A DNA stretch of 64,000 nucleotides from Desulfovibrio sp. Fe33 (GTDB lineage Bacteria; Desulfobacterota; Desulfovibrionia; Desulfovibrionales; Desulfovibrionaceae). Every line of letters starts with the position of its first letter. Positions within the stretch are counted from its first letter, which is position 1. The position numbers and the translations under genes were made by a program. Location: contig NZ_JAQKGU010000008.1 in the NCBI RefSeq assembly GCF_028532725.1, positions 62,001 to 126,000 of the forward strand, given 5' to 3'. Shown piece by piece: positions 1 to 64,000 of this stretch. The notes beneath the pieces were generated by a model that did no database searches, had not been told where the DNA came from, and was given only the letters and a program-made list of their open reading frames with translations.

Positions 1-740
1 TAGAGCAGGCAGCCGAGGCTCAGGAAGGGGCCATAGGGAATACGGCCCCGAATGCCGCCCTTGCCGGGGCGGAGCATATAGAAAACGGAACCGGCCGCCC
101 CGGTCACGCTGCCCACCAAAATTGTCAGGGGCAATCCGCCCAGCCCGGTCATGGCGCCGATCATGGCCATGAGCTTGACGTCGCCTGTGCCGAGCCCCTC
201 CCGTTTGCGCCACAGGCGGTAGAGCTGCTGCACGACCCAGAACAGTCCCGCGCCCACGGCCGCGCCGAGCAACGCATCCTGCCAGCCCGGGCCTTCCTCT
301 AGCACGAAAGAGGCCGCCAGCGCGACGGCCGTCCCGCCTAAGGTGATGCGGTCGGGCAGCAGAAAGGTTTCGAAATCGATGAAGCTACCCGCGATGAGCA
401 TGACCCCGAGCACCAGATACACGCCCCATTCCGGCGATGGCCCGAAGGTGTGGGCCGAAGCCAGGGCCCAGGCCATGCAGGACAACTCCACCAACAGGTA
501 CTGCGGTCCGATGGGCGATCCGCAATGGCGGCACCGCCCCTTCAGAAGCAGGAAGCTGAGCAGCGGGATGGTGTCGCGCCAGCCGAGCCGGGCTTCGCAG
601 GCGGGGCACTTGGACCCGCCCGGGCGGCAGATGGGCTCCTCGTCGATCCAACGCTGAATGAAGATGGTGGACAGCCCGCCGAGTTCGAGACCGGCCACGG
701 CGGCGGCGAGGAAAAACGCCCAGATGGGGATGGTGTCCAT
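1..740 (-). CDS. Prepilin peptidase / leader peptidase (PilD/GspO family), 3' end cut by window edge
   Basis: Integral-membrane aspartic protease that removes the leader of type IV prepilins or type II secretion pseudopilins and usually N-methylates the new N-terminus. The start ATG is at 740; 246 codons are visible and the C-terminus lies outside the window. Two CxxC pairs (residues 45/48 and 70/73) form the cytoplasmic zinc-binding loop of the bifunctional enzymes. The two catalytic aspartates are in IDFETFLLPD (about 122-130) and GTGDVKLMAMIG (about 184-195). Hydrophobic helices alternate throughout. It is divergently placed from the acyl-CoA ligase and no pilin gene is visible here, so its secretion partner is unknown. 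The family call is secure; pilus versus secretion role is not. Confidence 0.9.
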   Translation of the reverse strand, partial: MDTIPIWAFFLAAAVAGLELGGLSTIFIQRWIDEEPICRPGGSKCPACEARLGWRDTIPLLSFLLLKGRCRHCGSPIGPQYLLVELSCMAWALASAHTFGPSPEWGVYLVLGVMLIAGSFIDFETFLLPDRITLGGTAVALAASFVLEEGPGWQDALLGAAVGAGLFWVVQQLYRLWRKREGLGTGDVKLMAMIGAMTGLGGLPLTILVGSVTGAAGSVFYMLRPGKGGIRGRIPYGPFLSLGCLL

Positions 741-871
741 AGGCTCCTTGGGGCTTGAAGATTAGCGGCTTTTGCTGCATGAATACCGCTGGCGCAATAT
801 TACGGACGCTACCGGATTTCCCCTTCCGGCACAAGGGACGCGCCGCCTCACACGCATCAAGGGAGCCCCAG

Positions 872-2161
872 ATGGACCATCGTTTCATACCGAATTTGAC
901 CGAGGACCAGATCGCCGACATTCAGCTCGAAGGCCTCAAATGGACCGTGGGCCACGCCTACGCCAATTCCCCCTTCTACCAAGACCGCCTGAAGGAAGCG
1001 GGAGTTGAACCCGGCGACATCGCCTCCCTGGACGATCTCGGCAAGCTCCCCTTCACCACGGCCGAAGACCTCAAGGACGGCTACCCCCTGCCGCTGCTGT
1101 CCGTGCCCGAGCGGGACGTCGTCCGCATCCACGGGTCCAGCGGGACCACCGGCAAGCGCAAGATCCTGGCCTACACCCAGAACGACGTCGACGTCTGGAA
1201 GGACATGTTCGCCCGCTGTTACGAGCTGGCCGGACTGACCCGCGAAGACAGGGTCCAGATTTGCGTAGGCTACGGCCTGTGGACCGCGGGCGTGGGCTTC
1301 CAGCTCGGCTGCGAACGGTTCGGGGCCATGGCCCTGCCCGTGGGTCCCGGACTTTTGGAAATCCAGCTCCAGATGCTCACCGACCTCAAACCCACCTGCA
1401 TGTGCTCCACCGCCTCCATGGCCCTGCTCATGGGCGAGGAGGTCCAGAAACAGGGATTGGCCGACAAGATAAATCTCAAGAAGGCCATCTTCGGGTCAGA
1501 GGCCCACACTCCCAAGATGCGCCGCCAGTTCGAGGAGGCCCTGGGGCTGGAGGACAGCTTCGACATCATCGGCATGACGGAGCTGTACGGGCCCGGCACC
1601 GGCCTGGAATGCGAGGCCCACGACGGCATCCACTACTGGGCGGACATGTTCATCACCGAGATCATCGATCCCGAAACGCTCCAACCCGTGGCACCCGGCG
1701 AGGTGGGCGAGATGGTCGTCACCTCCCTGCGGAAGGAGGCGTCCCCGCTCATCCGCTACCGCACCCACGACCTGACAAGGTTCATCCCCAGCCAATGCGC
1801 CTGCGGCGTGACCATGCCGCGCCTGGACAAGATCATGGGCCGGTCCGACGACATGTTCATCTTCCGGGGCGTGAACATCTACCCCGGCCAGATCGGTTCC
1901 GTGCTCGAACATTTCAAGGAACTGTCCGCCGAATACAAGATTTTCCTCACCCGCAAGGACGGCCTGGACCACATGTCCGTGCATGTGGAGCGAGCGCCCG
2001 GCACAGCCTCCGGGTGCGACGACGACCTGGCCAAGGCCTTGGCCGACGAAATCCGCAAGAACATCCTGGTGCGAGGCGAAGTGACCATTCTCGGCCCCGG
2101 CGAGCTGCCGCGCAGCTTCTCCAAGACCAAAAGAGTGGAAGACTCGCGCGGGGAAGAATAG
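872..2161 (+). CDS. paaK: Phenylacetate-CoA ligase (AMP-forming, PaaK family)
   Basis: Adenylate-forming enzyme that activates an aryl or aryl-acetic acid to its CoA thioester with ATP. The 429-residue length is normal for the family. The ATP-binding loop is HGSSGTTGKRK (about residues 89-99), followed by YGPGTGLEC, YRTHDLTRF, and the hinge/C-terminal motif GRSDDMFIFRGVNIYPGQ. A Cys pair (CACG, about 310) fits the zinc-containing short PaaK forms. An upstream TTG or ATG in frame (755) would add 39 residues of no family likeness; ATG 872 has a GGGAG ribosome site just before it and begins MDHRFIPNLT, which I prefer. In anaerobes such paralogues often accompany aromatic amino acid or indolepyruvate metabolism; no such genes are adjacent, so the substrate is unknown. 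Confidence 0.85.
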   Translation: MDHRFIPNLTEDQIADIQLEGLKWTVGHAYANSPFYQDRLKEAGVEPGDIASLDDLGKLPFTTAEDLKDGYPLPLLSVPERDVVRIHGSSGTTGKRKILAYTQNDVDVWKDMFARCYELAGLTREDRVQICVGYGLWTAGVGFQLGCERFGAMALPVGPGLLEIQLQMLTDLKPTCMCSTASMALLMGEEVQKQGLADKINLKKAIFGSEAHTPKMRRQFEEALGLEDSFDIIGMTELYGPGTGLECEAHDGIHYWADMFITEIIDPETLQPVAPGEVGEMVVTSLRKEASPLIRYRTHDLTRFIPSQCACGVTMPRLDKIMGRSDDMFIFRGVNIYPGQIGSVLEHFKELSAEYKIFLTRKDGLDHMSVHVERAPGTASGCDDDLAKALADEIRKNILVRGEVTILGPGELPRSFSKTKRVEDSRGEE

Positions 2162-2174
2162 CCGGAGGCGCTTC

Positions 2175-3718
2175 GTGCCAACCCTTTCGGACTGCGCCGA
2201 CCGCCATGTGGTCATCGACCGCAGGGACGGTTGCTATCTCGCCTTTCCGGATGTGATCCGCGCTGCGGACGGCACCCTTGTCGCGGCATACAACGAGGCG
2301 GACCGCCATGTGCGGCCGACCCGCCGCGTCCTGGTGGTGAAAACCAGCCACGACAACGGGCGGACATGGTCCGAGCCGGTCTACCCGGACTCCCCGCGCA
2401 GCCACAGCCCGCGCCTCAAGCGCTTCCCGGACGGCTCCCTGCTCATTTCCGACAGCTCGCGGTTCTTTTTCGAGAGCCGCGACAACGGACGCGTCTGGCG
2501 CGGCTTCGAAGCCAAGGGGCTGACCCACGACATGCTCGACCGGGTTCTGGTTTCCGGCGACGGAAGCTGGCTGACCGCCGGGCACCGACACGTGGGCGGC
2601 GAAGAGCTCTCGGCCATCCGGCAGCCCCCGACCGAACAGATGGTCTTCCGCTCAACCGACCGGGGCCGCAACTGGTCGCGCCTGTCGATCCTGGCCGCCG
2701 AACGCAACCTGGTCCTGTGCGAAGCGTCCATGACCAGGCTCCGCTCCGGGCGCATCCTGGCCCTGCTGCGGGAAAACAGCTTCGTGTTCGAGCCCATGTA
2801 CCTGACGCACAGCGACGACGGCGGGCGGACATGGTCGCCCCACGCGCCCACGGTACTCATCGGGCACAGGCCGACCATGGGGCTCCTCGACGACGGACGG
2901 CTGCTCGTCACCTACCGCAACACCGGCCCGGACTGGGGAACCTGCGCCTGGGTCGGCACGCCGGAAGAGCTGGCCTCGGGATTCCGGGTCCACGGACGCG
3001 CCGTCGATCCAGCCAATCCCTCATTCACCGCAGAGGGAATGCGCGTACGCAACGAAGCGGGCGGCGGCTCGGTGGTTCGTTACGCCCTGCGCCCAATGAC
3101 CGACCCGCGCACGGCCTCCATGACCCTGGAAACCGAGGTCAAAGTGGATCTCGCCGGGCCCAACGGCTGCGCCGTTCGAGCAGGCTGCTGGTGGCGCATC
3201 ACGCCCGAGCGCATGATCCCGGACGCCGCCCCGGAAACGGCGGTTTCCCTGCCGCGCGGACGGTTCAACCGCCTCCGTTTCGAATACGCGGCGGGCAGGG
3301 TGACGGTTTTCGTCAACGGCGAACGCCGGTCCGAAATCCGCGTGGAACCGGACCACGCCGAGACAAGGCCGGTCATGTTCGGCGCGCCCTACCCCTTCGA
3401 GGACAACGCGGTGGATTGCACCTGGAAGCAATTTTCCCTGAACATCCTTGAACCCGCCCATGACGCGTGTATGCTTGGAACTGGACCGCTGCGGACGGAT
3501 TGCCGGACGCCTGCGCGCGCGGCAGCATACTGGAGCTGCGCAACGACCGGCACGCGGCGGCGCCGGATTTCGGTTACTCTGGTTGGACGGGGCTGGCGGA
3601 CGGCAGTTTCTTCTGCGCCTACCACCACGGCGGAGCCGAGACCCCCGGCTACGAGCCCCTCAAGACAGCGCACGTGGCCGGAACCCATTTTTCCCTGGAA
3701 GACTTCAAAAGAGGGTGA
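2175..3718 (+). pseudogene. Sialidase-like exo-glycosidase (BNR/Asp-box) with a -1 frameshift
   Basis: A beta-propeller glycosidase of the sialidase superfamily. Four Asp-boxes of the form SxDxGxxW are present: SHDNGRTW (58-65), SRDNGRVW (101-108), STDRGRNW (160-167) and SDDGGRTW (213-220). A laminin-G/concanavalin-like stretch follows (about 286-430). The start is GTG 2175 with GGAGG at 2163-2167. The reading frame from 2175 is family-like up to about 3464, then turns into low-quality sequence and runs on to 3824. The true C-terminus continues in another frame: from about 3464 it reads RVYAWNWTAADGLPD and then a final propeller blade with DFGYSGWTGLADGSFF, ending at the TGA 3716-3718. One missing base near 3464 (GAC.GCG, probably GAC CGC originally) explains it. 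The next gene starts 3 bases downstream of the restored stop. It is either a recent pseudogene or a sequencing error. There is no signal peptide. Confidence 0.75.
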
Positions 3719-3721
3719 CAC

Positions 3722-4021
3722 ATGGAACGCGCCGACATCGAACGGATCTTCGAGGCCTATTTCGAAAAATACAAGAAAACCGAGGGAGACCGCTCCTCCT
3801 GGTCCGCCTTCTGGACGGAAATGACCGGTGAGGGCGTTCTGGAAATCAACATGACCAAATGTCCCAGGGGGACCATTTTCAAGATTTTCGTGGATAAAAG
3901 AAAAGTCGCCGAAGTGTCGGGCTGGGACGAATACTTCAAGACCATGGAAACCCTGGCCGCGGAAAGGCCCGGCCTGTACGCGCCGGACAGGATTTTCTCT
4001 GATATGGAGGCTATTATCTAA
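3722..4021 (+). CDS. Conserved-looking hypothetical protein, 99 aa
   Basis: I do not recognise the family. The start ATG has a GAGGG site 6 bases upstream, lying within the end of the sialidase-like gene, so the two are probably cotranscribed. The protein is soluble, charged, with no signal or membrane segment. It looks alpha/beta: a helical N-terminus (DIERIFEAYFEKYKK), a central strand pair (GVLEINMTKCPRGTIFKIFVD) and a C-terminal helix. Codon use matches the host. A single Cys is present and no zinc motif. An AT-rich run with T7 (about 4040-4049) follows the stop. Confidence 0.7.
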   Translation: MERADIERIFEAYFEKYKKTEGDRSSWSAFWTEMTGEGVLEINMTKCPRGTIFKIFVDKRKVAEVSGWDEYFKTMETLAAERPGLYAPDRIFSDMEAII

Positions 4022-4256
4022 GATATATGCCTTCTTAAATTATTTTTTTCTTGACGTATCCCCCTCCTCCCACGTAAGGCCCTCTACTACAGTGGTCGGT
4101 GGTATCCACGGGGATACAGCCGGTTTCGGCCGGTCCGCACCGACAAGGGTGGAATGGCTTCAGGTTCTGGAAAGCTTGCGCGCTTTACGTTTCCTTGATC
4201 TAGTTTCACCGGGCGTAAATCGCCTTTTTTTCAATTTTTTTCGGAGTTTGGTACTC
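4022..4256 (+). promoter_or_regulatory. Long structured leader/promoter region of the RRM gene
   Basis: No ORF of quality lies here. A TTGACG hexamer at 4051-4056 could be a -35 element, but the matching -10 is poor. Two copies of GTATCC (in 4056-4061 and 4102-4107) can each pair with the single GGGATAC at 4111-4117, giving two mutually exclusive hairpins. A CCGG-TTTCGG-CCGG hairpin follows near 4121-4134. The 3' part is U-rich and leads to a CGGAG ribosome site (about 4242). Long, foldable leaders are common ahead of small RNA-binding and cold-shock genes; the role here is inference. Confidence 0.35.
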
Positions 4257-4520
4257 ATGGCTAAGAATATCTATGTGGGCAATCTGCCCTGGAGCGCCAC
4301 GGAAGAGGATGTACGCGCTGCGTTCGAGACCTTTGGAGAGGTCATTTCCGTCAAATTGATCAACGATCGCGAGACCGGCCGCCCCCGTGGCTTTGGTTTC
4401 GTGGAAATGGAAGACCAGGGCGCCCTTGCCGCCATCGAGAGCCTGGACGGCTCCGATTTCGGAGGCCGCAACCTCAAAGTCAACGAAGCCCGTCCCCGTC
4501 CCGAGCGCCCGCGCTGGTAG
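4257..4520 (+). CDS. Single-RRM RNA-binding protein (87 aa)
   Basis: A free-standing RNA recognition motif of the type found in cyanobacteria and many anaerobic Proteobacteria, thought to bind single-stranded RNA and act as a chaperone or cold-shock protein. RNP-2 is IYVGNL (about 4-9) and RNP-1 is RGFGFVEM (about 44-51); both carry the aromatic residues that stack on RNA bases. The domain fills residues 1-77 and ends in a short basic tail (RPRPERPRW). The ORF could extend upstream to 4092 in frame, but that region has no protein likeness and ATG 4257 has a CGGAG site. A terminator follows directly, so it is a monocistronic unit. Confidence 0.92.
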   Translation: MAKNIYVGNLPWSATEEDVRAAFETFGEVISVKLINDRETGRPRGFGFVEMEDQGALAAIESLDGSDFGGRNLKVNEARPRPERPRW

Positions 4521-4552
4521 CGCGGCCGCCCGTCGTTTAGAAGACATAACCC

Positions 4553-4580
4553 AGCCCGCCCCTCCCCGGGGCGGGCTTTT
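4553..4580 (+). terminator. Rho-independent terminator after the RRM gene
   Basis: A perfect 10-bp stem, AGCCCGCCCC (4553-4562) with GGGGCGGGCT (4568-4577), has a TCCCC loop and ends in TTTT. The tail is short but the stem is very GC-rich. Confidence 0.75.
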
Positions 4581-4612
4581 CCAGTCTCCCCCAACATGAG
4601 GTAAAGCAGTAT

Positions 4613-4831
4613 ATGTCGAAAGAAGAAGGAATCGTCGTCCAGGGCGTAGTCGAGGAAGCCCTGCCCAACGCAATGTTCCGCGTTGAACTCGAAAACGGCC
4701 ACACCGTGCTCGCCCATATCTCCGGTAAAATGCGCAAGTTCCGCATCCGCGTCATGCCCGGCGACACCGTCACCGTTGAACTTTCCCCCTACGATCTCAC
4801 CCGGGGCCGCATCACCTTCCGTCCCAGGTAG
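4613..4831 (+). CDS. infA: Translation initiation factor IF-1
   Basis: A 72-residue S1-fold (OB) protein, the exact usual length. IF-1 binds the 30S A site and works with IF-2 and IF-3 in start-site selection. Family signatures are [22 protein letters not shown] at the start, [15 protein letters not shown] in the middle and [18 protein letters not shown] near the end. A weak AGG lies upstream of the ATG at 4613. It follows the RRM terminator and precedes a DEAD-box helicase gene, so this is a small cluster of RNA-handling and translation genes. Confidence 0.97.
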
Positions 4832-4899
4832 CCGTCGAGCCGACGGCCGGGGGGAAAGGGAAGCGGGGAACCCCCCAAGGCTCTTCTCCCTTTCCCCTT
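4831..4899. other. Two hairpins downstream of infA
   Basis: GCCGTCG (4831-4837, overlapping the stop) pairs perfectly with CGACGGC (4841-4847). Next, GGGGAAAGGGA (4851-4861) pairs with TCCCTTTCCCC (4887-4897), with a smaller GGGG/CCCC pairing inside. Neither has a T tail. They may end infA transcription weakly or protect its 3' end. Confidence 0.5.
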
Positions 4900-5021
4900 C
4901 CCCCGGGCTCCCCTTCTCCTCCTCCCTCCCGAGACCTTTCAAAAGCGCAGGCCTGCCGCGCCGCCGTCATGTTGCGGCGTTCCGGGGAGCCTCATCGATC
5001 ATTTTTTAACAAAGGCATATC

Positions 5022-6674
5022 ATGACCAATTTTCAGGAACTTGGGCTGTCCGACACCATTTTGACCGCCCTGAAGTCCAAGGGGTTCACCGCCCCCACCC
5101 CCATCCAGGCCCTGACCATCCCGAGGCTGCTTTCCGGCTCCCGGGACATCGTGGGCCGCGCCCGGACCGGAACGGGCAAAACCGCGGCATTCGGCCTGCC
5201 CGTCATCGAAGCGGCCGTTGAAGGGGAACGCCGCGTCCAATCGCTCATCCTGACCCCTACCCGCGAACTGGCCATCCAGGTGGCCGAGGAAATCGACTCC
5301 CTCAAGGGGAACAAGCGCATCCGCGTGCTGCCCGTCTACGGCGGCCAGGCCATCCACCTTCAGCTCAAGGCGCTCCGGCAAGGAGCCGACGTGGTCGTGG
5401 GCACGCCGGGCCGCATCATGGACCATCTGGAACGCGGCTCCCTGCGCATCGACGACCTGACCTATTTCATCCTCGACGAGGCCGACGAGATGTGCAACAT
5501 GGGCTTCGTGGACGACGTGCGGGCCATCCTGGCTTCAGCCAACGAAGACCGGCGCACCCTCATGTTCTCGGCCACCATGGACCGCCAGGTCATGGCCATC
5601 GCCTCCGAATTTCTGCACGACTTCGAAATCCTGTCCGCCGAGCCCGAAACCGCCGACGTCCCCCTGACCCGCCAGGTCTTTCACGAAATAGCCGATTCGG
5701 ACAGGTTCGAGGCCCTGTGCAGGGTCATCGACGCCCGCCCGGACTTCTACGGCCTGGTTTTCGTGCGCACCCGGGCCGACGCCGACAAGGTGGCCGAACG
5801 ACTCACGCTTCGCGGCTATCCCGCGGAACCCATCCATGGCGACCTGAACCAGAACCGGCGCGAGCAGATATTGAACGGTTTCCGCGCCCGCAAGGCGACC
5901 ATCCTGGTGGCCACGGACGTCGCCGCGCGCGGCATCGACGTGCCCGACCTGACCCACGTCGTCAACTTCGCCCTGCCCCAGGACCCGCAGACCTTCGTTC
6001 ACCGCACCGGACGCACGGGCCGGGCCGGAAAGAAGGGCGTGGCCATCTCCCTGATATCTCCTAGTGAATTCCGGAAACTCATGTTCATCGCCAGAAGCTC
6101 CGGCATCGACATCGACAAGGAGCCCCTGCCGCGCATCGAGGATGTCATCCACTCCAAGAAGCGCAAGGTGGCCGCCGAATTGAATGCCATATTCGAAGAG
6201 GAAGGGCACGACGCCTACCTGGCCATGGCCGGCGACCTGCTCAACGACAGGCCCGCCGAGATCGTGGTCGCCGCCCTGCTGCGCCACGCCTTCGGCGAGG
6301 AACTGGTGGAGTCTGGCTATCGCGAGATCAAGGCTGTCGGTCCCATGGCTCAGGGCCGGGTCGACATGGTCTGCGCGCTGGGTCGGGCGCACGGGATGCA
6401 CCCCAAGCGGTTCGTGGAATTCATCACCTCCGCGGCCAAGATCAAAGCGTGGTCCATCCAGCACGTCCGCGTCCAGGGCGAACGGACCACCTTCACCGTC
6501 CCGGCCGCCGAGGCTGATATGGTCATCGACCGGGTCAACACCCGCGAAGGCTCGCCCCTGGTGAGCCGCGCCGGACAAAAACGCAAGCCAGGCAGAAACT
6601 TCGCCGGAAAGGGCGCGAAGCCCGCCGGAAAGAGACCCTTCAAACCGCGCCGCAAACCTGTCCAGGGGAGATAA
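5022..6674 (+). CDS. DEAD-box ATP-dependent RNA helicase with DbpA/CsdA-type RNA-binding domain
   Basis: Unwinds or remodels RNA using ATP, typically in ribosome assembly and cold adaptation. The helicase motifs are in order: Q motif GFTAPTPIQ (21-29), motif I ARTGTGKT (47-54), PTREL (79-83), TPGR (128-131), DEAD (152-155), SAT (183-185), ARGID (302-306) and HRTGRTGR (327-334). A spacer of about 100 residues follows, then a DbpA-like RNA-binding fold (about 440-515) and a basic tail rich in K, R and P (about 520-550) that would add nonspecific RNA affinity. The 550-residue length and layout match DeaD/CsdA. The ribosome site is a weak AAAGG. Its position after the RRM and infA genes fits a role in translation at low temperature. 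Confidence 0.93.
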   Translation: MTNFQELGLSDTILTALKSKGFTAPTPIQALTIPRLLSGSRDIVGRARTGTGKTAAFGLPVIEAAVEGERRVQSLILTPTRELAIQVAEEIDSLKGNKRIRVLPVYGGQAIHLQLKALRQGADVVVGTPGRIMDHLERGSLRIDDLTYFILDEADEMCNMGFVDDVRAILASANEDRRTLMFSATMDRQVMAIASEFLHDFEILSAEPETADVPLTRQVFHEIADSDRFEALCRVIDARPDFYGLVFVRTRADADKVAERLTLRGYPAEPIHGDLNQNRREQILNGFRARKATILVATDVAARGIDVPDLTHVVNFALPQDPQTFVHRTGRTGRAGKKGVAISLISPSEFRKLMFIARSSGIDIDKEPLPRIEDVIHSKKRKVAAELNAIFEEEGHDAYLAMAGDLLNDRPAEIVVAALLRHAFGEELVESGYREIKAVGPMAQGRVDMVCALGRAHGMHPKRFVEFITSAAKIKAWSIQHVRVQGERTTFTVPAAEADMVIDRVNTREGSPLVSRAGQKRKPGRNFAGKGAKPAGKRPFKPRRKPVQGR

Positions 6675-6775
6675 AACCTCCCCTGGCCCAGGCCGGTTTA
6701 TACAGACAATGCTCTGTTTTATCATTGCTTCTTTTTCGGGTCCCCTGTACCGTAACAAGGTCTTCAGGAGAACCG

Positions 6776-9706
6776 ATGAAAGGCGACGAACGCAAGACCA
6801 AAGCTGAGCTTATCGCGGAGCTCGACGAGCTCCGCGCCCACCTCGACGACATGCGGAACCGGGGTGGAACTCCCATAGCGGACGAACTCCCGCTGTTCAT
6901 CTTCGAGCTCGACCGCAACGGCTTCTTCCGCCATGTCAACGAATACGCTCTTGAGGTTTTCGGCTACACGCAGGAAGACATCCGGGCCGGACTCTCCCTC
7001 CACGACATCATCCACCCCGACGCCATCGAGCTTATTTTCCGCAACCTCGCAAAAACGTTGGTATCCGACTTCTTTGAAACGGAGGAGTATCCGGCCCTGC
7101 GCAAGGACGGCTCCTCCCTGCCCATCAAGATATTTTCACAACCGCTGAAACGGAACGGAGAAGTCGTGGGCCTGCACGGCGTGGCCATCGACATGTCCGA
7201 AATCCGCCAGGTGGAAACCGCCCTGCGTTCCAGCGAATGCCACTACCGCACGCTGTTTGAAACCACCGGCACGGCCATGGTCCTCATGGACAAAGACTCG
7301 GTCATCAAAAGCTGCAACTCCCAGTTCTGCGTCATATCCGGTTTTCGCCGCGAGGAAGTAGAAGGCCGCATGACCTGCATGGATTTCATGCCCCCCGAAG
7401 AAGCGATGCTCATTGCCGGACACAGGGAAAGCCTGACCGAGGGAATGCCCAACCACCCCCTCAGCGACTACGAGTTCAACTTCCTTCCCAGGAACGGCGA
7501 GCCCCGCCGCATCCACGTATACATCCGCGACATCCCCGACACGAACGACCAGGTTTGCTCCCTCATCGACGTCACAGTGCGCGACGAGGCCCTGCACGCG
7601 TTGCGCAAGAGCGAAGAGCGATACCAGCTCATGGCGCGCGGAGCCAACGACGGCCTTTGGGACTGGACGCTGTCCAGCGACGAAGTCTTCTATTCCCAAC
7701 GCTATCGCGAGATTCTCGGCTACACCGAAGAGGAATTTCCCAATCACGCGAGTTCCTGGCTGAACAGCTTGCATCCCGACGACCGAGAAAGGGTCATCGC
7801 CGCCAACAAGGAATGCGCCGAAGGCAGGATCGAACAATTCGAACTGGAATTCCGCCAGATTCACAAAGACGGCTCCATTCGGTGGATACTCGGCAGGGGC
7901 GCCAGCTCCCGGGACAGTCACGGCAATATCTACCGGATATCCGGGACCCACTCGGACATAACCCAGCGAAGGCAGGCCGAGGACGCCCTGCGCGAAAGCG
8001 AGGAACGCTTCCGGCTGATGATCGAGCACGCCAGCAGCGGCATCTTCCAGTCCACCCCGGAAGGGAAGTTCCTGACCGTCAACCCGGCCCTCGCCGCCAT
8101 GCTCGGCTACAATTCGCCCGAAGAAATCATCGCCGACGTCGACAACATCGGTACGGACATCCTCATTTCCGCCCGGAACCCCGAGACGTTCCTGGACGAA
8201 ATGCGCGCCGGGGGCGAGCTGCTGAACCACGAATACCATTGCAGGCGAAAAGACGGCGCCGCCATCTGGCTGGCCGGCAGCACCCGGCTGGTCCGCGACC
8301 CGAACGGCGAAATAGCCTATATCGAAGGGTTCCTGCAGGACATCACCGCGCGAAAACTCAACGAGCGCACCACGCACGCCCTGTACGCCATTTCCGCCGC
8401 GGTCAACACCACCCGGAATCTCCAGGACCTGTACCAGACCATCCACGCCATCATAGGCGAAGTCATCGTGGCCAAGAACTTCTTCATCGCCATGCTCGAC
8501 GAAGAACGGGACATGCTCCGCTTCGTCTATTTCCGGGACGAGATGGACGACTATTACGACATCCCCAATATCAGCGACCCCGCCCAAAGCAGCCTGGCCA
8601 TCCACGTCTTCAGAACCGGCGCGCCGCTGTTCCTGTCCATTTCCGAGTCGGGCATGGATGCGCGGCTTGCCGCCATCGGGGTGATCGGCACCACGCCCGC
8701 CACATGGCTGGGCGTGCCGTTGCGGCAGGGCGACAAGGTGGTCGGGACCATGGTCGTGCAGGACTACGACAATCCCCGGCAGTACTCCGAGGAGGCCGTG
8801 ACCTTCATGACCGCCGTGTCCGAACAGGTGGCCCTCGCCATCGAGCGCAAAACCATTGAGGAGGCGCTGACCCGGCTCAACGAAGAGCTTGAGGACAAGG
8901 TGGAGCAACGCACCGCCGAAATCGAAACCCGCAAGGCCGAACTCGAAGAGGCCAACCGGCGGCTGATGACCCTCGACGAGGTCAAGTCATCCATGGTCTC
9001 GTCGGTCTCCCACGAACTGCGCACCCCGCTGACCTCCATCCGGGGCTTCGCCAAGCTCTGCGCCAAGGACTTCGTCCGGTATTTCCACCCACTGGCCGAC
9101 AGCGACAAGCTCACCGCCAAGGCCCTGCGGATTCGGGACAACCTGGGGATCATCGACACCGAAGGCGAGAGACTCACCCGGCTGATAAACGATTTCCTGG
9201 ATATCAACCGCATCGAATCGGGCAGAGAGTGCTGGAACGACGCCCGGCTCAACCCCTGCGAGGTAATCCGCGAAGCCGTGGCCTCGGCCGCCGGAGGCTT
9301 CAACGGGTCCAAGGACGTGGAGCTCTTCACGTTCCTGCCCGAGACCTGCCACGACATCCACGCCGATCCCGACAAGATCAAGCAATTGCTCATTAATCTC
9401 CTCAACAATGCCTACAAATTCACCAGAAAAGGCCGCGTCACCGTGTCCATGGCGGAAAACGAAAAGGCCCTGACCGTGTCCGTCAGCGACACCGGCCTGG
9501 GTATCCCCTCGGACGAACTGGACAAAATTTTCGAGAAGTTCCACAAGTCCCGGCTGGGCGACACGGTCCGCAACGGCGAAAAAGGGACCGGCCTGGGCCT
9601 GGCCATCTGCAAGGAGATCGTGGAGCACTACGGCGGCGCAATAGGCGTCCAGTCCATCGAGGGCAGCGGCAGCGTCTTCACCTTCAGCCTCCCCACCGCC
9701 CCCTAG
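6776..9706 (+). CDS. Large cytosolic PAS/GAF sensor histidine kinase
   Basis: Of 976 residues, with no membrane segment or signal peptide. A coiled N-terminus is followed by four PAS domains (roughly 25-145, 155-270, 275-410 and 415-535, several with PAC endings such as GVAIDMSEIRQ and SGTHSDITQRR), then a GAF domain (about 545-700), a coiled coil, HisKA with SHELRTPLTSIRG (His about 746), and HATPase_c with NLLNNAYKF, DTGLGIP and GTGLGLAI. The ATG at 6776 has AGGAG five bases upstream; an in-frame start at 6725 is less likely. No response regulator gene is adjacent, so the partner is unknown. The downstream gene set (rnf) has a sigma-54-type promoter; a regulatory link is only a guess. Confidence 0.92.
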   Translation: MKGDERKTKAELIAELDELRAHLDDMRNRGGTPIADELPLFIFELDRNGFFRHVNEYALEVFGYTQEDIRAGLSLHDIIHPDAIELIFRNLAKTLVSDFFETEEYPALRKDGSSLPIKIFSQPLKRNGEVVGLHGVAIDMSEIRQVETALRSSECHYRTLFETTGTAMVLMDKDSVIKSCNSQFCVISGFRREEVEGRMTCMDFMPPEEAMLIAGHRESLTEGMPNHPLSDYEFNFLPRNGEPRRIHVYIRDIPDTNDQVCSLIDVTVRDEALHALRKSEERYQLMARGANDGLWDWTLSSDEVFYSQRYREILGYTEEEFPNHASSWLNSLHPDDRERVIAANKECAEGRIEQFELEFRQIHKDGSIRWILGRGASSRDSHGNIYRISGTHSDITQRRQAEDALRESEERFRLMIEHASSGIFQSTPEGKFLTVNPALAAMLGYNSPEEIIADVDNIGTDILISARNPETFLDEMRAGGELLNHEYHCRRKDGAAIWLAGSTRLVRDPNGEIAYIEGFLQDITARKLNERTTHALYAISAAVNTTRNLQDLYQTIHAIIGEVIVAKNFFIAMLDEERDMLRFVYFRDEMDDYYDIPNISDPAQSSLAIHVFRTGAPLFLSISESGMDARLAAIGVIGTTPATWLGVPLRQGDKVVGTMVVQDYDNPRQYSEEAVTFMTAVSEQVALAIERKTIEEALTRLNEELEDKVEQRTAEIETRKAELEEANRRLMTLDEVKSSMVSSVSHELRTPLTSIRGFAKLCAKDFVRYFHPLADSDKLTAKALRIRDNLGIIDTEGERLTRLINDFLDINRIESGRECWNDARLNPCEVIREAVASAAGGFNGSKDVELFTFLPETCHDIHADPDKIKQLLINLLNNAYKFTRKGRVTVSMAENEKALTVSVSDTGLGIPSDELDKIFEKFHKSRLGDTVRNGEKGTGLGLAICKEIVEHYGGAIGVQSIEGSGSVFTFSLPTAP

Positions 9707-9981
9707 GACGCCCGGCCGCGCCGAACGGTCGGAAAAAACACGACAAAACAACCCGGTCCGCAAATACGGAATCCGGCCTCCCGGGCGTACGGTTTACCGC
9801 CCGCGAAACCTTTCACCCGGCCCTCGAACGCCCGGCGTCAACTCCCTTCGCCAATAATAACCGGTTACGTCTTGTTCAATATTGCACAAGAGCGATTTCC
9901 CCCGGTCTTCCGCACAGGACGCCTGTACGTTTTTTCGGACTGAACAGAGATCGCCGTATCTTGGGATTTTTTTCCCAAGCC

Positions 9982-9997
9982 AAGCCGTCCGGCTTTT
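9982..9997 (+). terminator. Small terminator-like hairpin
   Basis: AAGCCG pairs with CGGCTT across a 2-base centre and ends in TTTT. It lies about 275 bases after the kinase stop; strength is doubtful. Confidence 0.3.
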
Positions 9998-10260
9998 CCG
10001 CAATAAAAACGGTCGGCCCCGGCCGTTAAGAGCGCAACTTGTTGATTTCACATTATAACACAAAATTATAGCTCATCCGATCTGTCCTTTTTTTCAGACA
10101 CTTTCGCACAACGCCATCACGGCCGAACCGTTCCCTTCGGGAAACGGACGGGCGCAGCCGGGCGACAAAATAAATTTTGCTCGGCACGCAGATATTATTC
10201 CCATTATTTCAGTATGTAATTGACCTGTCGCCGCCCGGCCGATTTTCCGGACATCAATCA

Positions 10261-10276
10261 TGGCACGCTCCATGCT
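10261..10276 (+). promoter_or_regulatory. Sigma-54 (-24/-12) promoter for the rnf operon
   Basis: TGGCAC-GCTCC-ATGCT. The invariant GG (10262-10263) and GC (10274-10275) are separated by exactly 10 bases, and TGGCAC is the full consensus -24 element. Transcription would begin near 10287, about 110 bases before the cytochrome start. A sigma-54 promoter would need an enhancer-binding activator. Confidence 0.6.
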
Positions 10277-10290
10277 CATGTCTTTTTCAA

Positions 10291-10308
10291 GTTGATTGAT
10301 CGATCAAC
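10291..10308. promoter_or_regulatory. Palindrome at the predicted rnf transcription start
   Basis: GTTGAT-TGATCG-ATCAAC, six-base perfect arms around a six-base centre. It resembles CRP/FNR-type half sites but the spacing is 6, not 4. Its position at about +5 to +22 of the -24/-12 promoter would suit a repressor. Confidence 0.45.
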
Positions 10309-10397
10309 CCAATACTGATTTTCAGCTCCGAACGGAGCGCGCCGGGTGGGCGCCGTATTGGGCCTGACACAAACCATTAGCAATACTGAGGTTTCCG

Positions 10398-10874
10398 TTG
10401 CAAAGCAGATACTTCCCCATTGCCGTCTTAATCGCAGTGTGCATCGCCACGGCCGTGGCTGGATACGCGATTTTCCCGCCGGACAAAAACGAACCGGTGC
10501 GGGTTGTCATGGACAACACGGGCGGAAGGGTCATTTTCACTCACAACGCCCACTTGGACGACTACGGTTTCGACTGTACCGACTGCCACCACGACGACAC
10601 CGGCCTGGACACGTTCCTGCCCTGCGGCTCCTGCCACCCGTCCGAATTCGACGAGCGGTTCCGGAAAGAGCATCCCAACAACTTCCCGGACACCGAAGCC
10701 TGCCTGCGCTGTCATGACGAAGTTCCCGAAGGCCCCCTGAACGAAGACGAGCGTCCCGACATCGCCAACATTCCGTTGCGCGCCGACGCATTCCACGGCC
10801 AGTGCATGGGATGCCACGAGGAAAACGGCGGTCCCTTCGGCGACGACTCCTGCAATGAGTGCCACGCGAGGTAG
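10398..10874 (+). CDS. Rnf-associated periplasmic pentahaem cytochrome c
   Basis: A 158-residue exported c-type cytochrome, first gene of the rnf operon. An uncleaved or cleaved N-terminal hydrophobic helix (about 5-26) places it in the periplasm or anchors it. There are five haem motifs: CTDCH (60-64), CGSCH (76-80), CLRCH (102-106), CMGCH (136-140) and CNECH (152-156). The remaining histidines are exactly five (49, 52, 65, 92, 133), enough for bis-His ligation of every haem. The fold is likely cytochrome c3-like with one extra haem. The start is TTG at 10398 with GAGG upstream; no ATG gives a signal sequence. It probably exchanges electrons between the Rnf complex and the periplasmic cytochrome pool; this role is inferred from context. 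Its stop lies two bases before rnfC. Confidence 0.9.
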   Translation: MQSRYFPIAVLIAVCIATAVAGYAIFPPDKNEPVRVVMDNTGGRVIFTHNAHLDDYGFDCTDCHHDDTGLDTFLPCGSCHPSEFDERFRKEHPNNFPDTEACLRCHDEVPEGPLNEDERPDIANIPLRADAFHGQCMGCHEENGGPFGDDSCNECHAR

Positions 10875-10876
10875 AC

Positions 10877-12022
10877 ATGCTCAAGATACACTACTCCCTT
10901 GACTCCGGTCTGAACGAGTCCATCACCCCCATCGACGCTCCCAAGGTCCTGAACATCCAGAAGCGCAACCTGGTGTTGCAGGCCAAGAAGGGTCAGAGCG
11001 TGCGCCGGGGAGAAATCCTGGCCAAGCACCCTTCCCCCTTCGGCGGCGCGTACCACGCCGCGGCTTCGGGCAAGGTGACGGCCATCAACGAGCATAATCT
11101 GACCATCTCATGCGACGGCGGCGACGAGACGATCGATGCCGTGGACGTGCGATCCATGGGCGTGGGCAAGGACCTTCTGCGCACCCTCCAGGACCTCGGC
11201 ATCGACGTGGCACCCTATTCGGGCAAGGCCGAGACCCTCGTCATCAACGGGCTGAACCCGGAACCGGGCATCTCCGTAGCCCAGCAGTTGCTCATGGATG
11301 AAAGCGATATCATCCAGGCCGGACTGGACATGGCCCGCAAGCTCCTGACTCCCGGCCGCACGGTCCTGGCCGTGGGCAAGGGAGAAAAATTCAAGCTGTC
11401 CGGAGCCGAGACCGTGGGCATCAAGCCCAAGTATCCCCGCTCGCTGGACGCGCTGGTCGTGCGCGACATCACCGGCAGGGAATTTCCTGCCGACACCAAG
11501 ATCGTCAGCGTCATGGACCTCCACGACCTGGGGCGCGTGGTCCTCACGGGCCTGCCCGTCATGGACACGGTCCTGACCATTGACGGCAGGAACTACCGCG
11601 TTCCGCTCGGGACCCCCATCAGACATCTGCTGGACACCGTCGGCATACAGCCTTCCTCCGGAGACATCGTGGTCCTCGGCGGCCCCTTCCGGGGCGAGGC
11701 CGTATACAGCCTCGACGAGGGCGTCACCAAGAACGACTACGGCCTCTTCATCATCCCCTCGAGCCGCTTCCCCAAGGTGCAGGACGCCCCCTGCATCAAC
11801 TGCGGCGAATGCGTGCTCAACTGTCCGGCGCGGGTCCAGCCGCACCTCATCAGCCGATGCGCCGAGTACGACAAGTTCGAAATGGCGGAAAAACACGGCC
11901 TGCACAGTTGCTTCGAATGCGGCCTGTGCGCCTTCCACTGCTTCGCCAGGCGGCCGCTGCTGCAATACATCCGGTTCGCCAAGGCCCAGCTCAAGGCCAG
12001 CAGGCAGACTGAACAGGCATAG
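10877..12022 (+). CDS. rnfC: Rnf complex subunit RnfC (divergent; NADH/FMN loop not seen)
   Basis: Peripheral iron-sulfur subunit, 381 residues. The N-terminal part has the barrel-sandwich/biotinyl-like region (VLQAKKGQSVRRGEILAK, HAAASGKVTAI). Two [4Fe-4S] sites are at the C-terminus: CINCGECVLNCP and CFECGLCAFHC. In typical RnfC and NuoF the FMN/NADH loop reads GxGGAxFPTxxK and is followed by NGAECEPYL. Here the equivalent region reads LGIDVAPYSGKAE and INGLNPEPGIS, so the glycine-rich loop appears lost. It may therefore not be the NADH-oxidising subunit in this organism. ATG 10877 starts two bases after the cytochrome stop; the in-frame upstream start at 10859 would overlap. Tightly coupled to the cytochrome gene. 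Confidence 0.9.
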   Translation: MLKIHYSLDSGLNESITPIDAPKVLNIQKRNLVLQAKKGQSVRRGEILAKHPSPFGGAYHAAASGKVTAINEHNLTISCDGGDETIDAVDVRSMGVGKDLLRTLQDLGIDVAPYSGKAETLVINGLNPEPGISVAQQLLMDESDIIQAGLDMARKLLTPGRTVLAVGKGEKFKLSGAETVGIKPKYPRSLDALVVRDITGREFPADTKIVSVMDLHDLGRVVLTGLPVMDTVLTIDGRNYRVPLGTPIRHLLDTVGIQPSSGDIVVLGGPFRGEAVYSLDEGVTKNDYGLFIIPSSRFPKVQDAPCINCGECVLNCPARVQPHLISRCAEYDKFEMAEKHGLHSCFECGLCAFHCFARRPLLQYIRFAKAQLKASRQTEQA

Positions 12023-12073
12023 GCCCCGGACAACCCCGAAATTTTGACTCGAACTCCAAGGAAGATATAGAGA

Positions 12074-13045
12074 ATGACCCCTCCCATCATCAAGGCGATG
12101 TCCGACATCGCAGTGCGCCTGACGGTCTCTCCGCCGCCATATTGGCGAAACGGCAGGACCATCCGGAAAATGATGCTGGCGCACCTGCTCGCCCTCGCCC
12201 CGGCGGCGGTCATGGCCGTCGTCATGTACGGCCTCCCCGCGGCTTCCGTCATCGCTCTCGCCGGAGCCACGGCGACGCTGGCCGACGCGGCGTTCCTCAA
12301 GCTGCAACACCGCGACATCGACGTCGACGACTTCACCGCATTTTACGCGGGCGTGCTGTTCGCCTTCCTGCTCCCGGCCACCGCGCCCTGGTGGCTGGTC
12401 GCCATAGGCGCGATCGTGACCATCGGCCTGGGCCGCACCGTGTTCGGCGGCTTCGGCTGCAACCCGGTCTGCGCGCCCCTGGTGGCCTGGGCCGTGTGCC
12501 GCCTTTCCTGGCCCGCCGAAATGGACATCGACCTGAATCTCATCCACTTCGCCATCAACAGCCCGGTGGACCAGCTCATGTACTTCGGCGTCGAGCGCCT
12601 CGACCAGTTCAACACCCTGGACCTGCTGCTCGGCCGCCAGCTCGGCGGACTCGGCTCCTCACAGGTCCTGGCCCTGGCCGTCGGCGGCGTGTTCCTCCTG
12701 GCCACCCGCTGGATTCGCGTCTTCATCCCCGCCGCCTTCCTCTTCGGCGTGGCCGGGACAGCCGCTATCTTCTGGTACATCGATCCCACCGTCTACGCCT
12801 CGCCTGTCTTCCACCTGGTGACGGGCAGCACGGTGTTCGGCGCGTTCTTCCTGGCCACCGACACCGCTTCCAGCCCGGTGGGCAAACTGCCCCAGATCGT
12901 GTTCGGCCTCATTGCGGGCGCCATGGTGGTCCTCATCAGGGCCTACGGCGTCTACCCGGACGGCGTTCCCTTCGCCGTCATGACCGCCAGCCTTCTCAGC
13001 CCCCTGCTGGAACGGCTCCGGCCCAAATTCTTCGGAGTCAAGTAG
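12074..13045 (+). CDS. rnfD: Rnf complex membrane subunit RnfD (divergent; covalent-FMN Thr motif not seen)
   Basis: Polytopic membrane subunit of 323 residues, about ten hydrophobic helices, in the NqrB/RnfD family. Family features include the start (SPPPYWRNGRTIRKMM), GLGRTVFGGFGCNPVCAPL and the late motif HLVTGSTVFGAFFLATD. Usual RnfD proteins carry a TSATPL or SGATPL motif whose threonine holds a covalent FMN, followed by GSIGETS. Here the same place reads INSPVDQLMYFG and then LGGLGSSQVLAL, with no such threonine motif. The subunit should still form the ion path with A and E. ATG at 12074 lies 51 bases after rnfC with AAGGA upstream. Confidence 0.9.
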   Translation: MTPPIIKAMSDIAVRLTVSPPPYWRNGRTIRKMMLAHLLALAPAAVMAVVMYGLPAASVIALAGATATLADAAFLKLQHRDIDVDDFTAFYAGVLFAFLLPATAPWWLVAIGAIVTIGLGRTVFGGFGCNPVCAPLVAWAVCRLSWPAEMDIDLNLIHFAINSPVDQLMYFGVERLDQFNTLDLLLGRQLGGLGSSQVLALAVGGVFLLATRWIRVFIPAAFLFGVAGTAAIFWYIDPTVYASPVFHLVTGSTVFGAFFLATDTASSPVGKLPQIVFGLIAGAMVVLIRAYGVYPDGVPFAVMTASLLSPLLERLRPKFFGVK

Positions 13046-13047
13046 TC

Positions 13048-13617
13048 ATGCGCGAAATACTTCATATGCTCGTGGTCCTGTCCCTGATCTGCGCGGCGTC
13101 GGGCACCATCCTGGTCAACCTCAAGCAGGCGACCAAGGGGCAGATCGAACAGCAGGTCCTGACCTATGTACAAGGCCCGGCCCTCATGTCGGTTCTCAAG
13201 AACTGCGACAACGACCCCATCGCCGAACGGATGCAGGTCGGCGATGTGACCGTGTTCCCGGCCAAACGCGACGGCAAGCTCGTGGGCGTGGCCCTGGAGA
13301 CGTTCGCCCCCGGCTATTCCGGCGACATCGGCGTCATCGTCGGTTTCGACCTGGACCAGGACCGCCTCCTCGGCATCGGCGTCACCACCCAGACGGAAAC
13401 CCCGGGACTCGGCACCAAGGTGGCCAAGCCCAGCTTCACCAAGCAATTCACCGCCCACGGCCTGGATTCCATGGACCTGGCCTCGCGCGGCGGCGACATC
13501 GACGGCATTTCCGGCGCGACCTTCTCCTCCGGGGGAACCGTGGACGCCGTGCGCAAGGCCATCGACATCTACCGGACCATCAAGCCCCAGCTCGCCACCC
13601 TGTGGCAGGCTTCCTAG
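13048..13617 (+). CDS. rnfG: Rnf complex subunit RnfG (covalent FMN carrier)
   Basis: Periplasm-facing flavoprotein subunit of 189 residues with one N-terminal membrane helix (about 5-22). The FMN-binding domain carries DGISGATFSS (about 151-160); the threonine in SGAT is the site where ApbE attaches FMN by a phosphoester bond. TPGLGTK upstream is also typical. The frame is open upstream to 12142 across rnfD, but ATG 13048, two bases after the rnfD stop, gives the normal protein. This subunit likely meets the pentahaem cytochrome. The apbE gene at the end of the operon supplies the flavin-transfer enzyme. Confidence 0.95.
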   Translation: MREILHMLVVLSLICAASGTILVNLKQATKGQIEQQVLTYVQGPALMSVLKNCDNDPIAERMQVGDVTVFPAKRDGKLVGVALETFAPGYSGDIGVIVGFDLDQDRLLGIGVTTQTETPGLGTKVAKPSFTKQFTAHGLDSMDLASRGGDIDGISGATFSSGGTVDAVRKAIDIYRTIKPQLATLWQAS

Positions 13618-13628
13618 GGAGGAGCACC

Positions 13629-14306
13629 ATGAGCGACATCAAAAAGGAATTCCTCAAAGGCCTGTGGGACGAGCTGCCGCCCTTCCGCGTGCTGCTCGGC
13701 CTCTGCCCCACCCTGGCCGTCACCTCCACGGCGGAAAACGGCCTCGGCATGGGCGCGGCGGTCATCTTCGTCCTGACCCTGTCCAACATCATCATCTCGG
13801 CCATGCGCAAGATCATTCCGCCCAAGGTCCGCATCGCCTGCTTCATCGTGGTCACGGCCTCCCTGGTCGTCGCGGTTGAACTGCTCATGCAGGCGAACGC
13901 CTACCCCCTGTACCAAAAGCTCGGCATCTTCGTGCCCCTCATCGTGGTCAACTGCCTGATCCTGGGCCGCGCCGAAGCCTTCGCCTCGCGCAACGCCATC
14001 CTCCCGTCCATCGCCGACGCGCTGGGCATGGGCATCGGCTTCGCGGCCTCCCTGACTTTCCTCGGAGGCGTCCGCGAGCTCTTCGGCAACGGCACCGTGT
14101 TCGGCATCCCGGTCATGTGGGCGAACTTCAAGCCCGCCCAGTTCATGGTCATGGCCCCCGGAGCCTTTGTCTGCCTCGGTCTCATCCTGGCGGGCATGAA
14201 CGCCTTCAACCGCCGCCAGAGCCGCAAGAAGGGCGAAACCGAGTCCGCCGTCCAGAATTCCACCTGCGCCTCCTGCGGGGCGTGCAACGCCTGCGACGGC
14301 CGATAG
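13629..14306 (+). CDS. rnfE: Rnf complex membrane subunit RnfE with an extra Cys-rich tail
   Basis: Six-helix membrane subunit of 225 residues, paralogue of RnfA with inverted topology. LCPTLAVTST (Cys near 26) and VVNCLILGRAEAFAS (Cys near 108) hold the cysteines that, with those of RnfA, ligate the membrane-embedded [2Fe-2S] cluster. Unusually, after the basic RRQSRKKGE segment the protein ends in STCASCGACNACDGR, four Cys spaced CxxCxxCxxC. This could bind an extra metal or cluster on the cytoplasmic side. ATG 13629 has GGGAGGAG upstream; 12 bases after rnfG. Confidence 0.94.
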   Translation: MSDIKKEFLKGLWDELPPFRVLLGLCPTLAVTSTAENGLGMGAAVIFVLTLSNIIISAMRKIIPPKVRIACFIVVTASLVVAVELLMQANAYPLYQKLGIFVPLIVVNCLILGRAEAFASRNAILPSIADALGMGIGFAASLTFLGGVRELFGNGTVFGIPVMWANFKPAQFMVMAPGAFVCLGLILAGMNAFNRRQSRKKGETESAVQNSTCASCGACNACDGR

Positions 14307-14318
14307 GAGCGTTCGGAA

Positions 14319-14894
14319 ATGGAATACTTCATGCTCTTCATCTCGGCGATATTCATCAACAATATCGTCCTGGTCCAATATCTTGGAACGTGCCCGTTCA
14401 TGGGCACCTCCAAGTCCACCGACGTGGCCCTCGGCATGGGCGGCGCGGTCATCTTCGTCATCATGATGGCCACGGGCATCACCTGGCCCCTGCATCACTA
14501 CGTCCTCGTGCCCTACGGCATCGAGTACCTCCAGACCATCGTCTTCATCCTGGTCATCGCCTCGCTGGTGCAGTTCCTGGAGATGTTCCTCCGGAAGCTG
14601 GTGCCGCCCCTGTACAAATCGCTGGGCCTGTTCCTGCCTCTCATCACCACGAACTGCGCGGTGATGGGCGTGGCCATCATGGTCCAGCGGAACGGATACT
14701 CATTCACCAAGTCCATGCTCTACGGCCTCGCCTCGGGCATCGGTTTCCTGGTGGCCCTGGTCATCATCTCCTCCATCCGCGAACGGCTCGACTTCATGCC
14801 CGTTCCCGCCGTGTTCCGCGGCGTGCCGGTGGCCCTGATTACGGCCGGAATCATGTCGCTGGTCTTTTTCGCCTTCAAGGGCATGGCCGCCTAA
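14319..14894 (+). CDS. rnfA: Rnf complex membrane subunit RnfA
   Basis: Six-helix subunit of 191 residues, normal length. It forms the core of the ion-translocating membrane part together with RnfE and RnfD. Conserved cysteines lie in YLGTCPFMGTS (about 25) and TTNCAVMGVA (about 113), the RnfA ligands of the buried iron-sulfur cluster. FINNIVLVQYLG and ALGMGGAVIFV match the family closely. It begins 12 bases after rnfE with TAGGAG upstream. Confidence 0.96.
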   Translation: MEYFMLFISAIFINNIVLVQYLGTCPFMGTSKSTDVALGMGGAVIFVIMMATGITWPLHHYVLVPYGIEYLQTIVFILVIASLVQFLEMFLRKLVPPLYKSLGLFLPLITTNCAVMGVAIMVQRNGYSFTKSMLYGLASGIGFLVALVIISSIRERLDFMPVPAVFRGVPVALITAGIMSLVFFAFKGMAA

Positions 14895-14916
14895 CCAAAG
14901 CCAAGGAAAACTGAAC

Positions 14917-17031
14917 ATGGTTACTTCCTCCATACTCGTATTGTTTATTCTGGGACTGAGCGCGGCCGCCGTGCTGGCCGTCGCCTCCCGCGTTCTCCAT
15001 GTGCAGGAGGACCCGCGCATAGCCAGGGTCGAGGGTTGTTTCCCCGGCGCAAACTGCGGCGGTTGCGGATACCCCGGCTGCTCGGCTGCGGCGGCCGCCG
15101 TCGTGAAGGGCGACGCCGCCCCGGAAATCTGCGTGGCGGGCGGCCCGGAAATCGCCCGGAACATCGCCTCCATCATGGGCACCGAGGTCGCCTTCAAGGA
15201 ACCCAAGGTCGCCAACAACATCTGCACGGGCGGCTCCCGCGCCAACCTCCTCTTCGATTACGAAGGCATCAACGACTGCCGGGCCGAGGCGCTGCTCCAC
15301 GGCGGCGAAAAGTCCTGCGGCCTCGGCTGCATCGGCATGGGCTCCTGCGTCAAGGTCTGCAGTTTCGACGCCATCCGCCTCAACAGCCAAGGGCTGCCCG
15401 TCGTGGACTGGCACGCCTGCCGCTCCTGCGGCAAATGCGCCGAAGTCTGCCCCACCGGGGCCATCCGCGTATCCGGCATGACCATGGACCTGCTGCACCT
15501 CAACAAGGTCGACGACTGCCTGGCCCCCTGTATGCAGAAGTGCCCGGCCCAGATCGACGTTCGCAGCTACATCCAGCAGATGAAAAAGGGCGACATGCGC
15601 GGCGCGCTCACCACCATGAAGGAACGCAACCCGCTTCCCCTGGCCGTGGGCCGTCTCTGCCCCGCCCCATGCGAAAACATCTGCCGCCGCAAGATTGCTG
15701 ACCACGGCGTGGCCATCCACACCCTGCACCGCTTCGTCGCGGACTGGGAAATGAACTCCGGCAGCCGCGTCAAACTGAAATGCAACCCCTCCTCGGGCCA
15801 CAAGGTCGCCATCATCGGCGGCGGCGCGGCGGGCCTGACCTGCGCCTATTTCCTGCGCCGCATCGGCCATGATCCGGTCATCTTCGAAAAACGCGAGCGC
15901 GTGGGCGGCATGATGCGCGGAGTCATTCCCGAGTACCGCCTGCCCCACAAGGTGGTGGACTGGGAAGTGCAGACCATCCTGGATCTCGGGGTGGAAGTGC
16001 GAACCGGCATGACCTTCGGCACGGATGTGACCCTCGACACCCTCAGGGAAGAAGGATTCGAAGCCGTATTCATGGCCACCGGAGCCTGGACCGTTCCCCC
16101 GCTGGGCATAGAAAACGACAATGCGCGCGGCGTGATGGACTCGATCACCTTCCTGGACGGCGTGGGCGAAGCCTTCTCCGACCTCAAGGGCAAAAGGGTC
16201 GTGGTTGTCGGCGACACCAACACAGCCATGGATGTCGTCCGAAGCGCCGTTCGCCTCGGCGCGCGCGTGACCTCGCTCATCGGCTGCGCCGAGCGCAAGA
16301 TGGACGCCAACAAGAACGAAGTGCAGCGGGCCATGGAGATCGGAGCGGACCTCATGTTCCTCACCGCCCCCGCCCGCCTGCTGGTCGAAAACGGCGCGGT
16401 CACTGGCGTTGCCTATCACGAACTGGCCTATGCCGATCCTGAAAAATGCGCGGGCAAGCTCTCGCCGGTAAAAGACTCCGAAGGCGCTCTCGAAGCCGAC
16501 CTGGTCATAACGGCCACTGACCGGCTGGCCAACGGCGCGGCCTTCACCGACGAGCACGGCGACCCCCTGTTCGACCTGGACAAGAAGACCGGTGCCATCA
16601 AGACGGACCCCGCCTCCCTGCAAACCAGCATTCCGTACGTCTTTGCGGGCGGCGAGGCCGCCACGGGCCGCAACATCCTGATCCAGGCCGTTGCCGACGC
16701 CCGCCGGGCCGCCCGGGCCATCCACCACTTCATTACCGAGGACGCCATCCCCGAGCCCAAGAACCCGCAGCTTCGCGTCATCCCCGAGTCCATCCTCAAG
16801 AACATGGAAGTGCACTACACCATTCCGCGCATTCAGGTCCCCGTGCTCAGCGTGGCGGACCGGAAGCACACCTTCAAGGAAGAAGTGCAGGGCGGCATCA
16901 CGTACGAGGCGGCCCGCAAGGAGGCCAGCCGCTGCCTGCGCTGCGGCCTGACCTGCTACGACTCCGAGGCCGGAGCCGAATACGCCCAGGACGCCGACGT
17001 GCACCCCTTCAACGAAGCCGACGGAAAGTAG
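14917..17031 (+). CDS. rnfB: RnfB fused to a GltD-like NAD(P)H flavoprotein oxidoreductase
   Basis: At 704 residues this is far longer than a normal RnfB. The N-terminal membrane helix (4-24) is followed by the RnfB cluster motif with Cys 41, 47, 50 and 55 (CFPGANCGGCGYPGC), then two ferredoxin-type sites (CGLGCIGMGSCVKVC, about 134-148; CRSCGKCAEVCP, about 168-179). From about residue 195 a second module begins, like the beta subunit of glutamate synthase: Cys-rich CLAPCMQKCP and CPAPCENICRRK, FAD loop VAIIGGGAAGLTCAY (about 297-311), and NAD(P) loop VVVVGDTNTAMD. A C-terminal CLRCGLTC adds more Cys. So one chain could carry electrons between NAD(P)H, FAD, several clusters and the membrane. 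It suits an operon whose RnfC lacks the NADH loop. It starts 22 bases after rnfA and is followed by apbE. Confidence 0.94.
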   Translation: MVTSSILVLFILGLSAAAVLAVASRVLHVQEDPRIARVEGCFPGANCGGCGYPGCSAAAAAVVKGDAAPEICVAGGPEIARNIASIMGTEVAFKEPKVANNICTGGSRANLLFDYEGINDCRAEALLHGGEKSCGLGCIGMGSCVKVCSFDAIRLNSQGLPVVDWHACRSCGKCAEVCPTGAIRVSGMTMDLLHLNKVDDCLAPCMQKCPAQIDVRSYIQQMKKGDMRGALTTMKERNPLPLAVGRLCPAPCENICRRKIADHGVAIHTLHRFVADWEMNSGSRVKLKCNPSSGHKVAIIGGGAAGLTCAYFLRRIGHDPVIFEKRERVGGMMRGVIPEYRLPHKVVDWEVQTILDLGVEVRTGMTFGTDVTLDTLREEGFEAVFMATGAWTVPPLGIENDNARGVMDSITFLDGVGEAFSDLKGKRVVVVGDTNTAMDVVRSAVRLGARVTSLIGCAERKMDANKNEVQRAMEIGADLMFLTAPARLLVENGAVTGVAYHELAYADPEKCAGKLSPVKDSEGALEADLVITATDRLANGAAFTDEHGDPLFDLDKKTGAIKTDPASLQTSIPYVFAGGEAATGRNILIQAVADARRAARAIHHFITEDAIPEPKNPQLRVIPESILKNMEVHYTIPRIQVPVLSVADRKHTFKEEVQGGITYEAARKEASRCLRCGLTCYDSEAGAEYAQDADVHPFNEADGK

Positions 17032-17034
17032 AAG

Positions 17035-18081
17035 ATGAAAGACAATTCACTCTCCAGACGCACGCTCCTGCGCACCCTCAGCCTGCTGGGGCTGGGCGCG
17101 GCCTGCGCACCCGCCCCGTCCCTGGCCGCGGTTTGCCTGACCGAAACCGGCCCCGATGCCGGCAACCGGCGCATGGTGGTCGAGAACCGCTTCCTCATGG
17201 GAACCTTCGTGGCCATAACCGCGGTGCATGACTCACGCTCCCGGGCTGAGCATGCCATGGGGCTGGCCTTTGAGGAAATCGAACGCCTCAGCGCGATCTT
17301 CGACCGCCACCGGAGCGACACGCCGGTCTCGCATCTCAACGACACCGGCGTATTGCGCGACGCCGACCGCGAGTTGCGCGAGGTGGTGCAAGAGTCCCTG
17401 GCCTACGCCCGGCTCTCCGGCGGGGCCTACGATCCCACGGTGCTGCCCGCGGTCGAGCTGCTCAAGGCCAAGGCCAACCCCACCGGCCGGATGGACCTTT
17501 CCGACGGCGAACTGCGCGAGGCCCTGGCCCTGGTGGACAGCACCGCCGTGCGCGTCTCCGGCAACGATATCCGCCTGACCAGGCGGGGCATGGGCCTCAC
17601 CCTGGACGGCATGAGCAAGGGATACATAGTGGACCGCGCCTCGGAGGTCCTGTCCGCCAACGGCGTGACCGACCACCTCATCAACGCGGGAGGCGACATG
17701 CGGGCCTGCGGCGAGCGCGCTCCGGGCAAGCCCTGGACCGTGGCTATCGAGGACCCCAGGGGCCAGGGCGACTACCCCGCGCTGGTGCATCTCCGGGATG
17801 CGGCCATCGCCACTTCCGGCGGCTACGAAGTCCGCTACGACGCCACAGGCTCCCACCACCACGTGGTCGATCCCCGCACGGCCAAATCCCCCACGCGCAG
17901 TATCAGCGTCTCGGTGATCGCGCCCTCCGTCATGCGGGCCGACGCCCTTTCCACAGCCGGATTCGTCCTGCCGCCCCGCGAGGCGGTACGCATGATCGAC
18001 GCCGTGGAAGGAGCCGAGTGCATGATCGTCGGCAACACGGGAGCCAAAACCCGATCCGCCCGCTGGCGGGCGATCGGCTGA
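17035..18081 (+). CDS. apbE: FAD:protein FMN transferase (ApbE family)
   Basis: Transfers the FMN moiety of FAD to a threonine in RnfG-type proteins, using Mg2+. The protein has 348 residues. The N-terminus SRRTLLRTL with a following hydrophobic stretch and ALA-like cleavage region looks like a Tat signal, so it acts in the periplasm where the RnfG flavin domain lies. Family motifs: MGTFVAITAVH, FDRHRSDTPVSHLN, GGAYDPTVLP, LDGMSKGYIVDRA, NAGGDMRACG, and HHHVVDPRTAKSP. It starts three bases after the rnfB stop, is the last gene of the operon, and is followed by a strong terminator. Confidence 0.95.
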   Translation: MKDNSLSRRTLLRTLSLLGLGAACAPAPSLAAVCLTETGPDAGNRRMVVENRFLMGTFVAITAVHDSRSRAEHAMGLAFEEIERLSAIFDRHRSDTPVSHLNDTGVLRDADRELREVVQESLAYARLSGGAYDPTVLPAVELLKAKANPTGRMDLSDGELREALALVDSTAVRVSGNDIRLTRRGMGLTLDGMSKGYIVDRASEVLSANGVTDHLINAGGDMRACGERAPGKPWTVAIEDPRGQGDYPALVHLRDAAIATSGGYEVRYDATGSHHHVVDPRTAKSPTRSISVSVIAPSVMRADALSTAGFVLPPREAVRMIDAVEGAECMIVGNTGAKTRSARWRAIG

Positions 18082-18147
18082 ACCGAATCAAATCAAGAGC
18101 ACCATACCCCAGCCATGAGGGGCGACACCTCCTCCCCTCACCCCATC

Positions 18148-18185
18148 GCGCCCCCGGTTTCCACAGACCGGGGGCGCACCCTTTT
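18148..18185 (+). terminator. Terminator of the rnf-apbE operon
   Basis: An 11-bp perfect stem, GCGCCCCCGGT (18148-18158) with ACCGGGGGCGC (18167-18177), loop TTCCACAG, followed by ACCCTTTT. Confidence 0.8.
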
Positions 18186-18237
18186 CCGGGCCCGGCCACT
18201 GCGCGGCAAAACCGCAGTCCCCATGGGAAATACCCAT

Positions 18238-18273
18238 AAAAAAAGGACTTATGCGAAAAGCATAAGTCCTTTT
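18238..18273 (-). terminator. Terminator of tRNA-Arg (minus strand)
   Basis: A perfect 14-bp inverted repeat AAAAGGACTTATGC (18241-18254) / GCATAAGTCCTTTT (18260-18273). Read on the minus strand it ends in a run of seven U, just past the tRNA 3' end. It could work weakly in the other direction too. Confidence 0.85.
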
Positions 18274-18280
18274 GATTGCA

Positions 18281-18357
18281 TGGTGACCCCGGCAGGAATC
18301 GAACCTGCGACACCGAGATTAGGAATCTCGTGCTCTATCCTACTGAGCTACGGGGCC
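18281..18357 (-). tRNA. tRNA-Arg (anticodon CCT)
   Basis: On the minus strand: acceptor GGCCCCG with CGGGGTC, D arm GCTC/GAGC, anticodon stem CGAGA/TCTCG with loop TTCCTAA (anticodon CCT, reads AGG), T arm GCAGG/CCTGC with loop TTCGATT, and encoded CCA. All stems pair with one G-U in the acceptor. Confidence 0.97.
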
Positions 18358-18383
18358 ACGTCCCGGCGTGTGCCGGGGAATCG

Positions 18384-18412
18384 TTCCTAGCCGACGACGA
18401 TTGAAAAGGCAA
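18384..18412 (-). promoter_or_regulatory. Possible sigma-70 promoter of tRNA-Arg
   Basis: On the minus strand TTGCCT (18407-18412) and TAGGAA (18384-18389) are separated by 17 bases and sit about 26 bases before the tRNA 5' end. A CCCGGC-GTGT-GCCGGG hairpin lies between promoter and gene. Confidence 0.4.
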
Positions 18413-18434
18413 GCCTTTCGTTATGCCGGGCGGC

Positions 18435-18893
18435 TTAATGCGTGTGCTCGGGATAATACATCTCCAGCGCCTGCACGGCCGCTCCGAGTTGCTCGACCAC
18501 ATTGAGATCGGCGGTCTGCTTGGCCTTCATGGCCAGCAGGACGACCGCGTGGTGCTTCGCGAGCCGCTCGGCGTAGTCCTCCTGCGACGGCTTGACCCGC
18601 TGGGTCAGGAAGTAGTCCGAGATGGTGGCGATGATCTTCTGGGCGTGCATCTCCTTGTTGTTCACCCAGCGGACGAACTGCTGCCGGGACTGGAGATCGG
18701 TCTTGTCTGCCAGGGCCATCATCTCGGTCACGGATTTCTTGACGGTCTCCACATCCTCAAGCATGGACATGACCCGGGCGTGGTCGTCGTAGATGCCGCA
18801 CGGAATCTGGCAATGGGCCGATGCCGGGCGGGGCGTGACCAGCACGGCCAAGGCGAAAAGCATCAGGAAAACGGTTTTTTTGCCTATGCGCAT
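18435..18893 (-). CDS. sodN: Nickel superoxide dismutase with a Sec signal peptide
   Basis: Disproportionates superoxide to oxygen and hydrogen peroxide at a mononuclear Ni site. The nickel hook HCxxPCxxY is intact: His27-Cys28 ... Cys32 ... Tyr35 (HCQIPCGIY). In known NiSOD the Ni is bound by the free amino group and side chain of the first mature residue (His1), plus Cys2 and Cys6. Here a 26-residue Sec signal ending in PASA precedes His27 directly, so signal peptidase I would itself create the His1 terminus, giving a 126-residue periplasmic or secreted enzyme. The rest is a four-helix bundle (VKKSVTEMMALADK, RQQFVRWVNNKEMHAQKII). AAGGAGG lies before the ATG. No sodX-type propeptide protease gene is seen nearby. 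Confidence 0.92.
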   Translation of the reverse strand: MRIGKKTVFLMLFALAVLVTPRPASAHCQIPCGIYDDHARVMSMLEDVETVKKSVTEMMALADKTDLQSRQQFVRWVNNKEMHAQKIIATISDYFLTQRVKPSQEDYAERLAKHHAVVLLAMKAKQTADLNVVEQLGAAVQALEMYYPEHTH

Positions 18894-19119
18894 ACAGGGC
18901 CTCCTTGAACGGTTTTGACGGTTTTTTCACGGTTATATTCCTTATACACGGCCTGACGAAATTTTGAAACCTCCCCGGGAGGAATTGCCGCCTTCCACGT
19001 CCTCGCAAATGCGTGTGCAAATGCAGGCACACTATTTACAACAGAAAAAAAAGGGCTATATAGCTATGAAGGCGGTACAGGCCGCCATCCTGTTTTCCGC
19101 ATCCTTGCATGGAGGCAAA

Positions 19120-20538
19120 ATGAATCGTAAGGCTTATTTTCTCACTCTCGTCCTGACCCTTGCGCTGGCCGTGCCGATGGCCGCTCAGGCGCGCGACCTG
19201 CCCGTGTTCACGGAGCTGGCCGCCAAAGCGGGCAAGGCCGTGGTTTTCATATCCACGGAAAAAACCGCCCGGGGCGGCTCCATGGAGCAGTTCCGGCAGC
19301 AGCTTCCCGAAGGACACCCGTTCTACGAGTTCTTCAGGCGCTTCGACCAGTTCTTCGGCCCGCAGCAGGGACAGCAGCCGCGCAAGATGCTCGGTCAGGG
19401 GTCCGGCTTCGTCATCTCTCCTGACGGCCTCATCGTCACCAACAACCACGTCATCAACGGCGCGGACAAGGTGACCGTGCGCTTCCAGGACGACAAGAAG
19501 GAATATCCGGCCGATGTCGTCGGAGCCGACCAGGAAACCGACCTGGCCGTCATCCGCATCAAGGCCGACCATCCCCTGCAAACCCTGAAATTCGGCGATT
19601 CCGACGACATCCGGGTGGGCGAATGGGTGCTGGCCATCGGCAACCCCTTCGGCCTGGACAACACCGTCACCGCCGGCATCATCTCGGCCAAGCACCGGAT
19701 CATCGGCGCAGGGCCCTTTGACAACTTCCTGCAAACCGACGCATCCATCAATCCCGGCAACTCCGGCGGCCCGCTCCTGAACATGGACGGAGAGGTCATC
19801 GGCATCAACACCGCCATCAACGCGGCCGCCGAGAACATCGGCTTCGCCATCCCGTCCACTCAGGCCGCCAAGGTCATCGACCTTCTCAAGGAGGGCAAGT
19901 CCCCGCAGCGCGGCTGGCTCGGCGTGACCATCCAGCAGGTCAGCGAGACCCAGGCCAAGGCGCTCGGCCTGCCCGAACCCATGGGCGCGCTGATCGCCAA
20001 CGTGGGCAAGGGCGCTCCGGCCGACAAGGGCGGCGTCAGACAAGGCGATGTGATCCTTGAGGTCAACGGCCAGAAGATCGAGGACAACAACGCGCTCCTC
20101 AAGAAGATCGCGGGGCTCGCTCCCGGCGACAAGGCCCGTCTCGTCCTGTGGCGCAACGGCGAAAAGGTGACCAGGACGGTCGTACTCGGCCAACGCAACG
20201 AAAAGGCCATGGCCGCCATGTCCCCGGACCGCCAGGAACAGGGCGAAGCCGCCACAGTGCTGGGCTTGGCCCTGAAGCCGATCAACGACCAGGAGGCCCA
20301 GGCCCTCGGACTGGACAAGGCCCAGGGCCTGCTCGTGGTCAATGTCGATCCCGAGTCCGCCGCAGGACAGGAAGGAATCCGTCAGGGTGACGTCGTCCTC
20401 CAGGCCAACCAGCAGGACGTGAACTCCGTGGCCGACCTTGAGACCGTCATCAAGAGCGCGGAACAGCGCGGCGCGATCATGCTCCTGGTCAAGCGACAGG
20501 GACGAAGCAGCTTCGTGGCCCTGCCCCTGGACAAGTAA
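19120..20538 (+). CDS. Periplasmic serine endoprotease, DegP/HtrA family
   Basis: Degrades or refolds damaged envelope proteins. At 472 residues it has the DegP/DegQ layout: Sec signal (1-25, cleavage near AAQA), trypsin-like domain with catalytic His110 (VTNNHVI), Asp141 (TDLAVI) and Ser215 (NPGNSGGP), then two PDZ domains (about 265-355 and 380-465). A long LA-type loop (about 50-90, rich in Q, F and R) is present. ATG 19120 has GGAGG five bases upstream (19111-19115); in-frame upstream starts from 18964 would destroy the signal peptide. It lies divergent from the NiSOD gene, so both may respond to envelope stress. A terminator follows. Confidence 0.95.
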   Translation: MNRKAYFLTLVLTLALAVPMAAQARDLPVFTELAAKAGKAVVFISTEKTARGGSMEQFRQQLPEGHPFYEFFRRFDQFFGPQQGQQPRKMLGQGSGFVISPDGLIVTNNHVINGADKVTVRFQDDKKEYPADVVGADQETDLAVIRIKADHPLQTLKFGDSDDIRVGEWVLAIGNPFGLDNTVTAGIISAKHRIIGAGPFDNFLQTDASINPGNSGGPLLNMDGEVIGINTAINAAAENIGFAIPSTQAAKVIDLLKEGKSPQRGWLGVTIQQVSETQAKALGLPEPMGALIANVGKGAPADKGGVRQGDVILEVNGQKIEDNNALLKKIAGLAPGDKARLVLWRNGEKVTRTVVLGQRNEKAMAAMSPDRQEQGEAATVLGLALKPINDQEAQALGLDKAQGLLVVNVDPESAAGQEGIRQGDVVLQANQQDVNSVADLETVIKSAEQRGAIMLLVKRQGRSSFVALPLDK

Positions 20539-20547
20539 TCCATCAAC

Positions 20548-20580
20548 GGGGGGCTCCGCAGGGAGTCCCCCTTTCCTTTT
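20548..20580 (+). terminator. Terminator after the HtrA gene
   Basis: GGGGGGCTCC (20548-20557) pairs with GGAGTCCCCC (20562-20571), one G-U pair, loop GCAG, then TTTCCTTTTT. Confidence 0.8.
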
Positions 20581-20594
20581 TCACACATCCCCAC

Positions 20595-21461
20595 ATGCAA
20601 GCAGCCACCCTCTCCGCCCCGGCAAAGATCAACCTGCACCTCGAAATCCTCGGCCTCAGGGACGACGGATACCATGAGTTGCGCACCCTCTTCTATCCCG
20701 TGCCCGCGCTGAGCGACACCATCGAGGTCGTTCCCGGCCCCGACGGGGACTTCTACATTCGCTGTCCCGAACGCCCGGAGCTGGAAACCACCTCCAACCT
20801 CCTTTACAAGGCGTGGAAACTGTTTGCCGAAGCCACGGGATTCCAGCCCGGCATCTTCGTCACCCTGACCAAACGCATCCCCATGGGCGGCGGGCTCGGC
20901 GGCGGCAGTTCCGACGCTGCGGCCCTGCTCCGATGGCTCAACGCCGAGGCGGGGGAAAAGGGGCTGGATATGGAGGCCATGATCGAACTGGCCGCGCGGC
21001 TCGGCGCGGACGTGCCCTTCTTCCTTTTGGACGGCCCGGCCTGGGCGGAAGGCATCGGCGAAAAGCTCACTCCCGCCGATCTGGACCTGTCCGGAGCGAC
21101 GATCATCCTAGCCTGCCCGGACATCCACGTGAACACGGCCTGGGCCTTCCGGGCATGGGATGAAAAATACGCCGCGGTCAATCCCCATGAATCCTTGACA
21201 TCCGCAAGACGTGATACTAAGAATCCATCTCCCGTTTCGCCCCGGGAAATGGCGAACGACTTCGAGTCGGTCGTCTTCGAGGAGCATCCATCCCTCAGGG
21301 ATATAAAAGAAACGCTCCTCCTCCACGGGGCCGAGCACGCCGCCATGAGCGGGTCTGGAGCGTCCCTGTTCGGCATTTATCGCGACAGGGATTCCGCCGC
21401 GTCCGCAGCACGGGCTCTCGAAAAAATGGGAATTGATTTTTTCCGGGCGGACTGTCTCTAG
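20595..21461 (+). CDS. ispE: 4-diphosphocytidyl-2-C-methyl-D-erythritol kinase
   Basis: Phosphorylates the 2-hydroxyl of CDP-methylerythritol in the non-mevalonate isoprenoid pathway. It is a GHMP kinase of 288 residues, the usual length. The N-terminal APAKINLHLEILGLRDDGYHEL is diagnostic, the ATP loop is PMGGGLGGGSSDAA (about 92-105), and GSGASLFGIY is the C-terminal GHMP motif. In this lineage ispE commonly precedes tRNA-Gln and prs, as here. Between the terminator of the protease gene and its ATG there are only 14 bases, so its promoter may lie within or before the protease gene. Confidence 0.95.
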   Translation: MQAATLSAPAKINLHLEILGLRDDGYHELRTLFYPVPALSDTIEVVPGPDGDFYIRCPERPELETTSNLLYKAWKLFAEATGFQPGIFVTLTKRIPMGGGLGGGSSDAAALLRWLNAEAGEKGLDMEAMIELAARLGADVPFFLLDGPAWAEGIGEKLTPADLDLSGATIILACPDIHVNTAWAFRAWDEKYAAVNPHESLTSARRDTKNPSPVSPREMANDFESVVFEEHPSLRDIKETLLLHGAEHAAMSGSGASLFGIYRDRDSAASAARALEKMGIDFFRADCL

Positions 21462-21783
21462 GGCAGAAAGCCGGACAAGGCCGGGACCAAAACGACGTCG
21501 CCGCCCCATGCGATCCGCTGAGGGGCACACTATCCGAAAGCGACAGCCCCACCGGGGCCGAGCGTCGAAATGGTCGAAACGAATGCGAATGGCCGCCGAT
21601 GGACACGTCCGAAGCCGACGACCGATCCCCGCGATGCGGGCGGACGAGACGGCGCTTCCGAAGAGGAGCAGGGGCGGAATGTGTCCGGGCAAGGCCAGGC
21701 ATCCGAACCAGGCGCGCGAAATGGCGCGCAGGCCCATTCCCGTATCGCAACGCGGCTGTCGGTCGCATGGGAACAATTTTCGT
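21462..21783. other. Gene-free stretch between ispE and tRNA-Gln
   Basis: Overlapping ORFs in both directions here lack any family likeness and ribosome sites. The only readable signal is an AT-richer patch just before the tRNA (about 21770-21783), likely its promoter. Nothing else is seen. Confidence 0.5.
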
Positions 21784-21858
21784 TGGGGCGTCGTCAAGCG
21801 GTAAGACATCAGGTTTTGGTCCTGACATTCGGGGGTTCGAATCCTCCCGCCCCAGCCA
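21784..21858 (+). tRNA. tRNA-Gln (anticodon TTG)
   Basis: Acceptor TGGGGCG/CGCCCCA, D arm with AAGCGGTAAG loop, anticodon loop TTTTGGT (anticodon TTG), T arm CGGGG/CCTCC-type with TTCGAAT loop, and encoded GCCA. The U1-A72 opening pair is the known hallmark of bacterial tRNA-Gln. Confidence 0.95.
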
Positions 21859-21889
21859 GTATTTAAACTCGATTGCATAGAGGATAGTC

Positions 21890-22828
21890 ATGCATGGCGA
21901 ACTGAAGATCATCAGCGGGTCCGCAAGTCCGAAACTGGCCGAAGCCATTTGCGAGCATCTCGGCACCAAGGCGTCGCCGGTTCTGCGCGAGCGTTTCTCC
22001 GACGGCGAAATCCGCATTGAGATCGGAGAGAACGTCCGTGGCGACGATGTCTTTGTCGTCCAGCCCACCTGCTCCCCGGTAAATTTCCACCTCATGGAGC
22101 TGTGCCTGATGCTCGACGCGCTCAAGCGCGCCAGCGCGTCCCGCGTGACCGCCGTTGTCCCCTACTTCGGCTACGCGCGCCAGGACCGCAAGGTCGTGCC
22201 CCGCGCTCCCATTTCCGCCAAGCTGGTGGCCGACCTGCTGTCCACCGCCGGTATGCAGCGGCTGGTGACCATCGACCTGCACGCCGGGCAGATCCAGGGA
22301 TTCTTCAACTGCCCCGTGGACAACCTTTTCGCCGCGCCCGTGCTCATCGAGCAACTGCGCGACAGGGACGACGACTTCGTCATCATCTCCCCCGACGCGG
22401 GCGGCGTTGAGCGCGCCCGTTCGTACGCCAAGCGCCTCGGCGCGACCCTGGCCATCGTGGACAAGCGCCGCGACGCTCCCAACCAGGCCAAGGCCATGCA
22501 CATCATCGGCGACGTCAAGGACAAGGTGGCCGTGGTCATCGACGACATGATCGACACTGCGGGCACCATGTGCGCCGCGGCCAACGTCATCATGGAAAAC
22601 GGAGCCAAGGACGTCCTGGCCTGCGCAACCCACCCCGTGCTGTCCGGCCCCGCCTGCCAGCGCCTGGAGGAATCCGCCTTCTCCGAGGTGGTCGTCACCG
22701 ACACCATCCCGCTCGGCGGCAAGCAGGACCAGTGCAGCAAGATCAAGACCCGCTCCGTGGCCTCCCTGCTGGCTAAAGCCATCAACAACGTGCACACGGA
22801 ATCGTCCGTGTCCGTACTGTTCGTATAA
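21890..22828 (+). CDS. prs: Ribose-phosphate pyrophosphokinase
   Basis: Makes PRPP from ribose 5-phosphate and ATP for nucleotide, His and Trp synthesis. The 312-residue length is standard. Motifs: [10 protein letters not shown], the flexible loop [29 protein letters not shown], the catalytic [11 protein letters not shown], and the PRPP-binding signature [15 protein letters not shown]. It starts 32 bases after tRNA-Gln with AGAGGA upstream and may be read from the same promoter. Confidence 0.97.
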
Positions 22829-22873
22829 GGTATTCCAAGGCCCTCCGGCCGCAACCATTTAAAGCGCGAGCGT

Positions 22874-22890
22874 CCGTCCATAGTGGACGG
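22874..22890 (+). promoter_or_regulatory. Hairpin in the rplY leader
   Basis: CCGTCCA-TAG-TGGACGG, a perfect 7-bp stem without U tail, 27 bases before the rplY start. It may be a translational control site or mRNA stabiliser. Confidence 0.35.
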
Positions 22891-22916
22891 CCAGGGCGTA
22901 AAAAGGAGAAACTCTT

Positions 22917-23543
22917 ATGGCAGAACTGCTGAAACTCAACGTCCAGGAACGGACTGAGCTGGGCAAGGGCCCCAACCGCCGCCTCCGTGCCTCCGGCATG
23001 GTTCCGGGCATCTACTACGACGCCAAGGGCGCCAACATCCCGGTCAAGGTCCTGATGGTTCCCCTGCAGAAGGCCTACGCGGCCGTGGGCAACTCCCAGG
23101 TCTTCGAACTGGCCCTGGAACGCAACGGCAAGATCGAATCCATGCCCGCCATGATGTGGCGGCTCCGCAACGAACCCGTGAAGGGCGTTCCCGAGCATGT
23201 CGACTTCTTCGGCGTTGACCTGAGCAAGGAAATCAAGGTTGCCGTTCCCTTCGAAATCACCGGCGAATCCAAGGGCGTCAAGCTCGGCGCAATGCTGGTG
23301 CAGTACCGCGAACACATCGAAGTGGTCTGCAAGCCCATGGACATCCCCGAGTCCATCGTCATCGACATCACCGAGATGGAGATCATGGATCACGTCCACA
23401 TTGAAGACGTAGCCTTCCCCGAAGGCGTCACCCCGATCTTCGAAGAGAACTTCGCCGTTCTCGCCGTCCTCCCCATGCATGAGGAAGAAGAGAGCGAAGA
23501 GGGCGCAGAAGGCGCCGAAGCCGCCGAAGGAACCGAGGCTTAA
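22917..23543 (+). CDS. rplY: 50S ribosomal protein L25 (bL25, general stress protein Ctc type)
   Basis: Binds 5S rRNA in the large subunit. This is the long two-domain Ctc/TL5 form, 208 residues: an N-terminal 5S-binding domain (ERTELGKGPNRRLRASGMVPGIYY) and a C-terminal beta domain (from about 95), ending in an acidic tail rich in E, G and A. AAGGAGAA precedes the ATG. Placed between prs and pth, an order seen widely in bacteria. Confidence 0.96.
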   Translation: MAELLKLNVQERTELGKGPNRRLRASGMVPGIYYDAKGANIPVKVLMVPLQKAYAAVGNSQVFELALERNGKIESMPAMMWRLRNEPVKGVPEHVDFFGVDLSKEIKVAVPFEITGESKGVKLGAMLVQYREHIEVVCKPMDIPESIVIDITEMEIMDHVHIEDVAFPEGVTPIFEENFAVLAVLPMHEEEESEEGAEGAEAAEGTEA

Positions 23544-23570
23544 TCGCCCGGCTCCGACCAAGACACTACC

Positions 23571-23608
23571 TCCCGGAGCGCGCGCGATCGTGCTCCGGGA
23601 TTTTTTTT
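23571..23608 (+). terminator. Terminator after rplY
   Basis: TCCCGGAGC (23571-23579) pairs perfectly with GCTCCGGGA (23592-23600), followed by eight T. Confidence 0.9.
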
Positions 23609-23680
23609 GCTTCCGGTCGAATAGACTGATATACTGCGTTCCGCAGCGCGAGATCGCCGCACGGACAACGGACCCTACTC

Positions 23681-24298
23681 ATGGATTTCAAAGGCGCCAT
23701 AGTGGGACTGGGCAATCCCGGTCCCGAATACCAGGACACCCGGCACAACATCGGGTTCATGCTGGTGGACCATATCCTCCACCTGGCCGAAGAACGCCAG
23801 TCCATGCGGCTGGAAAAGATCGAGGAATCCGGCGACTACGACCTATGGCGGTGCAAATTCGCCGGAGCTTATCGCCTCCTGGTCAAACCCCTTACCTACA
23901 TGAACCTGTCGGGCAAGGCCGTGGCCAGAATATGCGGTCGCCACGCCATCGACCCCGCCGATCTGGTGGTGGTGCATGACGAGCTTGATCTGCCAGTGGG
24001 GCGGATGAAGTTCAAAAGAGGCGGAAGCGACAACGGCCACAACGGGCTCAAGTCCATCCAGGAACGGCTCGGCTCCCCGGATTACAATCGCCTCAGGCTC
24101 GGCATCGGCCGCCCCGACGACCGGTACAAGCCCATCACCGACTGGGTGCTGGAGCCTTTTGACGAGAAGTCCCGCGCCGCACTGCCGGAAATCATCGGCC
24201 ACGCGGCCAAGGGCCTGGATATTTTTTTCCGTCGCGGCATGGGCTTTGCCCAGCAGCACTTCAACTCCTTTTCGGTCCCGGAAGATGAATCGGAGTAA
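23681..24298 (+). CDS. pth: Peptidyl-tRNA hydrolase
   Basis: Frees tRNA from peptidyl-tRNA that drops off ribosomes. It has 205 residues. Catalytic region: GLGNPGPEYQDTRHNIGF with the active His at about 22; also MNLSGKAV, HDELDLPVGRMKFK and GGSDNGHNGLKSI, which line the tRNA-binding groove. The ATG at 23681 lies 73 bases after the rplY terminator, so it probably has its own promoter. Confidence 0.97.
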   Translation: MDFKGAIVGLGNPGPEYQDTRHNIGFMLVDHILHLAEERQSMRLEKIEESGDYDLWRCKFAGAYRLLVKPLTYMNLSGKAVARICGRHAIDPADLVVVHDELDLPVGRMKFKRGGSDNGHNGLKSIQERLGSPDYNRLRLGIGRPDDRYKPITDWVLEPFDEKSRAALPEIIGHAAKGLDIFFRRGMGFAQQHFNSFSVPEDESE

Positions 24299-24380
24299 TC
24301 GTGGACTCTTCCCGCTGTTTTCGGTATGATGTCCTTCTGTCGTATATTTTTCTGTAGTCTTTTCAAGAACTGAGGTCCAA

Positions 24381-24896
24381 GTGTTCAAGGTCAATGAATT
24401 GGTTGTGTATCCCTCCCAGGGCGTGGGACGTGTCGAACGCGTCGAATCCCAGGAGATCGGCGGCATCAAAGCCGATTTTTACATAGTCCGGATCTTGAGC
24501 AACAATGTGACTCTCATGGTGCCGGTCGCCAACGCCGAGAATGTGGGTTTGCGCGGCGTGTGCCCCGCCAACGTGGGGCAGGAGATCTTCGAATCCCTCA
24601 AGGACCGCACCGGATTCACCGGCTACACCGGCCAGAACTGGAACCGGCGTTACCGCGAATATTCCGAGAAGCTCAAGAGCGGCGATCTCGCCGACGTGGC
24701 CTACGTTCTCAAAGAACTCTTTCTTATAGGAAAAGACAAGGAACTCTCCTTTGGCGAACGTCGCCTGCTGGAACAGGCCATGGGCCTCGTTTCGATGGAG
24801 CTGGCCTACTCTCTGGGCCGCGACCAGGAGACGATCAAGGACGATATCAACGAAATGTTCGCCGACGTCATCGCCGCGCAGGAGAAAAACGACTAG
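24381..24896 (+). CDS. carD: CarD/CdnL-family RNA polymerase-binding regulator
   Basis: Stabilises open promoter complexes by binding the RNA polymerase beta subunit and the upstream edge of the bubble. The start is GTG. The N-terminal Tudor-like RNAP-interaction domain (FKVNELVVYPSQGVGRVERVE, about 1-60) is followed by an all-helical DNA-contacting domain (about 65-165) with NRRYREYSEKLKSGD and LSFGERRLLEQAMGLV. 171 residues, the usual size. Its position between pth and rho recurs in related genomes. Confidence 0.94.
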   Translation: MFKVNELVVYPSQGVGRVERVESQEIGGIKADFYIVRILSNNVTLMVPVANAENVGLRGVCPANVGQEIFESLKDRTGFTGYTGQNWNRRYREYSEKLKSGDLADVAYVLKELFLIGKDKELSFGERRLLEQAMGLVSMELAYSLGRDQETIKDDINEMFADVIAAQEKND

Positions 24897-25183
24897 CAGG
24901 GCTTGTCAAGGTCCTTTGTTTAAGGTAACTGGCTCTTTGTGCCGCATCGCGGCGTTCAGTTCATCCCACTCCCATTTGGTTTTTGAGTCGTTCCCGAGGC
25001 TGTTAGCGCAACTTCTAACGAGAGGTATGCTCCCGTTTCCTCACACCCGAACCATCCGGCCGGACAGGTTCGCACGCGACATTCCGAGATCGACGTCCAA
25101 CGCGGCGCGTACGCCGCGCCACAATATCGTTTACCTTCGTTCCAATTGATTTAATTCAGAAAACCTCAACAAGAATTTCCGAC
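24897..25183 (+). promoter_or_regulatory. Leader region of rho
   Basis: No gene. It contains GTTAG/CTAAC (about 25003-25019) and GCGGCG-CGTA-CGCCGC (25102-25117) hairpins and a C-rich unstructured part (about 25020-25070). Rho mRNAs in other bacteria have long C-rich leaders through which Rho limits its own synthesis; the same is possible here. Confidence 0.45.
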
Positions 25184-26542
<1,359 letters not shown>

Positions 26543-26606
26543 GAAAGCCCCGGCAGAGGACCGCCCGGTTGTTTTCCCGGCCGTTCCGCTCAAGACAAAC
26601 AGTTTC

Positions 26607-26639
26607 AAGGCTCCGCCGTTTTTCGGTGGAGCCTTTTTT
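26607..26639 (+). terminator. Terminator after rho
   Basis: AAGGCTCCGCC (26607-26617) pairs with GGTGGAGCCTT (26625-26635), one G-U pair, then a run of T to 26639. Confidence 0.9.
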
Positions 26640-26970
26640 CGTGTGGGGACTCACCCTTTGATTCTTTCAGAGGGGAATCAGGTGTTGAAAGCCGCTTTGC
26701 GGCAATTGTCGGGTGATTTCGCCTCCGGCGGGCAAGGGTTCGCACCCTTGCATCCCGTGTATGCGCCTTCGGCGCGGGCTTATCCGCTCCGCCGCGTTCT
26801 CCGGCTAAAGGGGGAATTACGTATATAGGGGTGTTTTTTCGGGGCTCTCATCGCGCCCGGGGGATGAAGAGGAAAAGCCAGTTTCCGAGAGGGGATGGCG
26901 TGCAAAGGGCGCGGATTGCGCCGCATCGGCCAATGGTTGCCTTAAGCCGACAAATGGTTACTATGGCGAC
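26640..26970. other. Gene-free stretch between rho and the M48 protease gene
   Basis: Short ORFs in this stretch have no family likeness. A GCGCC-TTC-GGCGC hairpin lies near 26765-26777. The last 40 bases hold the AT-richer start region of the next gene. Nothing else is seen. Confidence 0.5.
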
Positions 26971-28404
26971 ATGCGTATTCCCTTCGGCTTATTTCCGGCC
27001 ATGCTGGCCGCCCTGCTGCTGGTGTTGACCCCGGCCGCGACCGCCCGCGCCGACCTGCTGGGCAACAAGTTGACCCTGCGCGACGAGAACAAGATGGGCC
27101 GCGACTTCGACAAGATCATCCGGGCCCAGCAAAACATGGTGGGCGACACGTACATCACCGGCTACGTGAGCGAGGTGGTGGCAAGGGTGGTCACAGGCAC
27201 ACGGCCCATGCCGTTCCACGTCAAAAGCGCGGTCATCGCCAACCCGCTCATCAACGCCTTCGCCATTCCCGGCGGATACATCTACATCTTCACGGGATTG
27301 ATCCAGTCCGTCGACACCGAGTCCCAACTGGCGGGCGTCATAGCCCACGAGTTGGCGCACGTTTCCCAGCGGCACGTGGTCAACCGCATTGAAAAGCAGA
27401 AGAAAATCGCCCTGCTCTCAACGGCCGGCATGTTGGCCGGACTGTTGCTGGGCGTTGCCGCCGGAGGGGACGCCGTCCAGGCGGGCCAGGCGATCGTGCT
27501 CGGCTCCCAGGGAGCGGCCACGGCGGCCATGCTTCATTATTCCCAAGAGGATGAGCGCGAGGCGGACCACGTGGGCCTGAACTCCCTGGTCAAGGCGGGA
27601 TACAACCCCGAGGGAATGCCCCAGACCTTCCAGATCATGCTCAAGAACAAGTGGTACGACAACAGCGCGGCCATGCCGAGCTACCTGTCCACCCACCCCG
27701 GGACTGAGGAGCGCATCACCTACCTGCACGACCGCATCGCGCGAATGCCCAAGGAATTCCTCGACCGCAGGGACGACAATACCCGGCTGAAGCGTGTCCA
27801 GGTCCTGATCCGGTCGCGCATGTCCCCGGCAAACACGGCCCTCGCGTACTGGGACGACAAGAAGGAAAGCGACTACACGCCCATGGACTACGTTGGCCGG
27901 GGCATCACGCTGGAGCGGCTCAAGAAGATCGACGAGGCCGAAAAGGCCTTCACGACGGCCCTTTCCCTGGCCAAGGACGACCCCCTGGTGGTCCGTGAAG
28001 CAGGCATCTTCTTCTTCAAGACCGGACACCCCGACCGCGCCGTCGGCCTGCTGCAAAAGGCGGCCATCCTGGACAAGGACGACGCCATGGCCCTGTTCTA
28101 CCTGGCCCGCCTCCAGGCCGAAGCCAAGCAATTCGGCCAGGCCGAGAAGAACATGCGCAAGGTCAACGAACTGGTGCCCGAAGACTGGGAAGTCCATCAC
28201 CACCTGGGCATGATCCTCGGCGAGTCCGGGGACGCCTTCGGCGGGAACCTGCATCTGGCCTACGCCGCCGTCTATTCCATGAACCTCAAGCGGGCCAAGG
28301 AATTCATGAATCGAGCCGATTCGCTGGCGCAGACCCAGGAACAGAAGGACCGCGTCAAGGAGCTGGACGACGCCATCAAGGTCCGCACCGAGCTGGGCAA
28401 ATAA
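26971..28404 (+). CDS. Periplasmic M48 metalloprotease with TPR repeats (BepA/YfgC-like)
   Basis: Zinc protease and chaperone for outer-membrane protein assembly in related systems. A Sec signal (1-27, ending ATARA) is followed by an M48 domain with HELAH (126-130) as the zinc site and EREADHVGL (about 192) supplying the third ligand. A Gly/Ala hydrophobic loop lies between (about 148-180). From about 290 to the end the chain forms tetratricopeptide repeats (for example VGRGITLERLKKIDEAEKAF and AGIFFFKTGHPDRAVGLL). 477 residues, like E. coli BepA. It stands as a single gene before ribF. Confidence 0.93.
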   Translation: MRIPFGLFPAMLAALLLVLTPAATARADLLGNKLTLRDENKMGRDFDKIIRAQQNMVGDTYITGYVSEVVARVVTGTRPMPFHVKSAVIANPLINAFAIPGGYIYIFTGLIQSVDTESQLAGVIAHELAHVSQRHVVNRIEKQKKIALLSTAGMLAGLLLGVAAGGDAVQAGQAIVLGSQGAATAAMLHYSQEDEREADHVGLNSLVKAGYNPEGMPQTFQIMLKNKWYDNSAAMPSYLSTHPGTEERITYLHDRIARMPKEFLDRRDDNTRLKRVQVLIRSRMSPANTALAYWDDKKESDYTPMDYVGRGITLERLKKIDEAEKAFTTALSLAKDDPLVVREAGIFFFKTGHPDRAVGLLQKAAILDKDDAMALFYLARLQAEAKQFGQAEKNMRKVNELVPEDWEVHHHLGMILGESGDAFGGNLHLAYAAVYSMNLKRAKEFMNRADSLAQTQEQKDRVKELDDAIKVRTELGK

Positions 28405-28470
28405 GCGGCCCTTGTGCCCCGTGGGGTTTTGGCGTAGGTTGCACTTTTTTTACACAGGAACGCCCATAAC

Positions 28471-29454
28471 ATGATCGTCGCAAGGACCATTCAGGATATC
28501 CGGGACGTCATCGCCGGGTCATGCGTGACCATCGGCAATTTCGACGGAGTCCACAAAGGCCACCAAAAGCTCATCGCGTTGACCTGCGAGCGCGCCAAGG
28601 CCCGTGATCTTACCAGTGTCGTAGTTACTTTCGACCCGCATCCGCTGCGGGTGCTTCGCAATGACCGCACGCCGCCCTTCATCACTCTGACCGAGCAGAA
28701 GCTGGAGCTCATTTCCCAGTACGGGCCGCAGGTCTGCCTGCTGCTCGAATTCACCATGGACATGGCTCGCCTGTCCCCCGAGGAGTTCGTCAAGACCTAC
28801 CTGGTGGACGGGCTGAACGTACGGGACATGATTATCGGCTACGACTACCATCTGGGCAAGGGCCGGGCCGGAAACTTCGAGACCCTTTGCGGCCTCGGCG
28901 ACAAATACGGATTCACCGTGGACAGACTCGACCCCGTGACCATCGACAACGCCATAGTCTCCTCCACCCGCATCCGCGACCTGGTCCAGGCGGGCCACGT
29001 CTGGGCCGTGCGTCCCCTGCTCGGCCGATTCTACCAGGTCAAGGGTGAAGTGGTGCACGGCATGAACCGGGGCGGCAAACTCCTCGGCTTCCCCACGGCC
29101 AACCTCAAGCTGGTGGACGAGCTCTTCCCCAAGCTCGGCGTTTACGCCATCTGGGCCGAAGTGAACGGCGCGGTGTACGAAGGCGTGGCCAACATCGGCA
29201 GGAACCCGACTTTCGGCAACGACGCCATATCCGTGGAAGCGCATCTGCTCGACTTTTCCGGCGACATCTACGGAACCGATATCCGGGTCCATTTCGTGCA
29301 GCGCATCCGCGACGAGAAGAAATTCGGCAGCCTGGAAGAACTCAAGGACCGCATCGCCAAGGATACGGAGCTCGGCCGCCAGATTCTGGCCCAGCCCGAA
29401 GCGGCCATCAAACTGACCCACCCGGTTTTCGGCCGCGGCCCGGAGGTCCGGTAA
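28471..29454 (+). CDS. ribF: Bifunctional riboflavin kinase / FMN adenylyltransferase
   Basis: Makes FMN and then FAD from riboflavin. The N-terminal nucleotidyltransferase domain has GNFDGVHKGHQKL (22-34) and STRIRDLVQAG; the C-terminal kinase domain has GRGGKLLGFPTANL (about 198-211) and the NIGRNPTFG motif. 327 residues, the usual length. FAD from this enzyme feeds ApbE and the flavoproteins of the rnf operon. It is followed after five bases by the ClC gene, so the two are cotranscribed. Confidence 0.96.
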   Translation: MIVARTIQDIRDVIAGSCVTIGNFDGVHKGHQKLIALTCERAKARDLTSVVVTFDPHPLRVLRNDRTPPFITLTEQKLELISQYGPQVCLLLEFTMDMARLSPEEFVKTYLVDGLNVRDMIIGYDYHLGKGRAGNFETLCGLGDKYGFTVDRLDPVTIDNAIVSSTRIRDLVQAGHVWAVRPLLGRFYQVKGEVVHGMNRGGKLLGFPTANLKLVDELFPKLGVYAIWAEVNGAVYEGVANIGRNPTFGNDAISVEAHLLDFSGDIYGTDIRVHFVQRIRDEKKFGSLEELKDRIAKDTELGRQILAQPEAAIKLTHPVFGRGPEVR

Positions 29455-29459
29455 GTCTC

Positions 29460-31349
29460 ATGCCCTTCCTCCGCCTCATCAATTACTGGAAAGAATTCGT
29501 CAAATCCTACCGCACGGTGACCTCCTTCCGCTGGCTGGTCATCGGCGTGGTCGTCGGAGCCCTGTCAGGCCTTGTGGCCGTGGGCTTCTTCTGGCTTGTG
29601 GAGGCGGGCAAATTCTTCATCCAGCACAACTTGGCGGGCATCGTCTCTCCGGAACCGGCGGGCGAGGGAATTTTCGAAGGCCCGGCCGGGCAATACCGGC
29701 CCTGGGTCATCCCGGCATTCACCACGGGCACGGCCCTGCTCACCGGCTGGTTGGTCAAGACCTTCATCCCCGAGACCATCAACGGCGGCACGGACGGCAC
29801 GGACGCGACCATCAACGCCTTCCACAACCAGGGCGGCATCATCAAGGCCCGCGTGGCCATCATCAAGGGACTGTGTTCGGTCCTGACCATCGCCTCGGGC
29901 GGCTCGGCCGGACGTGAAGGCCCCATCACGCAGATGGGAGCGGGCGTCGGCTCATGGCTGGCGAAACTCCTGGACATGTCCGCGAAGGAACGCCGGATGC
30001 TCCTGCTCTCGGGAGCGGCGGGCGGCCTGGGCGCCATCTTCCGCGCCCCGCTGGGCGGCGCCTTGACCGCCGTTGAGGTCATCTACCGCGAGGACTTCGA
30101 ATCCGAGGCCATCCTGCCTTCGGTCATGAGTTCGGTGGTATCCTACTCCATTTTCACGTTCTTCTACGGCACCGATCCCATTTTCGCCATCCCGCGCTTC
30201 ACCTTCCACGACCCGCGCGAACTGATCTTCTACGCCTTGCTCGCCTTTGTCTGCGCGGGCGTCGGCTGGCTCTACGTCAAGACCTTCTACACCATCAAAT
30301 ACCATGTCTTCTTCCCCCTCAAGGAGAAGATCGGCCTGGTCTGGTCCATGGGGCTCGGCGGACTGGCCATGGGACTGTTGGGCATCCTCTACCCCTATAC
30401 CGCCACCAACGGCCTGGTTACAGGCGGCATCCTGTCCGGCGGTTACGGCTGGCTCGAACTGGCCATCCTCGGCCAGATTCCCGCCCTCGGCATGTGCTAC
30501 ATCATCATCGGCAAGACCCTGGCCACCTCCGTGACCATCGGCTCGGGCATGTCCGGCGGCATGTTCGCGCCCGCCCTGTTCGTGGGCGGCATGTCCGGCG
30601 GTTTGGTCGGCAAGATCGGCCACCACTTTTTCCCGAACATCGTCACGCAGCCCGGCGCGTACATCCTGGTGGGCATGGCCGCCTTCTTCGCCGGTGTCGC
30701 CAACGCCCCCATCGGCCCGCTCATCATGGTCACCGAGCTGACCCAGGGCTACGGCCTGCTTGCCCCGCTCATGCTCGCCTCGGCCCTGTGCATCGTGCTC
30801 GGACGCAATTACTCGCTTTACGAGCACCAGGCCGAAAACAAATTCGATTCTCCGGCCCACGCCGAAGACGCGACCATCAACATCCTGGAACAGATGCAGG
30901 TTTCGGACTTCTACTCCCCGGGTGACGTCATCGTCCTGGAGGAAGGCACCACCCTCAAGGCCCTGACCGACATCATCGCCAACTCGGACCAGTTCTACTT
31001 CCCGGTTCGCGGCGAGGACGGCAGCTATGTGGGCATGGTCTCCATCCACAACGTGCGCAACTGGATGTTCGAGGAGGATCTGCACGACCTGGTGGTGGTC
31101 CGCGATCTCATGTCGCGGCCGGTCTACGTCCGTCCGGACTACGACCTCTACCAGGCCCTGCTCCGCTTCGTGAACACGGACTACGGCCAGATTCCGGTGG
31201 TGTCCAAGACCGACACGTCGGACATCCTCGGCCTCATCAACCGCGACGACGTGTTTCTGGCCTATGCCGAGGCCATCGCCCAAGTGAAGCACGAAGGACA
31301 GGCCGAGGCCGCTTTGAGCGCGGAATTGCAGCCGCCCGCCAAGGGCTAG
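29460..31349 (+). CDS. ClC-family chloride channel/transporter with CBS pair
   Basis: Membrane protein of 629 residues: ClC core (about 20-440) and a cytoplasmic CBS pair (about 480-610). The gating glutamate is present in GSAGREGPITQMG (about 146). The first ClC signature, usually GSGIP, is replaced here by NGGTDGTDATINAFH, and GAANAPIGP-like VANAPIGPLIM replaces GxFxP. These changes suggest altered anion choice (for example other than chloride); this is inference. CBS domains often sense nucleotides or ionic strength. Overlap-free but only five bases after ribF. Confidence 0.9.
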   Translation: MPFLRLINYWKEFVKSYRTVTSFRWLVIGVVVGALSGLVAVGFFWLVEAGKFFIQHNLAGIVSPEPAGEGIFEGPAGQYRPWVIPAFTTGTALLTGWLVKTFIPETINGGTDGTDATINAFHNQGGIIKARVAIIKGLCSVLTIASGGSAGREGPITQMGAGVGSWLAKLLDMSAKERRMLLLSGAAGGLGAIFRAPLGGALTAVEVIYREDFESEAILPSVMSSVVSYSIFTFFYGTDPIFAIPRFTFHDPRELIFYALLAFVCAGVGWLYVKTFYTIKYHVFFPLKEKIGLVWSMGLGGLAMGLLGILYPYTATNGLVTGGILSGGYGWLELAILGQIPALGMCYIIIGKTLATSVTIGSGMSGGMFAPALFVGGMSGGLVGKIGHHFFPNIVTQPGAYILVGMAAFFAGVANAPIGPLIMVTELTQGYGLLAPLMLASALCIVLGRNYSLYEHQAENKFDSPAHAEDATINILEQMQVSDFYSPGDVIVLEEGTTLKALTDIIANSDQFYFPVRGEDGSYVGMVSIHNVRNWMFEEDLHDLVVVRDLMSRPVYVRPDYDLYQALLRFVNTDYGQIPVVSKTDTSDILGLINRDDVFLAYAEAIAQVKHEGQAEAALSAELQPPAKG

Positions 31350-31356
31350 GACGCAT

Positions 31357-32526
31357 TCAGGCCAGGGGCAGATCGAGCAGGACCGACGTTCCCGGCCCGC
31401 CGTCTTTTCGCGGAGACGCCGACGGGGACTGCACGAGCAGACTCCCGCCGTGCTCATCGCAGACGATCCGCTTTACTTTGGTGAGTCCCATTCCCACGCC
31501 CCGCGCCTTGGTGGTAAAAAAGGGATCGGTCACGTAGGGCAGTATCGCGCCGTCGATTCCCGGCCCGTCGTCGCTGACGCGAATGGTGTAGCGGCCCCGA
31601 TCGGGGCTGGCCCAATCCCTCTCCGCGTCCGCTTCGCCGCGGATGGTCAAATGCACTTCCCCGTCCCCGCCGAACTCGAGGGAGTTGATCGCGATCTCCG
31701 CCAGGGCCATGACCACGATCCTCTCGTCCACGCGGACCAAAGAGGGCTGCAATGTCCTCTCCACACGCAGCCGCTCCGTCCCCCCGACGGCTTCCCGCGC
31801 ACGCTCCAGGGCCGCCTCCACGAGGCCGTCCACCCGCACTTCGCGAAACGCGCCGGCCGACAAGGCGACGTACTCGCTGACCTCGCCCACAAGACTCTCC
31901 AGCCGAAAGCTGTCCTCGCGCACGGCCTCCGCGTAATCGGCCAGAGGACTGCCCTCGGGCGCCTTGCGCCGCAACAGGCCCGCCATGCCGCCGATGGACA
32001 TGACCGGATTGCGGATCTGATGCGCCATGGCGGCGGCGAAATGCTTGAGGCTTTCCACCCGCTCCCGCTGGGCCTCGACAACCTCGACGGTCCTTTCCCT
32101 GACAAGTTCCTCCAGGGCCGAGTTCTGTCGCTGCAACTGCTCCCTGGCGAGCTTGAGATCGAGGTGCGTCCGGACCCTGGCCTGAACCACCGGCGGGCTG
32201 ATGGGTTTGGTGATGTAATCCGAAGCGCCCAGGCGCAGCCCCCTGGCCTCGTCGTCCGGGGCGTCCAGGGAGGTCACGAAGATAACCGGGATGTCCTGCG
32301 TCGCCGGGTTTTCCTTGAGGCGGCTGCAAACCTCGTGGCCGCTCATGCCGGGCATCATCACATCCAGCAGAATCAGGTCGGGCCTCGGCTCGCCAGCGGC
32401 CCGTTCCAGGGCGAAGACCCCGTCCGTGGCCGCAAGCAGAGTGTACTGCGAATGCAGCGCCTCGATCATTATGGTGATGTTCTCGGGCTGATCGTCCACC
32501 AGCAGTATGGTTTCGGTCTTGCTCAT
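31357..32526 (-). CDS. Receiver-linked histidine kinase (response regulator / kinase hybrid)
   Basis: 389 residues. An N-terminal CheY-like receiver (ILLVDDQPENI, phosphorylatable Asp in LILLDVMMPG, Lys in YITKPISPP, about 1-120) is joined by a coiled coil (about 128-165) to a kinase core with HFAAAMAHQIRNPVMSIGG and HATPase_c motifs (SDDGPGID, GVGMGLTKVKRI). The receiver comes first, so it is likely controlled by another kinase. ATG 32526 gives MSKTETILLVDD; an ATG at 32538 or a further one at 32595 is possible. It is convergent with the ClC gene, with only 7 bases between stops. Confidence 0.9.
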   Translation of the reverse strand: MSKTETILLVDDQPENITIMIEALHSQYTLLAATDGVFALERAAGEPRPDLILLDVMMPGMSGHEVCSRLKENPATQDIPVIFVTSLDAPDDEARGLRLGASDYITKPISPPVVQARVRTHLDLKLAREQLQRQNSALEELVRERTVEVVEAQRERVESLKHFAAAMAHQIRNPVMSIGGMAGLLRRKAPEGSPLADYAEAVREDSFRLESLVGEVSEYVALSAGAFREVRVDGLVEAALERAREAVGGTERLRVERTLQPSLVRVDERIVVMALAEIAINSLEFGGDGEVHLTIRGEADAERDWASPDRGRYTIRVSDDGPGIDGAILPYVTDPFFTTKARGVGMGLTKVKRIVCDEHGGSLLVQSPSASPRKDGGPGTSVLLDLPLA

Positions 32527-32621
32527 AGCCTTCGGCATAACACGATCCAAAGGCCGCAGAAAGGTTTTCCGCCCTGAGCCCTCTTGCCATTTCACACAGA
32601 GGCCTTACCTTTCGTACCGTC

Positions 32622-33170
32622 ATGCAGAACACATGGAGCGCAGGCCCCGGACGGCTCTCCGTCCGCGAAGGCGACATCACCCGGCTCACCGTGGACGCCA
32701 TCGTCAACGCGGCCAATTCCGAACTGGCCGGGGGCGGCGGCGTTGACGGAGCCATCCATCGCGCTGCCGGGATCAACCGGCTCCAGACGGCCTGCCGGGC
32801 GATCATCCGGGAAATCGGTTCCCTGCCGCCCGGCGAAGCGGTCATCACCCCCGGTTTCGACCTGCCCGCGCCCCACATCATCCACACCGTCGGCCCCATC
32901 TGGCGCGGCGGCGGCCACAACGAGCCCGGCCTTCTCCGCAACGCCTACCGGAACTGCCTGCGGCTCGCCAATCAACACGACATCCGAACCTTGGCCTTCC
33001 CGGCCATCTCCTGCGGCGTCTACGGCTACCCGGTCGAGGACGCGGCGCGCATCGCGCTCACGGCCCTCAAGGAGGGACTTGAAACGGAGCTGGTGAACGA
33101 GGCGGTCATGGTCCTGCACGGCGAAACGGCCTTCCGAACCTGGTCGCGCGTCGCCGAAGCCATCCTGTAA
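32622..33170 (+). CDS. Macro-domain protein (O-acetyl-ADP-ribose deacetylase type)
   Basis: A single macro domain of 182 residues (MacroD/YmdB group) that binds ADP-ribose and usually hydrolyses O-acetyl-ADP-ribose or ADP-ribosyl-glutamate. Motifs: [31 protein letters not shown] (catalytic loop), HTVGPIW, and [13 protein letters not shown], all family-typical. It starts 95 bases from the kinase start on the other strand and is followed nine bases later by hslV, so it is likely in the hslVU transcript. Confidence 0.94.
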
Positions 33171-33179
33171 GGAGAATCC

Positions 33180-33719
<540 letters not shown>

Positions 33720-33972
33720 TTTTAGATAACGATGCGAGAGGAAAACTTTCGAGAAAGTTTCCCTCTCGCGCTCTCCCTTCAAAGCGTTTTGGGCCACGCC
33801 GCCTGGAAGGGACGGACACACGGAATGACGACATGGCGGCGTGGAGGCACGTCCTCGAAAGGACAGGCCATATAATCGAGAACACTCCCACGCCGACAGG
33901 CGTGCGATAAAAAGTTTTGGAGATTCTCAAGAACCTTTTCCAAAAGGTTCTTGAGCCGCCGGAGGCATCCAC
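33720..33972 (+). repeat. Structured spacer between hslV and hslU: five hairpins, REP-like
   Basis: Inverted repeats in series: GCGAGAGG-A-AAACTTTC / GAAAGTTT-C-CCTCTCGC (33734-33769), CCACGCCGCC/GGCGGCGTGG (33794-33803 with 33835-33844), GTCCT-CGAA-AGGAC (33851-33864), CACGCC-GACA-GGCGTG (33889-33904), and CTCAAGAACCTTTT-CC-AAAAGGTTCTTGAG (33926-33955). A TATAAT lies at 33871-33876. No coding potential. The outer two look like intergenic repeat units I have a vague impression of from sulfate reducers; that is memory, not a search. Confidence 0.6.
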
Positions 33973-35358
33973 ATGAGCAATCTGACACCCCGTGAAATCG
34001 TATCGGAACTGGACAAATACATCATCGGCCAGGAAGCGGCCAAGCGGATGGTGGCCATCGCCATGCGCAACCGCTGGCGCAGGCAGCAGCTCGACCCGGA
34101 GCTGCGTGACGAAATCGCTCCCAAGAACATCATCCTGATGGGCCCCACGGGTGTCGGCAAGACCGAAATCGCCCGCAGACTGGCCCGGCTGACCAACTGC
34201 CCGTTCTTCAAGGTCGAAGCCACCAAGTTCACCGAGGTGGGCTACGTGGGCCGCGACGTGGAGTCCATGATCCGCGATCTCATGGAGATCGGAGTGAACA
34301 TGGTCCGCAAGGAGGAGACCGCAAAGGTCCGCATCAAGGCCGAAAAGAACGCCGAGGAGCGCCTCCTCGACCTGCTCCTGCCGGGCAAGAAGCCGCAGTC
34401 CGTCGGTCCCATGGGATTCTTCGCGGGCGGCCAGAACGGCGAGGTTGAGAAGATCGAACCGCCCAAGGAAGACAACACCCGCGAAAAATTCCGCCAGATG
34501 TTCCGCTCGGGCCAACTCGACGAACGCGAAGTCGAGATGGAGGTCACGGTCCAGAGCGGGGCCAGCGTGGAAATCATGGCCATTCCCGGCATGGAGGAAA
34601 TGGGCTCAAACCTGCAAAACGCCTTTTCCAACATGTTCCCCGGCAAGCGCAAGGCCCGCAAAATGAAGATCAAGGACGCCTACCAACTGCTCATCGACGA
34701 GGAGGCCGACAAGCTCATCGACCCCGACACCGTCAACGAGCTGGCCCGCGAACGCGTGGAGCAGCAGGGCATCCTGTTCATCGACGAGATGGACAAGATC
34801 GCTTCGCGCCACGACCAGGGCGGGGGAGGCTCGGCCGACGTGTCCCGCGAAGGCGTGCAGCGCGACCTGCTGCCCATCGTGGAAGGCAGTGTGGTCAACA
34901 CCAAGTACGGCATGGTCAAGACCGACCACATCCTCTTCATCGCGGCCGGAGCGTTCCACTTTGCCAAGCCGTCGGACCTGATCCCCGAGCTTCAGGGCCG
35001 CTTCCCCCTGCGCGAGGAGCTCTCCTCCCTGCACAAGGAGGAGTTCTACCAGATTCTGACCGAGCCGAAAAACGCGCTGACCGTGCAGTACAAGGCCCTG
35101 CTCAAGACCGAAGGCGTGGAGGTGGACTACACCAAGGAAGCGCTTGAGGAGATTTCGGCCATGGCCGAGAAGATCAACGAGGAGACCGAAAACATCGGAG
35201 CGCGCAGGCTCTACACCATCATGGAAAAGATCCTGGCCATCCTCTCCTACGAGGCCCCGGACAAATCCGGCAGCAAGGTCGTCATCGACCGCGATTACGT
35301 GGTGGCGCAGCTCGACCATGTGGTCGAGGATCGCGACCTGTCGCGCTACATCCTCTAG
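33973..35358 (+). CDS. hslU: ATP-dependent protease ATPase subunit HslU
   Basis: AAA+ unfoldase that feeds HslV. 461 residues with the family's layout: N domain ([16 protein letters not shown]), Walker [16 protein letters not shown] (about 57-71), the I domain (about 110-240, low-complexity in the middle), Walker [11 protein letters not shown] (about 266-275), GYVG pore motif (VGYVGRDVE) and sensor 2 [19 protein letters not shown] lies just before the ATG. The next gene follows after 12 bases. Confidence 0.97.
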
Positions 35359-35370
35359 CTCCGAGCCGCC

Positions 35371-36192
35371 ATGAAGCGCATCCCCGTCATCGGCATCCCC
35401 CTGGACCGCAACTCCTCATACCTGCGCGGCCCGGCAAAGGGACCGTTCTCCCTGGTGGAGGCGTTGCATTGCGATTCGGCCAACCTGTGGTCCGAGACCG
35501 GCCATTGCCTGGACGGTCTCCTGGACCACAGGGGCGCGCTCGGATTGGGCGACGATGCCGACGCGGCCTTCGCGATCATTGAGAAGGCCGCTGCCGAAGC
35601 GGCGGAAAACGGCGCGACGCCCATATTTCTCGGCGGGGACCACTCCGTGACCTATCCCCTGGTCAAAGGACTCCGCCGGACAACGGGCGATTTCGCCGTC
35701 CTGCATTTCGACGCCCACCCGGACTGCTACCACGAATTCGAAGGCAACCCGTATTCCCACGCCTGTCCGTTCGCGCGGATCATGGAGGAAGGGCTGTGCA
35801 CCCGGCTCGTCTCGGTGGGTATCCGCACGGCCAACGGCCATCAGCGGGAGCAGAAGGAAAAGTTCGGCATGGAATGGCTGGAGATGCGCGACCGTCCGTC
35901 CTGGCCCAAGCTCGCCTTCGACACCCCGGTCTACGTCAGCGTGGACCTGGACGCCCTGGACCCGGCCTTTGCGCCGGGGGTCTCGCATCATGAACCGGGC
36001 GGGCTCCCCACCCGGGACCTGCTGGACATGCTCCACGCCCTGGACGCGCCCGTCATCGGGGCTGACATAGTGGAGTTGAATCCGGACAGGGACCTCAACG
36101 GGGTCACGGCCATGACCGGCGCGAAAATCCTGAAGGAGATCGCCGGAATGATGCTGTCGGCAGGCTCCGGCCGCGAAATTCTCTCGTTCTAA
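35371..36192 (+). CDS. speB: Agmatinase / arginase-family ureohydrolase
   Basis: Binuclear Mn hydrolase of 273 residues that splits guanidino compounds to amine and urea; agmatine is the likeliest substrate. The metal ligands are in GGDHSVTYP, HFDAHPDCY and SVDLDALDPAFAPGV. The chain is a little shorter at the N-terminus than E. coli SpeB, and substrate choice cannot be set from sequence alone. It begins 12 bases after hslU, so it is read with it. Confidence 0.85.
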   Translation: MKRIPVIGIPLDRNSSYLRGPAKGPFSLVEALHCDSANLWSETGHCLDGLLDHRGALGLGDDADAAFAIIEKAAAEAAENGATPIFLGGDHSVTYPLVKGLRRTTGDFAVLHFDAHPDCYHEFEGNPYSHACPFARIMEEGLCTRLVSVGIRTANGHQREQKEKFGMEWLEMRDRPSWPKLAFDTPVYVSVDLDALDPAFAPGVSHHEPGGLPTRDLLDMLHALDAPVIGADIVELNPDRDLNGVTAMTGAKILKEIAGMMLSAGSGREILSF

Positions 36193-36267
36193 TCCTCTTT
36201 GCCGAATCCGGCCCGTCTGCTATGTCCGAGAGAAAGAGGCCGCAACCGGCCAGGAGAGCTTGAGCAC

Positions 36268-37668
36268 ATGCCCGCACGCGGACGCAAGGACAACACTACC
36301 CGCATCCCTCCCGGAGGGCTGCGCTGGCTTATTTTCACCCGGCAGAGCCGGGGCAGGCACAGTTATCCCCTGCTCGGCATCCTGCTCCTGGCCGTATTCG
36401 GAGCAGTGGCTCTCCCCCTGCTCAATTCACTCGTCATCTATCCGGCATACACCAAAATACTGGTCGGGACCTTCGAGGATGCAGCGCGACGGCTGGCCGT
36501 GCTGACCATCCCTCCCTCCATAAAGCATACCCGCCTCAACCGGACGGTCCTGGACACGCCCCGGTTCCTGGCCGACGTCTACCGGCTGGAGACGGACTTC
36601 GGCCTGCTCAAGGTCAGGGTATTCTCGCCCGGCGGAACGATACTCTACTCCACCGACACGCAGGAAATCGACAACGTCGAATCAGGGCCGCTCTTCACCG
36701 ACCTGGTGTCCAAGGGCAGGCGATACGCCCATCTCGGCGTCCTGCACAGCAAGCCCATTCACGGCCAGACCGTGACCATCGACACGGTTTCGGCCTTCGT
36801 TCCCCTCATGCGCGGCGGGGCCTTCCTCGGAGCCTTCGAACTCGTCTTCGACGTAACCGAGCCGAAACAGCAGTTGGACCGGTTCAACGCCTACGCCACG
36901 GCGGGCACCTTCGCCATAAGCTTCTGCCTGCTGGCGGCGGTCCTCGTCCTGATCCGCCAGGAAGCGGCCAAGGAGCACAACCGACGCCAGGCCGAGAAAC
37001 TGCGCGAGGATGTGGACCAGATCACGCGGCACGACATCAAGTCCCCGCTCCTGGGAATGCTCAACGGCATCACCTACCTGGAGAATTTCACCAACGTGGA
37101 CCAGGAACAGCAGGAGATGCTCAACGACATGCGCCATGCCGCCAACACCGGCATGGACCTGATAAACAGGTCCCTGGACCTCTACAAGATGGAAGCGGGC
37201 AACTACGACTACGCCCCTGCGGAAGTGGACATTCTGTCCGTGTGCCGACGGGTGACGAACGACCTGTCGGATCTGGCCCGGAGCAAAGGCGTGACCGTGC
37301 GGACCTTGTACGGGGACGCGCCGCTGGCTCCCGAGGACGTTCTGACCCTGTCCACCGAGGAAAACCTGTTCTACTCGGTGCTGGCCAATCTGGTGAAGAA
37401 CGCCGTCGAGGCGTCGACATCGGATGATACCGTCGAGCTGCGTATTCGGGCCCGGGAGGAATTCACCGTGGCGGTGCACAACCCCGCACAGGTACCCGAG
37501 GCCATGCGCGCCAACTTCTTCGACAAATACGCCACCGCCGGGAAACGGACCGGCACGGGACTCGGCACCTACTCAGCCCGGCTCATGGTCGAGGTAATGG
37601 GCGGCCGCATCAACATGCATTCTTCCGAAGAAGGCGGCACCATCGTGACCGTCGCCCTTCCCCTTTGA
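36268..37668 (+). CDS. Membrane sensor histidine kinase
   Basis: 466 residues. Two membrane helices (about 33-55 and 205-230) frame a periplasmic sensor region of about 150 residues without a clear named fold. The cytoplasmic part has a His box ITRHDIKSPLLGMLNG (His about 256), an N box NLVKNAVEAS, and GTGLGTYSARLM; the sequence resembles HDIK-type kinases that phosphorylate separate regulators. ATG 36268 has GGAGAG nine bases upstream; an in-frame start at 36199 would add 23 unlike residues. No regulator gene is beside it. Confidence 0.9.
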   Translation: MPARGRKDNTTRIPPGGLRWLIFTRQSRGRHSYPLLGILLLAVFGAVALPLLNSLVIYPAYTKILVGTFEDAARRLAVLTIPPSIKHTRLNRTVLDTPRFLADVYRLETDFGLLKVRVFSPGGTILYSTDTQEIDNVESGPLFTDLVSKGRRYAHLGVLHSKPIHGQTVTIDTVSAFVPLMRGGAFLGAFELVFDVTEPKQQLDRFNAYATAGTFAISFCLLAAVLVLIRQEAAKEHNRRQAEKLREDVDQITRHDIKSPLLGMLNGITYLENFTNVDQEQQEMLNDMRHAANTGMDLINRSLDLYKMEAGNYDYAPAEVDILSVCRRVTNDLSDLARSKGVTVRTLYGDAPLAPEDVLTLSTEENLFYSVLANLVKNAVEASTSDDTVELRIRAREEFTVAVHNPAQVPEAMRANFFDKYATAGKRTGTGLGTYSARLMVEVMGGRINMHSSEEGGTIVTVALPL

Positions 37669-37694
37669 TACCGCCCCGGACAAGCGAGGTAACC

Positions 37695-37892
37695 ATGCCG
37701 TTCGTCAACATCCGCATCACCAAGGAAGGCGCCACGGCCGAGCAGAAAAAACGGCTCATTCAGGGGGTGACCGACCTTCTGGCCGACGTGCTCGGCAAAA
37801 ACCCGAAGACCACCTTCGTCATCATCGACGAGGTGGATACGGACAACTGGGGCATCGGGGGCGAAAGCGTCACCGAGCTCAGAAAGCGTTGA
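37695..37892 (+). CDS. 4-oxalocrotonate tautomerase-family protein
   Basis: 65 residues after ATG 37695. Met removal exposes Pro1 (MPFVNIRITKEG), the catalytic base of this superfamily. KKRLIQGVTDLLADVLGK and VIIDEVDTDNWGIGGESV match the subunit fold that forms hexamers. Substrate unknown. GAGG precedes the ATG and the gene follows the kinase by 26 bases. Confidence 0.9.
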   Translation: MPFVNIRITKEGATAEQKKRLIQGVTDLLADVLGKNPKTTFVIIDEVDTDNWGIGGESVTELRKR

Positions 37893-37905
37893 CGGCGTCC
37901 GGAAT

Positions 37906-40011
37906 CTAGACGCTCAGGGTCATGCGCACGTCGGCCACCATGGCCCGTTCGTGGTTGACCAGGACCGGGTTGAACTCGGCCTCGAGCACCTCGGGCAAAT
38001 CCAGCGCCAGCCGGGACATGACCATGATGATCCGCTCAAGCTCGGTTAAGTTCACGGGCTTTTCGCCCTTGAGTCCCTTGAGCAGCATATAGGACTTGAT
38101 CTCCCGCACGATCTCGAAGGCGTCCTGCCTGGACAGGGGCGCGAGCTTGAAGGATATGTCCTTCATTATCTCAACGTACACCCCGCCCAATCCGAACATG
38201 AGCATGGGGCCGAACTGCTCGTCCCGCTTGAAACCGATGATGACCTCGCGCACGCCGGGGGGCGCCATCTCCTGGACCAGGCAGCCCGCGATGTAGGCGT
38301 CGCGGCGCATACGCTGGGCGCGGGCCGTGATTTCCTTGAAGGATTCCTCGACCTCGACCGCGTTGTAGAGGTTGATCTTGACCCCGCCCACGTCGGTCTT
38401 GTGCGAGATATTCGGCGAGGCGATCTTGAGGACCACGGGATAGCCGATCTCGTCGGCCGCGGCCACGGCCTCCTCCGAGGTGCGGGCCAGCCGGGTCTTC
38501 GGAGTGGGCAGGTTGTAGGCTTCGAGGACATGCCGGGCTTCGAACTCGACCACCTCGGCCTGCCTGCGGCGCAAATGGTCGTCGATGACCCGGCGCACGG
38601 CCTCCATGTCCCGCTCGACCTCGGCATACTCCGGCTCCGGTCGATTTTTCCACAAATAATACTGATACATGGTCTCGATGGAGCTAACAGCCGGTTCCGG
38701 GAAGGCGTAGCACGGAACGCCCGCCTCCATGAGCATCCGCCTCGCCTCGGCCATCCGGCTCTTGCCCATGAAGCAGGCGAAAACCGGCTTGGACCACTTG
38801 CGGGCCGTGCGGATGACCGCTTCGGCGGCCTTTTCGATCTCCACCGAGGCGGTGGGCGTGAGCAGAACCAGGATGGAATGGACCATGGGGTCCTCGCCGA
38901 TCACGTCCAATGTCTGGCGGTACCGCCTGGCGTCGGCGTCGGCCACGATATCCACCGGGTTGTAGAAAGCGGCGTAGCTGGGAAGAAATTCCTGGAGCTT
39001 TTCAATGGTCCGGGGCGACAGCTCGGCCATGGACAGCCGGGAACGGTCCGCCGCGTCGGCGGCAAGGATGCCCGGGCCGCCCGCATTGGTGACCACGGCG
39101 AGGTTCGGCCCCTTGGGCAAAGGCTGGCTGGAAAACGCCTGGGCCAGGTTGAACAGGCTGGCGACATCCCCGACGCGGATGACTCCGGACTGATGAAAGG
39201 CCGTCGTGTAGCTCTGGTCCGATCCGGCAATGGCCCCGGTGTGGGAAGAAGCCGCCTTGGCTCCCGCCGCCGTGGTGCCCGCCTTAATCATGATTACCGG
39301 CTTGTTCAGGCTGGCGCGCCTGGCCTGTTTGAGAAACTCCTCGCCGTGCTCGACGTTCTCGATGTAGCCGAGGATGACCTTGGTGGCCTCGTCCCGGTTG
39401 AGGTATTCGAGCATGTCCGCCTCGTCCAGGACCGCCTTGTTGCCCAGCGAGATGAACTTGGAAAAGCCGATGTTCGCGCCCAGCGCCCAGTCCAGGATGG
39501 CCACACACAGGGCTCCGGATTGGGAAAAGAACGCGATGGAGCCCAGGCCCGGCTGACCGCCGGAAAAAGAGGCGTTGACCCCGGCCGCGCCGTTTATCAT
39601 TCCCAGGCAGTTCGGCCCGAGCAGGCTGATGCCATACTCTTCGCACGCCGCCTTGAGCGCCTGCTCCAGGTCATGGCCTTCCTTGCCCGCCTCCTTGAAA
39701 CCGGCGGTGATGACGATGGCCGACTTGGTCCCGATGGCGCCGAGTTGGCGGACGGACTCCACCACGGCCGCGGGCGGCACTGAAATAACCGCCAGATCGA
39801 GGCCGCGCGGCAGGTCGTTGATATCGGTGACGACGGGCAGGCCCTCGATCTCCCCGCCCTTGGGATTCACGGGCAGAAGCTTGCCGGTGTAACCGGCCGA
39901 AAGCATGTTGGTCACGACGGTATGCCCCACCTTGCCGGGTGTGGCGGACGCCCCGATGACGGCCACGGCATCGGGGTAAAAGAAAGCTTGAAGGTTGTCC
40001 TTGGGGGTCAA
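37906..40011 (-). CDS. ADP-forming acyl-CoA (acetate-CoA) synthetase, alpha-beta fusion
   Basis: Makes ATP from acyl-CoA, ADP and phosphate (or the reverse), a common energy-saving step in anaerobes. About 700 residues: CoA-binding Rossmann domain (AVIGASATPGKVGHTV), succinyl-CoA-ligase-like domain (GLLGPNCLGMIN, FSQSGAL) with the phosphohistidine in SSHTGAIAGSD, and a C-terminal ATP-grasp (GYPVVLKIASPNISHKTDVGG). Both subunits are in one chain. The start is uncertain: TTG 40011 has AGGAG eight bases upstream and starts MTPKDNLQAFFYP, TTG 40038 would add nine residues. The gene is convergent with the tautomerase. Confidence 0.92.
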   Translation of the reverse strand: MTPKDNLQAFFYPDAVAVIGASATPGKVGHTVVTNMLSAGYTGKLLPVNPKGGEIEGLPVVTDINDLPRGLDLAVISVPPAAVVESVRQLGAIGTKSAIVITAGFKEAGKEGHDLEQALKAACEEYGISLLGPNCLGMINGAAGVNASFSGGQPGLGSIAFFSQSGALCVAILDWALGANIGFSKFISLGNKAVLDEADMLEYLNRDEATKVILGYIENVEHGEEFLKQARRASLNKPVIMIKAGTTAAGAKAASSHTGAIAGSDQSYTTAFHQSGVIRVGDVASLFNLAQAFSSQPLPKGPNLAVVTNAGGPGILAADAADRSRLSMAELSPRTIEKLQEFLPSYAAFYNPVDIVADADARRYRQTLDVIGEDPMVHSILVLLTPTASVEIEKAAEAVIRTARKWSKPVFACFMGKSRMAEARRMLMEAGVPCYAFPEPAVSSIETMYQYYLWKNRPEPEYAEVERDMEAVRRVIDDHLRRRQAEVVEFEARHVLEAYNLPTPKTRLARTSEEAVAAADEIGYPVVLKIASPNISHKTDVGGVKINLYNAVEVEESFKEITARAQRMRRDAYIAGCLVQEMAPPGVREVIIGFKRDEQFGPMLMFGLGGVYVEIMKDISFKLAPLSRQDAFEIVREIKSYMLLKGLKGEKPVNLTELERIIMVMSRLALDLPEVLEAEFNPVLVNHERAMVADVRMTLSV

Positions 40012-40086
40012 AGGCTGGGCTCCTGATGGTGTGGTCAATGGCGATGGGCCACCCTAACTCGAAAGAGGCCGCAAGAAAAGCCGCGA

Positions 40087-40458
40087 TCAACGCATGAGCC
40101 AGGTCACGGCGGCCTCTTCGCTCCCGAACACCCGATAGCTCAGGGAACGGTTCCGGTAGACCGTCTCACAGGCCCGGTAGCGCTCCAATTGGTCGGGATT
40201 GCACAGACATGCCGACCGGCCGCCCAGTATCTGGACGTTATGTCTTTCAAGGTGGTCGGCCACCTGAATGATGTCGTGCAGCTCCAAACGGAAATCAAGA
40301 TCGCGCTCGTTCATGAGAAAACGAACGACGTTTGAATCCAGCCCCTTGTGCACCACGGCGCGTATCTTGCGCAACAACTCATTCGGCGTGGCGATCCTTC
40401 CGACGACCGTACCCACGACATATCCGTTGCGCGTCTCAAACGACAGGTCGAACGACAT
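40087..40458 (-). CDS. STAS/SpoIIAA-like small protein (123 aa)
   Basis: Start ATG 40458 (MSFDLSFETRNGYVVGTVVGRI). The alternating strands and helices and the ending SLSYRVFGSEEAAVTWLM resemble the SpoIIAA-like/STAS group, which includes lipid-binding and anti-sigma antagonist proteins. No phosphorylatable Ser of the anti-antagonist type is obvious, so a signalling role is not claimed. It lies between the MscS channel gene and the acyl-CoA synthetase on the same strand, 45 bases downstream of the channel gene. Confidence 0.6.
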   Translation of the reverse strand: MSFDLSFETRNGYVVGTVVGRIATPNELLRKIRAVVHKGLDSNVVRFLMNERDLDFRLELHDIIQVADHLERHNVQILGGRSACLCNPDQLERYRACETVYRNRSLSYRVFGSEEAAVTWLMR

Positions 40459-40503
40459 GACTCTTCCCTGACCGTGCCGAAGCGGACGCCCCGGCACGCC
40501 CAT

Positions 40504-42798
40504 TTATTTCTTTTTCTTCTTGGCGGCCTTTTCGTCGGCCAGGATCTGGGAAGCGGCGGCCGCCACATGCGCCTCTTCCTCCGGAGTCAACCTCTCCCGC
40601 TCGGGGATATGCACGGAAACCCTGGGCTTGGCGAACTCGATGCCCGCTTCCGCGAAGTACTTGCGCATCTTGGCAAGGACCAGCTTGCGCAGCGTGAACT
40701 GCCCGCCCGGCTTGGTCATGAACTTGACCCGCATACGCATACCGTATTCTTCCATGGCCTTGACGCCCTGGCTCTTGATATCCGAAAGCATGAACTCATT
40801 GAGTTCCGGCACCGCCCTGACTTCCTTGTTGATCTTCTTGATGATCTTCTTGATCTCGCCCAGGTCCGTGTCGAACGGGACCAGGTATTGCAGCTTCATC
40901 ACCGCCCAATCGCGGGTCATGTTCTGGACTTCTTTGATGGAGCCGAACGGGATGGTGTACAGCGGCCCGAGATGATGCCGCAACTTGAAGGAGCGGACCG
41001 ATATTTCCTCCACCGTGCCCATGGCGTTGCCCACAATGATGTAGTCTCCCACCCGGAAGGCGTCGTCCATGAGGAAAAAGATGCCTGAAATGATATCCTT
41101 GACCAGGGTTTGAGCGCCGAAGCCGATGGCAATGCCGAAGACCGACGCGCCCGCGATGAGCGGCCCGATGTCCACGCCGAGGGACGAGATGATTATCAGC
41201 ACGGTAATCACGGAAATGCCCACGAAGATGAACTTCTTGACCAGTTGCAGCAGGGTGGAAAAACGGTCGCCGCCGGGGCCCCCGCCTCCTTCGCCCTCGC
41301 CGTGGCCATCTTCGCGCTTTTCCTTGGCCTTGAGCCGCTTCTCGATATACCCGGAAATGAAGACCCAGAAAATATAGGCCAGAACCAACGTAAGCAGGAT
41401 GTCTATGCCCGCCCCCACCGTGGCCGTTCCGAATGCCAGGTTGACGCCCCATATTTTGAGCAGCAGGAAAGCGGCTCCGGCCAGCACCAAAATGCGGAAA
41501 CCAAGAGAGAGGAATTGCTGGAATTTTCCGATACGAACCACGCCATCCACAGGCGAATCTCCGTCCGCATCATCCTCGGGGGCGTCCGCCAGCCCCACCG
41601 CGAAACCGACCAGCCGTTGGCAGGCCCAGTCCACCAGCAGGTAGGAGGGCACCAGGAGCAGGGTGTAAATGCCGGTAAGCATCGCGCCTTCGCCGAATAC
41701 GAGCAGGGCCAGCACCCAGAAAAACCAGAAACCCATGGCGTAGACGATGACGCCCACATGCCACGCCCCGGCCAGTTGATGACGCAGGGATTGGGGCGGC
41801 ACGGCCCTGCGGATGGCCTCTGCCACCCGCCGCTTGTTCCACAGGGCGAGCAGGCTGACCATGGCGGCCACCACGAATCCGGTCCCCGCCACGATGAGCA
41901 GGTATACGAGCTCGCTGCCCCGGGCCATGTTCACCAGGGAACTGCACAGGATGCCGACGGCCACCACCCAGGCGGCGCGCATGGTCCACTTGTAAAGATA
42001 CTGGGCCACCTCGTCGCCCAAGGGCAAAAGCCGGATAGCCCCCATGCCCGGGGCAAGAACGAACCGTGCGGCCAACCGGATGACCTCCACCACAAGCATG
42101 GCCGCGAGCCAGACGAAGATGACCGGACGCCCCTTGTCCGGCTCGTTGAAGATCATGAGGTAGGGAATCAAGGTAATCAGCGCGACACACGACACGGCCA
42201 GCAGGCCGAAGGCTCCCCGCAACAACAGCCGCCCGAACTTGATCGGCAGGGAAACGCCCCCTTCCACATCCTCGATGCGGACGCGCAGCCCGGCCATGCG
42301 GCGGAACACGAACCAGCGAGCGAGAAACCAAAGCACCGTGACCGCGAGCAGGCCGATGCCCAGCTCTCCAGGCCGGCGCGCATCCCCGCCCAGCAGGGAT
42401 TTGCGAAATGTTTCAGGCAGCAGCCTGGGGGCCTGGGCCGCGCCGGAAAAGAGATATGCGAAGCGCTCCCGGACCTTCTGGACGAACTGCCGGGCCTCGA
42501 CGATGGCTCCGGCCACGCCGCCGGGACCCGGCTCCGGCGCGGGCGGCGTCGCGTTCCTGCGCAATTCCTCGATGAGCAGACGGCGCACCTGCTCGTCGCT
42601 CATGGAAGCCAGAATGGCGTTGAGCTGATCCGCGGTGGCGTCGGGAGGAATACCCGCCTCGTGGGATTTTTCCCCGACGGAACCGCCGGAACCGGCGAGA
42701 AGCATGGCCGACGACGAATTGCCGGATGCGAGGCCGGGTACGGCCAGATGGCAGAACAGGCACAGGACCACGACAAGAAACATGGTTCGTTGAGGCAT
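40504..42798 (-). CDS. MscS-family mechanosensitive ion channel with long N-terminal region
   Basis: 764 residues. A Sec-type signal (1-27, ending GLASG) leads to a periplasmic helical part (about 30-150) and several membrane helices (from about 130). The MscS core lies near 460-720: pore helix region LIAGASVFGIAIGFGAQTLVKDI, then the beta domain with DAFRVGDYIIVGNAMGTVEEIS and RSFKLRHHLGP. A glycine-rich loop and a lysine-rich end (AAKKKKK) are present. ATG 42798 is preceded by GGGGG; an in-frame extension to 43005 has no likeness. The channel should open on membrane tension to release solutes. Confidence 0.9.
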   Translation of the reverse strand: MPQRTMFLVVVLCLFCHLAVPGLASGNSSSAMLLAGSGGSVGEKSHEAGIPPDATADQLNAILASMSDEQVRRLLIEELRRNATPPAPEPGPGGVAGAIVEARQFVQKVRERFAYLFSGAAQAPRLLPETFRKSLLGGDARRPGELGIGLLAVTVLWFLARWFVFRRMAGLRVRIEDVEGGVSLPIKFGRLLLRGAFGLLAVSCVALITLIPYLMIFNEPDKGRPVIFVWLAAMLVVEVIRLAARFVLAPGMGAIRLLPLGDEVAQYLYKWTMRAAWVVAVGILCSSLVNMARGSELVYLLIVAGTGFVVAAMVSLLALWNKRRVAEAIRRAVPPQSLRHQLAGAWHVGVIVYAMGFWFFWVLALLVFGEGAMLTGIYTLLLVPSYLLVDWACQRLVGFAVGLADAPEDDADGDSPVDGVVRIGKFQQFLSLGFRILVLAGAAFLLLKIWGVNLAFGTATVGAGIDILLTLVLAYIFWVFISGYIEKRLKAKEKREDGHGEGEGGGGPGGDRFSTLLQLVKKFIFVGISVITVLIIISSLGVDIGPLIAGASVFGIAIGFGAQTLVKDIISGIFFLMDDAFRVGDYIIVGNAMGTVEEISVRSFKLRHHLGPLYTIPFGSIKEVQNMTRDWAVMKLQYLVPFDTDLGEIKKIIKKINKEVRAVPELNEFMLSDIKSQGVKAMEEYGMRMRVKFMTKPGGQFTLRKLVLAKMRKYFAEAGIEFAKPRVSVHIPERERLTPEEEAHVAAAASQILADEKAAKKKKK

Positions 42799-42868
42799 GA
42801 CGTCCCCCGCAAGAGTTGACCGAACAGTTACTTTTGCACTTCTAGCAAGCGCTCTAAATAGTTGTAAA

Positions 42869-43594
42869 CTAAAAATAGAACTGCATCGAATCCCCCATTC
42901 CGGAGTAGGAAAACAATCGGGAGCCGCCCGATTCCGCATCGCCCGCCAAAACGGAAAACGCCGAGACGTCGCCGAAGGCGTGCATGGGCACGAACACGGA
43001 CGCATTGATGATTCGGCGCGCCTTCAGGCCCCCGGCCAGATTGTCGAGCCTGGGATCGACATCGGCAAAGGCCACGTGCGGCCTGAAATCCCGCGCCCGC
43101 TCCATGGCCTCCCTGAAAAAACGTTCAGTAAAGGCCGCCTCGCGAGACGACGCGCCGGGCCAAATCCATTCGGCCAGGTCGCCGCCGTAGTAGAAACGAA
43201 AGCCCCCGTCTTCCACCAGGAAGGCCACCCCCAGATCGTTGGACATCAGAGTCTCCACGGCCATGCCATCGAAAACGCGGGCCTCGTCGGGCTCGATCAG
43301 GAGCGTTTCGCCGTTCCCCGGGAGAGCCTCGGGCCTGAGCTCGCCCACGTCGTCCGAAATGACGTAGCGCACCCGCGCGGCAGCGCCCGTCACCGAGCCG
43401 AGGTTCCCGTTGCAATGGTCTCCGTGGCCATGGGAGATGAATACGGCCAGATCAGCGCCGGACACGATCCGGCGGACCAGATCCCCCGCGCCCTCGGGCA
43501 AATGCTCGTCCTCGGGGTAATCGAACAGGAAGGTGCGCCGGTCCGTCCGCATGACAAACGCGTTGTGATGGATATAGATGATTTCGCACTGCAT
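42869..43594 (-). CDS. MBL-fold metallo-hydrolase (UlaG-like group)
   Basis: 241 residues. Metal motif HGHGDHCNGN (His, His, Asp, His; about 69-78) and a later YYGGDLAEW and MHAFGD provide the beta-lactamase-fold ligands. The small size and ATG-start sequence MQCEIIYIHHNAF with FDYPEDEHLPEGAGD suit the group that cleaves ring esters or phosphoesters, but the substrate is unknown. The start is ATG 43594; an upstream one at 43633 overlaps the hydantoinase promoter region. Confidence 0.85.
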   Translation of the reverse strand: MQCEIIYIHHNAFVMRTDRRTFLFDYPEDEHLPEGAGDLVRRIVSGADLAVFISHGHGDHCNGNLGSVTGAAARVRYVISDDVGELRPEALPGNGETLLIEPDEARVFDGMAVETLMSNDLGVAFLVEDGGFRFYYGGDLAEWIWPGASSREAAFTERFFREAMERARDFRPHVAFADVDPRLDNLAGGLKARRIINASVFVPMHAFGDVSAFSVLAGDAESGGSRLFSYSGMGDSMQFYF

Positions 43595-43732
43595 GGCCGG
43601 CCCCGTGTTTCCCCCACGTAGCACAAAGCGCACCCCATGTCCTCATTCGTCTCGGGAGTCGGGAATCCCCGGTTCTGGCGGACCGCGCCCGATTCCTGTA
43701 TCGTCGCCGCTGAACGCAAAGCAGGAGGCTTC

Positions 43733-45748
43733 ATGCTCACCATCGGCGTCGACACCGGCGGCACATTCACCGACTTCACCTTCTTCAACGGCCGGGAAAC
43801 AGGCACGTACAAGACACTTTCCACGCCGCACAACCCGGCGGAGGCGGTTCTTTCCGGCCTGCGGCGCATCCTAGCGGAACAGATTCCCGGCGCGGCCCTC
43901 GGCCGGACGCCCATGGCCGTGGTGCATGGCTCCACCGTGGCCACCAACGCCATCCTCGAACGCAAAGGCGTTCCCACGGCCCTGGTGACCAATGAGGGTT
44001 TCACCGACGTCATTGAAATAGGCCGCCAGAACCGGGCCGCCCTCTATGATCTCCACTACCGGCGGCAGCCGCACATCGTGCCCGCGCACATGCGTTTCGG
44101 CGTACCGGGCAGGGTGACTGCGGAGGGAGAAATCCTGGACCCATGGGATGAAGAAGCGGCCGCTCGGGCCGTGGAAGAAATCAAGGCCTCGGGGGCCGAA
44201 TCCGTGGCCGTCTGCCTCCTGTTCTCCTTTCTCGATCCAACCCACGAAAAACGCATGGGCGAGACCCTCCGGGGACTCGGCCTGCCTGTTTCTCTTTCCC
44301 ATGAGATACTGGCCGAGTTCCGAGAGTTCGAGCGGACCTCGACCACCGTCGTCAACGCCTACGTGTCCCCCATCATGACCCGCTACCTGACCGCCCTGAA
44401 GAACGGCCTCAAGCGGGACGGCGGACATGGGCCGGGGCTGCGGATCATGCAGTCCAACGGCGGCTCCATCTCCGCGGACACGGCCATGCGCGAATCGGTG
44501 CGGACCATCCTGTCCGGCCCGGCAGGCGGCGCGGTGGGCGCGCTCTCCCTTGGCCGCGCCGCCGGATTCGACAGGTTGATAACCTTCGACATGGGCGGCA
44601 CCAGCACCGACGTCAGTCTCATGGACGGCGAACTCCCACTGACCACGGCCTCCTCCATTTCCGGCTATCCGGTGAAGGTGCCCATGATCGATATCCACAC
44701 CGTGGGCGCGGGCGGCGGCTCCATCGCCTCGCGCGATCCAGGGGGGTCACTGGCCGTGGGGCCCGAGAGCGCGGGTGCGGCCCCCGGCCCCATCTGCTAC
44801 GGCCTGGGCGGGACCCGCGTCACAGTGACCGACGCCAACCTCTATTTGGGGCGCATCGTTCCAGAACGGTTCCTTGGCGGAGCCATGCCGCTTGACGCCG
44901 AAGGAGCGCGGCTCGGCATCGAGAAGCTGGCCCGGGAGCTGAACCTGCCGCCCGCCGAACTGGCCGAAGGCGTCCTGGCCGTGGCCAACGCCAACATGGA
45001 GCGGGCCATCCGGGTCATCTCCGTGGAAAAGGGATTCGATCCCCGGGAATTCACCCTCTTCTCCTTCGGAGGCGGCGGCGGTATGCATTGCGCCGAGCTG
45101 GCCGGACTGCTCGGCATGACCAGGGTTTTGATCCCGGTCGATCCCGGCATCCTCTCGGCCACGGGAATGCTCATGGCCGACGTGGTCAAGGACTACTCGC
45201 GCACGGTCATGCGCCCGGCCGGTGACTTTGCCGGGGATGAAACGGAAGCGGCCTTCGCCGAATTGGAGCGGGACGGGCTGAACGAACTCGCCGCAGAAGG
45301 CGTGGCCCCGGAACGAGTCGTTCACGAACGTTTTCTGGATATGCGATACAAGGGCCAATCCTTCGAGATCGTCGTTCCCTTCGGCCTGGACATGATCGAG
45401 GCATTTCAGGCCATGCACGAGCAGCGGTACGGCTACCGCAACCCGGACAAGCCCGTGGAGGTGGTCAATGTCCGGCTCCGCAGCCTGGGGCGTTCGGAAC
45501 GCGAGCTGCCGAAACCCGGCGCGATGAGCGGAGAGGGGATATCGCCCGCAGCGCGTATCGGCGAACAGAGGGCGGTCTTTCACGGCGCGGAGCTGGACGC
45601 CGCCGTCCTCGACCGGACGAAGCTCAGACCAGGCAACAGATTCTCAGGCCCGGCCATCGTCACGGAATACACCTCAACCACCGTGATCCCGCCCGGCGTT
45701 GAGGCGCGCGTAGACCCGTGGGCCAACCTGATTCTGAACCTCGGCTGA
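43733..45748 (+). CDS. Hydantoinase A / 5-oxoprolinase family ATPase
   Basis: 671 residues. The N-terminal GVDTGGTFTDFTFF is the ATP-binding start of the HyuA fold; further motifs are MGGTSTDVSL, HTVGAGGGSIA, GPAGGAVGAL and SFGGGGGMHC. The protein is the A subunit of ATP-dependent amidohydrolases that open hydantoins, 5-oxoproline or acetone-type substrates. No HyuB partner gene is seen here, so it may act alone or with a distant partner. AGGAGG lies before ATG 43733; an in-frame start at 43637 is less likely. Its stop lies 4 bases from the convergent kinase stop. Confidence 0.92.
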   Translation: MLTIGVDTGGTFTDFTFFNGRETGTYKTLSTPHNPAEAVLSGLRRILAEQIPGAALGRTPMAVVHGSTVATNAILERKGVPTALVTNEGFTDVIEIGRQNRAALYDLHYRRQPHIVPAHMRFGVPGRVTAEGEILDPWDEEAAARAVEEIKASGAESVAVCLLFSFLDPTHEKRMGETLRGLGLPVSLSHEILAEFREFERTSTTVVNAYVSPIMTRYLTALKNGLKRDGGHGPGLRIMQSNGGSISADTAMRESVRTILSGPAGGAVGALSLGRAAGFDRLITFDMGGTSTDVSLMDGELPLTTASSISGYPVKVPMIDIHTVGAGGGSIASRDPGGSLAVGPESAGAAPGPICYGLGGTRVTVTDANLYLGRIVPERFLGGAMPLDAEGARLGIEKLARELNLPPAELAEGVLAVANANMERAIRVISVEKGFDPREFTLFSFGGGGGMHCAELAGLLGMTRVLIPVDPGILSATGMLMADVVKDYSRTVMRPAGDFAGDETEAAFAELERDGLNELAAEGVAPERVVHERFLDMRYKGQSFEIVVPFGLDMIEAFQAMHEQRYGYRNPDKPVEVVNVRLRSLGRSERELPKPGAMSGEGISPAARIGEQRAVFHGAELDAAVLDRTKLRPGNRFSGPAIVTEYTSTTVIPPGVEARVDPWANLILNLG

Positions 45749-45752
45749 CGGG

Positions 45753-48700
45753 CTAGCTTCCTCCGCCGGGCAGGGAAACATGGAAAACAGCCCCGCCGCC
45801 CCTGCCGGAACTGGCCCAAACGCGGCCGCCCAGTTTTTCCACGACCATGCGGCACAGAGACAGGCCGAGTCCCGCCCCCTTGCTCTCGTCCACCAAGGTA
45901 TCGCCGGTCTCCACCTGGTGAAACGGCTTGAAGATAGCTTCAAGCTCCTCTTCCGGAATCCCCTTGCCCGTGTCGGCCACGGTCACTTCCAGTCCGCTGC
46001 CGTCCGGGCTGGAAACGCGCACGACGATGCTCCCGTCGCGGGTAAAGTTGCAGGCGTTGCTCAACAGATGGCCGAGCACGCGTTCAAGGTTCTCCGGCAG
46101 CACGTTGAGCTCGGGCAGGTTCTCCTCCATCTCCAGGCCAACCGACAGATTGGTCCGGTTTCCGCATTCGGCGCGCGCGTCCGCCACTGCCCGCGACACG
46201 GCGTCGGCCACGGGATAGCTCTTTTCGGTGCGCAGATCGCCTCGCGCCTCCATATCGGCCAATTCCATGAACTGATTGACCAGCAGATTGAGACGCCTGC
46301 CCTCCTTCTCCATGACATCCAGATTGTGGAACGCCCGTTCCAGCCCGCTCTCGTTGTCCGCGAGCTTCCCGGTCCGGGCCAAGTCCCTGCGGACCAGGGT
46401 GGCGAAGCCGAGCACAGAGGTCAGCGGCGTACGCATGGCGTGGGACACGGTGGTCAGGAATGACGACTTGAGGTCGTCGAGGCGGGTCAGTTCCGCATTG
46501 GCCCGCTTCAACTCCTCCGCCTTGGAGGCCAGGGCCGAGGTACGCTCCGCGATGATCGCCTCCAGGTCCTCCTCGGCACGTTTGAGCGAAGTGATGTCCA
46601 CCAGGGAAACAAGGTCGGCGGGTTTCCCGTCGACCGTGGTGGTCCGGGAGTGGATTTCCACCCACTTGACCCGTCCGGTGAACGTCACGGCCCGCCAGGA
46701 GTAGGACGCCACCGCCCCGGCCGCCCCGGCCTGTTTGAGACGGGCCTGGGCCATTACGTACTTGCTGTCGTCGGGATGCAGGAACCGGCTGAACCCGGCC
46801 GGAGGCAGGCCCATAAGCTCGCCCACCGAGGTCTCCAGGATGTCCGCAGCGGCCTTGTTGGCAAAAATGACCCGGTCGTCCCGCAGAACGCACAGGCCAA
46901 GCATGGTCTGCTCGGAAAAAGTCCTGAACCGCCCCTCGCTCTCGGTCAGCTTGTCGAAAATCAAGGTCGCGTTCAGCCCATCGGACAGACGCCGCCCCAC
47001 TTCCGTGAACAGCCTGATCTCATCGTCGGTCCAGACCCGCGCGTCGCGGCAGCAATGCAACCCGAGAACCCACGGCTTGCCCACCCTCGGACGGATGGCG
47101 AACATGAGCTGGGAACGAACGCCGCACTCCTTCAGCAAATCGTCCTCCATGTCCTTCCCTTCGGCGGAATAAAAAGCCAAAGCCTTGCGGCCGTTGAGAA
47201 GGGCCCGGAAATCATCCTTCATCTTTTCGCTCGACGGGATTTCCCTGCCTTCCAGCCCATCGAGAGCATACCCCGCCGCGGCCCGCGCAACCTTGACGCG
47301 GGCGGAGTCGGCATTGGGATCGCACGGATGCACCAGCCAGGCGCGGTCCGCCCCGAAGGCATGGAGTATGGCCTCCACCGTAGCGCCGAGCATGTCCATG
47401 GTGCCGGTCCTTGTATGCATGGCCCGGTCTATTCGCTCCAGAGTTTCGAGGAAATGCAGATAGTTGTAGTATTCCTCCTCTGCGTGCTTACGAACGGTCA
47501 CATCGAAGATCACGCCGTCCCTGCGGACAGGCTCCCCGTGTTCGTCATGGAGAATCCGACCGCGCTCGGAAAGCCACCGAACCTCGCCGTCACGGCGGAT
47601 AATCCGGTAATCCGTCATATAGGTGCGTCCTTGTCCCAGCCGCTCGCGCATGGACCGGACCACCCACTCCCTATCTTCCGGATGAATGATGGATTGAAAC
47701 GTCCGGCCGCCGCCCTGAACGAAATCGCCGGCGGGGTAGCCCGTCACGTCAAGGATCGTGTCGCTGACGAATCGGTTGACCCAGCCGTCCTTAAAGTCGC
47801 TGTGATAGATGATGCCCGGAATGTTCGACACCAACGAACTGAACCGCTCCACGCTCTCGGACAGGGCCTCCTGAACGGCCTGTCGCTCGCCGACCATGCG
47901 GTTCGCGGCCTCGGCCAGCGATTTGAACTCGCTGTAGTCCAGGGAATCGACGTCTATCTCGTCGCGGCCCGATGTCGCCCGTTCCCACACCTTGGTGAAG
48001 GAGGCGACATTATTCTCGATGTTCCGGGACAGTCGTCGGGAGAAATACAACGCCAGCAAACTGAGGAGAATCATGCCGGACAGGATAAGCAGGGCGCGGT
48101 CCAGGATATGCTGTTCGAGCAGCTTGCGCTTGAGTTCGATAACCCGCTCGACATCGCCGACAAAGGCCCCGGTACCGATGTACCAGCCCCAATCGGGAAC
48201 CATCTTGACGTAGCTGACCTTGGCCTCGTTGCGCTGGCCGTCCAGGGGCGGCATGACGTAGGCCACAAAACCGCCTCCCTGCTTTGCGGCGGCGATGAGC
48301 TCTTGGACGATCTTCACGCCGTCGGCATCGGTGATATGCCACATGTTCCGTCCGCGCGCCGGGCCGAGCAGCGATTCGCCCTCCAAGGTGCCGGCGAACA
48401 GGGCGCCGTTCTTGGCGTAATGTACGGAGGACAGACGCCGAAGAGCCTCCGCCTTGACCGACTCCTCGGCCATTTCAAGACAGGCTCCGGCCACCACCCG
48501 CAGCCCCAGGGTTTCGGACGTGCCGACCTCGACAAGGAGGGTGTAGGGATTCATGCCGTCGGCCGCCTTGAGCACCAGCCTTCGTTGGCCGCTGTCCATG
48601 TCATTGAGCTCCGCGCTCACCCTGGACAGGGCTTCCTCGCGATCGACCCATTTGGGAAAGGGGGAAAGGAGATAGACGGTATCGCCGCGGATGGCATAGG

Positions 48701-49082
48701 AGCTGACCCCGTCGCGATCGAGAGCGGCCATGAGACGCACCATGGTGTCGCGGAATTCCGCAGCGTCGACACCCTTGGGCGCATTCCGGACCAGCGTCTC
48801 GGCCAGCGTCTGGACATCGCGTATCCTGGAATTAAGGTCGCGAGCCAGGGAATCAGCCGCAGAACGCCGGAGACCGGCCACGAATTCCACGACCTCCTCG
48901 ACCTCATCGCGAACCAGATTCCGCCGTTCCTGAAAATGCTCTTCGCGAATCCGGGCGGCCTCCATCTTGAAATCGGCGTACATGGAATACAACCACACGC
49001 CCCCGATCAAGAGGATGGATATCCAGGAAACGGCCACCATGCCCAACAGTCCGGCTCCCCCGATGGACCTATCCTTGCTCAC
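45753..49082 (-). CDS. Cache/PAS/GAF sensor histidine kinase
   Basis: 1109 residues from GTG 49082, which has GGGGAGG eight bases upstream; a TTG at 49136 is an alternative. Layout: membrane helix (about 12-34), periplasmic Cache-type domain (about 40-330; HITDADGVKIVQEL, VPDWGWYIGTGAFVGDV), second membrane helix (about 345-365), then PAS with PAC ending (about 420-545), GAF (about 565-720), another PAS (about 730-850), HisKA (SHAMRTPLTSVLGF) and HATPase_c (NACNFTRDG, DTGKGIPEEE, GAGLGLSLCRMVVEK). No regulator gene adjoins it. Cache domains bind small organic ligands outside the membrane. Confidence 0.92.
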   Translation of the reverse strand: MSKDRSIGGAGLLGMVAVSWISILLIGGVWLYSMYADFKMEAARIREEHFQERRNLVRDEVEEVVEFVAGLRRSAADSLARDLNSRIRDVQTLAETLVRNAPKGVDAAEFRDTMVRLMAALDRDGVSSYAIRGDTVYLLSPFPKWVDREEALSRVSAELNDMDSGQRRLVLKAADGMNPYTLLVEVGTSETLGLRVVAGACLEMAEESVKAEALRRLSSVHYAKNGALFAGTLEGESLLGPARGRNMWHITDADGVKIVQELIAAAKQGGGFVAYVMPPLDGQRNEAKVSYVKMVPDWGWYIGTGAFVGDVERVIELKRKLLEQHILDRALLILSGMILLSLLALYFSRRLSRNIENNVASFTKVWERATSGRDEIDVDSLDYSEFKSLAEAANRMVGERQAVQEALSESVERFSSLVSNIPGIIYHSDFKDGWVNRFVSDTILDVTGYPAGDFVQGGGRTFQSIIHPEDREWVVRSMRERLGQGRTYMTDYRIIRRDGEVRWLSERGRILHDEHGEPVRRDGVIFDVTVRKHAEEEYYNYLHFLETLERIDRAMHTRTGTMDMLGATVEAILHAFGADRAWLVHPCDPNADSARVKVARAAAGYALDGLEGREIPSSEKMKDDFRALLNGRKALAFYSAEGKDMEDDLLKECGVRSQLMFAIRPRVGKPWVLGLHCCRDARVWTDDEIRLFTEVGRRLSDGLNATLIFDKLTESEGRFRTFSEQTMLGLCVLRDDRVIFANKAAADILETSVGELMGLPPAGFSRFLHPDDSKYVMAQARLKQAGAAGAVASYSWRAVTFTGRVKWVEIHSRTTTVDGKPADLVSLVDITSLKRAEEDLEAIIAERTSALASKAEELKRANAELTRLDDLKSSFLTTVSHAMRTPLTSVLGFATLVRRDLARTGKLADNESGLERAFHNLDVMEKEGRRLNLLVNQFMELADMEARGDLRTEKSYPVADAVSRAVADARAECGNRTNLSVGLEMEENLPELNVLPENLERVLGHLLSNACNFTRDGSIVVRVSSPDGSGLEVTVADTGKGIPEEELEAIFKPFHQVETGDTLVDESKGAGLGLSLCRMVVEKLGGRVWASSGRGGGAVFHVSLPGGGS

Positions 49083-49226
49083 CCGACAAGCCTCCCCGTC
49101 AAAATCACTACGGCTATCCGTTGGTTTGATGAACAAACTCTACAGAATAGAGCACAATACCAAGCTCCCCAGGAAAAGCCACCTCATTGTTTTCCATCCT
49201 CCCCGCACCAAACCATCTCTTTTGCC

Positions 49227-49255
49227 TTGACCACCCCCCACAACCTGGTTTAAAA
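49227..49255 (+). promoter_or_regulatory. Sigma-70 promoter of tRNA-Thr
   Basis: TTGACC (49227-49232), a 17-base spacer, and TTAAAA (49250-49255) place the transcription start near 49262, nine bases before the tRNA. Confidence 0.65.
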
Positions 49256-49270
49256 ATCGATTCCCGTTTC

Positions 49271-49346
<76 letters not shown>

Positions 49347-49354
49347 ACAAAATC

Positions 49355-49386
49355 AAGCGCTTATGAGAGACCATAAGCGCTTTTTT
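49355..49386 (+). terminator. Terminator after tRNA-Thr, inside the island edge
   Basis: AAGCGCTTATG (49355-49365) pairs perfectly with CATAAGCGCTT (49372-49382), loop AGAGAC, then T to 49386. Confidence 0.88.
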
Positions 49387-49391
49387 CGTGC

Positions 49392-49413
49392 CTTGGTATA
49401 CGCCCTGGTATAC
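49392..49413 (+). repeat. Left-end direct repeats of CCTGGTATAC
   Basis: CTTGGTATAC (49392-49401) and CCTGGTATAC (49404-49413), direct, 12 bases apart start to start. The same 10-mer occurs as an inverted pair at the right end (62551-62575). Likely recombinase or excisionase arm sites. Confidence 0.55.
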
Positions 49414-49633
49414 AAATGGGGACAAGGGGATGCCCTGGGGTGGCTGGGGTGTATATCGACACCAAGATGCTCATCTTGATAAGAATCTCCGCCCTAAATA
49501 TACTCCGTCATGCGTCGCTCCTTTTAATAAGAACAGTTGACGCATATCCTCATGCAACGATAAAGATACTTCAAAAATCTATCACTGCTAACGTCAAAAA
49601 TGCTCATCAGTCCTAAACATTGAATATTCAACG

Positions 49634-50788
49634 GTGAATAATATAATGCCAACGGAAAACCATGCTGCACAATCCCCCGATGAAATTCTTGCATTCATCG
49701 AAGCTTTTGCCCGGATCACAGTAGGGAATATTAAAAACAGTCTGAGCACATCTATAAAAAATACTCATAGCGATTTGGGGAACCAGATTCCTCTCAATTG
49801 GACTGAATCATCTATTCTGAAAGCCTGCGGTCTTTCCGCCAAGCAAGTTGGAAATGATCCCGAACAAGCTGCGGAGCGATACCTTCATATTCAGACTGCA
49901 TGCACTACCAGCAAATACGCCACAGCTATAAAAAAACACTTTCTAAAATGCACAGGGCTATCTAAGAAACAACAAAAAACGCTTTTCCCACAGCTTGTTG
50001 CAGCTAAGCCTTCCCAGGACACAAAGGCCATATCCCAGGAGGTAGCCCGATTAAACGAATGGTTGGATTGGGTTCGGGTTGGAGATTTTCAACCCGAAAA
50101 TTTCGATGTCTACCGGCAAAATATCAAAACGCATGGGCAAACACAAAATGTGAGCGGTGCCATTGGAACGGCAGGAGCCGTTATTGCTTTTGTAGATGCA
50201 ATAAGGCACTTAAATCCAAATGCAATTGTTGACAGTGTCGGAGAAATACCTCCCCCAAATGTACGATCACCACAAGAAATCTCAGATTGGCGAACTCGTA
50301 TTGGAACTACCAAATCCATCACAAAGGCTCTGCTGCTTAAGAATGGCCGTTCGCTTGTGTTTGCTACAAGTAAAGATGCCAACATTTTTCAATCTCTTGA
50401 CCGGCCTTTCACTGATGCCACTGAAGCTCTGAAAAAATTTAATAAAGTAAAAAACAACCAATCCGCTCGATCACAGACCTTGCATGAATTTGCTGTCGGT
50501 GAAATAAAAACAGCTACAGACCTCTCCAATCTACATGAGCGAATGGGGCTTGCATCCCGTGAAACGCAAACGGAACTGCGTACTGACCGTTTTTTAATGA
50601 TGGCTGTACTGAATCGTGAGATACTAGAAGGAGGGATTCAACAGAGAAAAATGAACAGCCGCGACTTAACAAGGTTTAGCCACACATTTAATCTGCACCA
50701 TTGTTGGGGATGGGATGGAGGTCGTGAACGCCATCCAACACATTGGAATTTCTTTTTAGATAACGTCAAGACATGGTGCGGCCTTTAA
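49634..50788 (+). CDS. Putative type II restriction endonuclease (Bpu10I-like)
   Basis: 384 residues (GTG 49634; an ATG four codons later at 49646 may be the real start). AT-rich codon use unlike the host. A PD-(D/E)xK-type core is suggested by VGEIKTATDLSNLHERMGLA (about 285-304), followed by TELRTDRFLMMAVLNREIL; I associate this wording with the Bpu10I-type endonucleases, from memory only. It is convergent with the cytosine methyltransferase gene, with stops overlapping by four bases, as often seen in restriction-modification pairs. A perfect palindrome TTGAATATTCAA (49620-49631) lies just upstream and could be an operator. The call rests on the motif and context. Confidence 0.6.
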   Translation: MNNIMPTENHAAQSPDEILAFIEAFARITVGNIKNSLSTSIKNTHSDLGNQIPLNWTESSILKACGLSAKQVGNDPEQAAERYLHIQTACTTSKYATAIKKHFLKCTGLSKKQQKTLFPQLVAAKPSQDTKAISQEVARLNEWLDWVRVGDFQPENFDVYRQNIKTHGQTQNVSGAIGTAGAVIAFVDAIRHLNPNAIVDSVGEIPPPNVRSPQEISDWRTRIGTTKSITKALLLKNGRSLVFATSKDANIFQSLDRPFTDATEALKKFNKVKNNQSARSQTLHEFAVGEIKTATDLSNLHERMGLASRETQTELRTDRFLMMAVLNREILEGGIQQRKMNSRDLTRFSHTFNLHHCWGWDGGRERHPTHWNFFLDNVKTWCGL

Positions 50789-52005
50789 GCCACTTGGGAT
50801 TCAGTTTCAACCTCCACCGAAACACGCTTTAAATCTGCTAGTTGAAATGTCGTTCCTGGCATTACCCACTTCTCGCGTCTAGGTTTACGTCCATCTAACA
50901 TCCATTCGACACAAGCAGCGACCTGCCATGCGATTAGCGGCGGTACAGCATCGCCAATCACTCGATACTTATTCGCAACAGAACGGCCTGGGAAACGATA
51001 TCCAAAAGGAAAGCCCTGCAAGGTGGCCATTTCTCGTACAGTCAAAAGCCGATTCAACTCCGGATGTGCGTATCTCCCGTTACCAACATGTGCACACTCT
51101 CGTTTGATTGTAGGAGCAGGCCGGTCCCACCACATACGACCATAAATATCGGGATGTGACCCTAAATCTTGGTCCTCCCATTTCTTTAAGCACTTAGGTG
51201 TGCATAAATGTCTAGTCGCATCATTCCTAGCGACATCCACCCACCCGCCGCCATCATGAGGTGTTGCGGCAAGGCGGTCTGACACCTTTCGGCCTGTATT
51301 AGGATACTTTGCACCCTCGAAATCATTCTCCAGTTCAACAGCCATATTGTTCAGCCGAGTAAGGGCAGTTCTAACCGTTACAGCATCTGGAGAGACTTCC
51401 CAACCTTCCCACAAATCTCCCAGGGCCCTTGCGGAACCAATACGAGATGCTATAATAAGAGCACGCTCCCGGACCTGTGGCAGTCCAAAACGATTCAAGA
51501 AATGAACCTCTTCGCGTACGTCGTATCCAAGAGACGTCAAACGCTGCTTAAGTCCCAACCAATGCTGTGGATGGTTTCCCGTAATCAACTCTCGGGCATT
51601 TTCCATTACGAACGTCTTCGGTAAAAACTCTTCCACAAAATCTCCTGAACGGCCAACTAAGGTATTTCTTTGACGATCGCTCAAATGATTAGTGGGATTC
51701 GCTCGCGAAAAATCTGTACAGGGGGCACAAGAAATCAAGCAGGTCAACTCTTTCTTTGCCAACCCTGTCATCTCCCGTAAAGTTTCCGGGGGAAACGTAG
51801 AAAGATCTGCAGAAAGGGGACGAACCCCGTGATTGGCTTCATAAATGGAATTACAACCAGTCTCACCCGAGGACCTTCCAGAAGGCTTTGCGACTTCCAA
51901 ATCAACTGCCGCTACAATTTCCCACTCCGGTCGTCCGGAAAATCCAGCACTCATGCCACCGCCACATGAAAACAGATCGATAGCAGTTTTATGGGATGTA
52001 ACCAA
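50785..52005 (-). CDS. DNA (cytosine-5-)-methyltransferase
   Basis: 406 residues, start TTG 52005 with GAGGAT upstream. Motif I DLFSCGGGMSAGF, motif IV APCTDFSRAN with the catalytic Cys (usually PCQxFS), motif VI MENARELI (ENV variant), motif VIII QVRERALIIA, motif IX RPAPTI and motif X GDAVPPLIA are all present in order. The part between VIII and IX, which reads the DNA, is about 120 residues. Target sequence unknown. It should protect host DNA from the convergent endonuclease. Confidence 0.95.
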   Translation of the reverse strand: MVTSHKTAIDLFSCGGGMSAGFSGRPEWEIVAAVDLEVAKPSGRSSGETGCNSIYEANHGVRPLSADLSTFPPETLREMTGLAKKELTCLISCAPCTDFSRANPTNHLSDRQRNTLVGRSGDFVEEFLPKTFVMENARELITGNHPQHWLGLKQRLTSLGYDVREEVHFLNRFGLPQVRERALIIASRIGSARALGDLWEGWEVSPDAVTVRTALTRLNNMAVELENDFEGAKYPNTGRKVSDRLAATPHDGGGWVDVARNDATRHLCTPKCLKKWEDQDLGSHPDIYGRMWWDRPAPTIKRECAHVGNGRYAHPELNRLLTVREMATLQGFPFGYRFPGRSVANKYRVIGDAVPPLIAWQVAACVEWMLDGRKPRREKWVMPGTTFQLADLKRVSVEVETESQVA

Positions 52006-52183
52006 TTTTTTATCCTCGAAAAATCGTTAATGCATTACTTTTCTGGGGAGAACCTTCACCCTGTCTTCGTATGCTAACAGTAAGTGGGAATTGGTAACTT
52101 GAAGTTTACCGTCCGTCAATGCCAAAGCCCGCATCAAAAACAATAAAACATTTTATTTCAATTAGTTATTTCGTAAACAGGCA

Positions 52184-52597
52184 TTAACCGTATAGGCCCT
52201 CGATGGATGCCAACCGAGCCTCCAACTTAAAAACATCTTTAACCTGACATTCCCATATTACCATCACTCGCCACCCTAATTCCTCTAACTTCAGAACGTT
52301 TTCCCGATCTCTGGCGATATTGTCATCAAGTTTTTTATACCAAAAATCTGTATTTGAACTAGGCCTCTTGGCCTTTGGACAATTCGCATGCCCATGCCAA
52401 AAGCAACCATTTACCATAATGACGGTTTTATACTTTGGAAGGACAATATCCGGCGTACCTGGAAGGTCGCGACGATGTAAACGAAAACGAAACCCCATCC
52501 GATGCAGCAATGAACGAACTACAAGTTCAGGCTTAGTGTTTTTGCTTTTAATCTTTGCCATTAATTGACTTCTGGCTTCTGGTTTAAGCATATCCAT
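52184..52597 (-). CDS. vsr: Very short patch repair endonuclease Vsr
   Basis: 137 residues. Nicks 5' of T in T:G mismatches that arise when methylated C deaminates. Motifs: SKNTKPELVVRSLLHRMG, PGTPDIVLPKYKTVIMVNGCFWHGH (Asp, zinc-binding Cys and His), and VIWECQVKD at the end. It lies upstream of, and on the same strand as, the cytosine methyltransferase, 178 bases away. This fits a complete restriction-modification-repair set and supports a C5-type methylation target. Confidence 0.96.
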   Translation of the reverse strand: MDMLKPEARSQLMAKIKSKNTKPELVVRSLLHRMGFRFRLHRRDLPGTPDIVLPKYKTVIMVNGCFWHGHANCPKAKRPSSNTDFWYKKLDDNIARDRENVLKLEELGWRVMVIWECQVKDVFKLEARLASIEGLYG

Positions 52598-52687
52598 ACT
52601 GGTTAATTATTAAGCATCGTTACCAAATGCAAGGCATACCGCACCTTTCTTCAACGACCTACTCATTACGCAACCATGCACTCCTCC

Positions 52688-52999
52688 TTAGCCTGCCCTC
52701 ACCTCCGCGATAACGTCCACAAACCGCTTCACCGTCTTCCTGCACAGAACCAACAGCCCCGACACGGTCAAAGCCATCTCCCCAATTGAGAAATACCCCC
52801 ACTTGGCGTTTTCGAAGTCGCCGTCCAAAACGACGCAGCCGAAGTAAAGCCCCTTGCCGTTAGTCTCCACCGCCATCCAGTGGGAGTCTCCCTCAAGGGT
52901 AAAGAAGTGTAGCCATACCTCCTTGTCCTCGACGGGGACACCCTCGGATTCGCATAACCTGGGCATCTCAAACTCGTGCTTCCTCCATCCCTCAGCCAC
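52688..52999 (-). CDS. DUF2958-like protein, second copy
   Basis: About 103 residues from GTG 52999; the reading frame is open to 53044. It resembles the neighbouring 108-residue gene: LHFFTLEGDSHWMAVETNGKGLYFGCVVLDGD and NAKWGYFSIGEMAL match that gene's HFFLGDSHWYAAEFDGKDTFFGYAVLNGD and NAEWGYFSLAEL, so they are tandem paralogues that have diverged. The family (DUF2958) is common on plasmids and islands next to antirestriction genes. Function unknown. Its start overlaps the end of the upstream copy, so translation is coupled. Confidence 0.8.
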   Translation of the reverse strand: MAEGWRKHEFEMPRLCESEGVPVEDKEVWLHFFTLEGDSHWMAVETNGKGLYFGCVVLDGDFENAKWGYFSIGEMALTVSGLLVLCRKTVKRFVDVIAEVRAG

Positions 53000-53318
53000 T
53001 CCATCCCCCTCCGTGCCGTTCCGACATGACCTCCTTGAACTCACGCACCCGCCACCCGTCCTCGACGCAGACCACGAACGGGCCCACCCTCAGTTCGGTC
53101 AGCTCTGCCAGCGAGAAGTATCCCCACTCCGCGTTCATCATGTCGCCGTTCAGTACCGCGTAGCCGAAGAACGTGTCCTTGCCGTCGAACTCGGCTGCGT
53201 ACCAGTGGGAGTCCCCGAGGAAGAAGTGCGCCCAGATCAGCTTCTCGGCGGGGGGCGTGTCCTCGGTCTCGTACAGCCTGGGCATCATGGGGATCAGCCC
53301 TTTGGCCTTGCTCGTCAT
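52992..53318 (-). CDS. DUF2958-like protein, first copy
   Basis: 108 residues, start ATG 53318 with AGGAG upstream. LYETEDTPPAEKLIWAHFFLGDSHWYAAEFDGKDTFFGYAVLNGD followed by EWGYFSLAELTEL matches the DUF2958 pattern closely, with the C-terminus VEDGWRVREF. No catalytic residues are known for this family. It is the first gene of the pair; the second copy overlaps its end by eight bases. Confidence 0.85.
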   Translation of the reverse strand: MTSKAKGLIPMMPRLYETEDTPPAEKLIWAHFFLGDSHWYAAEFDGKDTFFGYAVLNGDMMNAEWGYFSLAELTELRVGPFVVCVEDGWRVREFKEVMSERHGGGWSG

Positions 53319-53421
53319 ATAATGCTCCTGCCGCGCCGCCTGGACGCGTCTTCTCCGAAAGTTGATAAGATCATGCCGATCTAGGAGCGAACACGCCCCT
53401 GCCCGGCCCTAGGAAACGAGA

Positions 53422-53447
53422 AGGCCCGCCGTGATCACGGCGGGCCT
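53422..53447 (-). terminator. Perfect 26-bp palindrome after the MucR-like gene
   Basis: AGGCCCGCCGTGA with TCACGGCGGGCCT, no loop bases. It lies six bases past the stop of the minus-strand gene. The tail is weakly T-rich (CTTCTCGTTTCC), so it is a probable terminator. Confidence 0.6.
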
Positions 53448-53453
53448 CCCAAT

Positions 53454-53897
53454 CTAGGCATCCTTGGCAGATTCTTTGGCCGCGCCCTTGGAAGGCTTGG
53501 GCTTGGCGTCGTCCTTCTTCCCGGTCCGCGTCCAGATCTTCATCGCCTTCATGCGCTCTGACCGTGCCTTAGCCGTATCTCGGCAGGAAAGCGGGGCACG
53601 CTTCTTGTAGCCCCACTTGGCCCGGTACTCGTCCGGCGTCAGCCCGTGCGACTCCAGGTGCTTCTTCGAGAGGGTCTTGAATGTCCGTCCGCACTCCAGG
53701 CAGACGATCGACTTGTCCCTGATCGCCCGCTTGGGATCACAAGGGGGCTCCTGCTTGGGCGGCTCACTCTCGCCATCGGCGATCCTTTTCAGCCTTTCCG
53801 CTAACCTCTCAATGGTCTCGCACAGCTCGTCAGCAGTCATCGGCCTGACTCCAGCCTGCGCCTCCACGATCTTCACGGCTTTCTCCATGTGGTCCAT
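53454..53897 (-). CDS. MucR/Ros-family zinc-finger transcriptional regulator
   Basis: 147 residues from ATG 53897, which has AGGAG six bases upstream. The Ros/MucR finger is VCLECGRTFKTLSKKHLESHGLTPDEYRAKWGY (Cys, Cys, His, His; about 66-98), followed by basic helices (KKRAPLSCRDTAKARSERMKAMK) and a lysine/alanine-rich tail. Such proteins bind AT-rich DNA and repress horizontally acquired genes. It is placed beside a long AT-rich intergenic region and the island's replication gene, which it may control. Confidence 0.92.
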   Translation of the reverse strand: MDHMEKAVKIVEAQAGVRPMTADELCETIERLAERLKRIADGESEPPKQEPPCDPKRAIRDKSIVCLECGRTFKTLSKKHLESHGLTPDEYRAKWGYKKRAPLSCRDTAKARSERMKAMKIWTRTGKKDDAKPKPSKGAAKESAKDA

Positions 53898-53903
53898 GCT
53901 CAT

Positions 53904-54326
53904 CTCCTTGTTTTAGCTTGAGATCCAAGGAGACGCCTTTATCTCGCCCTTTGGGTTTCGTACACCCCTATCACCACATATTCTCACCGCCTCCCCAAGC
54001 CACTCCCCCCCCTGCAGCTCTATATTTTTACAACTAAAATCAAACACCTATCCACCAACGCCACTTGTGCCACCTAAATCATCCAAAAACAAAAATTCAA
54101 AATGACCAGCCAACCTGTGAAAGATTTTCGGTGACGGGTGCGCGCCCCGGAGCGCGCTCCGGGGCGGGGCATTCCAACGTGCTGGCAACTTTTTAAAAAA
54201 AATACCAAATTCGACTCTCCCGCATGCCTCACTCAACTAAATAAACGAACCCTGCTGAAACGCGCCGCCGACAATGGGTCGGCGGACAGCACCCGGCACT
54301 AACGAGATTGTAGGACGGAAACCTGC
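53904..54326. promoter_or_regulatory. AT-rich spacer with hairpins between the MucR-like and primase genes
   Basis: No believable ORF. It holds a perfect 24-base palindrome with arms CGCCCCGGAGC (54143-54153 with 54156-54166), a hairpin CCGCCGAC-AATGG-GTCGGCGG (54265-54285), and AT-rich segments (about 54020-54110 and 54190-54250) that could bind the MucR-like protein. It probably contains the primase promoter. Confidence 0.45.
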
Positions 54327-56021
54327 ATGAATGAAACATCAAAGGAAATGATCCAGAAAATCCTAAACCCCAGCTATGATACGGAGGAAATCACCGATGA
54401 CAATGTCAGGCCTGAGGGGCTGAAAGCCCTCCTGTGCATGAACGAGATGTACTGCCAGGCCATGCACGACGGGGCCATGATGATTATGGAGCGCACCCAC
54501 GACCATCGCGGAGCCAAAGAAATCAACGCGATGAAGAAGCGCGACTTGTACGACAGGCACGAGGCAGACACGATCCTGGTCAAGCACATGACCCAGAACG
54601 GCGAGTCATGGAAGCCGATGCCGATCGCCAAATACTGGTGCAAGTGGAAGCACAAGAACCAGAAACTCAAGACCGTATTCAGCCCCCGCCCCTTGTCCAA
54701 GGAAATGGCTAAGAAGTTCTTCAACTCGTACCCAGGCCTGTCCAGGAGGCCGAAGAAAGGCGACTGGTCCCGCTTGAAGTCCCACCTCCGCGAAATCTGG
54801 TGCAACGGCGACGAAGAACTGTTCGAATCTGTCATGGGCTGGTTTGCCCACCTCTTCCAGAGACCGTGGGAAAAGCCCGGCGTGGCCCTGATCGTCACTG
54901 GAGGCAAGGGCACTGGAAAATCCACAATTCTGGAGTGCGTTTTCAAGCCGATCCTCGGCAGCCTGTATTGCAAGGTGTGTCACCGAAACCACCTGACCGG
55001 CAATTTCAACGCCCACCTTGCCAGCAAGCTCCTGGTCGTGAACGAGGAAGCGTTCTTTCATGGCGACCACGAAGCCAATGAGGTCGTCAAATCGATGATC
55101 ACTGAAGAACTGATGGGAGTCGAGCCGAAGGGCGTGGACATCCGAGAGGTAGAAACCTTTATGCGCGTCGTGTTCATCTCAAACAACGAGCACGTTGTCT
55201 CGGCGTCTCCCGACGAACGCCGCTTCCTGGTCTTGGAAATCTCGCCGGATAAGGCCCAGGATCACGCCTATTTCAAGGCCCTTCGGCATGAGATCAACAA
55301 CGGCGGCATTGAAGCGTTCCTCGATGACCTGCTGGAGTGGGAAATCGACATGAACAAGCTCAGGACACCGCCGAGAACGGAAGGTCTGTTCAAGCAGATG
55401 GTCAACAGCTTCACCCCGCTCCAGCGCTGGGCATACGAAGGTCTGCTTCACATCGGCGACGATCACTCCTCCATCAAATGGAACCAGAGGGTCAAGACGG
55501 CTGATCTCTACACCCATTTCAAGGAGTGGCGAGAAAACCTGAAGGCCTGCGAAGTGCGCACCAGGGCGAACAGGATCGCTGATCCGGGAGCCTTAACCAA
55601 GGAAATTCGCAAGTTGCTCGAATTCGACCGAACCAGGATCGGTAACGACCGCGCACTGTTCCTTCCCCCGCGCGAAGAGGCGCGGCAGATGTTCGAGGAG
55701 AAGGTCAATTCCAAGGTTGTTTGGGATGATTTCGTGCTGGATAAACCCGCAGCCGCCGAAGTGGGAGGCGACATTATGGACGGCTTCATCCAAGGCGAAG
55801 AAGCGGCGTTCCGGGAAGAGCGCGAGAGAAAGAACCTGGAGCGTTTCTACAAGGAGAAGAACCAGGCATATCGAAGCGCCGGAGTGAACGGAGGCATCGT
55901 CGAACGAGCAGTCCAAAAAGAAACGCTGTTAGCCGTTTTCCAGGTGCCCCGCTTCCCCGCATGGAACGGCAATGAGCCTGCATCGTTTCAGATGATCGAA
56001 ATGCCTTTCTGGAGAGGGTAG
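54327..56021 (+). CDS. Primase/helicase-like replication protein (DUF5906 type)
   Basis: 564 residues. The ATP loop is TGGKGTGKST (about 192-201), with the Walker B-like VNEEAFFHGD and SNNEHVV arginine-type motif, as in superfamily 3 helicases of phages and plasmids with the DUF5906 domain. The N-terminal third (Asp, Glu and Trp-Lys-rich, including KYWCKWKHKNQK) is of unknown fold. A coiled C-terminal part (EERERKNLERFYKEKNQAYR) follows. Preceded by AGGACGG; a terminator follows. This would serve replication of the excised element. Confidence 0.85.
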   Translation: MNETSKEMIQKILNPSYDTEEITDDNVRPEGLKALLCMNEMYCQAMHDGAMMIMERTHDHRGAKEINAMKKRDLYDRHEADTILVKHMTQNGESWKPMPIAKYWCKWKHKNQKLKTVFSPRPLSKEMAKKFFNSYPGLSRRPKKGDWSRLKSHLREIWCNGDEELFESVMGWFAHLFQRPWEKPGVALIVTGGKGTGKSTILECVFKPILGSLYCKVCHRNHLTGNFNAHLASKLLVVNEEAFFHGDHEANEVVKSMITEELMGVEPKGVDIREVETFMRVVFISNNEHVVSASPDERRFLVLEISPDKAQDHAYFKALRHEINNGGIEAFLDDLLEWEIDMNKLRTPPRTEGLFKQMVNSFTPLQRWAYEGLLHIGDDHSSIKWNQRVKTADLYTHFKEWRENLKACEVRTRANRIADPGALTKEIRKLLEFDRTRIGNDRALFLPPREEARQMFEEKVNSKVVWDDFVLDKPAAAEVGGDIMDGFIQGEEAAFREERERKNLERFYKEKNQAYRSAGVNGGIVERAVQKETLLAVFQVPRFPAWNGNEPASFQMIEMPFWRG

Positions 56022-56031
56022 CAACAATATG

Positions 56032-56058
56032 GGGCTTCCGGATTCCGGGAGCCCTTTT
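56032..56058 (+). terminator. Terminator after the primase gene
   Basis: GGGCTTCCGG (56032-56041) pairs with CCGGGAGCCC (56045-56054), one T-G pair, loop ATT, then TTTT. Confidence 0.85.
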
Positions 56059-56102
56059 CATTTCCAACGCCGAAAGACGCCCCTTCCTTCAGGTAGCCGT
56101 AT

Positions 56103-56252
56103 TCGATAATCGAATTCAAACTGCTCGGCGTTTCCCACGAGTACTAAATCGATCGCCAAGCCATCGCCGACAAGCTCCACAAAATCATCGAATCAGCTTC
56201 TGATGAGGACCTCTGCGCCATCTACGGCTTCGCCTCTGACATCGTGAACTAA
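56103..56252 (+). pseudogene. Small gene remnant interrupted by a stop codon
   Basis: One frame reads IIEFKLLGVSHEY, then TAA (56145-56147), then IDRQAIADKLHKIIESASDE, followed by DLCAIYGFASDIVN and a stop at 56250. Both parts look like real protein and lie in the same frame, so this is probably a small regulatory or accessory gene with a nonsense mutation. No ATG is present; the 5' end may be lost. No family is recognised. Confidence 0.45.
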
Positions 56253-56278
56253 AATTTCTTTCCGTCCACATAAATAGA

Positions 56279-56320
56279 AACGTGAGGGGCTTGCGGATCG
56301 TCCGCCTGCCTGCTCACGTT
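56279..56320 (+). promoter_or_regulatory. Nested hairpin in the zinc-finger gene leader
   Basis: AACGTGAG (56279-56286) pairs with CTCACGTT (56313-56320), and GCGGA-TCG-TCCGC (56293-56305) forms an inner hairpin. It ends 32 bases before the ATG. It might be an operator or RNA control element. Confidence 0.4.
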
Positions 56321-56352
56321 CTCTATTCTTATATGTAATACGGAGAGATACG

Positions 56353-56940
56353 ATGTTCGAAACCATCAACTACCAAGACCTTTTCGTCGAGCTCAGCCTC
56401 GACCCCATCGCAAAAAGCGGCAACCTCGTCTGCCCGTTCTGCGGCGAAAGGGCTTTCACCCCATACGACAATGGCCAGGTCCACTGCCACGCCTGCTCAT
56501 GGCACGGCAACGCGATCATGCTCTGGGCCAAAGTGAAGGGGATCGACAACAAAACGGCGTACGCCGAGCTCGCGGAGCTTTACAAACTCAATCGGATCAA
56601 GGCGAAGAAGAGGACAAGAAGCGAAGCGCTCAAGTCCCTCGCCAACGACCTCGACTTCCTGGCCTGGGCCCGCCTCTACTTCGCCTTCTACAAGTCGGAT
56701 CGAATAAGCCCGGCTCGCCTCCAAGAGGCGTCCGGCTACAGCAGGTCGCACTTCACCAAGGTCATGAACGGCCAGTTCGACAAGGTTTCTCGCAAGGCCT
56801 GGGACGAGATCGTGCTGCTGCTCAAGCAATCAATCAACCCCGACGAGCTCAGGAAGGACATGGGAATGAAGTCCGGCTACTGGAAAGAGCGAATCCAGCA
56901 GGATGCGGTGCTCAAGGAGTGCGTGTCGAAATTTCAGTAG
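56353..56940 (+). CDS. CHC2-type zinc-finger protein with HTH-like C-terminus
   Basis: 195 residues. N-terminal zinc finger CPFC (26-29) and CHACSWHG (about 44-51) resembles the primase CHC2 finger. No primase catalytic domain follows. Residues about 115-175 (ISPARLQEASGYSRSHFTKVMNGQFDKVSRKAWDEIVLLL) look like a phage-type helix-turn-helix. It could be a replication initiator, a regulator, or both. ACGGAGA precedes the ATG. A terminator follows after about 30 bases. Confidence 0.75.
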   Translation: MFETINYQDLFVELSLDPIAKSGNLVCPFCGERAFTPYDNGQVHCHACSWHGNAIMLWAKVKGIDNKTAYAELAELYKLNRIKAKKRTRSEALKSLANDLDFLAWARLYFAFYKSDRISPARLQEASGYSRSHFTKVMNGQFDKVSRKAWDEIVLLLKQSINPDELRKDMGMKSGYWKERIQQDAVLKECVSKFQ

Positions 56941-56973
56941 GGACGATGGACGGCATTTGAAGAAGACGAATTT

Positions 56974-57009
56974 GGCGTTTGCGGGCTATGGCCTGCGAAC
57001 GCCATTTTT
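56974..57009 (+). terminator. Terminator after the zinc-finger gene
   Basis: GGCGTTTGCGGGC (56974-56986) pairs with GCCTGCGAACGCC (56991-57003) with two wobble pairs, loop TATG, then ATTTTT. Confidence 0.85.
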
Positions 57010-57136
57010 GCGTTTGACCAACAATTCTATTGAAAGACACTTTGCGCCCACAGCTTGATCCCCATTCATCGACCATTCGATTCAGCACATTCTCAATATT
57101 CCAAATCAAGATTCAAGTTCATTGAATGAGCCATTG

Positions 57137-57228
57137 TGCGCTTCGCGCATGAGCACACTCACCGGAAAAGGTGAGCAAGGCTCACCCATCCGATGAGCGT
57201 TGCTCATCGTTGCATTTCTTGAAAGAAA
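57137..57228. repeat. Cluster of consecutive and overlapping hairpins, candidate origin or control region
   Basis: TGCGC-TTC-GCGCA (57137-57149); CTCACC-GGAAAA-GGTGAG (57158-57175); GGTGAGC-AAG-GCTCACC (57170-57186, excludes the former); CGATGAGC-GTT-GCTCATCG (57191-57209); TTTCTT-GA-AAGAAA (57215-57228). A short word TGAGC/GCTCA recurs. An AT-rich stretch follows (about 57260-57330). It resembles a replication origin with iterons and an unwinding element, or an attenuator. Confidence 0.45.
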
Positions 57229-57364
57229 TCCACTCACGCTGCTTCGCTCCCCGCGATTCATCGCTCCTTATTAGTATTTATCTAATCAATGTTTCTGACT
57301 TCGACTTTTCAGCCACATTTCCGCATTTTTCTTCTCGACGCGACATTCACGATAACCGACCGAC

Positions 57365-57496
57365 AATGTTAAGTTTTTGATAAAAGTTAACATTCTCCGA
57401 AAAGCGACTGTGATTTTGAAGACTTATCGACTCCTCAAGATCGTCCGCCCAGAGAATGTTAAAAATACACGCAAAACCAAGCAGATACTTAACATT
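57365..57496. promoter_or_regulatory. Two inverted pairs of AATGTTAA before the first recombinase
   Basis: AATGTTAA (57365-57372) faces TTAACATT (57387-57394), and AATGTTAA (57455-57462) faces TTAACATT (57489-57496). The last copy ends 5 bases before the ATG of the recombinase gene. Likely operator or recombination-accessory sites. Confidence 0.6.
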
Positions 57497-57501
57497 CGGA
57501 A

Positions 57502-58101
57502 ATGAGCCCTAGAAACGACAATCATCCCCCCAAGGGAAGTTCCATCACCGTCGAGCCCATCCGCTCCCTCGACGTTATCTCGGCCATCAAAGGCATACTC
57601 CACGACAAGCCGCGTGACCTTTTGCTCTTCGTGATTGCGACCAATAACGGCATCCGTTGTGGAGACCTCCTGCGGCTCAAGGTCGGAGACCTGCGCGGTA
57701 AGAACATCGACGACACCATCGACATCAAGGAGTCCAAGACGGGCAAGACCAACGTCCTTGCCGTCAACGATTCAGTCCACGCGGCACTGACGCGGTTCCT
57801 CGCGTCAGGCTCGTTCAGCGACGACAACTACCTGTTCCGATCACAGAAGGGAGACAACAGGCCTCTGACCATCCAGTCCGTCAACCGCATGGTCAAGGCG
57901 TGGTGCCGCGAGGCTGGCCTCGACGGCAACTACGGCGCTCACAGCCTGCGAAAGACGTTCGGCTACGTTCAGCGCGTCCATTTCGGCGTCGGCTTCGAGG
58001 TGCTGTGCAAGCGTTTCAACCACGCCTCGCCAGCCGTCACCATGCGCTACCTCGGCATCAGCGACACGGAGGTGGTCAGCATCCTGAAGAATTCCATCTA
58101 A
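57502..58101 (+). CDS. Short tyrosine recombinase (catalytic domain only)
   Basis: 199 residues, about two thirds of a usual integrase. The catalytic residues are all found: Arg52 (NNGIRCGDLLRL), Lys79 (SKTGK), His147 and Arg150 (GAHSLRKTF), His174 (FNHASPAVTMRY) and Tyr183. The usual N-terminal core-binding SAM-like domain is missing, as in some plasmid resolution or conjugative-element recombinases. The N-terminus (MSPRNDNHPPKGSS) is unstructured. Its promoter area holds paired AATGTTAA motifs. A role in dimer resolution or inversion is possible. Confidence 0.9.
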   Translation: MSPRNDNHPPKGSSITVEPIRSLDVISAIKGILHDKPRDLLLFVIATNNGIRCGDLLRLKVGDLRGKNIDDTIDIKESKTGKTNVLAVNDSVHAALTRFLASGSFSDDNYLFRSQKGDNRPLTIQSVNRMVKAWCREAGLDGNYGAHSLRKTFGYVQRVHFGVGFEVLCKRFNHASPAVTMRYLGISDTEVVSILKNSI

Positions 58102-58144
58102 TTTCAGAGGACAAGTTTACTTATGCACCCGTTTTTTAGTCCCA

Positions 58145-58178
58145 TGAAGAGAGAGAGGGAGACTCTTCACATTTTTTC
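58145..58178 (+). terminator. Terminator after the short recombinase gene
   Basis: TGAAGAG (58145-58151) pairs with CTCTTCA (58163-58169), loop of 11 bases, followed by CATTTTTTC. Confidence 0.6.
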
Positions 58179-58207
58179 ATCAACGATTTAACCGGAGGAG
58201 ATTAGAG

Positions 58208-58444
58208 ATGAGCAAACCGCTTCGTGTCGAACGGCACTTCTTCAACCAACGCGAAGCAGCAGAATACTGCGGCTACAGCACGGCTAAATTCAGGCAGTTC
58301 GCCAAGGATTACGACATCCCGAAGTGCGGTCCGAACAAGGACAGGTACCGCAAGGTGGACCTGGATAGCTTCATGGCCTGCCCCGGCGACTTCTTCAATC
58401 CCCTGCGCGTCCGCAAGGCCGGGTTCGTCCCGGTGGAGGTGTAG
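58208..58444 (+). CDS. Excisionase-like HTH protein
   Basis: 78 residues. A winged-helix/MerR-type HTH (FFNQREAAEYCGYSTAKFRQFAKDYDIPKCGP, followed by DRYRKVDLDSFM) as in excisionases and AlpA-like regulators. GGAGGAG precedes the ATG. The stop lies two bases before the integrase ATG, so the two are cotranscribed and probably work together as directionality factor and integrase. Confidence 0.85.
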   Translation: MSKPLRVERHFFNQREAAEYCGYSTAKFRQFAKDYDIPKCGPNKDRYRKVDLDSFMACPGDFFNPLRVRKAGFVPVEV

Positions 58445-58446
58445 GG

Positions 58447-59469
58447 ATGGCGGTAGGAGTCACCAAGGACGGACGCTGGTTCGTCCAGTACCGCGTCGTC
58501 CACCGCAAGAGCCCGAAGAAGGAGTACTTCGGCAAGGGGACCGAGGCCAAGAAATCGGCCCACGAGCGCAACGCCGAGATCAACCTGATGAAGGCTCGCA
58601 AGGAGGATATCAGGGCGGGGCACATCTACCTGGACGAGCTCGGCCAGATATACCTCGACCACGAGAAGGCCCGTGGCCGTGAGCAGAAGTTCCTCAAGGA
58701 GGTGGCGAACAGGCTGAACAACTCGTACCTGCCTGCCCTGAACCACGCGCCGATCCACAAGCTGAAGGGGGAGGACTTCAACGTGTTGGCCCTAGAGTAC
58801 GCCGACCTATCCCCCAGCTCGTTCAACCGCTACATCACGTACCTCAACGTCATGTTCAACTTCGGCGTGGAGTTCGAGTACATCGAAAAGAACCCGATGG
58901 CGGCTTGGCGAAAGCGCGTGCTGAAACGCGAGAAGCACCGCGACTTGCCCATCGACAAAGACGACATCCTGACCATCCTCGACCACTCTCCGCTGCACAT
59001 CTACAAGGCGATCAGGCTGATCATGAGCACGGGCTGCCGACCGGGCAAGAGCGAACTTCTCAAGATCAAGTACAGCGACGTGGACTTCCATAACAAGCGC
59101 GTCAGGATTCGCGGCTCTAAGACGGCCAGAAGCGACAGGTACGTTCACCTGCTCGACGACATCCTTGAGGAGATCAAGGAGTGGCAGAAAACGGCAACTT
59201 CTGAATACATCGTTGAGTATAAGGGCAAGCCCGTCCAGAGCTACATCAAGGCGTTCAGGACCGCAGTGAAGAATTCCGGCATCGGCAAGCAGGTGGTGCC
59301 TTACCACCTCCGACACTACTTCGCCTCCAGCCTGATCGCCCAAAAGGCAGACATCAAGGCGGTCGCCTCCCTCATGGGCCACTCAGGCCCGGCAATGCTG
59401 TTTAACGTGTACTACCACCTGATCGGCGACGGCGAGAAAGAAGCCATCGAAAAACTGGCTGAGATATAA
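58447..59469 (+). CDS. int: Tyrosine-type site-specific integrase of the island
   Basis: 340 residues with the full integrase layout: N-terminal arm-binding part (VTKDGRWFVQYRVVHRKS, about 1-55), core-binding SAM-like domain (about 60-155) and catalytic domain. Catalytic residues: Arg198 (TGCRPGKSELLKI), Lys225 (GSKTAR), Arg289 (YHLRHYFAS), His312 (MGHSG) and Tyr322 (FNVYYH). In the box-II HxxR the first position is Tyr286 rather than His, a variant known in some integrases. It should act on the tRNA-Thr attachment site, though it lies in the middle of the island, not beside att. Confidence 0.93.
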   Translation: MAVGVTKDGRWFVQYRVVHRKSPKKEYFGKGTEAKKSAHERNAEINLMKARKEDIRAGHIYLDELGQIYLDHEKARGREQKFLKEVANRLNNSYLPALNHAPIHKLKGEDFNVLALEYADLSPSSFNRYITYLNVMFNFGVEFEYIEKNPMAAWRKRVLKREKHRDLPIDKDDILTILDHSPLHIYKAIRLIMSTGCRPGKSELLKIKYSDVDFHNKRVRIRGSKTARSDRYVHLLDDILEEIKEWQKTATSEYIVEYKGKPVQSYIKAFRTAVKNSGIGKQVVPYHLRHYFASSLIAQKADIKAVASLMGHSGPAMLFNVYYHLIGDGEKEAIEKLAEI

Positions 59470-59476
59470 GCCCACC

Positions 59477-59496
59477 AACAGCTTGGGTGCTGTTTT
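59477..59496 (+). terminator. Probable terminator after int
   Basis: AACAGC (59477-59482) pairs with GCTGTT (59489-59494), loop TTGGGT, then TT and GTTG. Confidence 0.5.
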
Positions 59497-59535
59497 GTTG
59501 CCCCGAGCTCCATCCTTCCAATCCAGGACACGACC

Positions 59536-60744
59536 ATGAAAAAATTTATTTCCATCGCGGAAGGCAAGCTCGTCAACGACGGGATGCAGCCGACCGCAAA
59601 GGCCAAACTCGACCTTCTGACGGACTCCGAGGACGCCCAGCCCACGTTCCCTTTCATACTCGAAAACCTGGGACTCCACGCCTGTCTGGACGCCATGGAT
59701 GCAGCATCCTACAAGCACGAGGATTTCATAGAGAAGACGCTCAGGCTGCTCGCCATCGATGCGGCATACCGCGTCATGCCTCTTTGGGAAGACTCCGACA
59801 TCGCCCAGGACAACCTCGGGGGACTCATGCGCATGGCCCACCTCCATGCCCACGGCGAGGTCGAGTACGAAGAACTCCAGGAATGCCTCTGGCAAACGGC
59901 CCAGCCCATCATGCTAGAAAACATGACTGACTCGCCGATCTCGGGCCGAGATGCGCGGGACTGTGCCCTGCTGACAGGGTCGCACAACCTCGTCCCCGCT
60001 CTGAACAAAGCGGCCGAGGCTGTCAGGTCGTATCACGGAGCCTGGGCCAGGCTCGGTGCTTACAGCGGCACGGGCAACAGGGAGACGGGCCTACGCTGCG
60101 CCTGGAGACGAGGCAGCCCAATCTCTTTCGGCGCGGCATTCGGGGCCACGTCTAAGCACGTCCTGGCTGCCGTTGAAGCCGAGATATGGCACGTCGCCTA
60201 CACCCTCGCCGATGAGCTGCTCAAGTTACAAGGGTACGAAAACGTCGAGATCACCGAAAAGGAAATGGAGAGCTTCCTCCCGGAAGCCCTGGCGTCAGCG
60301 GCAAGAGGCATTGCGCACAACGTGGTGCACAAGGGCGCGCGGAGGGTGATCGAATCGATCTTGCCTGCGAAGACGTACGAAGAGGCCCTACGGCAGGCGA
60401 AAAACGCTGCCCAAGAGTTCTTCAAAGACGCCTGCTCCGCTCCCGACCTGTATGAGCAATTGGCTATCGGCAGGGTGACGCTCACCGCCACCTGCCATGA
60501 CTTCGACGACCAAGCGACCTTCACCGTATGTCACGCCCTGCACTACCTCCTCGATGAGAACTTCCACAAAGCCCACCCGCTCAACCCGAAAGCGGACGGA
60601 ATTGCGAAAGAGGTCGCTCTGGACGCCCGGAAACAGCTTTATCTTGCGCAGGTGGCCGACGCTGCCGCCGGGAGCTTTGCCTGGGAGCGTGAAACAGAAG
60701 ATCAGTCGATGGTCCTGGCAAGGCTCCTGTCAGAGGATCAATAG
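59536..60744 (+). CDS. Unrecognised 402-residue protein
   Basis: No family is recognised. Mostly helical, soluble, without signal or membrane segments. Residues about 150-200 (ALLTGSHNLVPALNKAAEAV, then SPISFGAAFGATSKHVLAA) and a His/Asp-rich stretch (TATCHDFDDQATFTVCHALHYLLDENFHKAH) stand out. Codon use is near the host's. It follows int by 66 bases and overlaps, convergently, the last bases of the next gene. As island cargo of unknown function it is a candidate defence or accessory gene. I claim no activity. Confidence 0.7.
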   Translation: MKKFISIAEGKLVNDGMQPTAKAKLDLLTDSEDAQPTFPFILENLGLHACLDAMDAASYKHEDFIEKTLRLLAIDAAYRVMPLWEDSDIAQDNLGGLMRMAHLHAHGEVEYEELQECLWQTAQPIMLENMTDSPISGRDARDCALLTGSHNLVPALNKAAEAVRSYHGAWARLGAYSGTGNRETGLRCAWRRGSPISFGAAFGATSKHVLAAVEAEIWHVAYTLADELLKLQGYENVEITEKEMESFLPEALASAARGIAHNVVHKGARRVIESILPAKTYEEALRQAKNAAQEFFKDACSAPDLYEQLAIGRVTLTATCHDFDDQATFTVCHALHYLLDENFHKAHPLNPKADGIAKEVALDARKQLYLAQVADAAAGSFAWERETEDQSMVLARLLSEDQ

Positions 60745-61115
60745 CGTACAATGTTTGGATACTTCGCCGCCATCTTCGGCCAGAAGTTCTTGGCCTCGCC
60801 TTCGGTAGAGTCATATACGCACACCGTCATGTCCTCGGACAAGCAGTCCATGACCACGGACACAAGCCCGGTCCCGCCTCCATTGATGCACGACTCGACC
60901 GTGACGATCTGCATGTGCTCACCGTACTCCTCATCCTCAAGGTCGAAATTGAAATGCAACGCGATACAAACATTGACCGGGTCAGTATTGGCCTGGCACT
61001 CCCCGTCCAGCGATGCCACGAGAACGTCCTTCGCCCAGGTTATCTTGGGCAGGTTCAGTTTGCTCAGTCCGTTGATGATTTCCCTGACAATGGGGTGGTT
61101 GCGGTATTTTGACAT
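60738..61115 (-). CDS. Unrecognised 125-residue protein
   Basis: Start ATG 61115 with GGAGAA upstream. MSKYRNHPIVREIINGLSKL begins a helical N-terminus; the rest is beta-rich (KDVLVASLDGECQANTDPVNVCIALHFNFDLEDEEYGEHMQIV, GLVSVVMDCLSEDMTVCVYD). No family recognised. Its end overlaps the end of the 402-residue gene on the other strand by seven bases. It may be the small partner of that gene. Confidence 0.65.
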   Translation of the reverse strand: MSKYRNHPIVREIINGLSKLNLPKITWAKDVLVASLDGECQANTDPVNVCIALHFNFDLEDEEYGEHMQIVTVESCINGGGTGLVSVVMDCLSEDMTVCVYDSTEGEAKNFWPKMAAKYPNIVRY

Positions 61116-61348
61116 TAGTTTCTCCGTTTCAGCTTTTGTATGGCGGCACTTGATGCTTATCATAGCTATTTATATCAACCGGATGGACGCAAAAACTTTG
61201 TGCCGCAGAATAGGCGGGTACAGGCTCGGGAGGAAGGGACACGCTCAGTTCCAGCCCATCTTCGGGATGCAGAGACTGCCCGATCGAGCGGGAAGAATTA
61301 TAGCCACACACGCTATACTTCATTTCCAAATTGAATTATAGTCGCTTC

Positions 61349-62392
61349 ATGAAACGACTTCCCATCATAACTCACAGTCTGTTTGCCGAGCTTGTTGATC
61401 AATGCAGAGCCGAACCGCGTGATCCTGAACTTTGGCCTTTGAGCGGCAGCATCGTCACCGTTCCCGTTGACGGCCAAGACCACTGGTATTTCCAAAAAAG
61501 CAGGAGGACGACACCTGGGAAATATCAACAGCGGGAATACCTCGGCCCCGTGGGCGACACTGAACTTGCCCTCAAGGTGGGAAGATTCGAAGCGGCCAAA
61601 GCGGGCTATACAAGCCGAGGCGAGATCATCAGCACTCTCAAGTCGTCAGGGGTTGCGGCCCCGACGGGCAAGCTGGCCAACCTGCTCCTGGGCCTGCACG
61701 AAGCGGGAGTGCTTGAAAAAGCCATCCTCGTCGGGACCATTGCCTTCCAAGCCTATGGCGCGATGCTGGGGGCGAAATTCGGTCAAGCCGCATTCTACAC
61801 CATGGATGTTGACATGACTCAGGCCGATGCGATTTCTCTCGCCGTAAAGGACAATTCGCTTGATGTCCCATTGCTTGATATCCTCAAACAGCTTGATGAC
61901 ACGTTCAGCGAAGTTCCGGGGATTGATCCCAAGATGCCTCCGGTATCCTACATCAACAAGGACAAGCTTCGCCTTGATGTGCTCATGCCCTTTTCCGGTC
62001 CTAGCCGAGGTCCAATCCACTCGCGCACACTCAAAGCGCATGGACACCCTCAGCGATTTTTGGATTTCCTCGTCGTAGAACCCGTGCAAACCGTCGTACT
62101 CGTCGGAGGTGGTGCTTTGACGCATGTGCCATCCCCAGCACGGTTTGCCCTGCACAAACTGATCGTGTCGCAACGCCGTGACGCCATTGAAACAGCCAAG
62201 CGGCGCAAGGATCTGCTGCAAGCTCAGCAGCTCATCGAGATACTCATGGAAGATGACCCGGACGCCCTGCTTGAGGCACATGAAGACCTCAGACAACGCG
62301 GCCCCAACTGGAGCAAGTATTTCCAGGGTGGTCTGAACGCGTTGGACAACTCGACGACCAAGCAGGTCGCACTATCCTTTTTCGAAGAATAA
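61349..62392 (+). CDS. GSU2403-family nucleotidyltransferase-fold protein
   Basis: 347 residues from ATG 61349 (a TTG at 61331 is in frame). The middle resembles the NTP_transf_8 group: VLEKAILVGTIAFQAYGAML, TMDVDMTQADAISLAV (metal Asp pair) and KDKLRLDVLMPF. An N-terminal region with DHWYFQKSRRTTPGKYQQREYLGP and a C-terminal helical region (about 250-340) follow. Proteins with this fold on islands are often toxins or defence factors (AbiEii, MNT). No antitoxin partner is clear. Activity unknown. Confidence 0.75.
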   Translation: MKRLPIITHSLFAELVDQCRAEPRDPELWPLSGSIVTVPVDGQDHWYFQKSRRTTPGKYQQREYLGPVGDTELALKVGRFEAAKAGYTSRGEIISTLKSSGVAAPTGKLANLLLGLHEAGVLEKAILVGTIAFQAYGAMLGAKFGQAAFYTMDVDMTQADAISLAVKDNSLDVPLLDILKQLDDTFSEVPGIDPKMPPVSYINKDKLRLDVLMPFSGPSRGPIHSRTLKAHGHPQRFLDFLVVEPVQTVVLVGGGALTHVPSPARFALHKLIVSQRRDAIETAKRRKDLLQAQQLIEILMEDDPDALLEAHEDLRQRGPNWSKYFQGGLNALDNSTTKQVALSFFEE

Positions 62393-62654
62393 GGGATGGG
62401 AATTCAACGGCCTCAGATTCAGACGACCAAATGACCAACAATCAGCAAGTCGCCACTCTATCCGCTTGGGAACTCGACAAATTTAGATACACCTTTAAGC
62501 ATAACACATCAGAAAACCAAAAGTAACCGTCCAGAATTCATGAATTTTCCCCTGGTATACGAACTGTATACCAGGGTATGTTTTTATGTGCCCAGGCGGC
62601 AGATTTTGTTGAAAAAAGTTAATAATTTCAAAGCGTATATTTTCAGCACAGGTC
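62393..62654. other. AT-rich gene-free right end of the island
   Basis: No ORF with protein likeness. It contains the inverted GTATAC repeats and an AT-rich run (about 62600-62645) next to the right attachment site, typical of arm or spacer DNA of an attachment site. Confidence 0.5.
62551..62575. repeat. Right-end inverted repeats CCTGGTATAC / GTATACCAGG
   Basis: CCTGGTATAC (62551-62560), spacer GAACT, GTATACCAGG (62566-62575). They match the left-end direct repeats and lie about 80 bases before the attR-type site. Confidence 0.6.
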
Positions 62655-62698
62655 TTCGTAATCAGTAGGTCGTCGGTTCAACTCCGATTCCTGGCTCC
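62655..62698 (+). repeat. attR-type repeat (displaced 3' half of tRNA-Thr)
   Basis: 40 of 44 bases match 49302-49345. The T arm here, GTCGG-TTCAACT-CCGAT, is the more standard form, so this is probably the original chromosomal end. There is no 5' half nearby, so it is not a gene. Confidence 0.9.
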
Positions 62699-62707
62699 TG
62701 AAAAGAC

Positions 62708-62742
62708 AGCCACTTACATGAATGTGTAAGTGGCTTTTTCTT
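62708..62742 (+). terminator. Original terminator of the tRNA-Thr gene
   Basis: GCCACTTACA (62709-62718) pairs with TGTAAGTGGC (62725-62734), loop TGAATG, then TTTTTCTTT. It lies right after the displaced tRNA end, where a tRNA terminator would be. Confidence 0.8.
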
Positions 62743-62901
62743 TGTCAGTCGTCCAAGTGAGTCCGTAAGTGAGTCTTGGAGGGGCAAAGTACCAATAAGG
62801 TTAAATAGGGGTTAATGGGCGGATTGCCAGAGAACAAACGAGAAGAAATCGAGCAGCGGAACGCCGCGGCCAATAAAGAAATCCGCCATGGAGAAATAAC
62901 T

Positions 62902-63108
62902 CTACCGCCCCATCCTCTCCAACGCCGCCAACCTTTCCCCGTACAGCCGGTTGAACTCCGCAGCGGTAGCTTCGGCGTATCGACTGTCCATGCCTTTGTG
63001 GTCGGACTCCGGCGGGAACTGGGCCACGGTGCGGCTCGTCTTGAGGTCTTTGACGATGGCACCGTCAGTGCTGTCGAGTTTGGCCTGAAACCGGTTGGGG
63101 TGTCGCAT
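62902..63108 (-). CDS. Small hypothetical protein, 68 aa
   Basis: From ATG 63108: MRHPNRFQAKLDSTDGAIVK and, later, AAEFNRLYGERLAALERMG. The composition looks like protein rather than random sequence, but the ribosome site is poor and no family is recognised. It lies just outside the island and could be a remnant of an older insertion. Confidence 0.35.
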   Translation of the reverse strand: MRHPNRFQAKLDSTDGAIVKDLKTSRTVAQFPPESDHKGMDSRYAEATAAEFNRLYGERLAALERMGR

Positions 63109-63278
63109 GGGGTAAGGGGGACACCGAGCGACCCTATGGAGCCACAATCTTTCCCCTAATTAAAACTACCCCTTCGATTATACCCACTTGGGACTTTGCC
63201 CCAATTCCATTCAAACATATGTACGAATATTCAATTGTTTGCTATGTAGGCGGCAAACATTTTCAAAAGGACATTCAC

Positions 63279-64000
63279 ATGAAGGCATTAATTTTGTGTT
63301 TTTTTACTGCAATCGGGTTGGCCATTTCGGCTCCGCTGCCTGCAAAAGCCGTGGAAAAAGTTACGGTTGACAATTTTATCCGGGCTGAAACGGATACGAC
63401 TTTTGCGCGCTATGTCAAAGATCAGGCCTTTGGCAAGCTTCTGCACTTTCGCAAGCCCACGCCCATAGACAAACAAAACGTGATCCGCATGAACCGCGAT
63501 ACGATCTATTCCGTGGGGGTATTCGACCTCACGGAACCGGTCACCATTGTGAAGCCCGACGGCAAAGGGCGTTATCAGTCCATGCAGGTCCTCAACCAGG
63601 ATCAGTACACGCTTGCGGTGGAAACCGGTAAAGGAGAATTCACTTTTACCGAAGACACCGTCGGCACCCGGTATGTTCTCTTTCTTTTTCGGACATTTAT
63701 CGATGCCAACGACCCAGCCGACATAAAGGACGGCAACGAACTGCAGGATCAAATAGCCGTCAGGCAAAAGAGCGCGGGTACCTTCGATGTCCCGGATTGG
63801 GATCAGAAGTCCCTTGCCGGACTTCGTGACGCCATTAACGTCCTGGCGGCGACCAAAACCAACACCATAGGTATGTTCGGCAACATAAAGCAGGTGGATC
63901 CCATAAACCACCTGCTCGGTACGGCTTATGGCTGGGGAGGCCTTCCCGAATACGCCGCGTTTTATGTCAATGTGGAACCTGAGAAGAACGATGGGAAAAC
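63279..64000 (+). CDS. Exported DUF1254-family protein, 3' end cut by window edge
   Basis: 240 codons visible from ATG 63279, AAAAGGA upstream. A Sec signal (1-24, ending PAKA) is followed by a DUF1254-like region: VDNFIRAETDTTFARYVKDQ, PTPIDKQNVIRMNRDTIYS, GRYQSMQVLNQDQY, typical of this family of periplasmic proteins that is usually followed by DUF1214. The later GGLPEYAAFYVNVEP leads into the DUF1214 part outside the window. No catalytic residues are known. Confidence 0.85.
   Translation, partial: MKALILCFFTAIGLAISAPLPAKAVEKVTVDNFIRAETDTTFARYVKDQAFGKLLHFRKPTPIDKQNVIRMNRDTIYSVGVFDLTEPVTIVKPDGKGRYQSMQVLNQDQYTLAVETGKGEFTFTEDTVGTRYVLFLFRTFIDANDPADIKDGNELQDQIAVRQKSAGTFDVPDWDQKSLAGLRDAINVLAATKTNTIGMFGNIKQVDPINHLLGTAYGWGGLPEYAAFYVNVEPEKNDGK

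What the first reader, a model, noticed from the sequence alone, without database searches (positions are those of the whole stretch)
10877..17031. Rnf complex with the NADH-oxidising role apparently moved from RnfC to an RnfB-GltD fusion
Seen: RnfC keeps its two [4Fe-4S] sites but the region that should read GxGGAxFPTxxK reads LGIDVAPYSGKAE, and NGAECEPYL is NGLNPEPGIS. RnfB has a full GltD-like FAD and NAD(P) module (VAIIGGGAAGLTCAY, VVVVGDTNTAMD) after its ferredoxin sites. Known: in studied Rnf, RnfC binds NADH/FMN and RnfB takes electrons from ferredoxin. Inference: here a single RnfB chain may handle both pyridine nucleotide and ferredoxin ends, while RnfC has become a structural or electron-relay subunit.
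Basis: partly seen in the sequence, partly recalled or inferred. Interest (0 to 1): 0.85.

Follow-up and report, generated by a model that had tools for sequence, protein, structure and literature searches.

The report
NADH-site-less Rnf pump with cytochrome partner
In this sulfate reducer an ion-pumping enzyme complex has lost the site where such complexes usually exchange electrons with NAD, and the flavin module fused to its ferredoxin subunit, which might have taken over that job, has lost its own nucleotide-binding signature too, so its electrons probably go to a periplasmic cytochrome instead.

Summary
The sequence facts hold: RnfC (10877-12022) lacks the FMN/NADH loop but keeps both [4Fe-4S] sites, and RnfB (14917-17031) is fused to a GltD-like flavin module. 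The inference that the NADH role moved to RnfB is not supported for this locus. (1) Of 107 Rnf loci sampled in the phylum, 90 have a degenerate RnfC: 53 with the fusion, 29 scored as plain RnfB (26 clean), 8 without RnfB. The loss goes with a multiheme cytochrome c ORF in 78 of 90, against 0 of 17 canonical loci. (2) In the window's clade the module lost its NADP(H) signature (15 of 15; 22 of 22 decaheme-clade fusions keep it). The host genome has two operons of each kind. (3) The FMN-carrying threonine of RnfD, present in 17 of 17 canonical loci, is absent in 85 of 90. So the limb from RnfG back to NAD+ has lost both of its FMN sites, while RnfB, the RnfA/E cluster and the RnfG flavin site remain. 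A 2024 paper calls such operons rnfB-less; the RnfB part is fused, not lost. All mechanism is inferred.

The parts
10398..10874 (+). N-terminally anchored pentaheme c3-type cytochrome c gene, directly upstream of rnfC (anchor judged by eye)
   Evidence: 5 CxxCH; Pfam Cytochrom_CIII E 3.2e-11
10877..12022 (+). rnfC, degenerate: FMN/NADH loop missing, two [4Fe-4S] sites kept
   Evidence: TIGR01945 172.6 bits, below its cut-off of 245.95; alignments; AF2 model pLDDT 93.1; best PDB matches RnfC Z 33.8-36.6, full-length NqrA Z 27.4-29.5
11195..11233 (+). place where canonical RnfC has GxGGAxFPTxxK (reads LGIDVAPYSGKAE)
11246..11275 (+). NGLNPEPGIS in place of NGxECEPYLT
11792..11941 (+). two [4Fe-4S] motifs of RnfC (C306-C316, C345-C355)
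   Evidence: all eight kept in 90 of 90 degenerate and 17 of 17 canonical RnfC
12074..13045 (+). rnfD
   Evidence: PF03116 276.9 bits
12560..12562 (+). RnfD Ser163, at the column of the FMN-carrying Thr of canonical RnfD; the [ST]xATPL motif is absent
   Evidence: Thr in 17 of 17 canonical, 5 of 90 degenerate loci; [ST]xAT in 16 of 17 and 1 of 90; role of the Thr from PMC9588780 and PMC11889175 passages
13048..13617 (+). rnfG, with FMN motif SGAT
   Evidence: PF04205 FMN_bind 60.1 bits; Thr159 in 88 of 90 degenerate loci, Ser in 2
13629..14306 (+). rnfE
   Evidence: Cys35 in 90 of 90 and Cys118 in 89 of 90 degenerate loci
14319..14894 (+). rnfA
   Evidence: Cys25 and Cys113 in 90 of 90 degenerate loci
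14917..17031 (+). rnfB-GltD fusion, 704 aa
15055..15450 (+). 14 RnfB cysteines, C47-C178
   Evidence: each invariant in 53 of 53 fusions
15517..15684 (+). Fer4_20 cysteines C201-C256 (two [4Fe-4S] clusters expected)
   Evidence: PF14691; five of six invariant in 53 of 53, C201 in 50
15727..15729 (+). His271, position of the proximal-cluster ligand (Lys170 in StnC, Glu in NfnB)
   Evidence: Lys in 38 of 38 fusions outside the pentaheme clade, 0 of 15 inside it; ligand roles from PMC10482914 passages, position from the alignment
15805..15849 (+). first Rossmann motif, FAD (VAIIGGGAAGLTCAY), intact
15937..15939 (+). Arg341, aligned with Arg239 of StnC (Arg201 of NfnB) beside the FAD
   Evidence: invariant in 53 of 53 fusions; alignment; role
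16198..16302 (+). second Rossmann: GDTNTAMD and LIGCAERKM in place of GGGNTAMD and YRRxRxEM; nucleotide signature lost
16933..16956 (+). C-terminal CxxCxxxC of the fusion (C673, C676, C680), role unknown
   Evidence: 53 of 53 fusions
17035..18081 (+). apbE, FAD:protein FMN transferase family
   Evidence: PF02424 E 5.1e-66

Best explanation
This is an Rnf-type redox-driven ion pump of a cytochrome-associated class that no longer exchanges electrons with pyridine nucleotides. Reduced ferredoxin delivers electrons to RnfB; they cross by the RnfA/E cluster to the RnfG flavin on the outer face and leave to the multiheme cytochrome c (or run the other way to make reduced ferredoxin). The return limb of ordinary Rnf is broken: RnfD lacks its FMN-attachment motif and RnfC its FMN/NADH loop, although RnfC keeps two [4Fe-4S] clusters of unknown present use. 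The GltD module on RnfB began as a StnC-like NADP(H) port wired to the Fe-S chain, in place of the C-terminal ferredoxin domain of RnfB. It is probably still open in the decaheme clade, including two paralogous operons of this genome. In the window's pentaheme clade the port is closed: FAD site and clusters remain, nucleotide binding is very likely lost, and the FAD is reached from the Fe-S side, as in ferredoxin-dependent flavin thioredoxin reductases. Shown: gene content, motif losses, their distribution and tree positions. Inferred: every electron-transfer step, direction and ion.
For: RnfC loop loss in 90 of 107 loci, with RnfB fused (53), scored plain (29, 26 clean) or not found (8); an ORF with 3 or more CxxCH in 78 of 90 of these against 0 of 17 canonical; in the family sample 57 of 57 against 0 of 3. 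RnfD FMN-Thr: 17 of 17 canonical, 5 of 90 degenerate, with the motif only in L159. Kept: RnfC eight Cys 90 of 90, RnfA Cys 90 of 90, RnfE Cys 90 and 89 of 90, RnfG FMN Thr 88 of 90. GltD: GxGxxA kept in 0 of 15 pentaheme against 22 of 22 decaheme fusions. Columns conserved in the decaheme clade survive at 13 of 52 NADP-domain positions against 147 of 236 elsewhere, Fisher p 1e-6. K271 changed in 15 of 15, kept in 38 of 38 others. Best PDB relatives of the module are NfnABC and StnABC; StnC is described as a non-bifurcating NADPH shuttle. No PF01512 protein over cut-off found in the host genome. An attempt to show ferredoxin-coupled NAD+ reduction in Desulfovibrio alaskensis vesicles was unsuccessful (PMC4841214 passage). 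Precedent for losing GxGxxA/HRRxxxR and using ferredoxin.
Against: A mutant in the operon cytochrome of D. alaskensis had no fitness defect on ethanol, formate or H2, only in one pyruvate fermentation experiment. In 12 of 90 degenerate loci no ORF with 3 or more CxxCH was found in the fetched stretch. RnfC keeps its clusters in 90 of 90, which a purely periplasmic exit does not explain; the ATD Asp of RnfD is Asp or Glu in 89 of 90, so part of RnfD's flavin machinery may persist. The window has Ser, not a wholly different residue, at the RnfD FMN-Thr column. The NGxxxEP strand of the RnfC flavin site partly survives (N in 73 of 90, E or D in 86 of 90). Nine NADP-domain positions changed to new conserved residues, so the site may bind a nucleotide in another way. 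The PF01512 search rang over cut-off in Methanosarcina acetivorans, so the Methanosarcina parallel may not extend to RnfC. No ligand modelling was possible.
Confidence: 0.58

Rival explanations
1. One reading: the GltD module of RnfB took over the pyridine nucleotide reaction from RnfC, so one chain handles both ferredoxin and NAD(P).
For: The fusion occurs only with degenerate RnfC (53 of 53; 0 of 17 canonical loci have it). In the decaheme clade the NADP(H) signature is intact in 22 of 22. Parallel with NqrF/NqrA, where the NADH site moved and NqrA kept only remnants (PMC4014512 passages).
Against: In this locus the GxGxxA and YRR signature is lost, as in 15 of 15 of its clade (one Arg of the pair is left in L063 and L065). 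26 clean degenerate loci have an RnfB without GltD, so RnfC loss needs no such take-over. Where the signature is intact it points to NADP(H), not NADH.
Confidence: 0.13
2. The fused module does flavin-based electron bifurcation like NfnB, splitting NAD(P)H electrons between ferredoxin and the membrane chain.
For: NfnB-type fold and Arg341 in 53 of 53; Glu at the proximal-cluster position in 6 of 15 pentaheme fusions.
Against: That position is Lys, as in the non-bifurcating StnC, in 38 of 38 fusions outside the pentaheme clade (roles); His in the window; the nucleotide site needed to feed the flavin is lost here.
Confidence: 0.06
3. Compatible with the best explanation: the pentaheme-clade module has a new two-electron substrate, such as a protein disulfide or another phosphate-bearing molecule, at the remodelled second Rossmann domain, reduced by ferredoxin through RnfB.
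For: Nine NADP-domain columns switched to other residues conserved at 85% or more, including E461K in RKMxANKxE; FFTR precedent of ferredoxin-fed FAD reducing a disulfide.
Against: No substrate identified; a redox-active CxxC near the flavin was not looked for; the NADP domain keeps the smallest share of conserved columns of the protein.
Confidence: 0.18
4. RnfC still binds FMN and NADH through a remodelled site; the alignment gap overstates the loss.
For: NGxxxEPG strand partly kept, resembling a NuoF motif (recalled); three of the four RnfCs in this genome give sub-cut-off PF01512 matches; AF2 fold matches NADH-bound RnfC 9eri at Z 35.8.
Against: The G, GGA, F and K positions that are invariant in 17 of 17 canonical RnfCs are mostly replaced or gapped in the 90; PF01512 scores stay below cut-off; the RnfD FMN-Thr that would feed it is absent in 85 of 90.
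Confidence: 0.07

Closest known systems
Rnf complex (ferredoxin:NAD+ oxidoreductase; A. woodii, C. tetanomorphum, A. vinelandii)
   Same: Subunits in CDGEAB order; RnfA/E cysteines and RnfG FMN site kept; RnfC fold
   Different: RnfC FMN/NADH loop and RnfD FMN motif absent; RnfB carries GltD in place of its C-terminal ferredoxin domain; cytochrome c gene in the operon
Methanosarcina acetivorans Rnf with multiheme cytochrome c
   Same: Ferredoxin-fed Rnf co-transcribed with a multiheme cytochrome c; reported not to interact with NAD or NADP (PMC4023990 passages)
   Different: No RnfB fusion mentioned in the passages seen; its RnfC was not examined here, and the PF01512 search rang over cut-off in that genome
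StnC of the Stn transhydrogenase (8oh5) and NfnABC (9bov, 9n5u)
   Same: GltD domain with Fe-S clusters and FAD feeding an Fe-S chain; 33-37% identity in the Foldseek alignments
   Different: Here fused to membrane RnfB; NADPH signature lost
[quoted passage not shown]
   Same: Very probably the same operons, with a cytochrome gene and a flavoprotein gene at the end
   Different: That paper reports rnfB as lost (passages); the RnfB part is fused, not lost. RnfC or RnfD site loss is not mentioned in the passages seen
Na+-NQR (NqrF, NqrA)
   Same: A flavoprotein with an RnfB-like membrane anchor and an RnfC homologue without NADH site, as proposed in PMC4014512 (passages)
   Different: NqrA is described as having no clusters; RnfC here keeps both; the module is GltD-type, not FNR-type

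Membership tests
Rnf complex | RnfA, B, C, D, E, G homologues in one operon | tested here: met
Rnf complex | RnfA/E cluster cysteines and RnfG FMN threonine | tested here: met
Canonical ferredoxin:NAD+ Rnf | RnfC FMN/NADH loop GxGGAxFPTxxK | tested here: not met
   TIGR01945 172.6 bits, cut-off 245.95
Canonical ferredoxin:NAD+ Rnf | RnfD covalent-FMN threonine in [ST]xATPL | tested here: not met
   Ser163 without the motif
Canonical ferredoxin:NAD+ Rnf | ferredoxin-dependent NAD+ reduction | not testable with these tools
   needs protein
GltD/Nfn/Stn NADP(H) module | FAD Rossmann motif and N-terminal Fer4_20 cysteines | tested here: met
GltD/Nfn/Stn NADP(H) module | second Rossmann GxGxxA and YRR for NADP(H) | tested here: not met
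   met in decaheme paralogues L032, L034
NfnB-type bifurcating flavoprotein | glutamate ligand of the proximal cluster | tested here: not met
   His271 in the window; position from the phmmer alignment, roles
Cytochrome-coupled (Methanosarcina-like) Rnf | multiheme cytochrome c gene in the operon | tested here: met
Cytochrome-coupled (Methanosarcina-like) Rnf | electron transfer from ferredoxin to the cytochrome | not testable with these tools
   needs membranes or protein
Na+-NQR | NqrA without Fe-S clusters and FNR-type NqrF | tested here: not met
   RnfC keeps 8 Cys; module is GltD-type

The most novel reading that the evidence does not exclude
A large share of the Rnf complexes of this phylum, this one included, are not ferredoxin:NAD+ oxidoreductases at all but half-loop ferredoxin:periplasmic cytochrome c ion pumps that dropped both FMNs of the return limb. 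One lineage bolted an NADPH port onto RnfB, and the window's clade then closed that port and reused the ferredoxin-fed flavin for a different, still unknown two-electron substrate.
Probability: 0.33. Interest if true: 0.87.

Novelty: new variant of a known kind. Interest (0 to 1): 0.7.

Why it matters
Rnf is treated as a ferredoxin:NAD+ pump in models of energy conservation in Desulfovibrio (PMC4215793 and PMC4841214, passages seen). If this class has neither an RnfC NADH site nor the RnfD flavin that feeds it, those electron budgets need revision, and the long-discussed link between the rnf operon and its cytochrome c becomes directly testable. The four paralogues in one genome, two with and two without an NADP(H) signature, make a natural comparison.

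Tried and rejected
Tried: a family-only tree rooted on three canonical loci put the fusion inside a grade of plain RnfB. Wider sampling reversed this: the plain clade of the window's family lies inside fused lineages. The AU test rejects the 34 fused rows as one clade against 30 plain ones (p 2.5e-29; quick tree, and the group was tested after trees had been seen). The RnfB of that plain clade groups with canonical RnfB (supports 0.89 and 0.94, FastTree, midpoint root), so GltD was probably lost there by RnfB replacement. Whether RnfC erosion came before the fusion is unresolved: the plain group L151/L152/L113/L118/L106 is basal among degenerate loci, but the three of them in the tree stand at an open fork.

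So which RnfB type the model species carry was not tested. Pereira et al. 2011 is not held. Full-text searches for RnfB with GltD (none), with glutamate synthase and with fusion/flavoprotein showed no description of this fusion in the listings; I did not read most of the listed papers. The AF2 model of the fusion is poor in its RnfB half (mean pLDDT 71.9) and was used for fold matching only.

The RnfD result came out of this check; because of it I raised the best explanation from 0.50 to 0.58, the novel case from 0.30 to 0.33 (its interest from 0.85 to 0.87) and interest from 0.64 to 0.70, and lowered three of the four rivals slightly.

Selection and drops: from the RnfD rows I fetched 60 and 60 regions; rows that looked like NqrB, and others for want of calls, were left out. 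107 loci (the window among them) passed the filter RnfC+D+E+A with RnfC over 150 bits. The 29 'plain' degenerate loci include two cut by a contig end (L054, L107) and one broken fusion (L138); the 26 clean ones include L159. RnfB not found: L157 has only about 760 bases left on its contig beyond rnfA. The 69-row tree left out 38 of 107. 'Cytochrome' means any ORF with three or more CxxCH in the fetched stretch. In one search one pentaheme row (L065) counts as keeping RR only because of a shifted RR.
Full report
What is there. The operon runs cytochrome c (10398-10874), rnfC (10877-12022), rnfD, rnfG, rnfE, rnfA, rnfB-GltD (14917-17031), apbE (17035-18081), all on the plus strand. RnfC scores 172.6 bits against TIGR01945, below its cut-off of 245.95, and only residues 117-170 touch the Nuo51 FMN domain, below cut-off. 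Aligned with canonical RnfCs it lacks about 18 columns around GGAxFPTxxK and the NKP loop. RnfB residues 1-190 match RnfB and residues 201-685 match GltD-type proteins; the best solved relatives are in NfnABC, StnABC and Nfn complexes.

Sample. One of them (G087) holds the same DNA as a record of Desulfovibrio sp. ZJ369 (L084 and L165), so I take the window's family and phylum as those of Desulfovibrio. In the family, 55 of 119 genomes had an RnfD match and I fetched 60 regions; in the phylum, 113 of 297, and 60 regions.

How common it is. Of 107 loci that passed the filter, 17 have the canonical RnfC loop; all 17 have RnfB without GltD and no ORF with three or more CxxCH. The other 90 have a degenerate RnfC: 53 with the fusion, 29 with RnfB scored as plain (26 clean), 8 with no RnfB found; 78 of 90 have such a cytochrome ORF. 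In the family sample alone it is 57 of 57 degenerate and 0 of 3 canonical. So in this sample the fusion implies a degenerate RnfC, but not the reverse. Named examples of the fusion are a Pseudodesulfovibrio MAG (L164) and two Desulfobacterales MAGs (L167, L171); the Clostridia, Bacteroidetes and Spirochaeta loci fetched have the canonical loop and no multiheme cytochrome ORF.

Which limb is kept. Structures of canonical Rnf show a U-shaped path: RnfB, RnfA/E cluster, RnfG FMN, RnfD FMN and riboflavin, RnfC clusters and FMN, NAD+ (PMC9588780 and PMC11889175 passages). In the degenerate class the rising limb is kept: RnfB cysteines (53 of 53 fusions), RnfA cysteines 90 of 90, RnfE cysteines 90 and 89 of 90, RnfG FMN threonine 88 of 90. 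The returning limb has lost its two FMN sites: the RnfC loop, and the RnfD threonine that carries FMN, which is Thr in 17 of 17 canonical but 5 of 90 degenerate loci; the [ST]xAT motif is there in 16 of 17 and in one of 90, L159, which groups with canonical loci. The window has Ser163 there without the motif. Not lost are the RnfC clusters (90 of 90) and an acidic residue in the ATD segment of RnfD (Asp 53, Glu 36 of 90), so RnfC may still have an electron-transfer use that I cannot name.

History. The degenerate loci separate from the canonical ones except L159. The plain-RnfB clade of the family lies inside fused lineages, and the AU test rejects the fused loci as one clade (p 2.5e-29). The RnfB of that plain clade groups with canonical RnfB. 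The simplest account is that the fusion is older than the family and was replaced in one branch, leaving complexes with neither an RnfC FMN site nor a GltD module. Whether RnfC decayed before the fusion is not settled.

The GltD module. In all 22 decaheme-clade fusions the second Rossmann motif reads GGGxTAxD and is followed by YRR. In the window's pentaheme clade 15 of 15 lack the second glycine of GxGxxA and the RR pair (L063 and L065 keep one Arg of it). Of columns conserved in the decaheme clade, 13 of 52 in the NADP domain survive in the pentaheme clade against 147 of 236 in the rest of the protein (Fisher p 1e-6), and against the two FAD regions alone 49 of 97 (p 0.003). Nine NADP-domain positions changed to another conserved residue, so this is remodelling as well as decay. 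The first FAD motif, Arg341 (53 of 53) and the Fe-S cysteines stay; the second FAD motif reads GGE instead of GGD in this clade. The proximal-cluster position, Lys in StnC and Glu in NfnB (PMC10482914 passages), is Lys in 38 of 38 other fusions and His (7), Glu (6), Gln or Leu in the 15 of this clade. That makes the ancestral module StnC-like, a non-bifurcating NADPH shuttle. A second set of fusions elsewhere in the phylum (L108, L111, L121, L124, L132, L139, L153) has also lost part or all of the nucleotide signature.

The host genome. It carries four fused rnf operons: L032 and L034 (decaheme, signature intact), L033 and the window (pentaheme, signature lost). A search of the whole genome found no PF01512 protein over cut-off, only sub-cut-off matches in three of these RnfCs.

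Reading. With both FMN sites of the return limb gone and a cytochrome c gene in the operon, the likeliest outlet is from RnfG to the cytochrome, as proposed for Methanosarcina (PMC4023990 passages). Against it, the cytochrome mutant of D. alaskensis had no defect on ethanol, formate or H2 and mattered only in one pyruvate fermentation experiment, and RnfC keeps its clusters. For it, an attempt to show ferredoxin-coupled NAD+ reduction in D. alaskensis vesicles was unsuccessful; which form that species carries was not tested. The retained FAD with a lost nucleotide signature resembles ferredoxin-dependent flavin thioredoxin reductases, which lack GxGxxA and HRRxxxR (PMC10880999 passages) and use ferredoxin (PMC12796991 passages).

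What is in print. PMC11434368 (passages) reports that many Desulfovibrionaceae lost rnfB and have an FAD-dependent oxidoreductase gene instead; the RnfB part is retained, fused to it, with 14 cysteines invariant in 53 of 53 fusions. PMC4046663 (passages) notes an rnfCDGEA plus cytochrome operon. A link from the cytochrome pool to Rnf was proposed earlier (cited in PMC4287179, passages). I found no statement on the lost RnfC or RnfD flavin sites in the passages read; the searches were made, in one open-access library only.

Noticed in passing
L032, L033, L034 and window 10398-18081: Four RnfB-GltD rnf operons in one genome, two decaheme with intact and two pentaheme with lost NADP(H) signature; of 14 sampled genomes with the pentaheme type, 10 also gave a decaheme locus.
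   Followed up: partly
L115, L128, L130, L133, L137, L156, L157, L105: rnfCDGEA loci with degenerate RnfC and no RnfB found in the fetched stretch; six of the eight have a cytochrome ORF; L105 has a separate GltD-type gene about 1.1 kb downstream of rnfA.
   Followed up: partly
L108, L111, L121, L124, L132, L139, L153: Fused modules in other families that lost part or all of the NADP(H) signature, and in which the second FAD motif GGD is also changed.
   Followed up: no
window 16933-16956: C-terminal CxxCxxxC of the fusion invariant in 53 of 53; possibly a further Fe-S site.
   Followed up: no
window 11792-11941 and relatives: RnfC clusters conserved in 90 of 90 loci that lack the FMN loop and, nearly always, the RnfD FMN threonine: what they still do is unexplained.
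   Followed up: partly
window 9872-9889: Palindrome TTGTTCAATATTGCACAA upstream of the operon that resembles a Rex operator (resemblance recalled; Rex control of rnf is cited in PMC4215793, passage).
   Followed up: no
L138 9297-9895: RnfB and GltD fragments in separate short frames, a broken or mis-assembled fusion.
   Followed up: no
L159: An rnf locus in another gene order whose RnfC lacks the FMN loop but whose RnfD keeps the FMN motif, without cytochrome, grouping with canonical loci: an apparently separate case.
   Followed up: no
window 6725-9706: Large gene upstream of the operon that reads like a multi-PAS sensor histidine kinase (judged from the translation, no family search).
   Followed up: no
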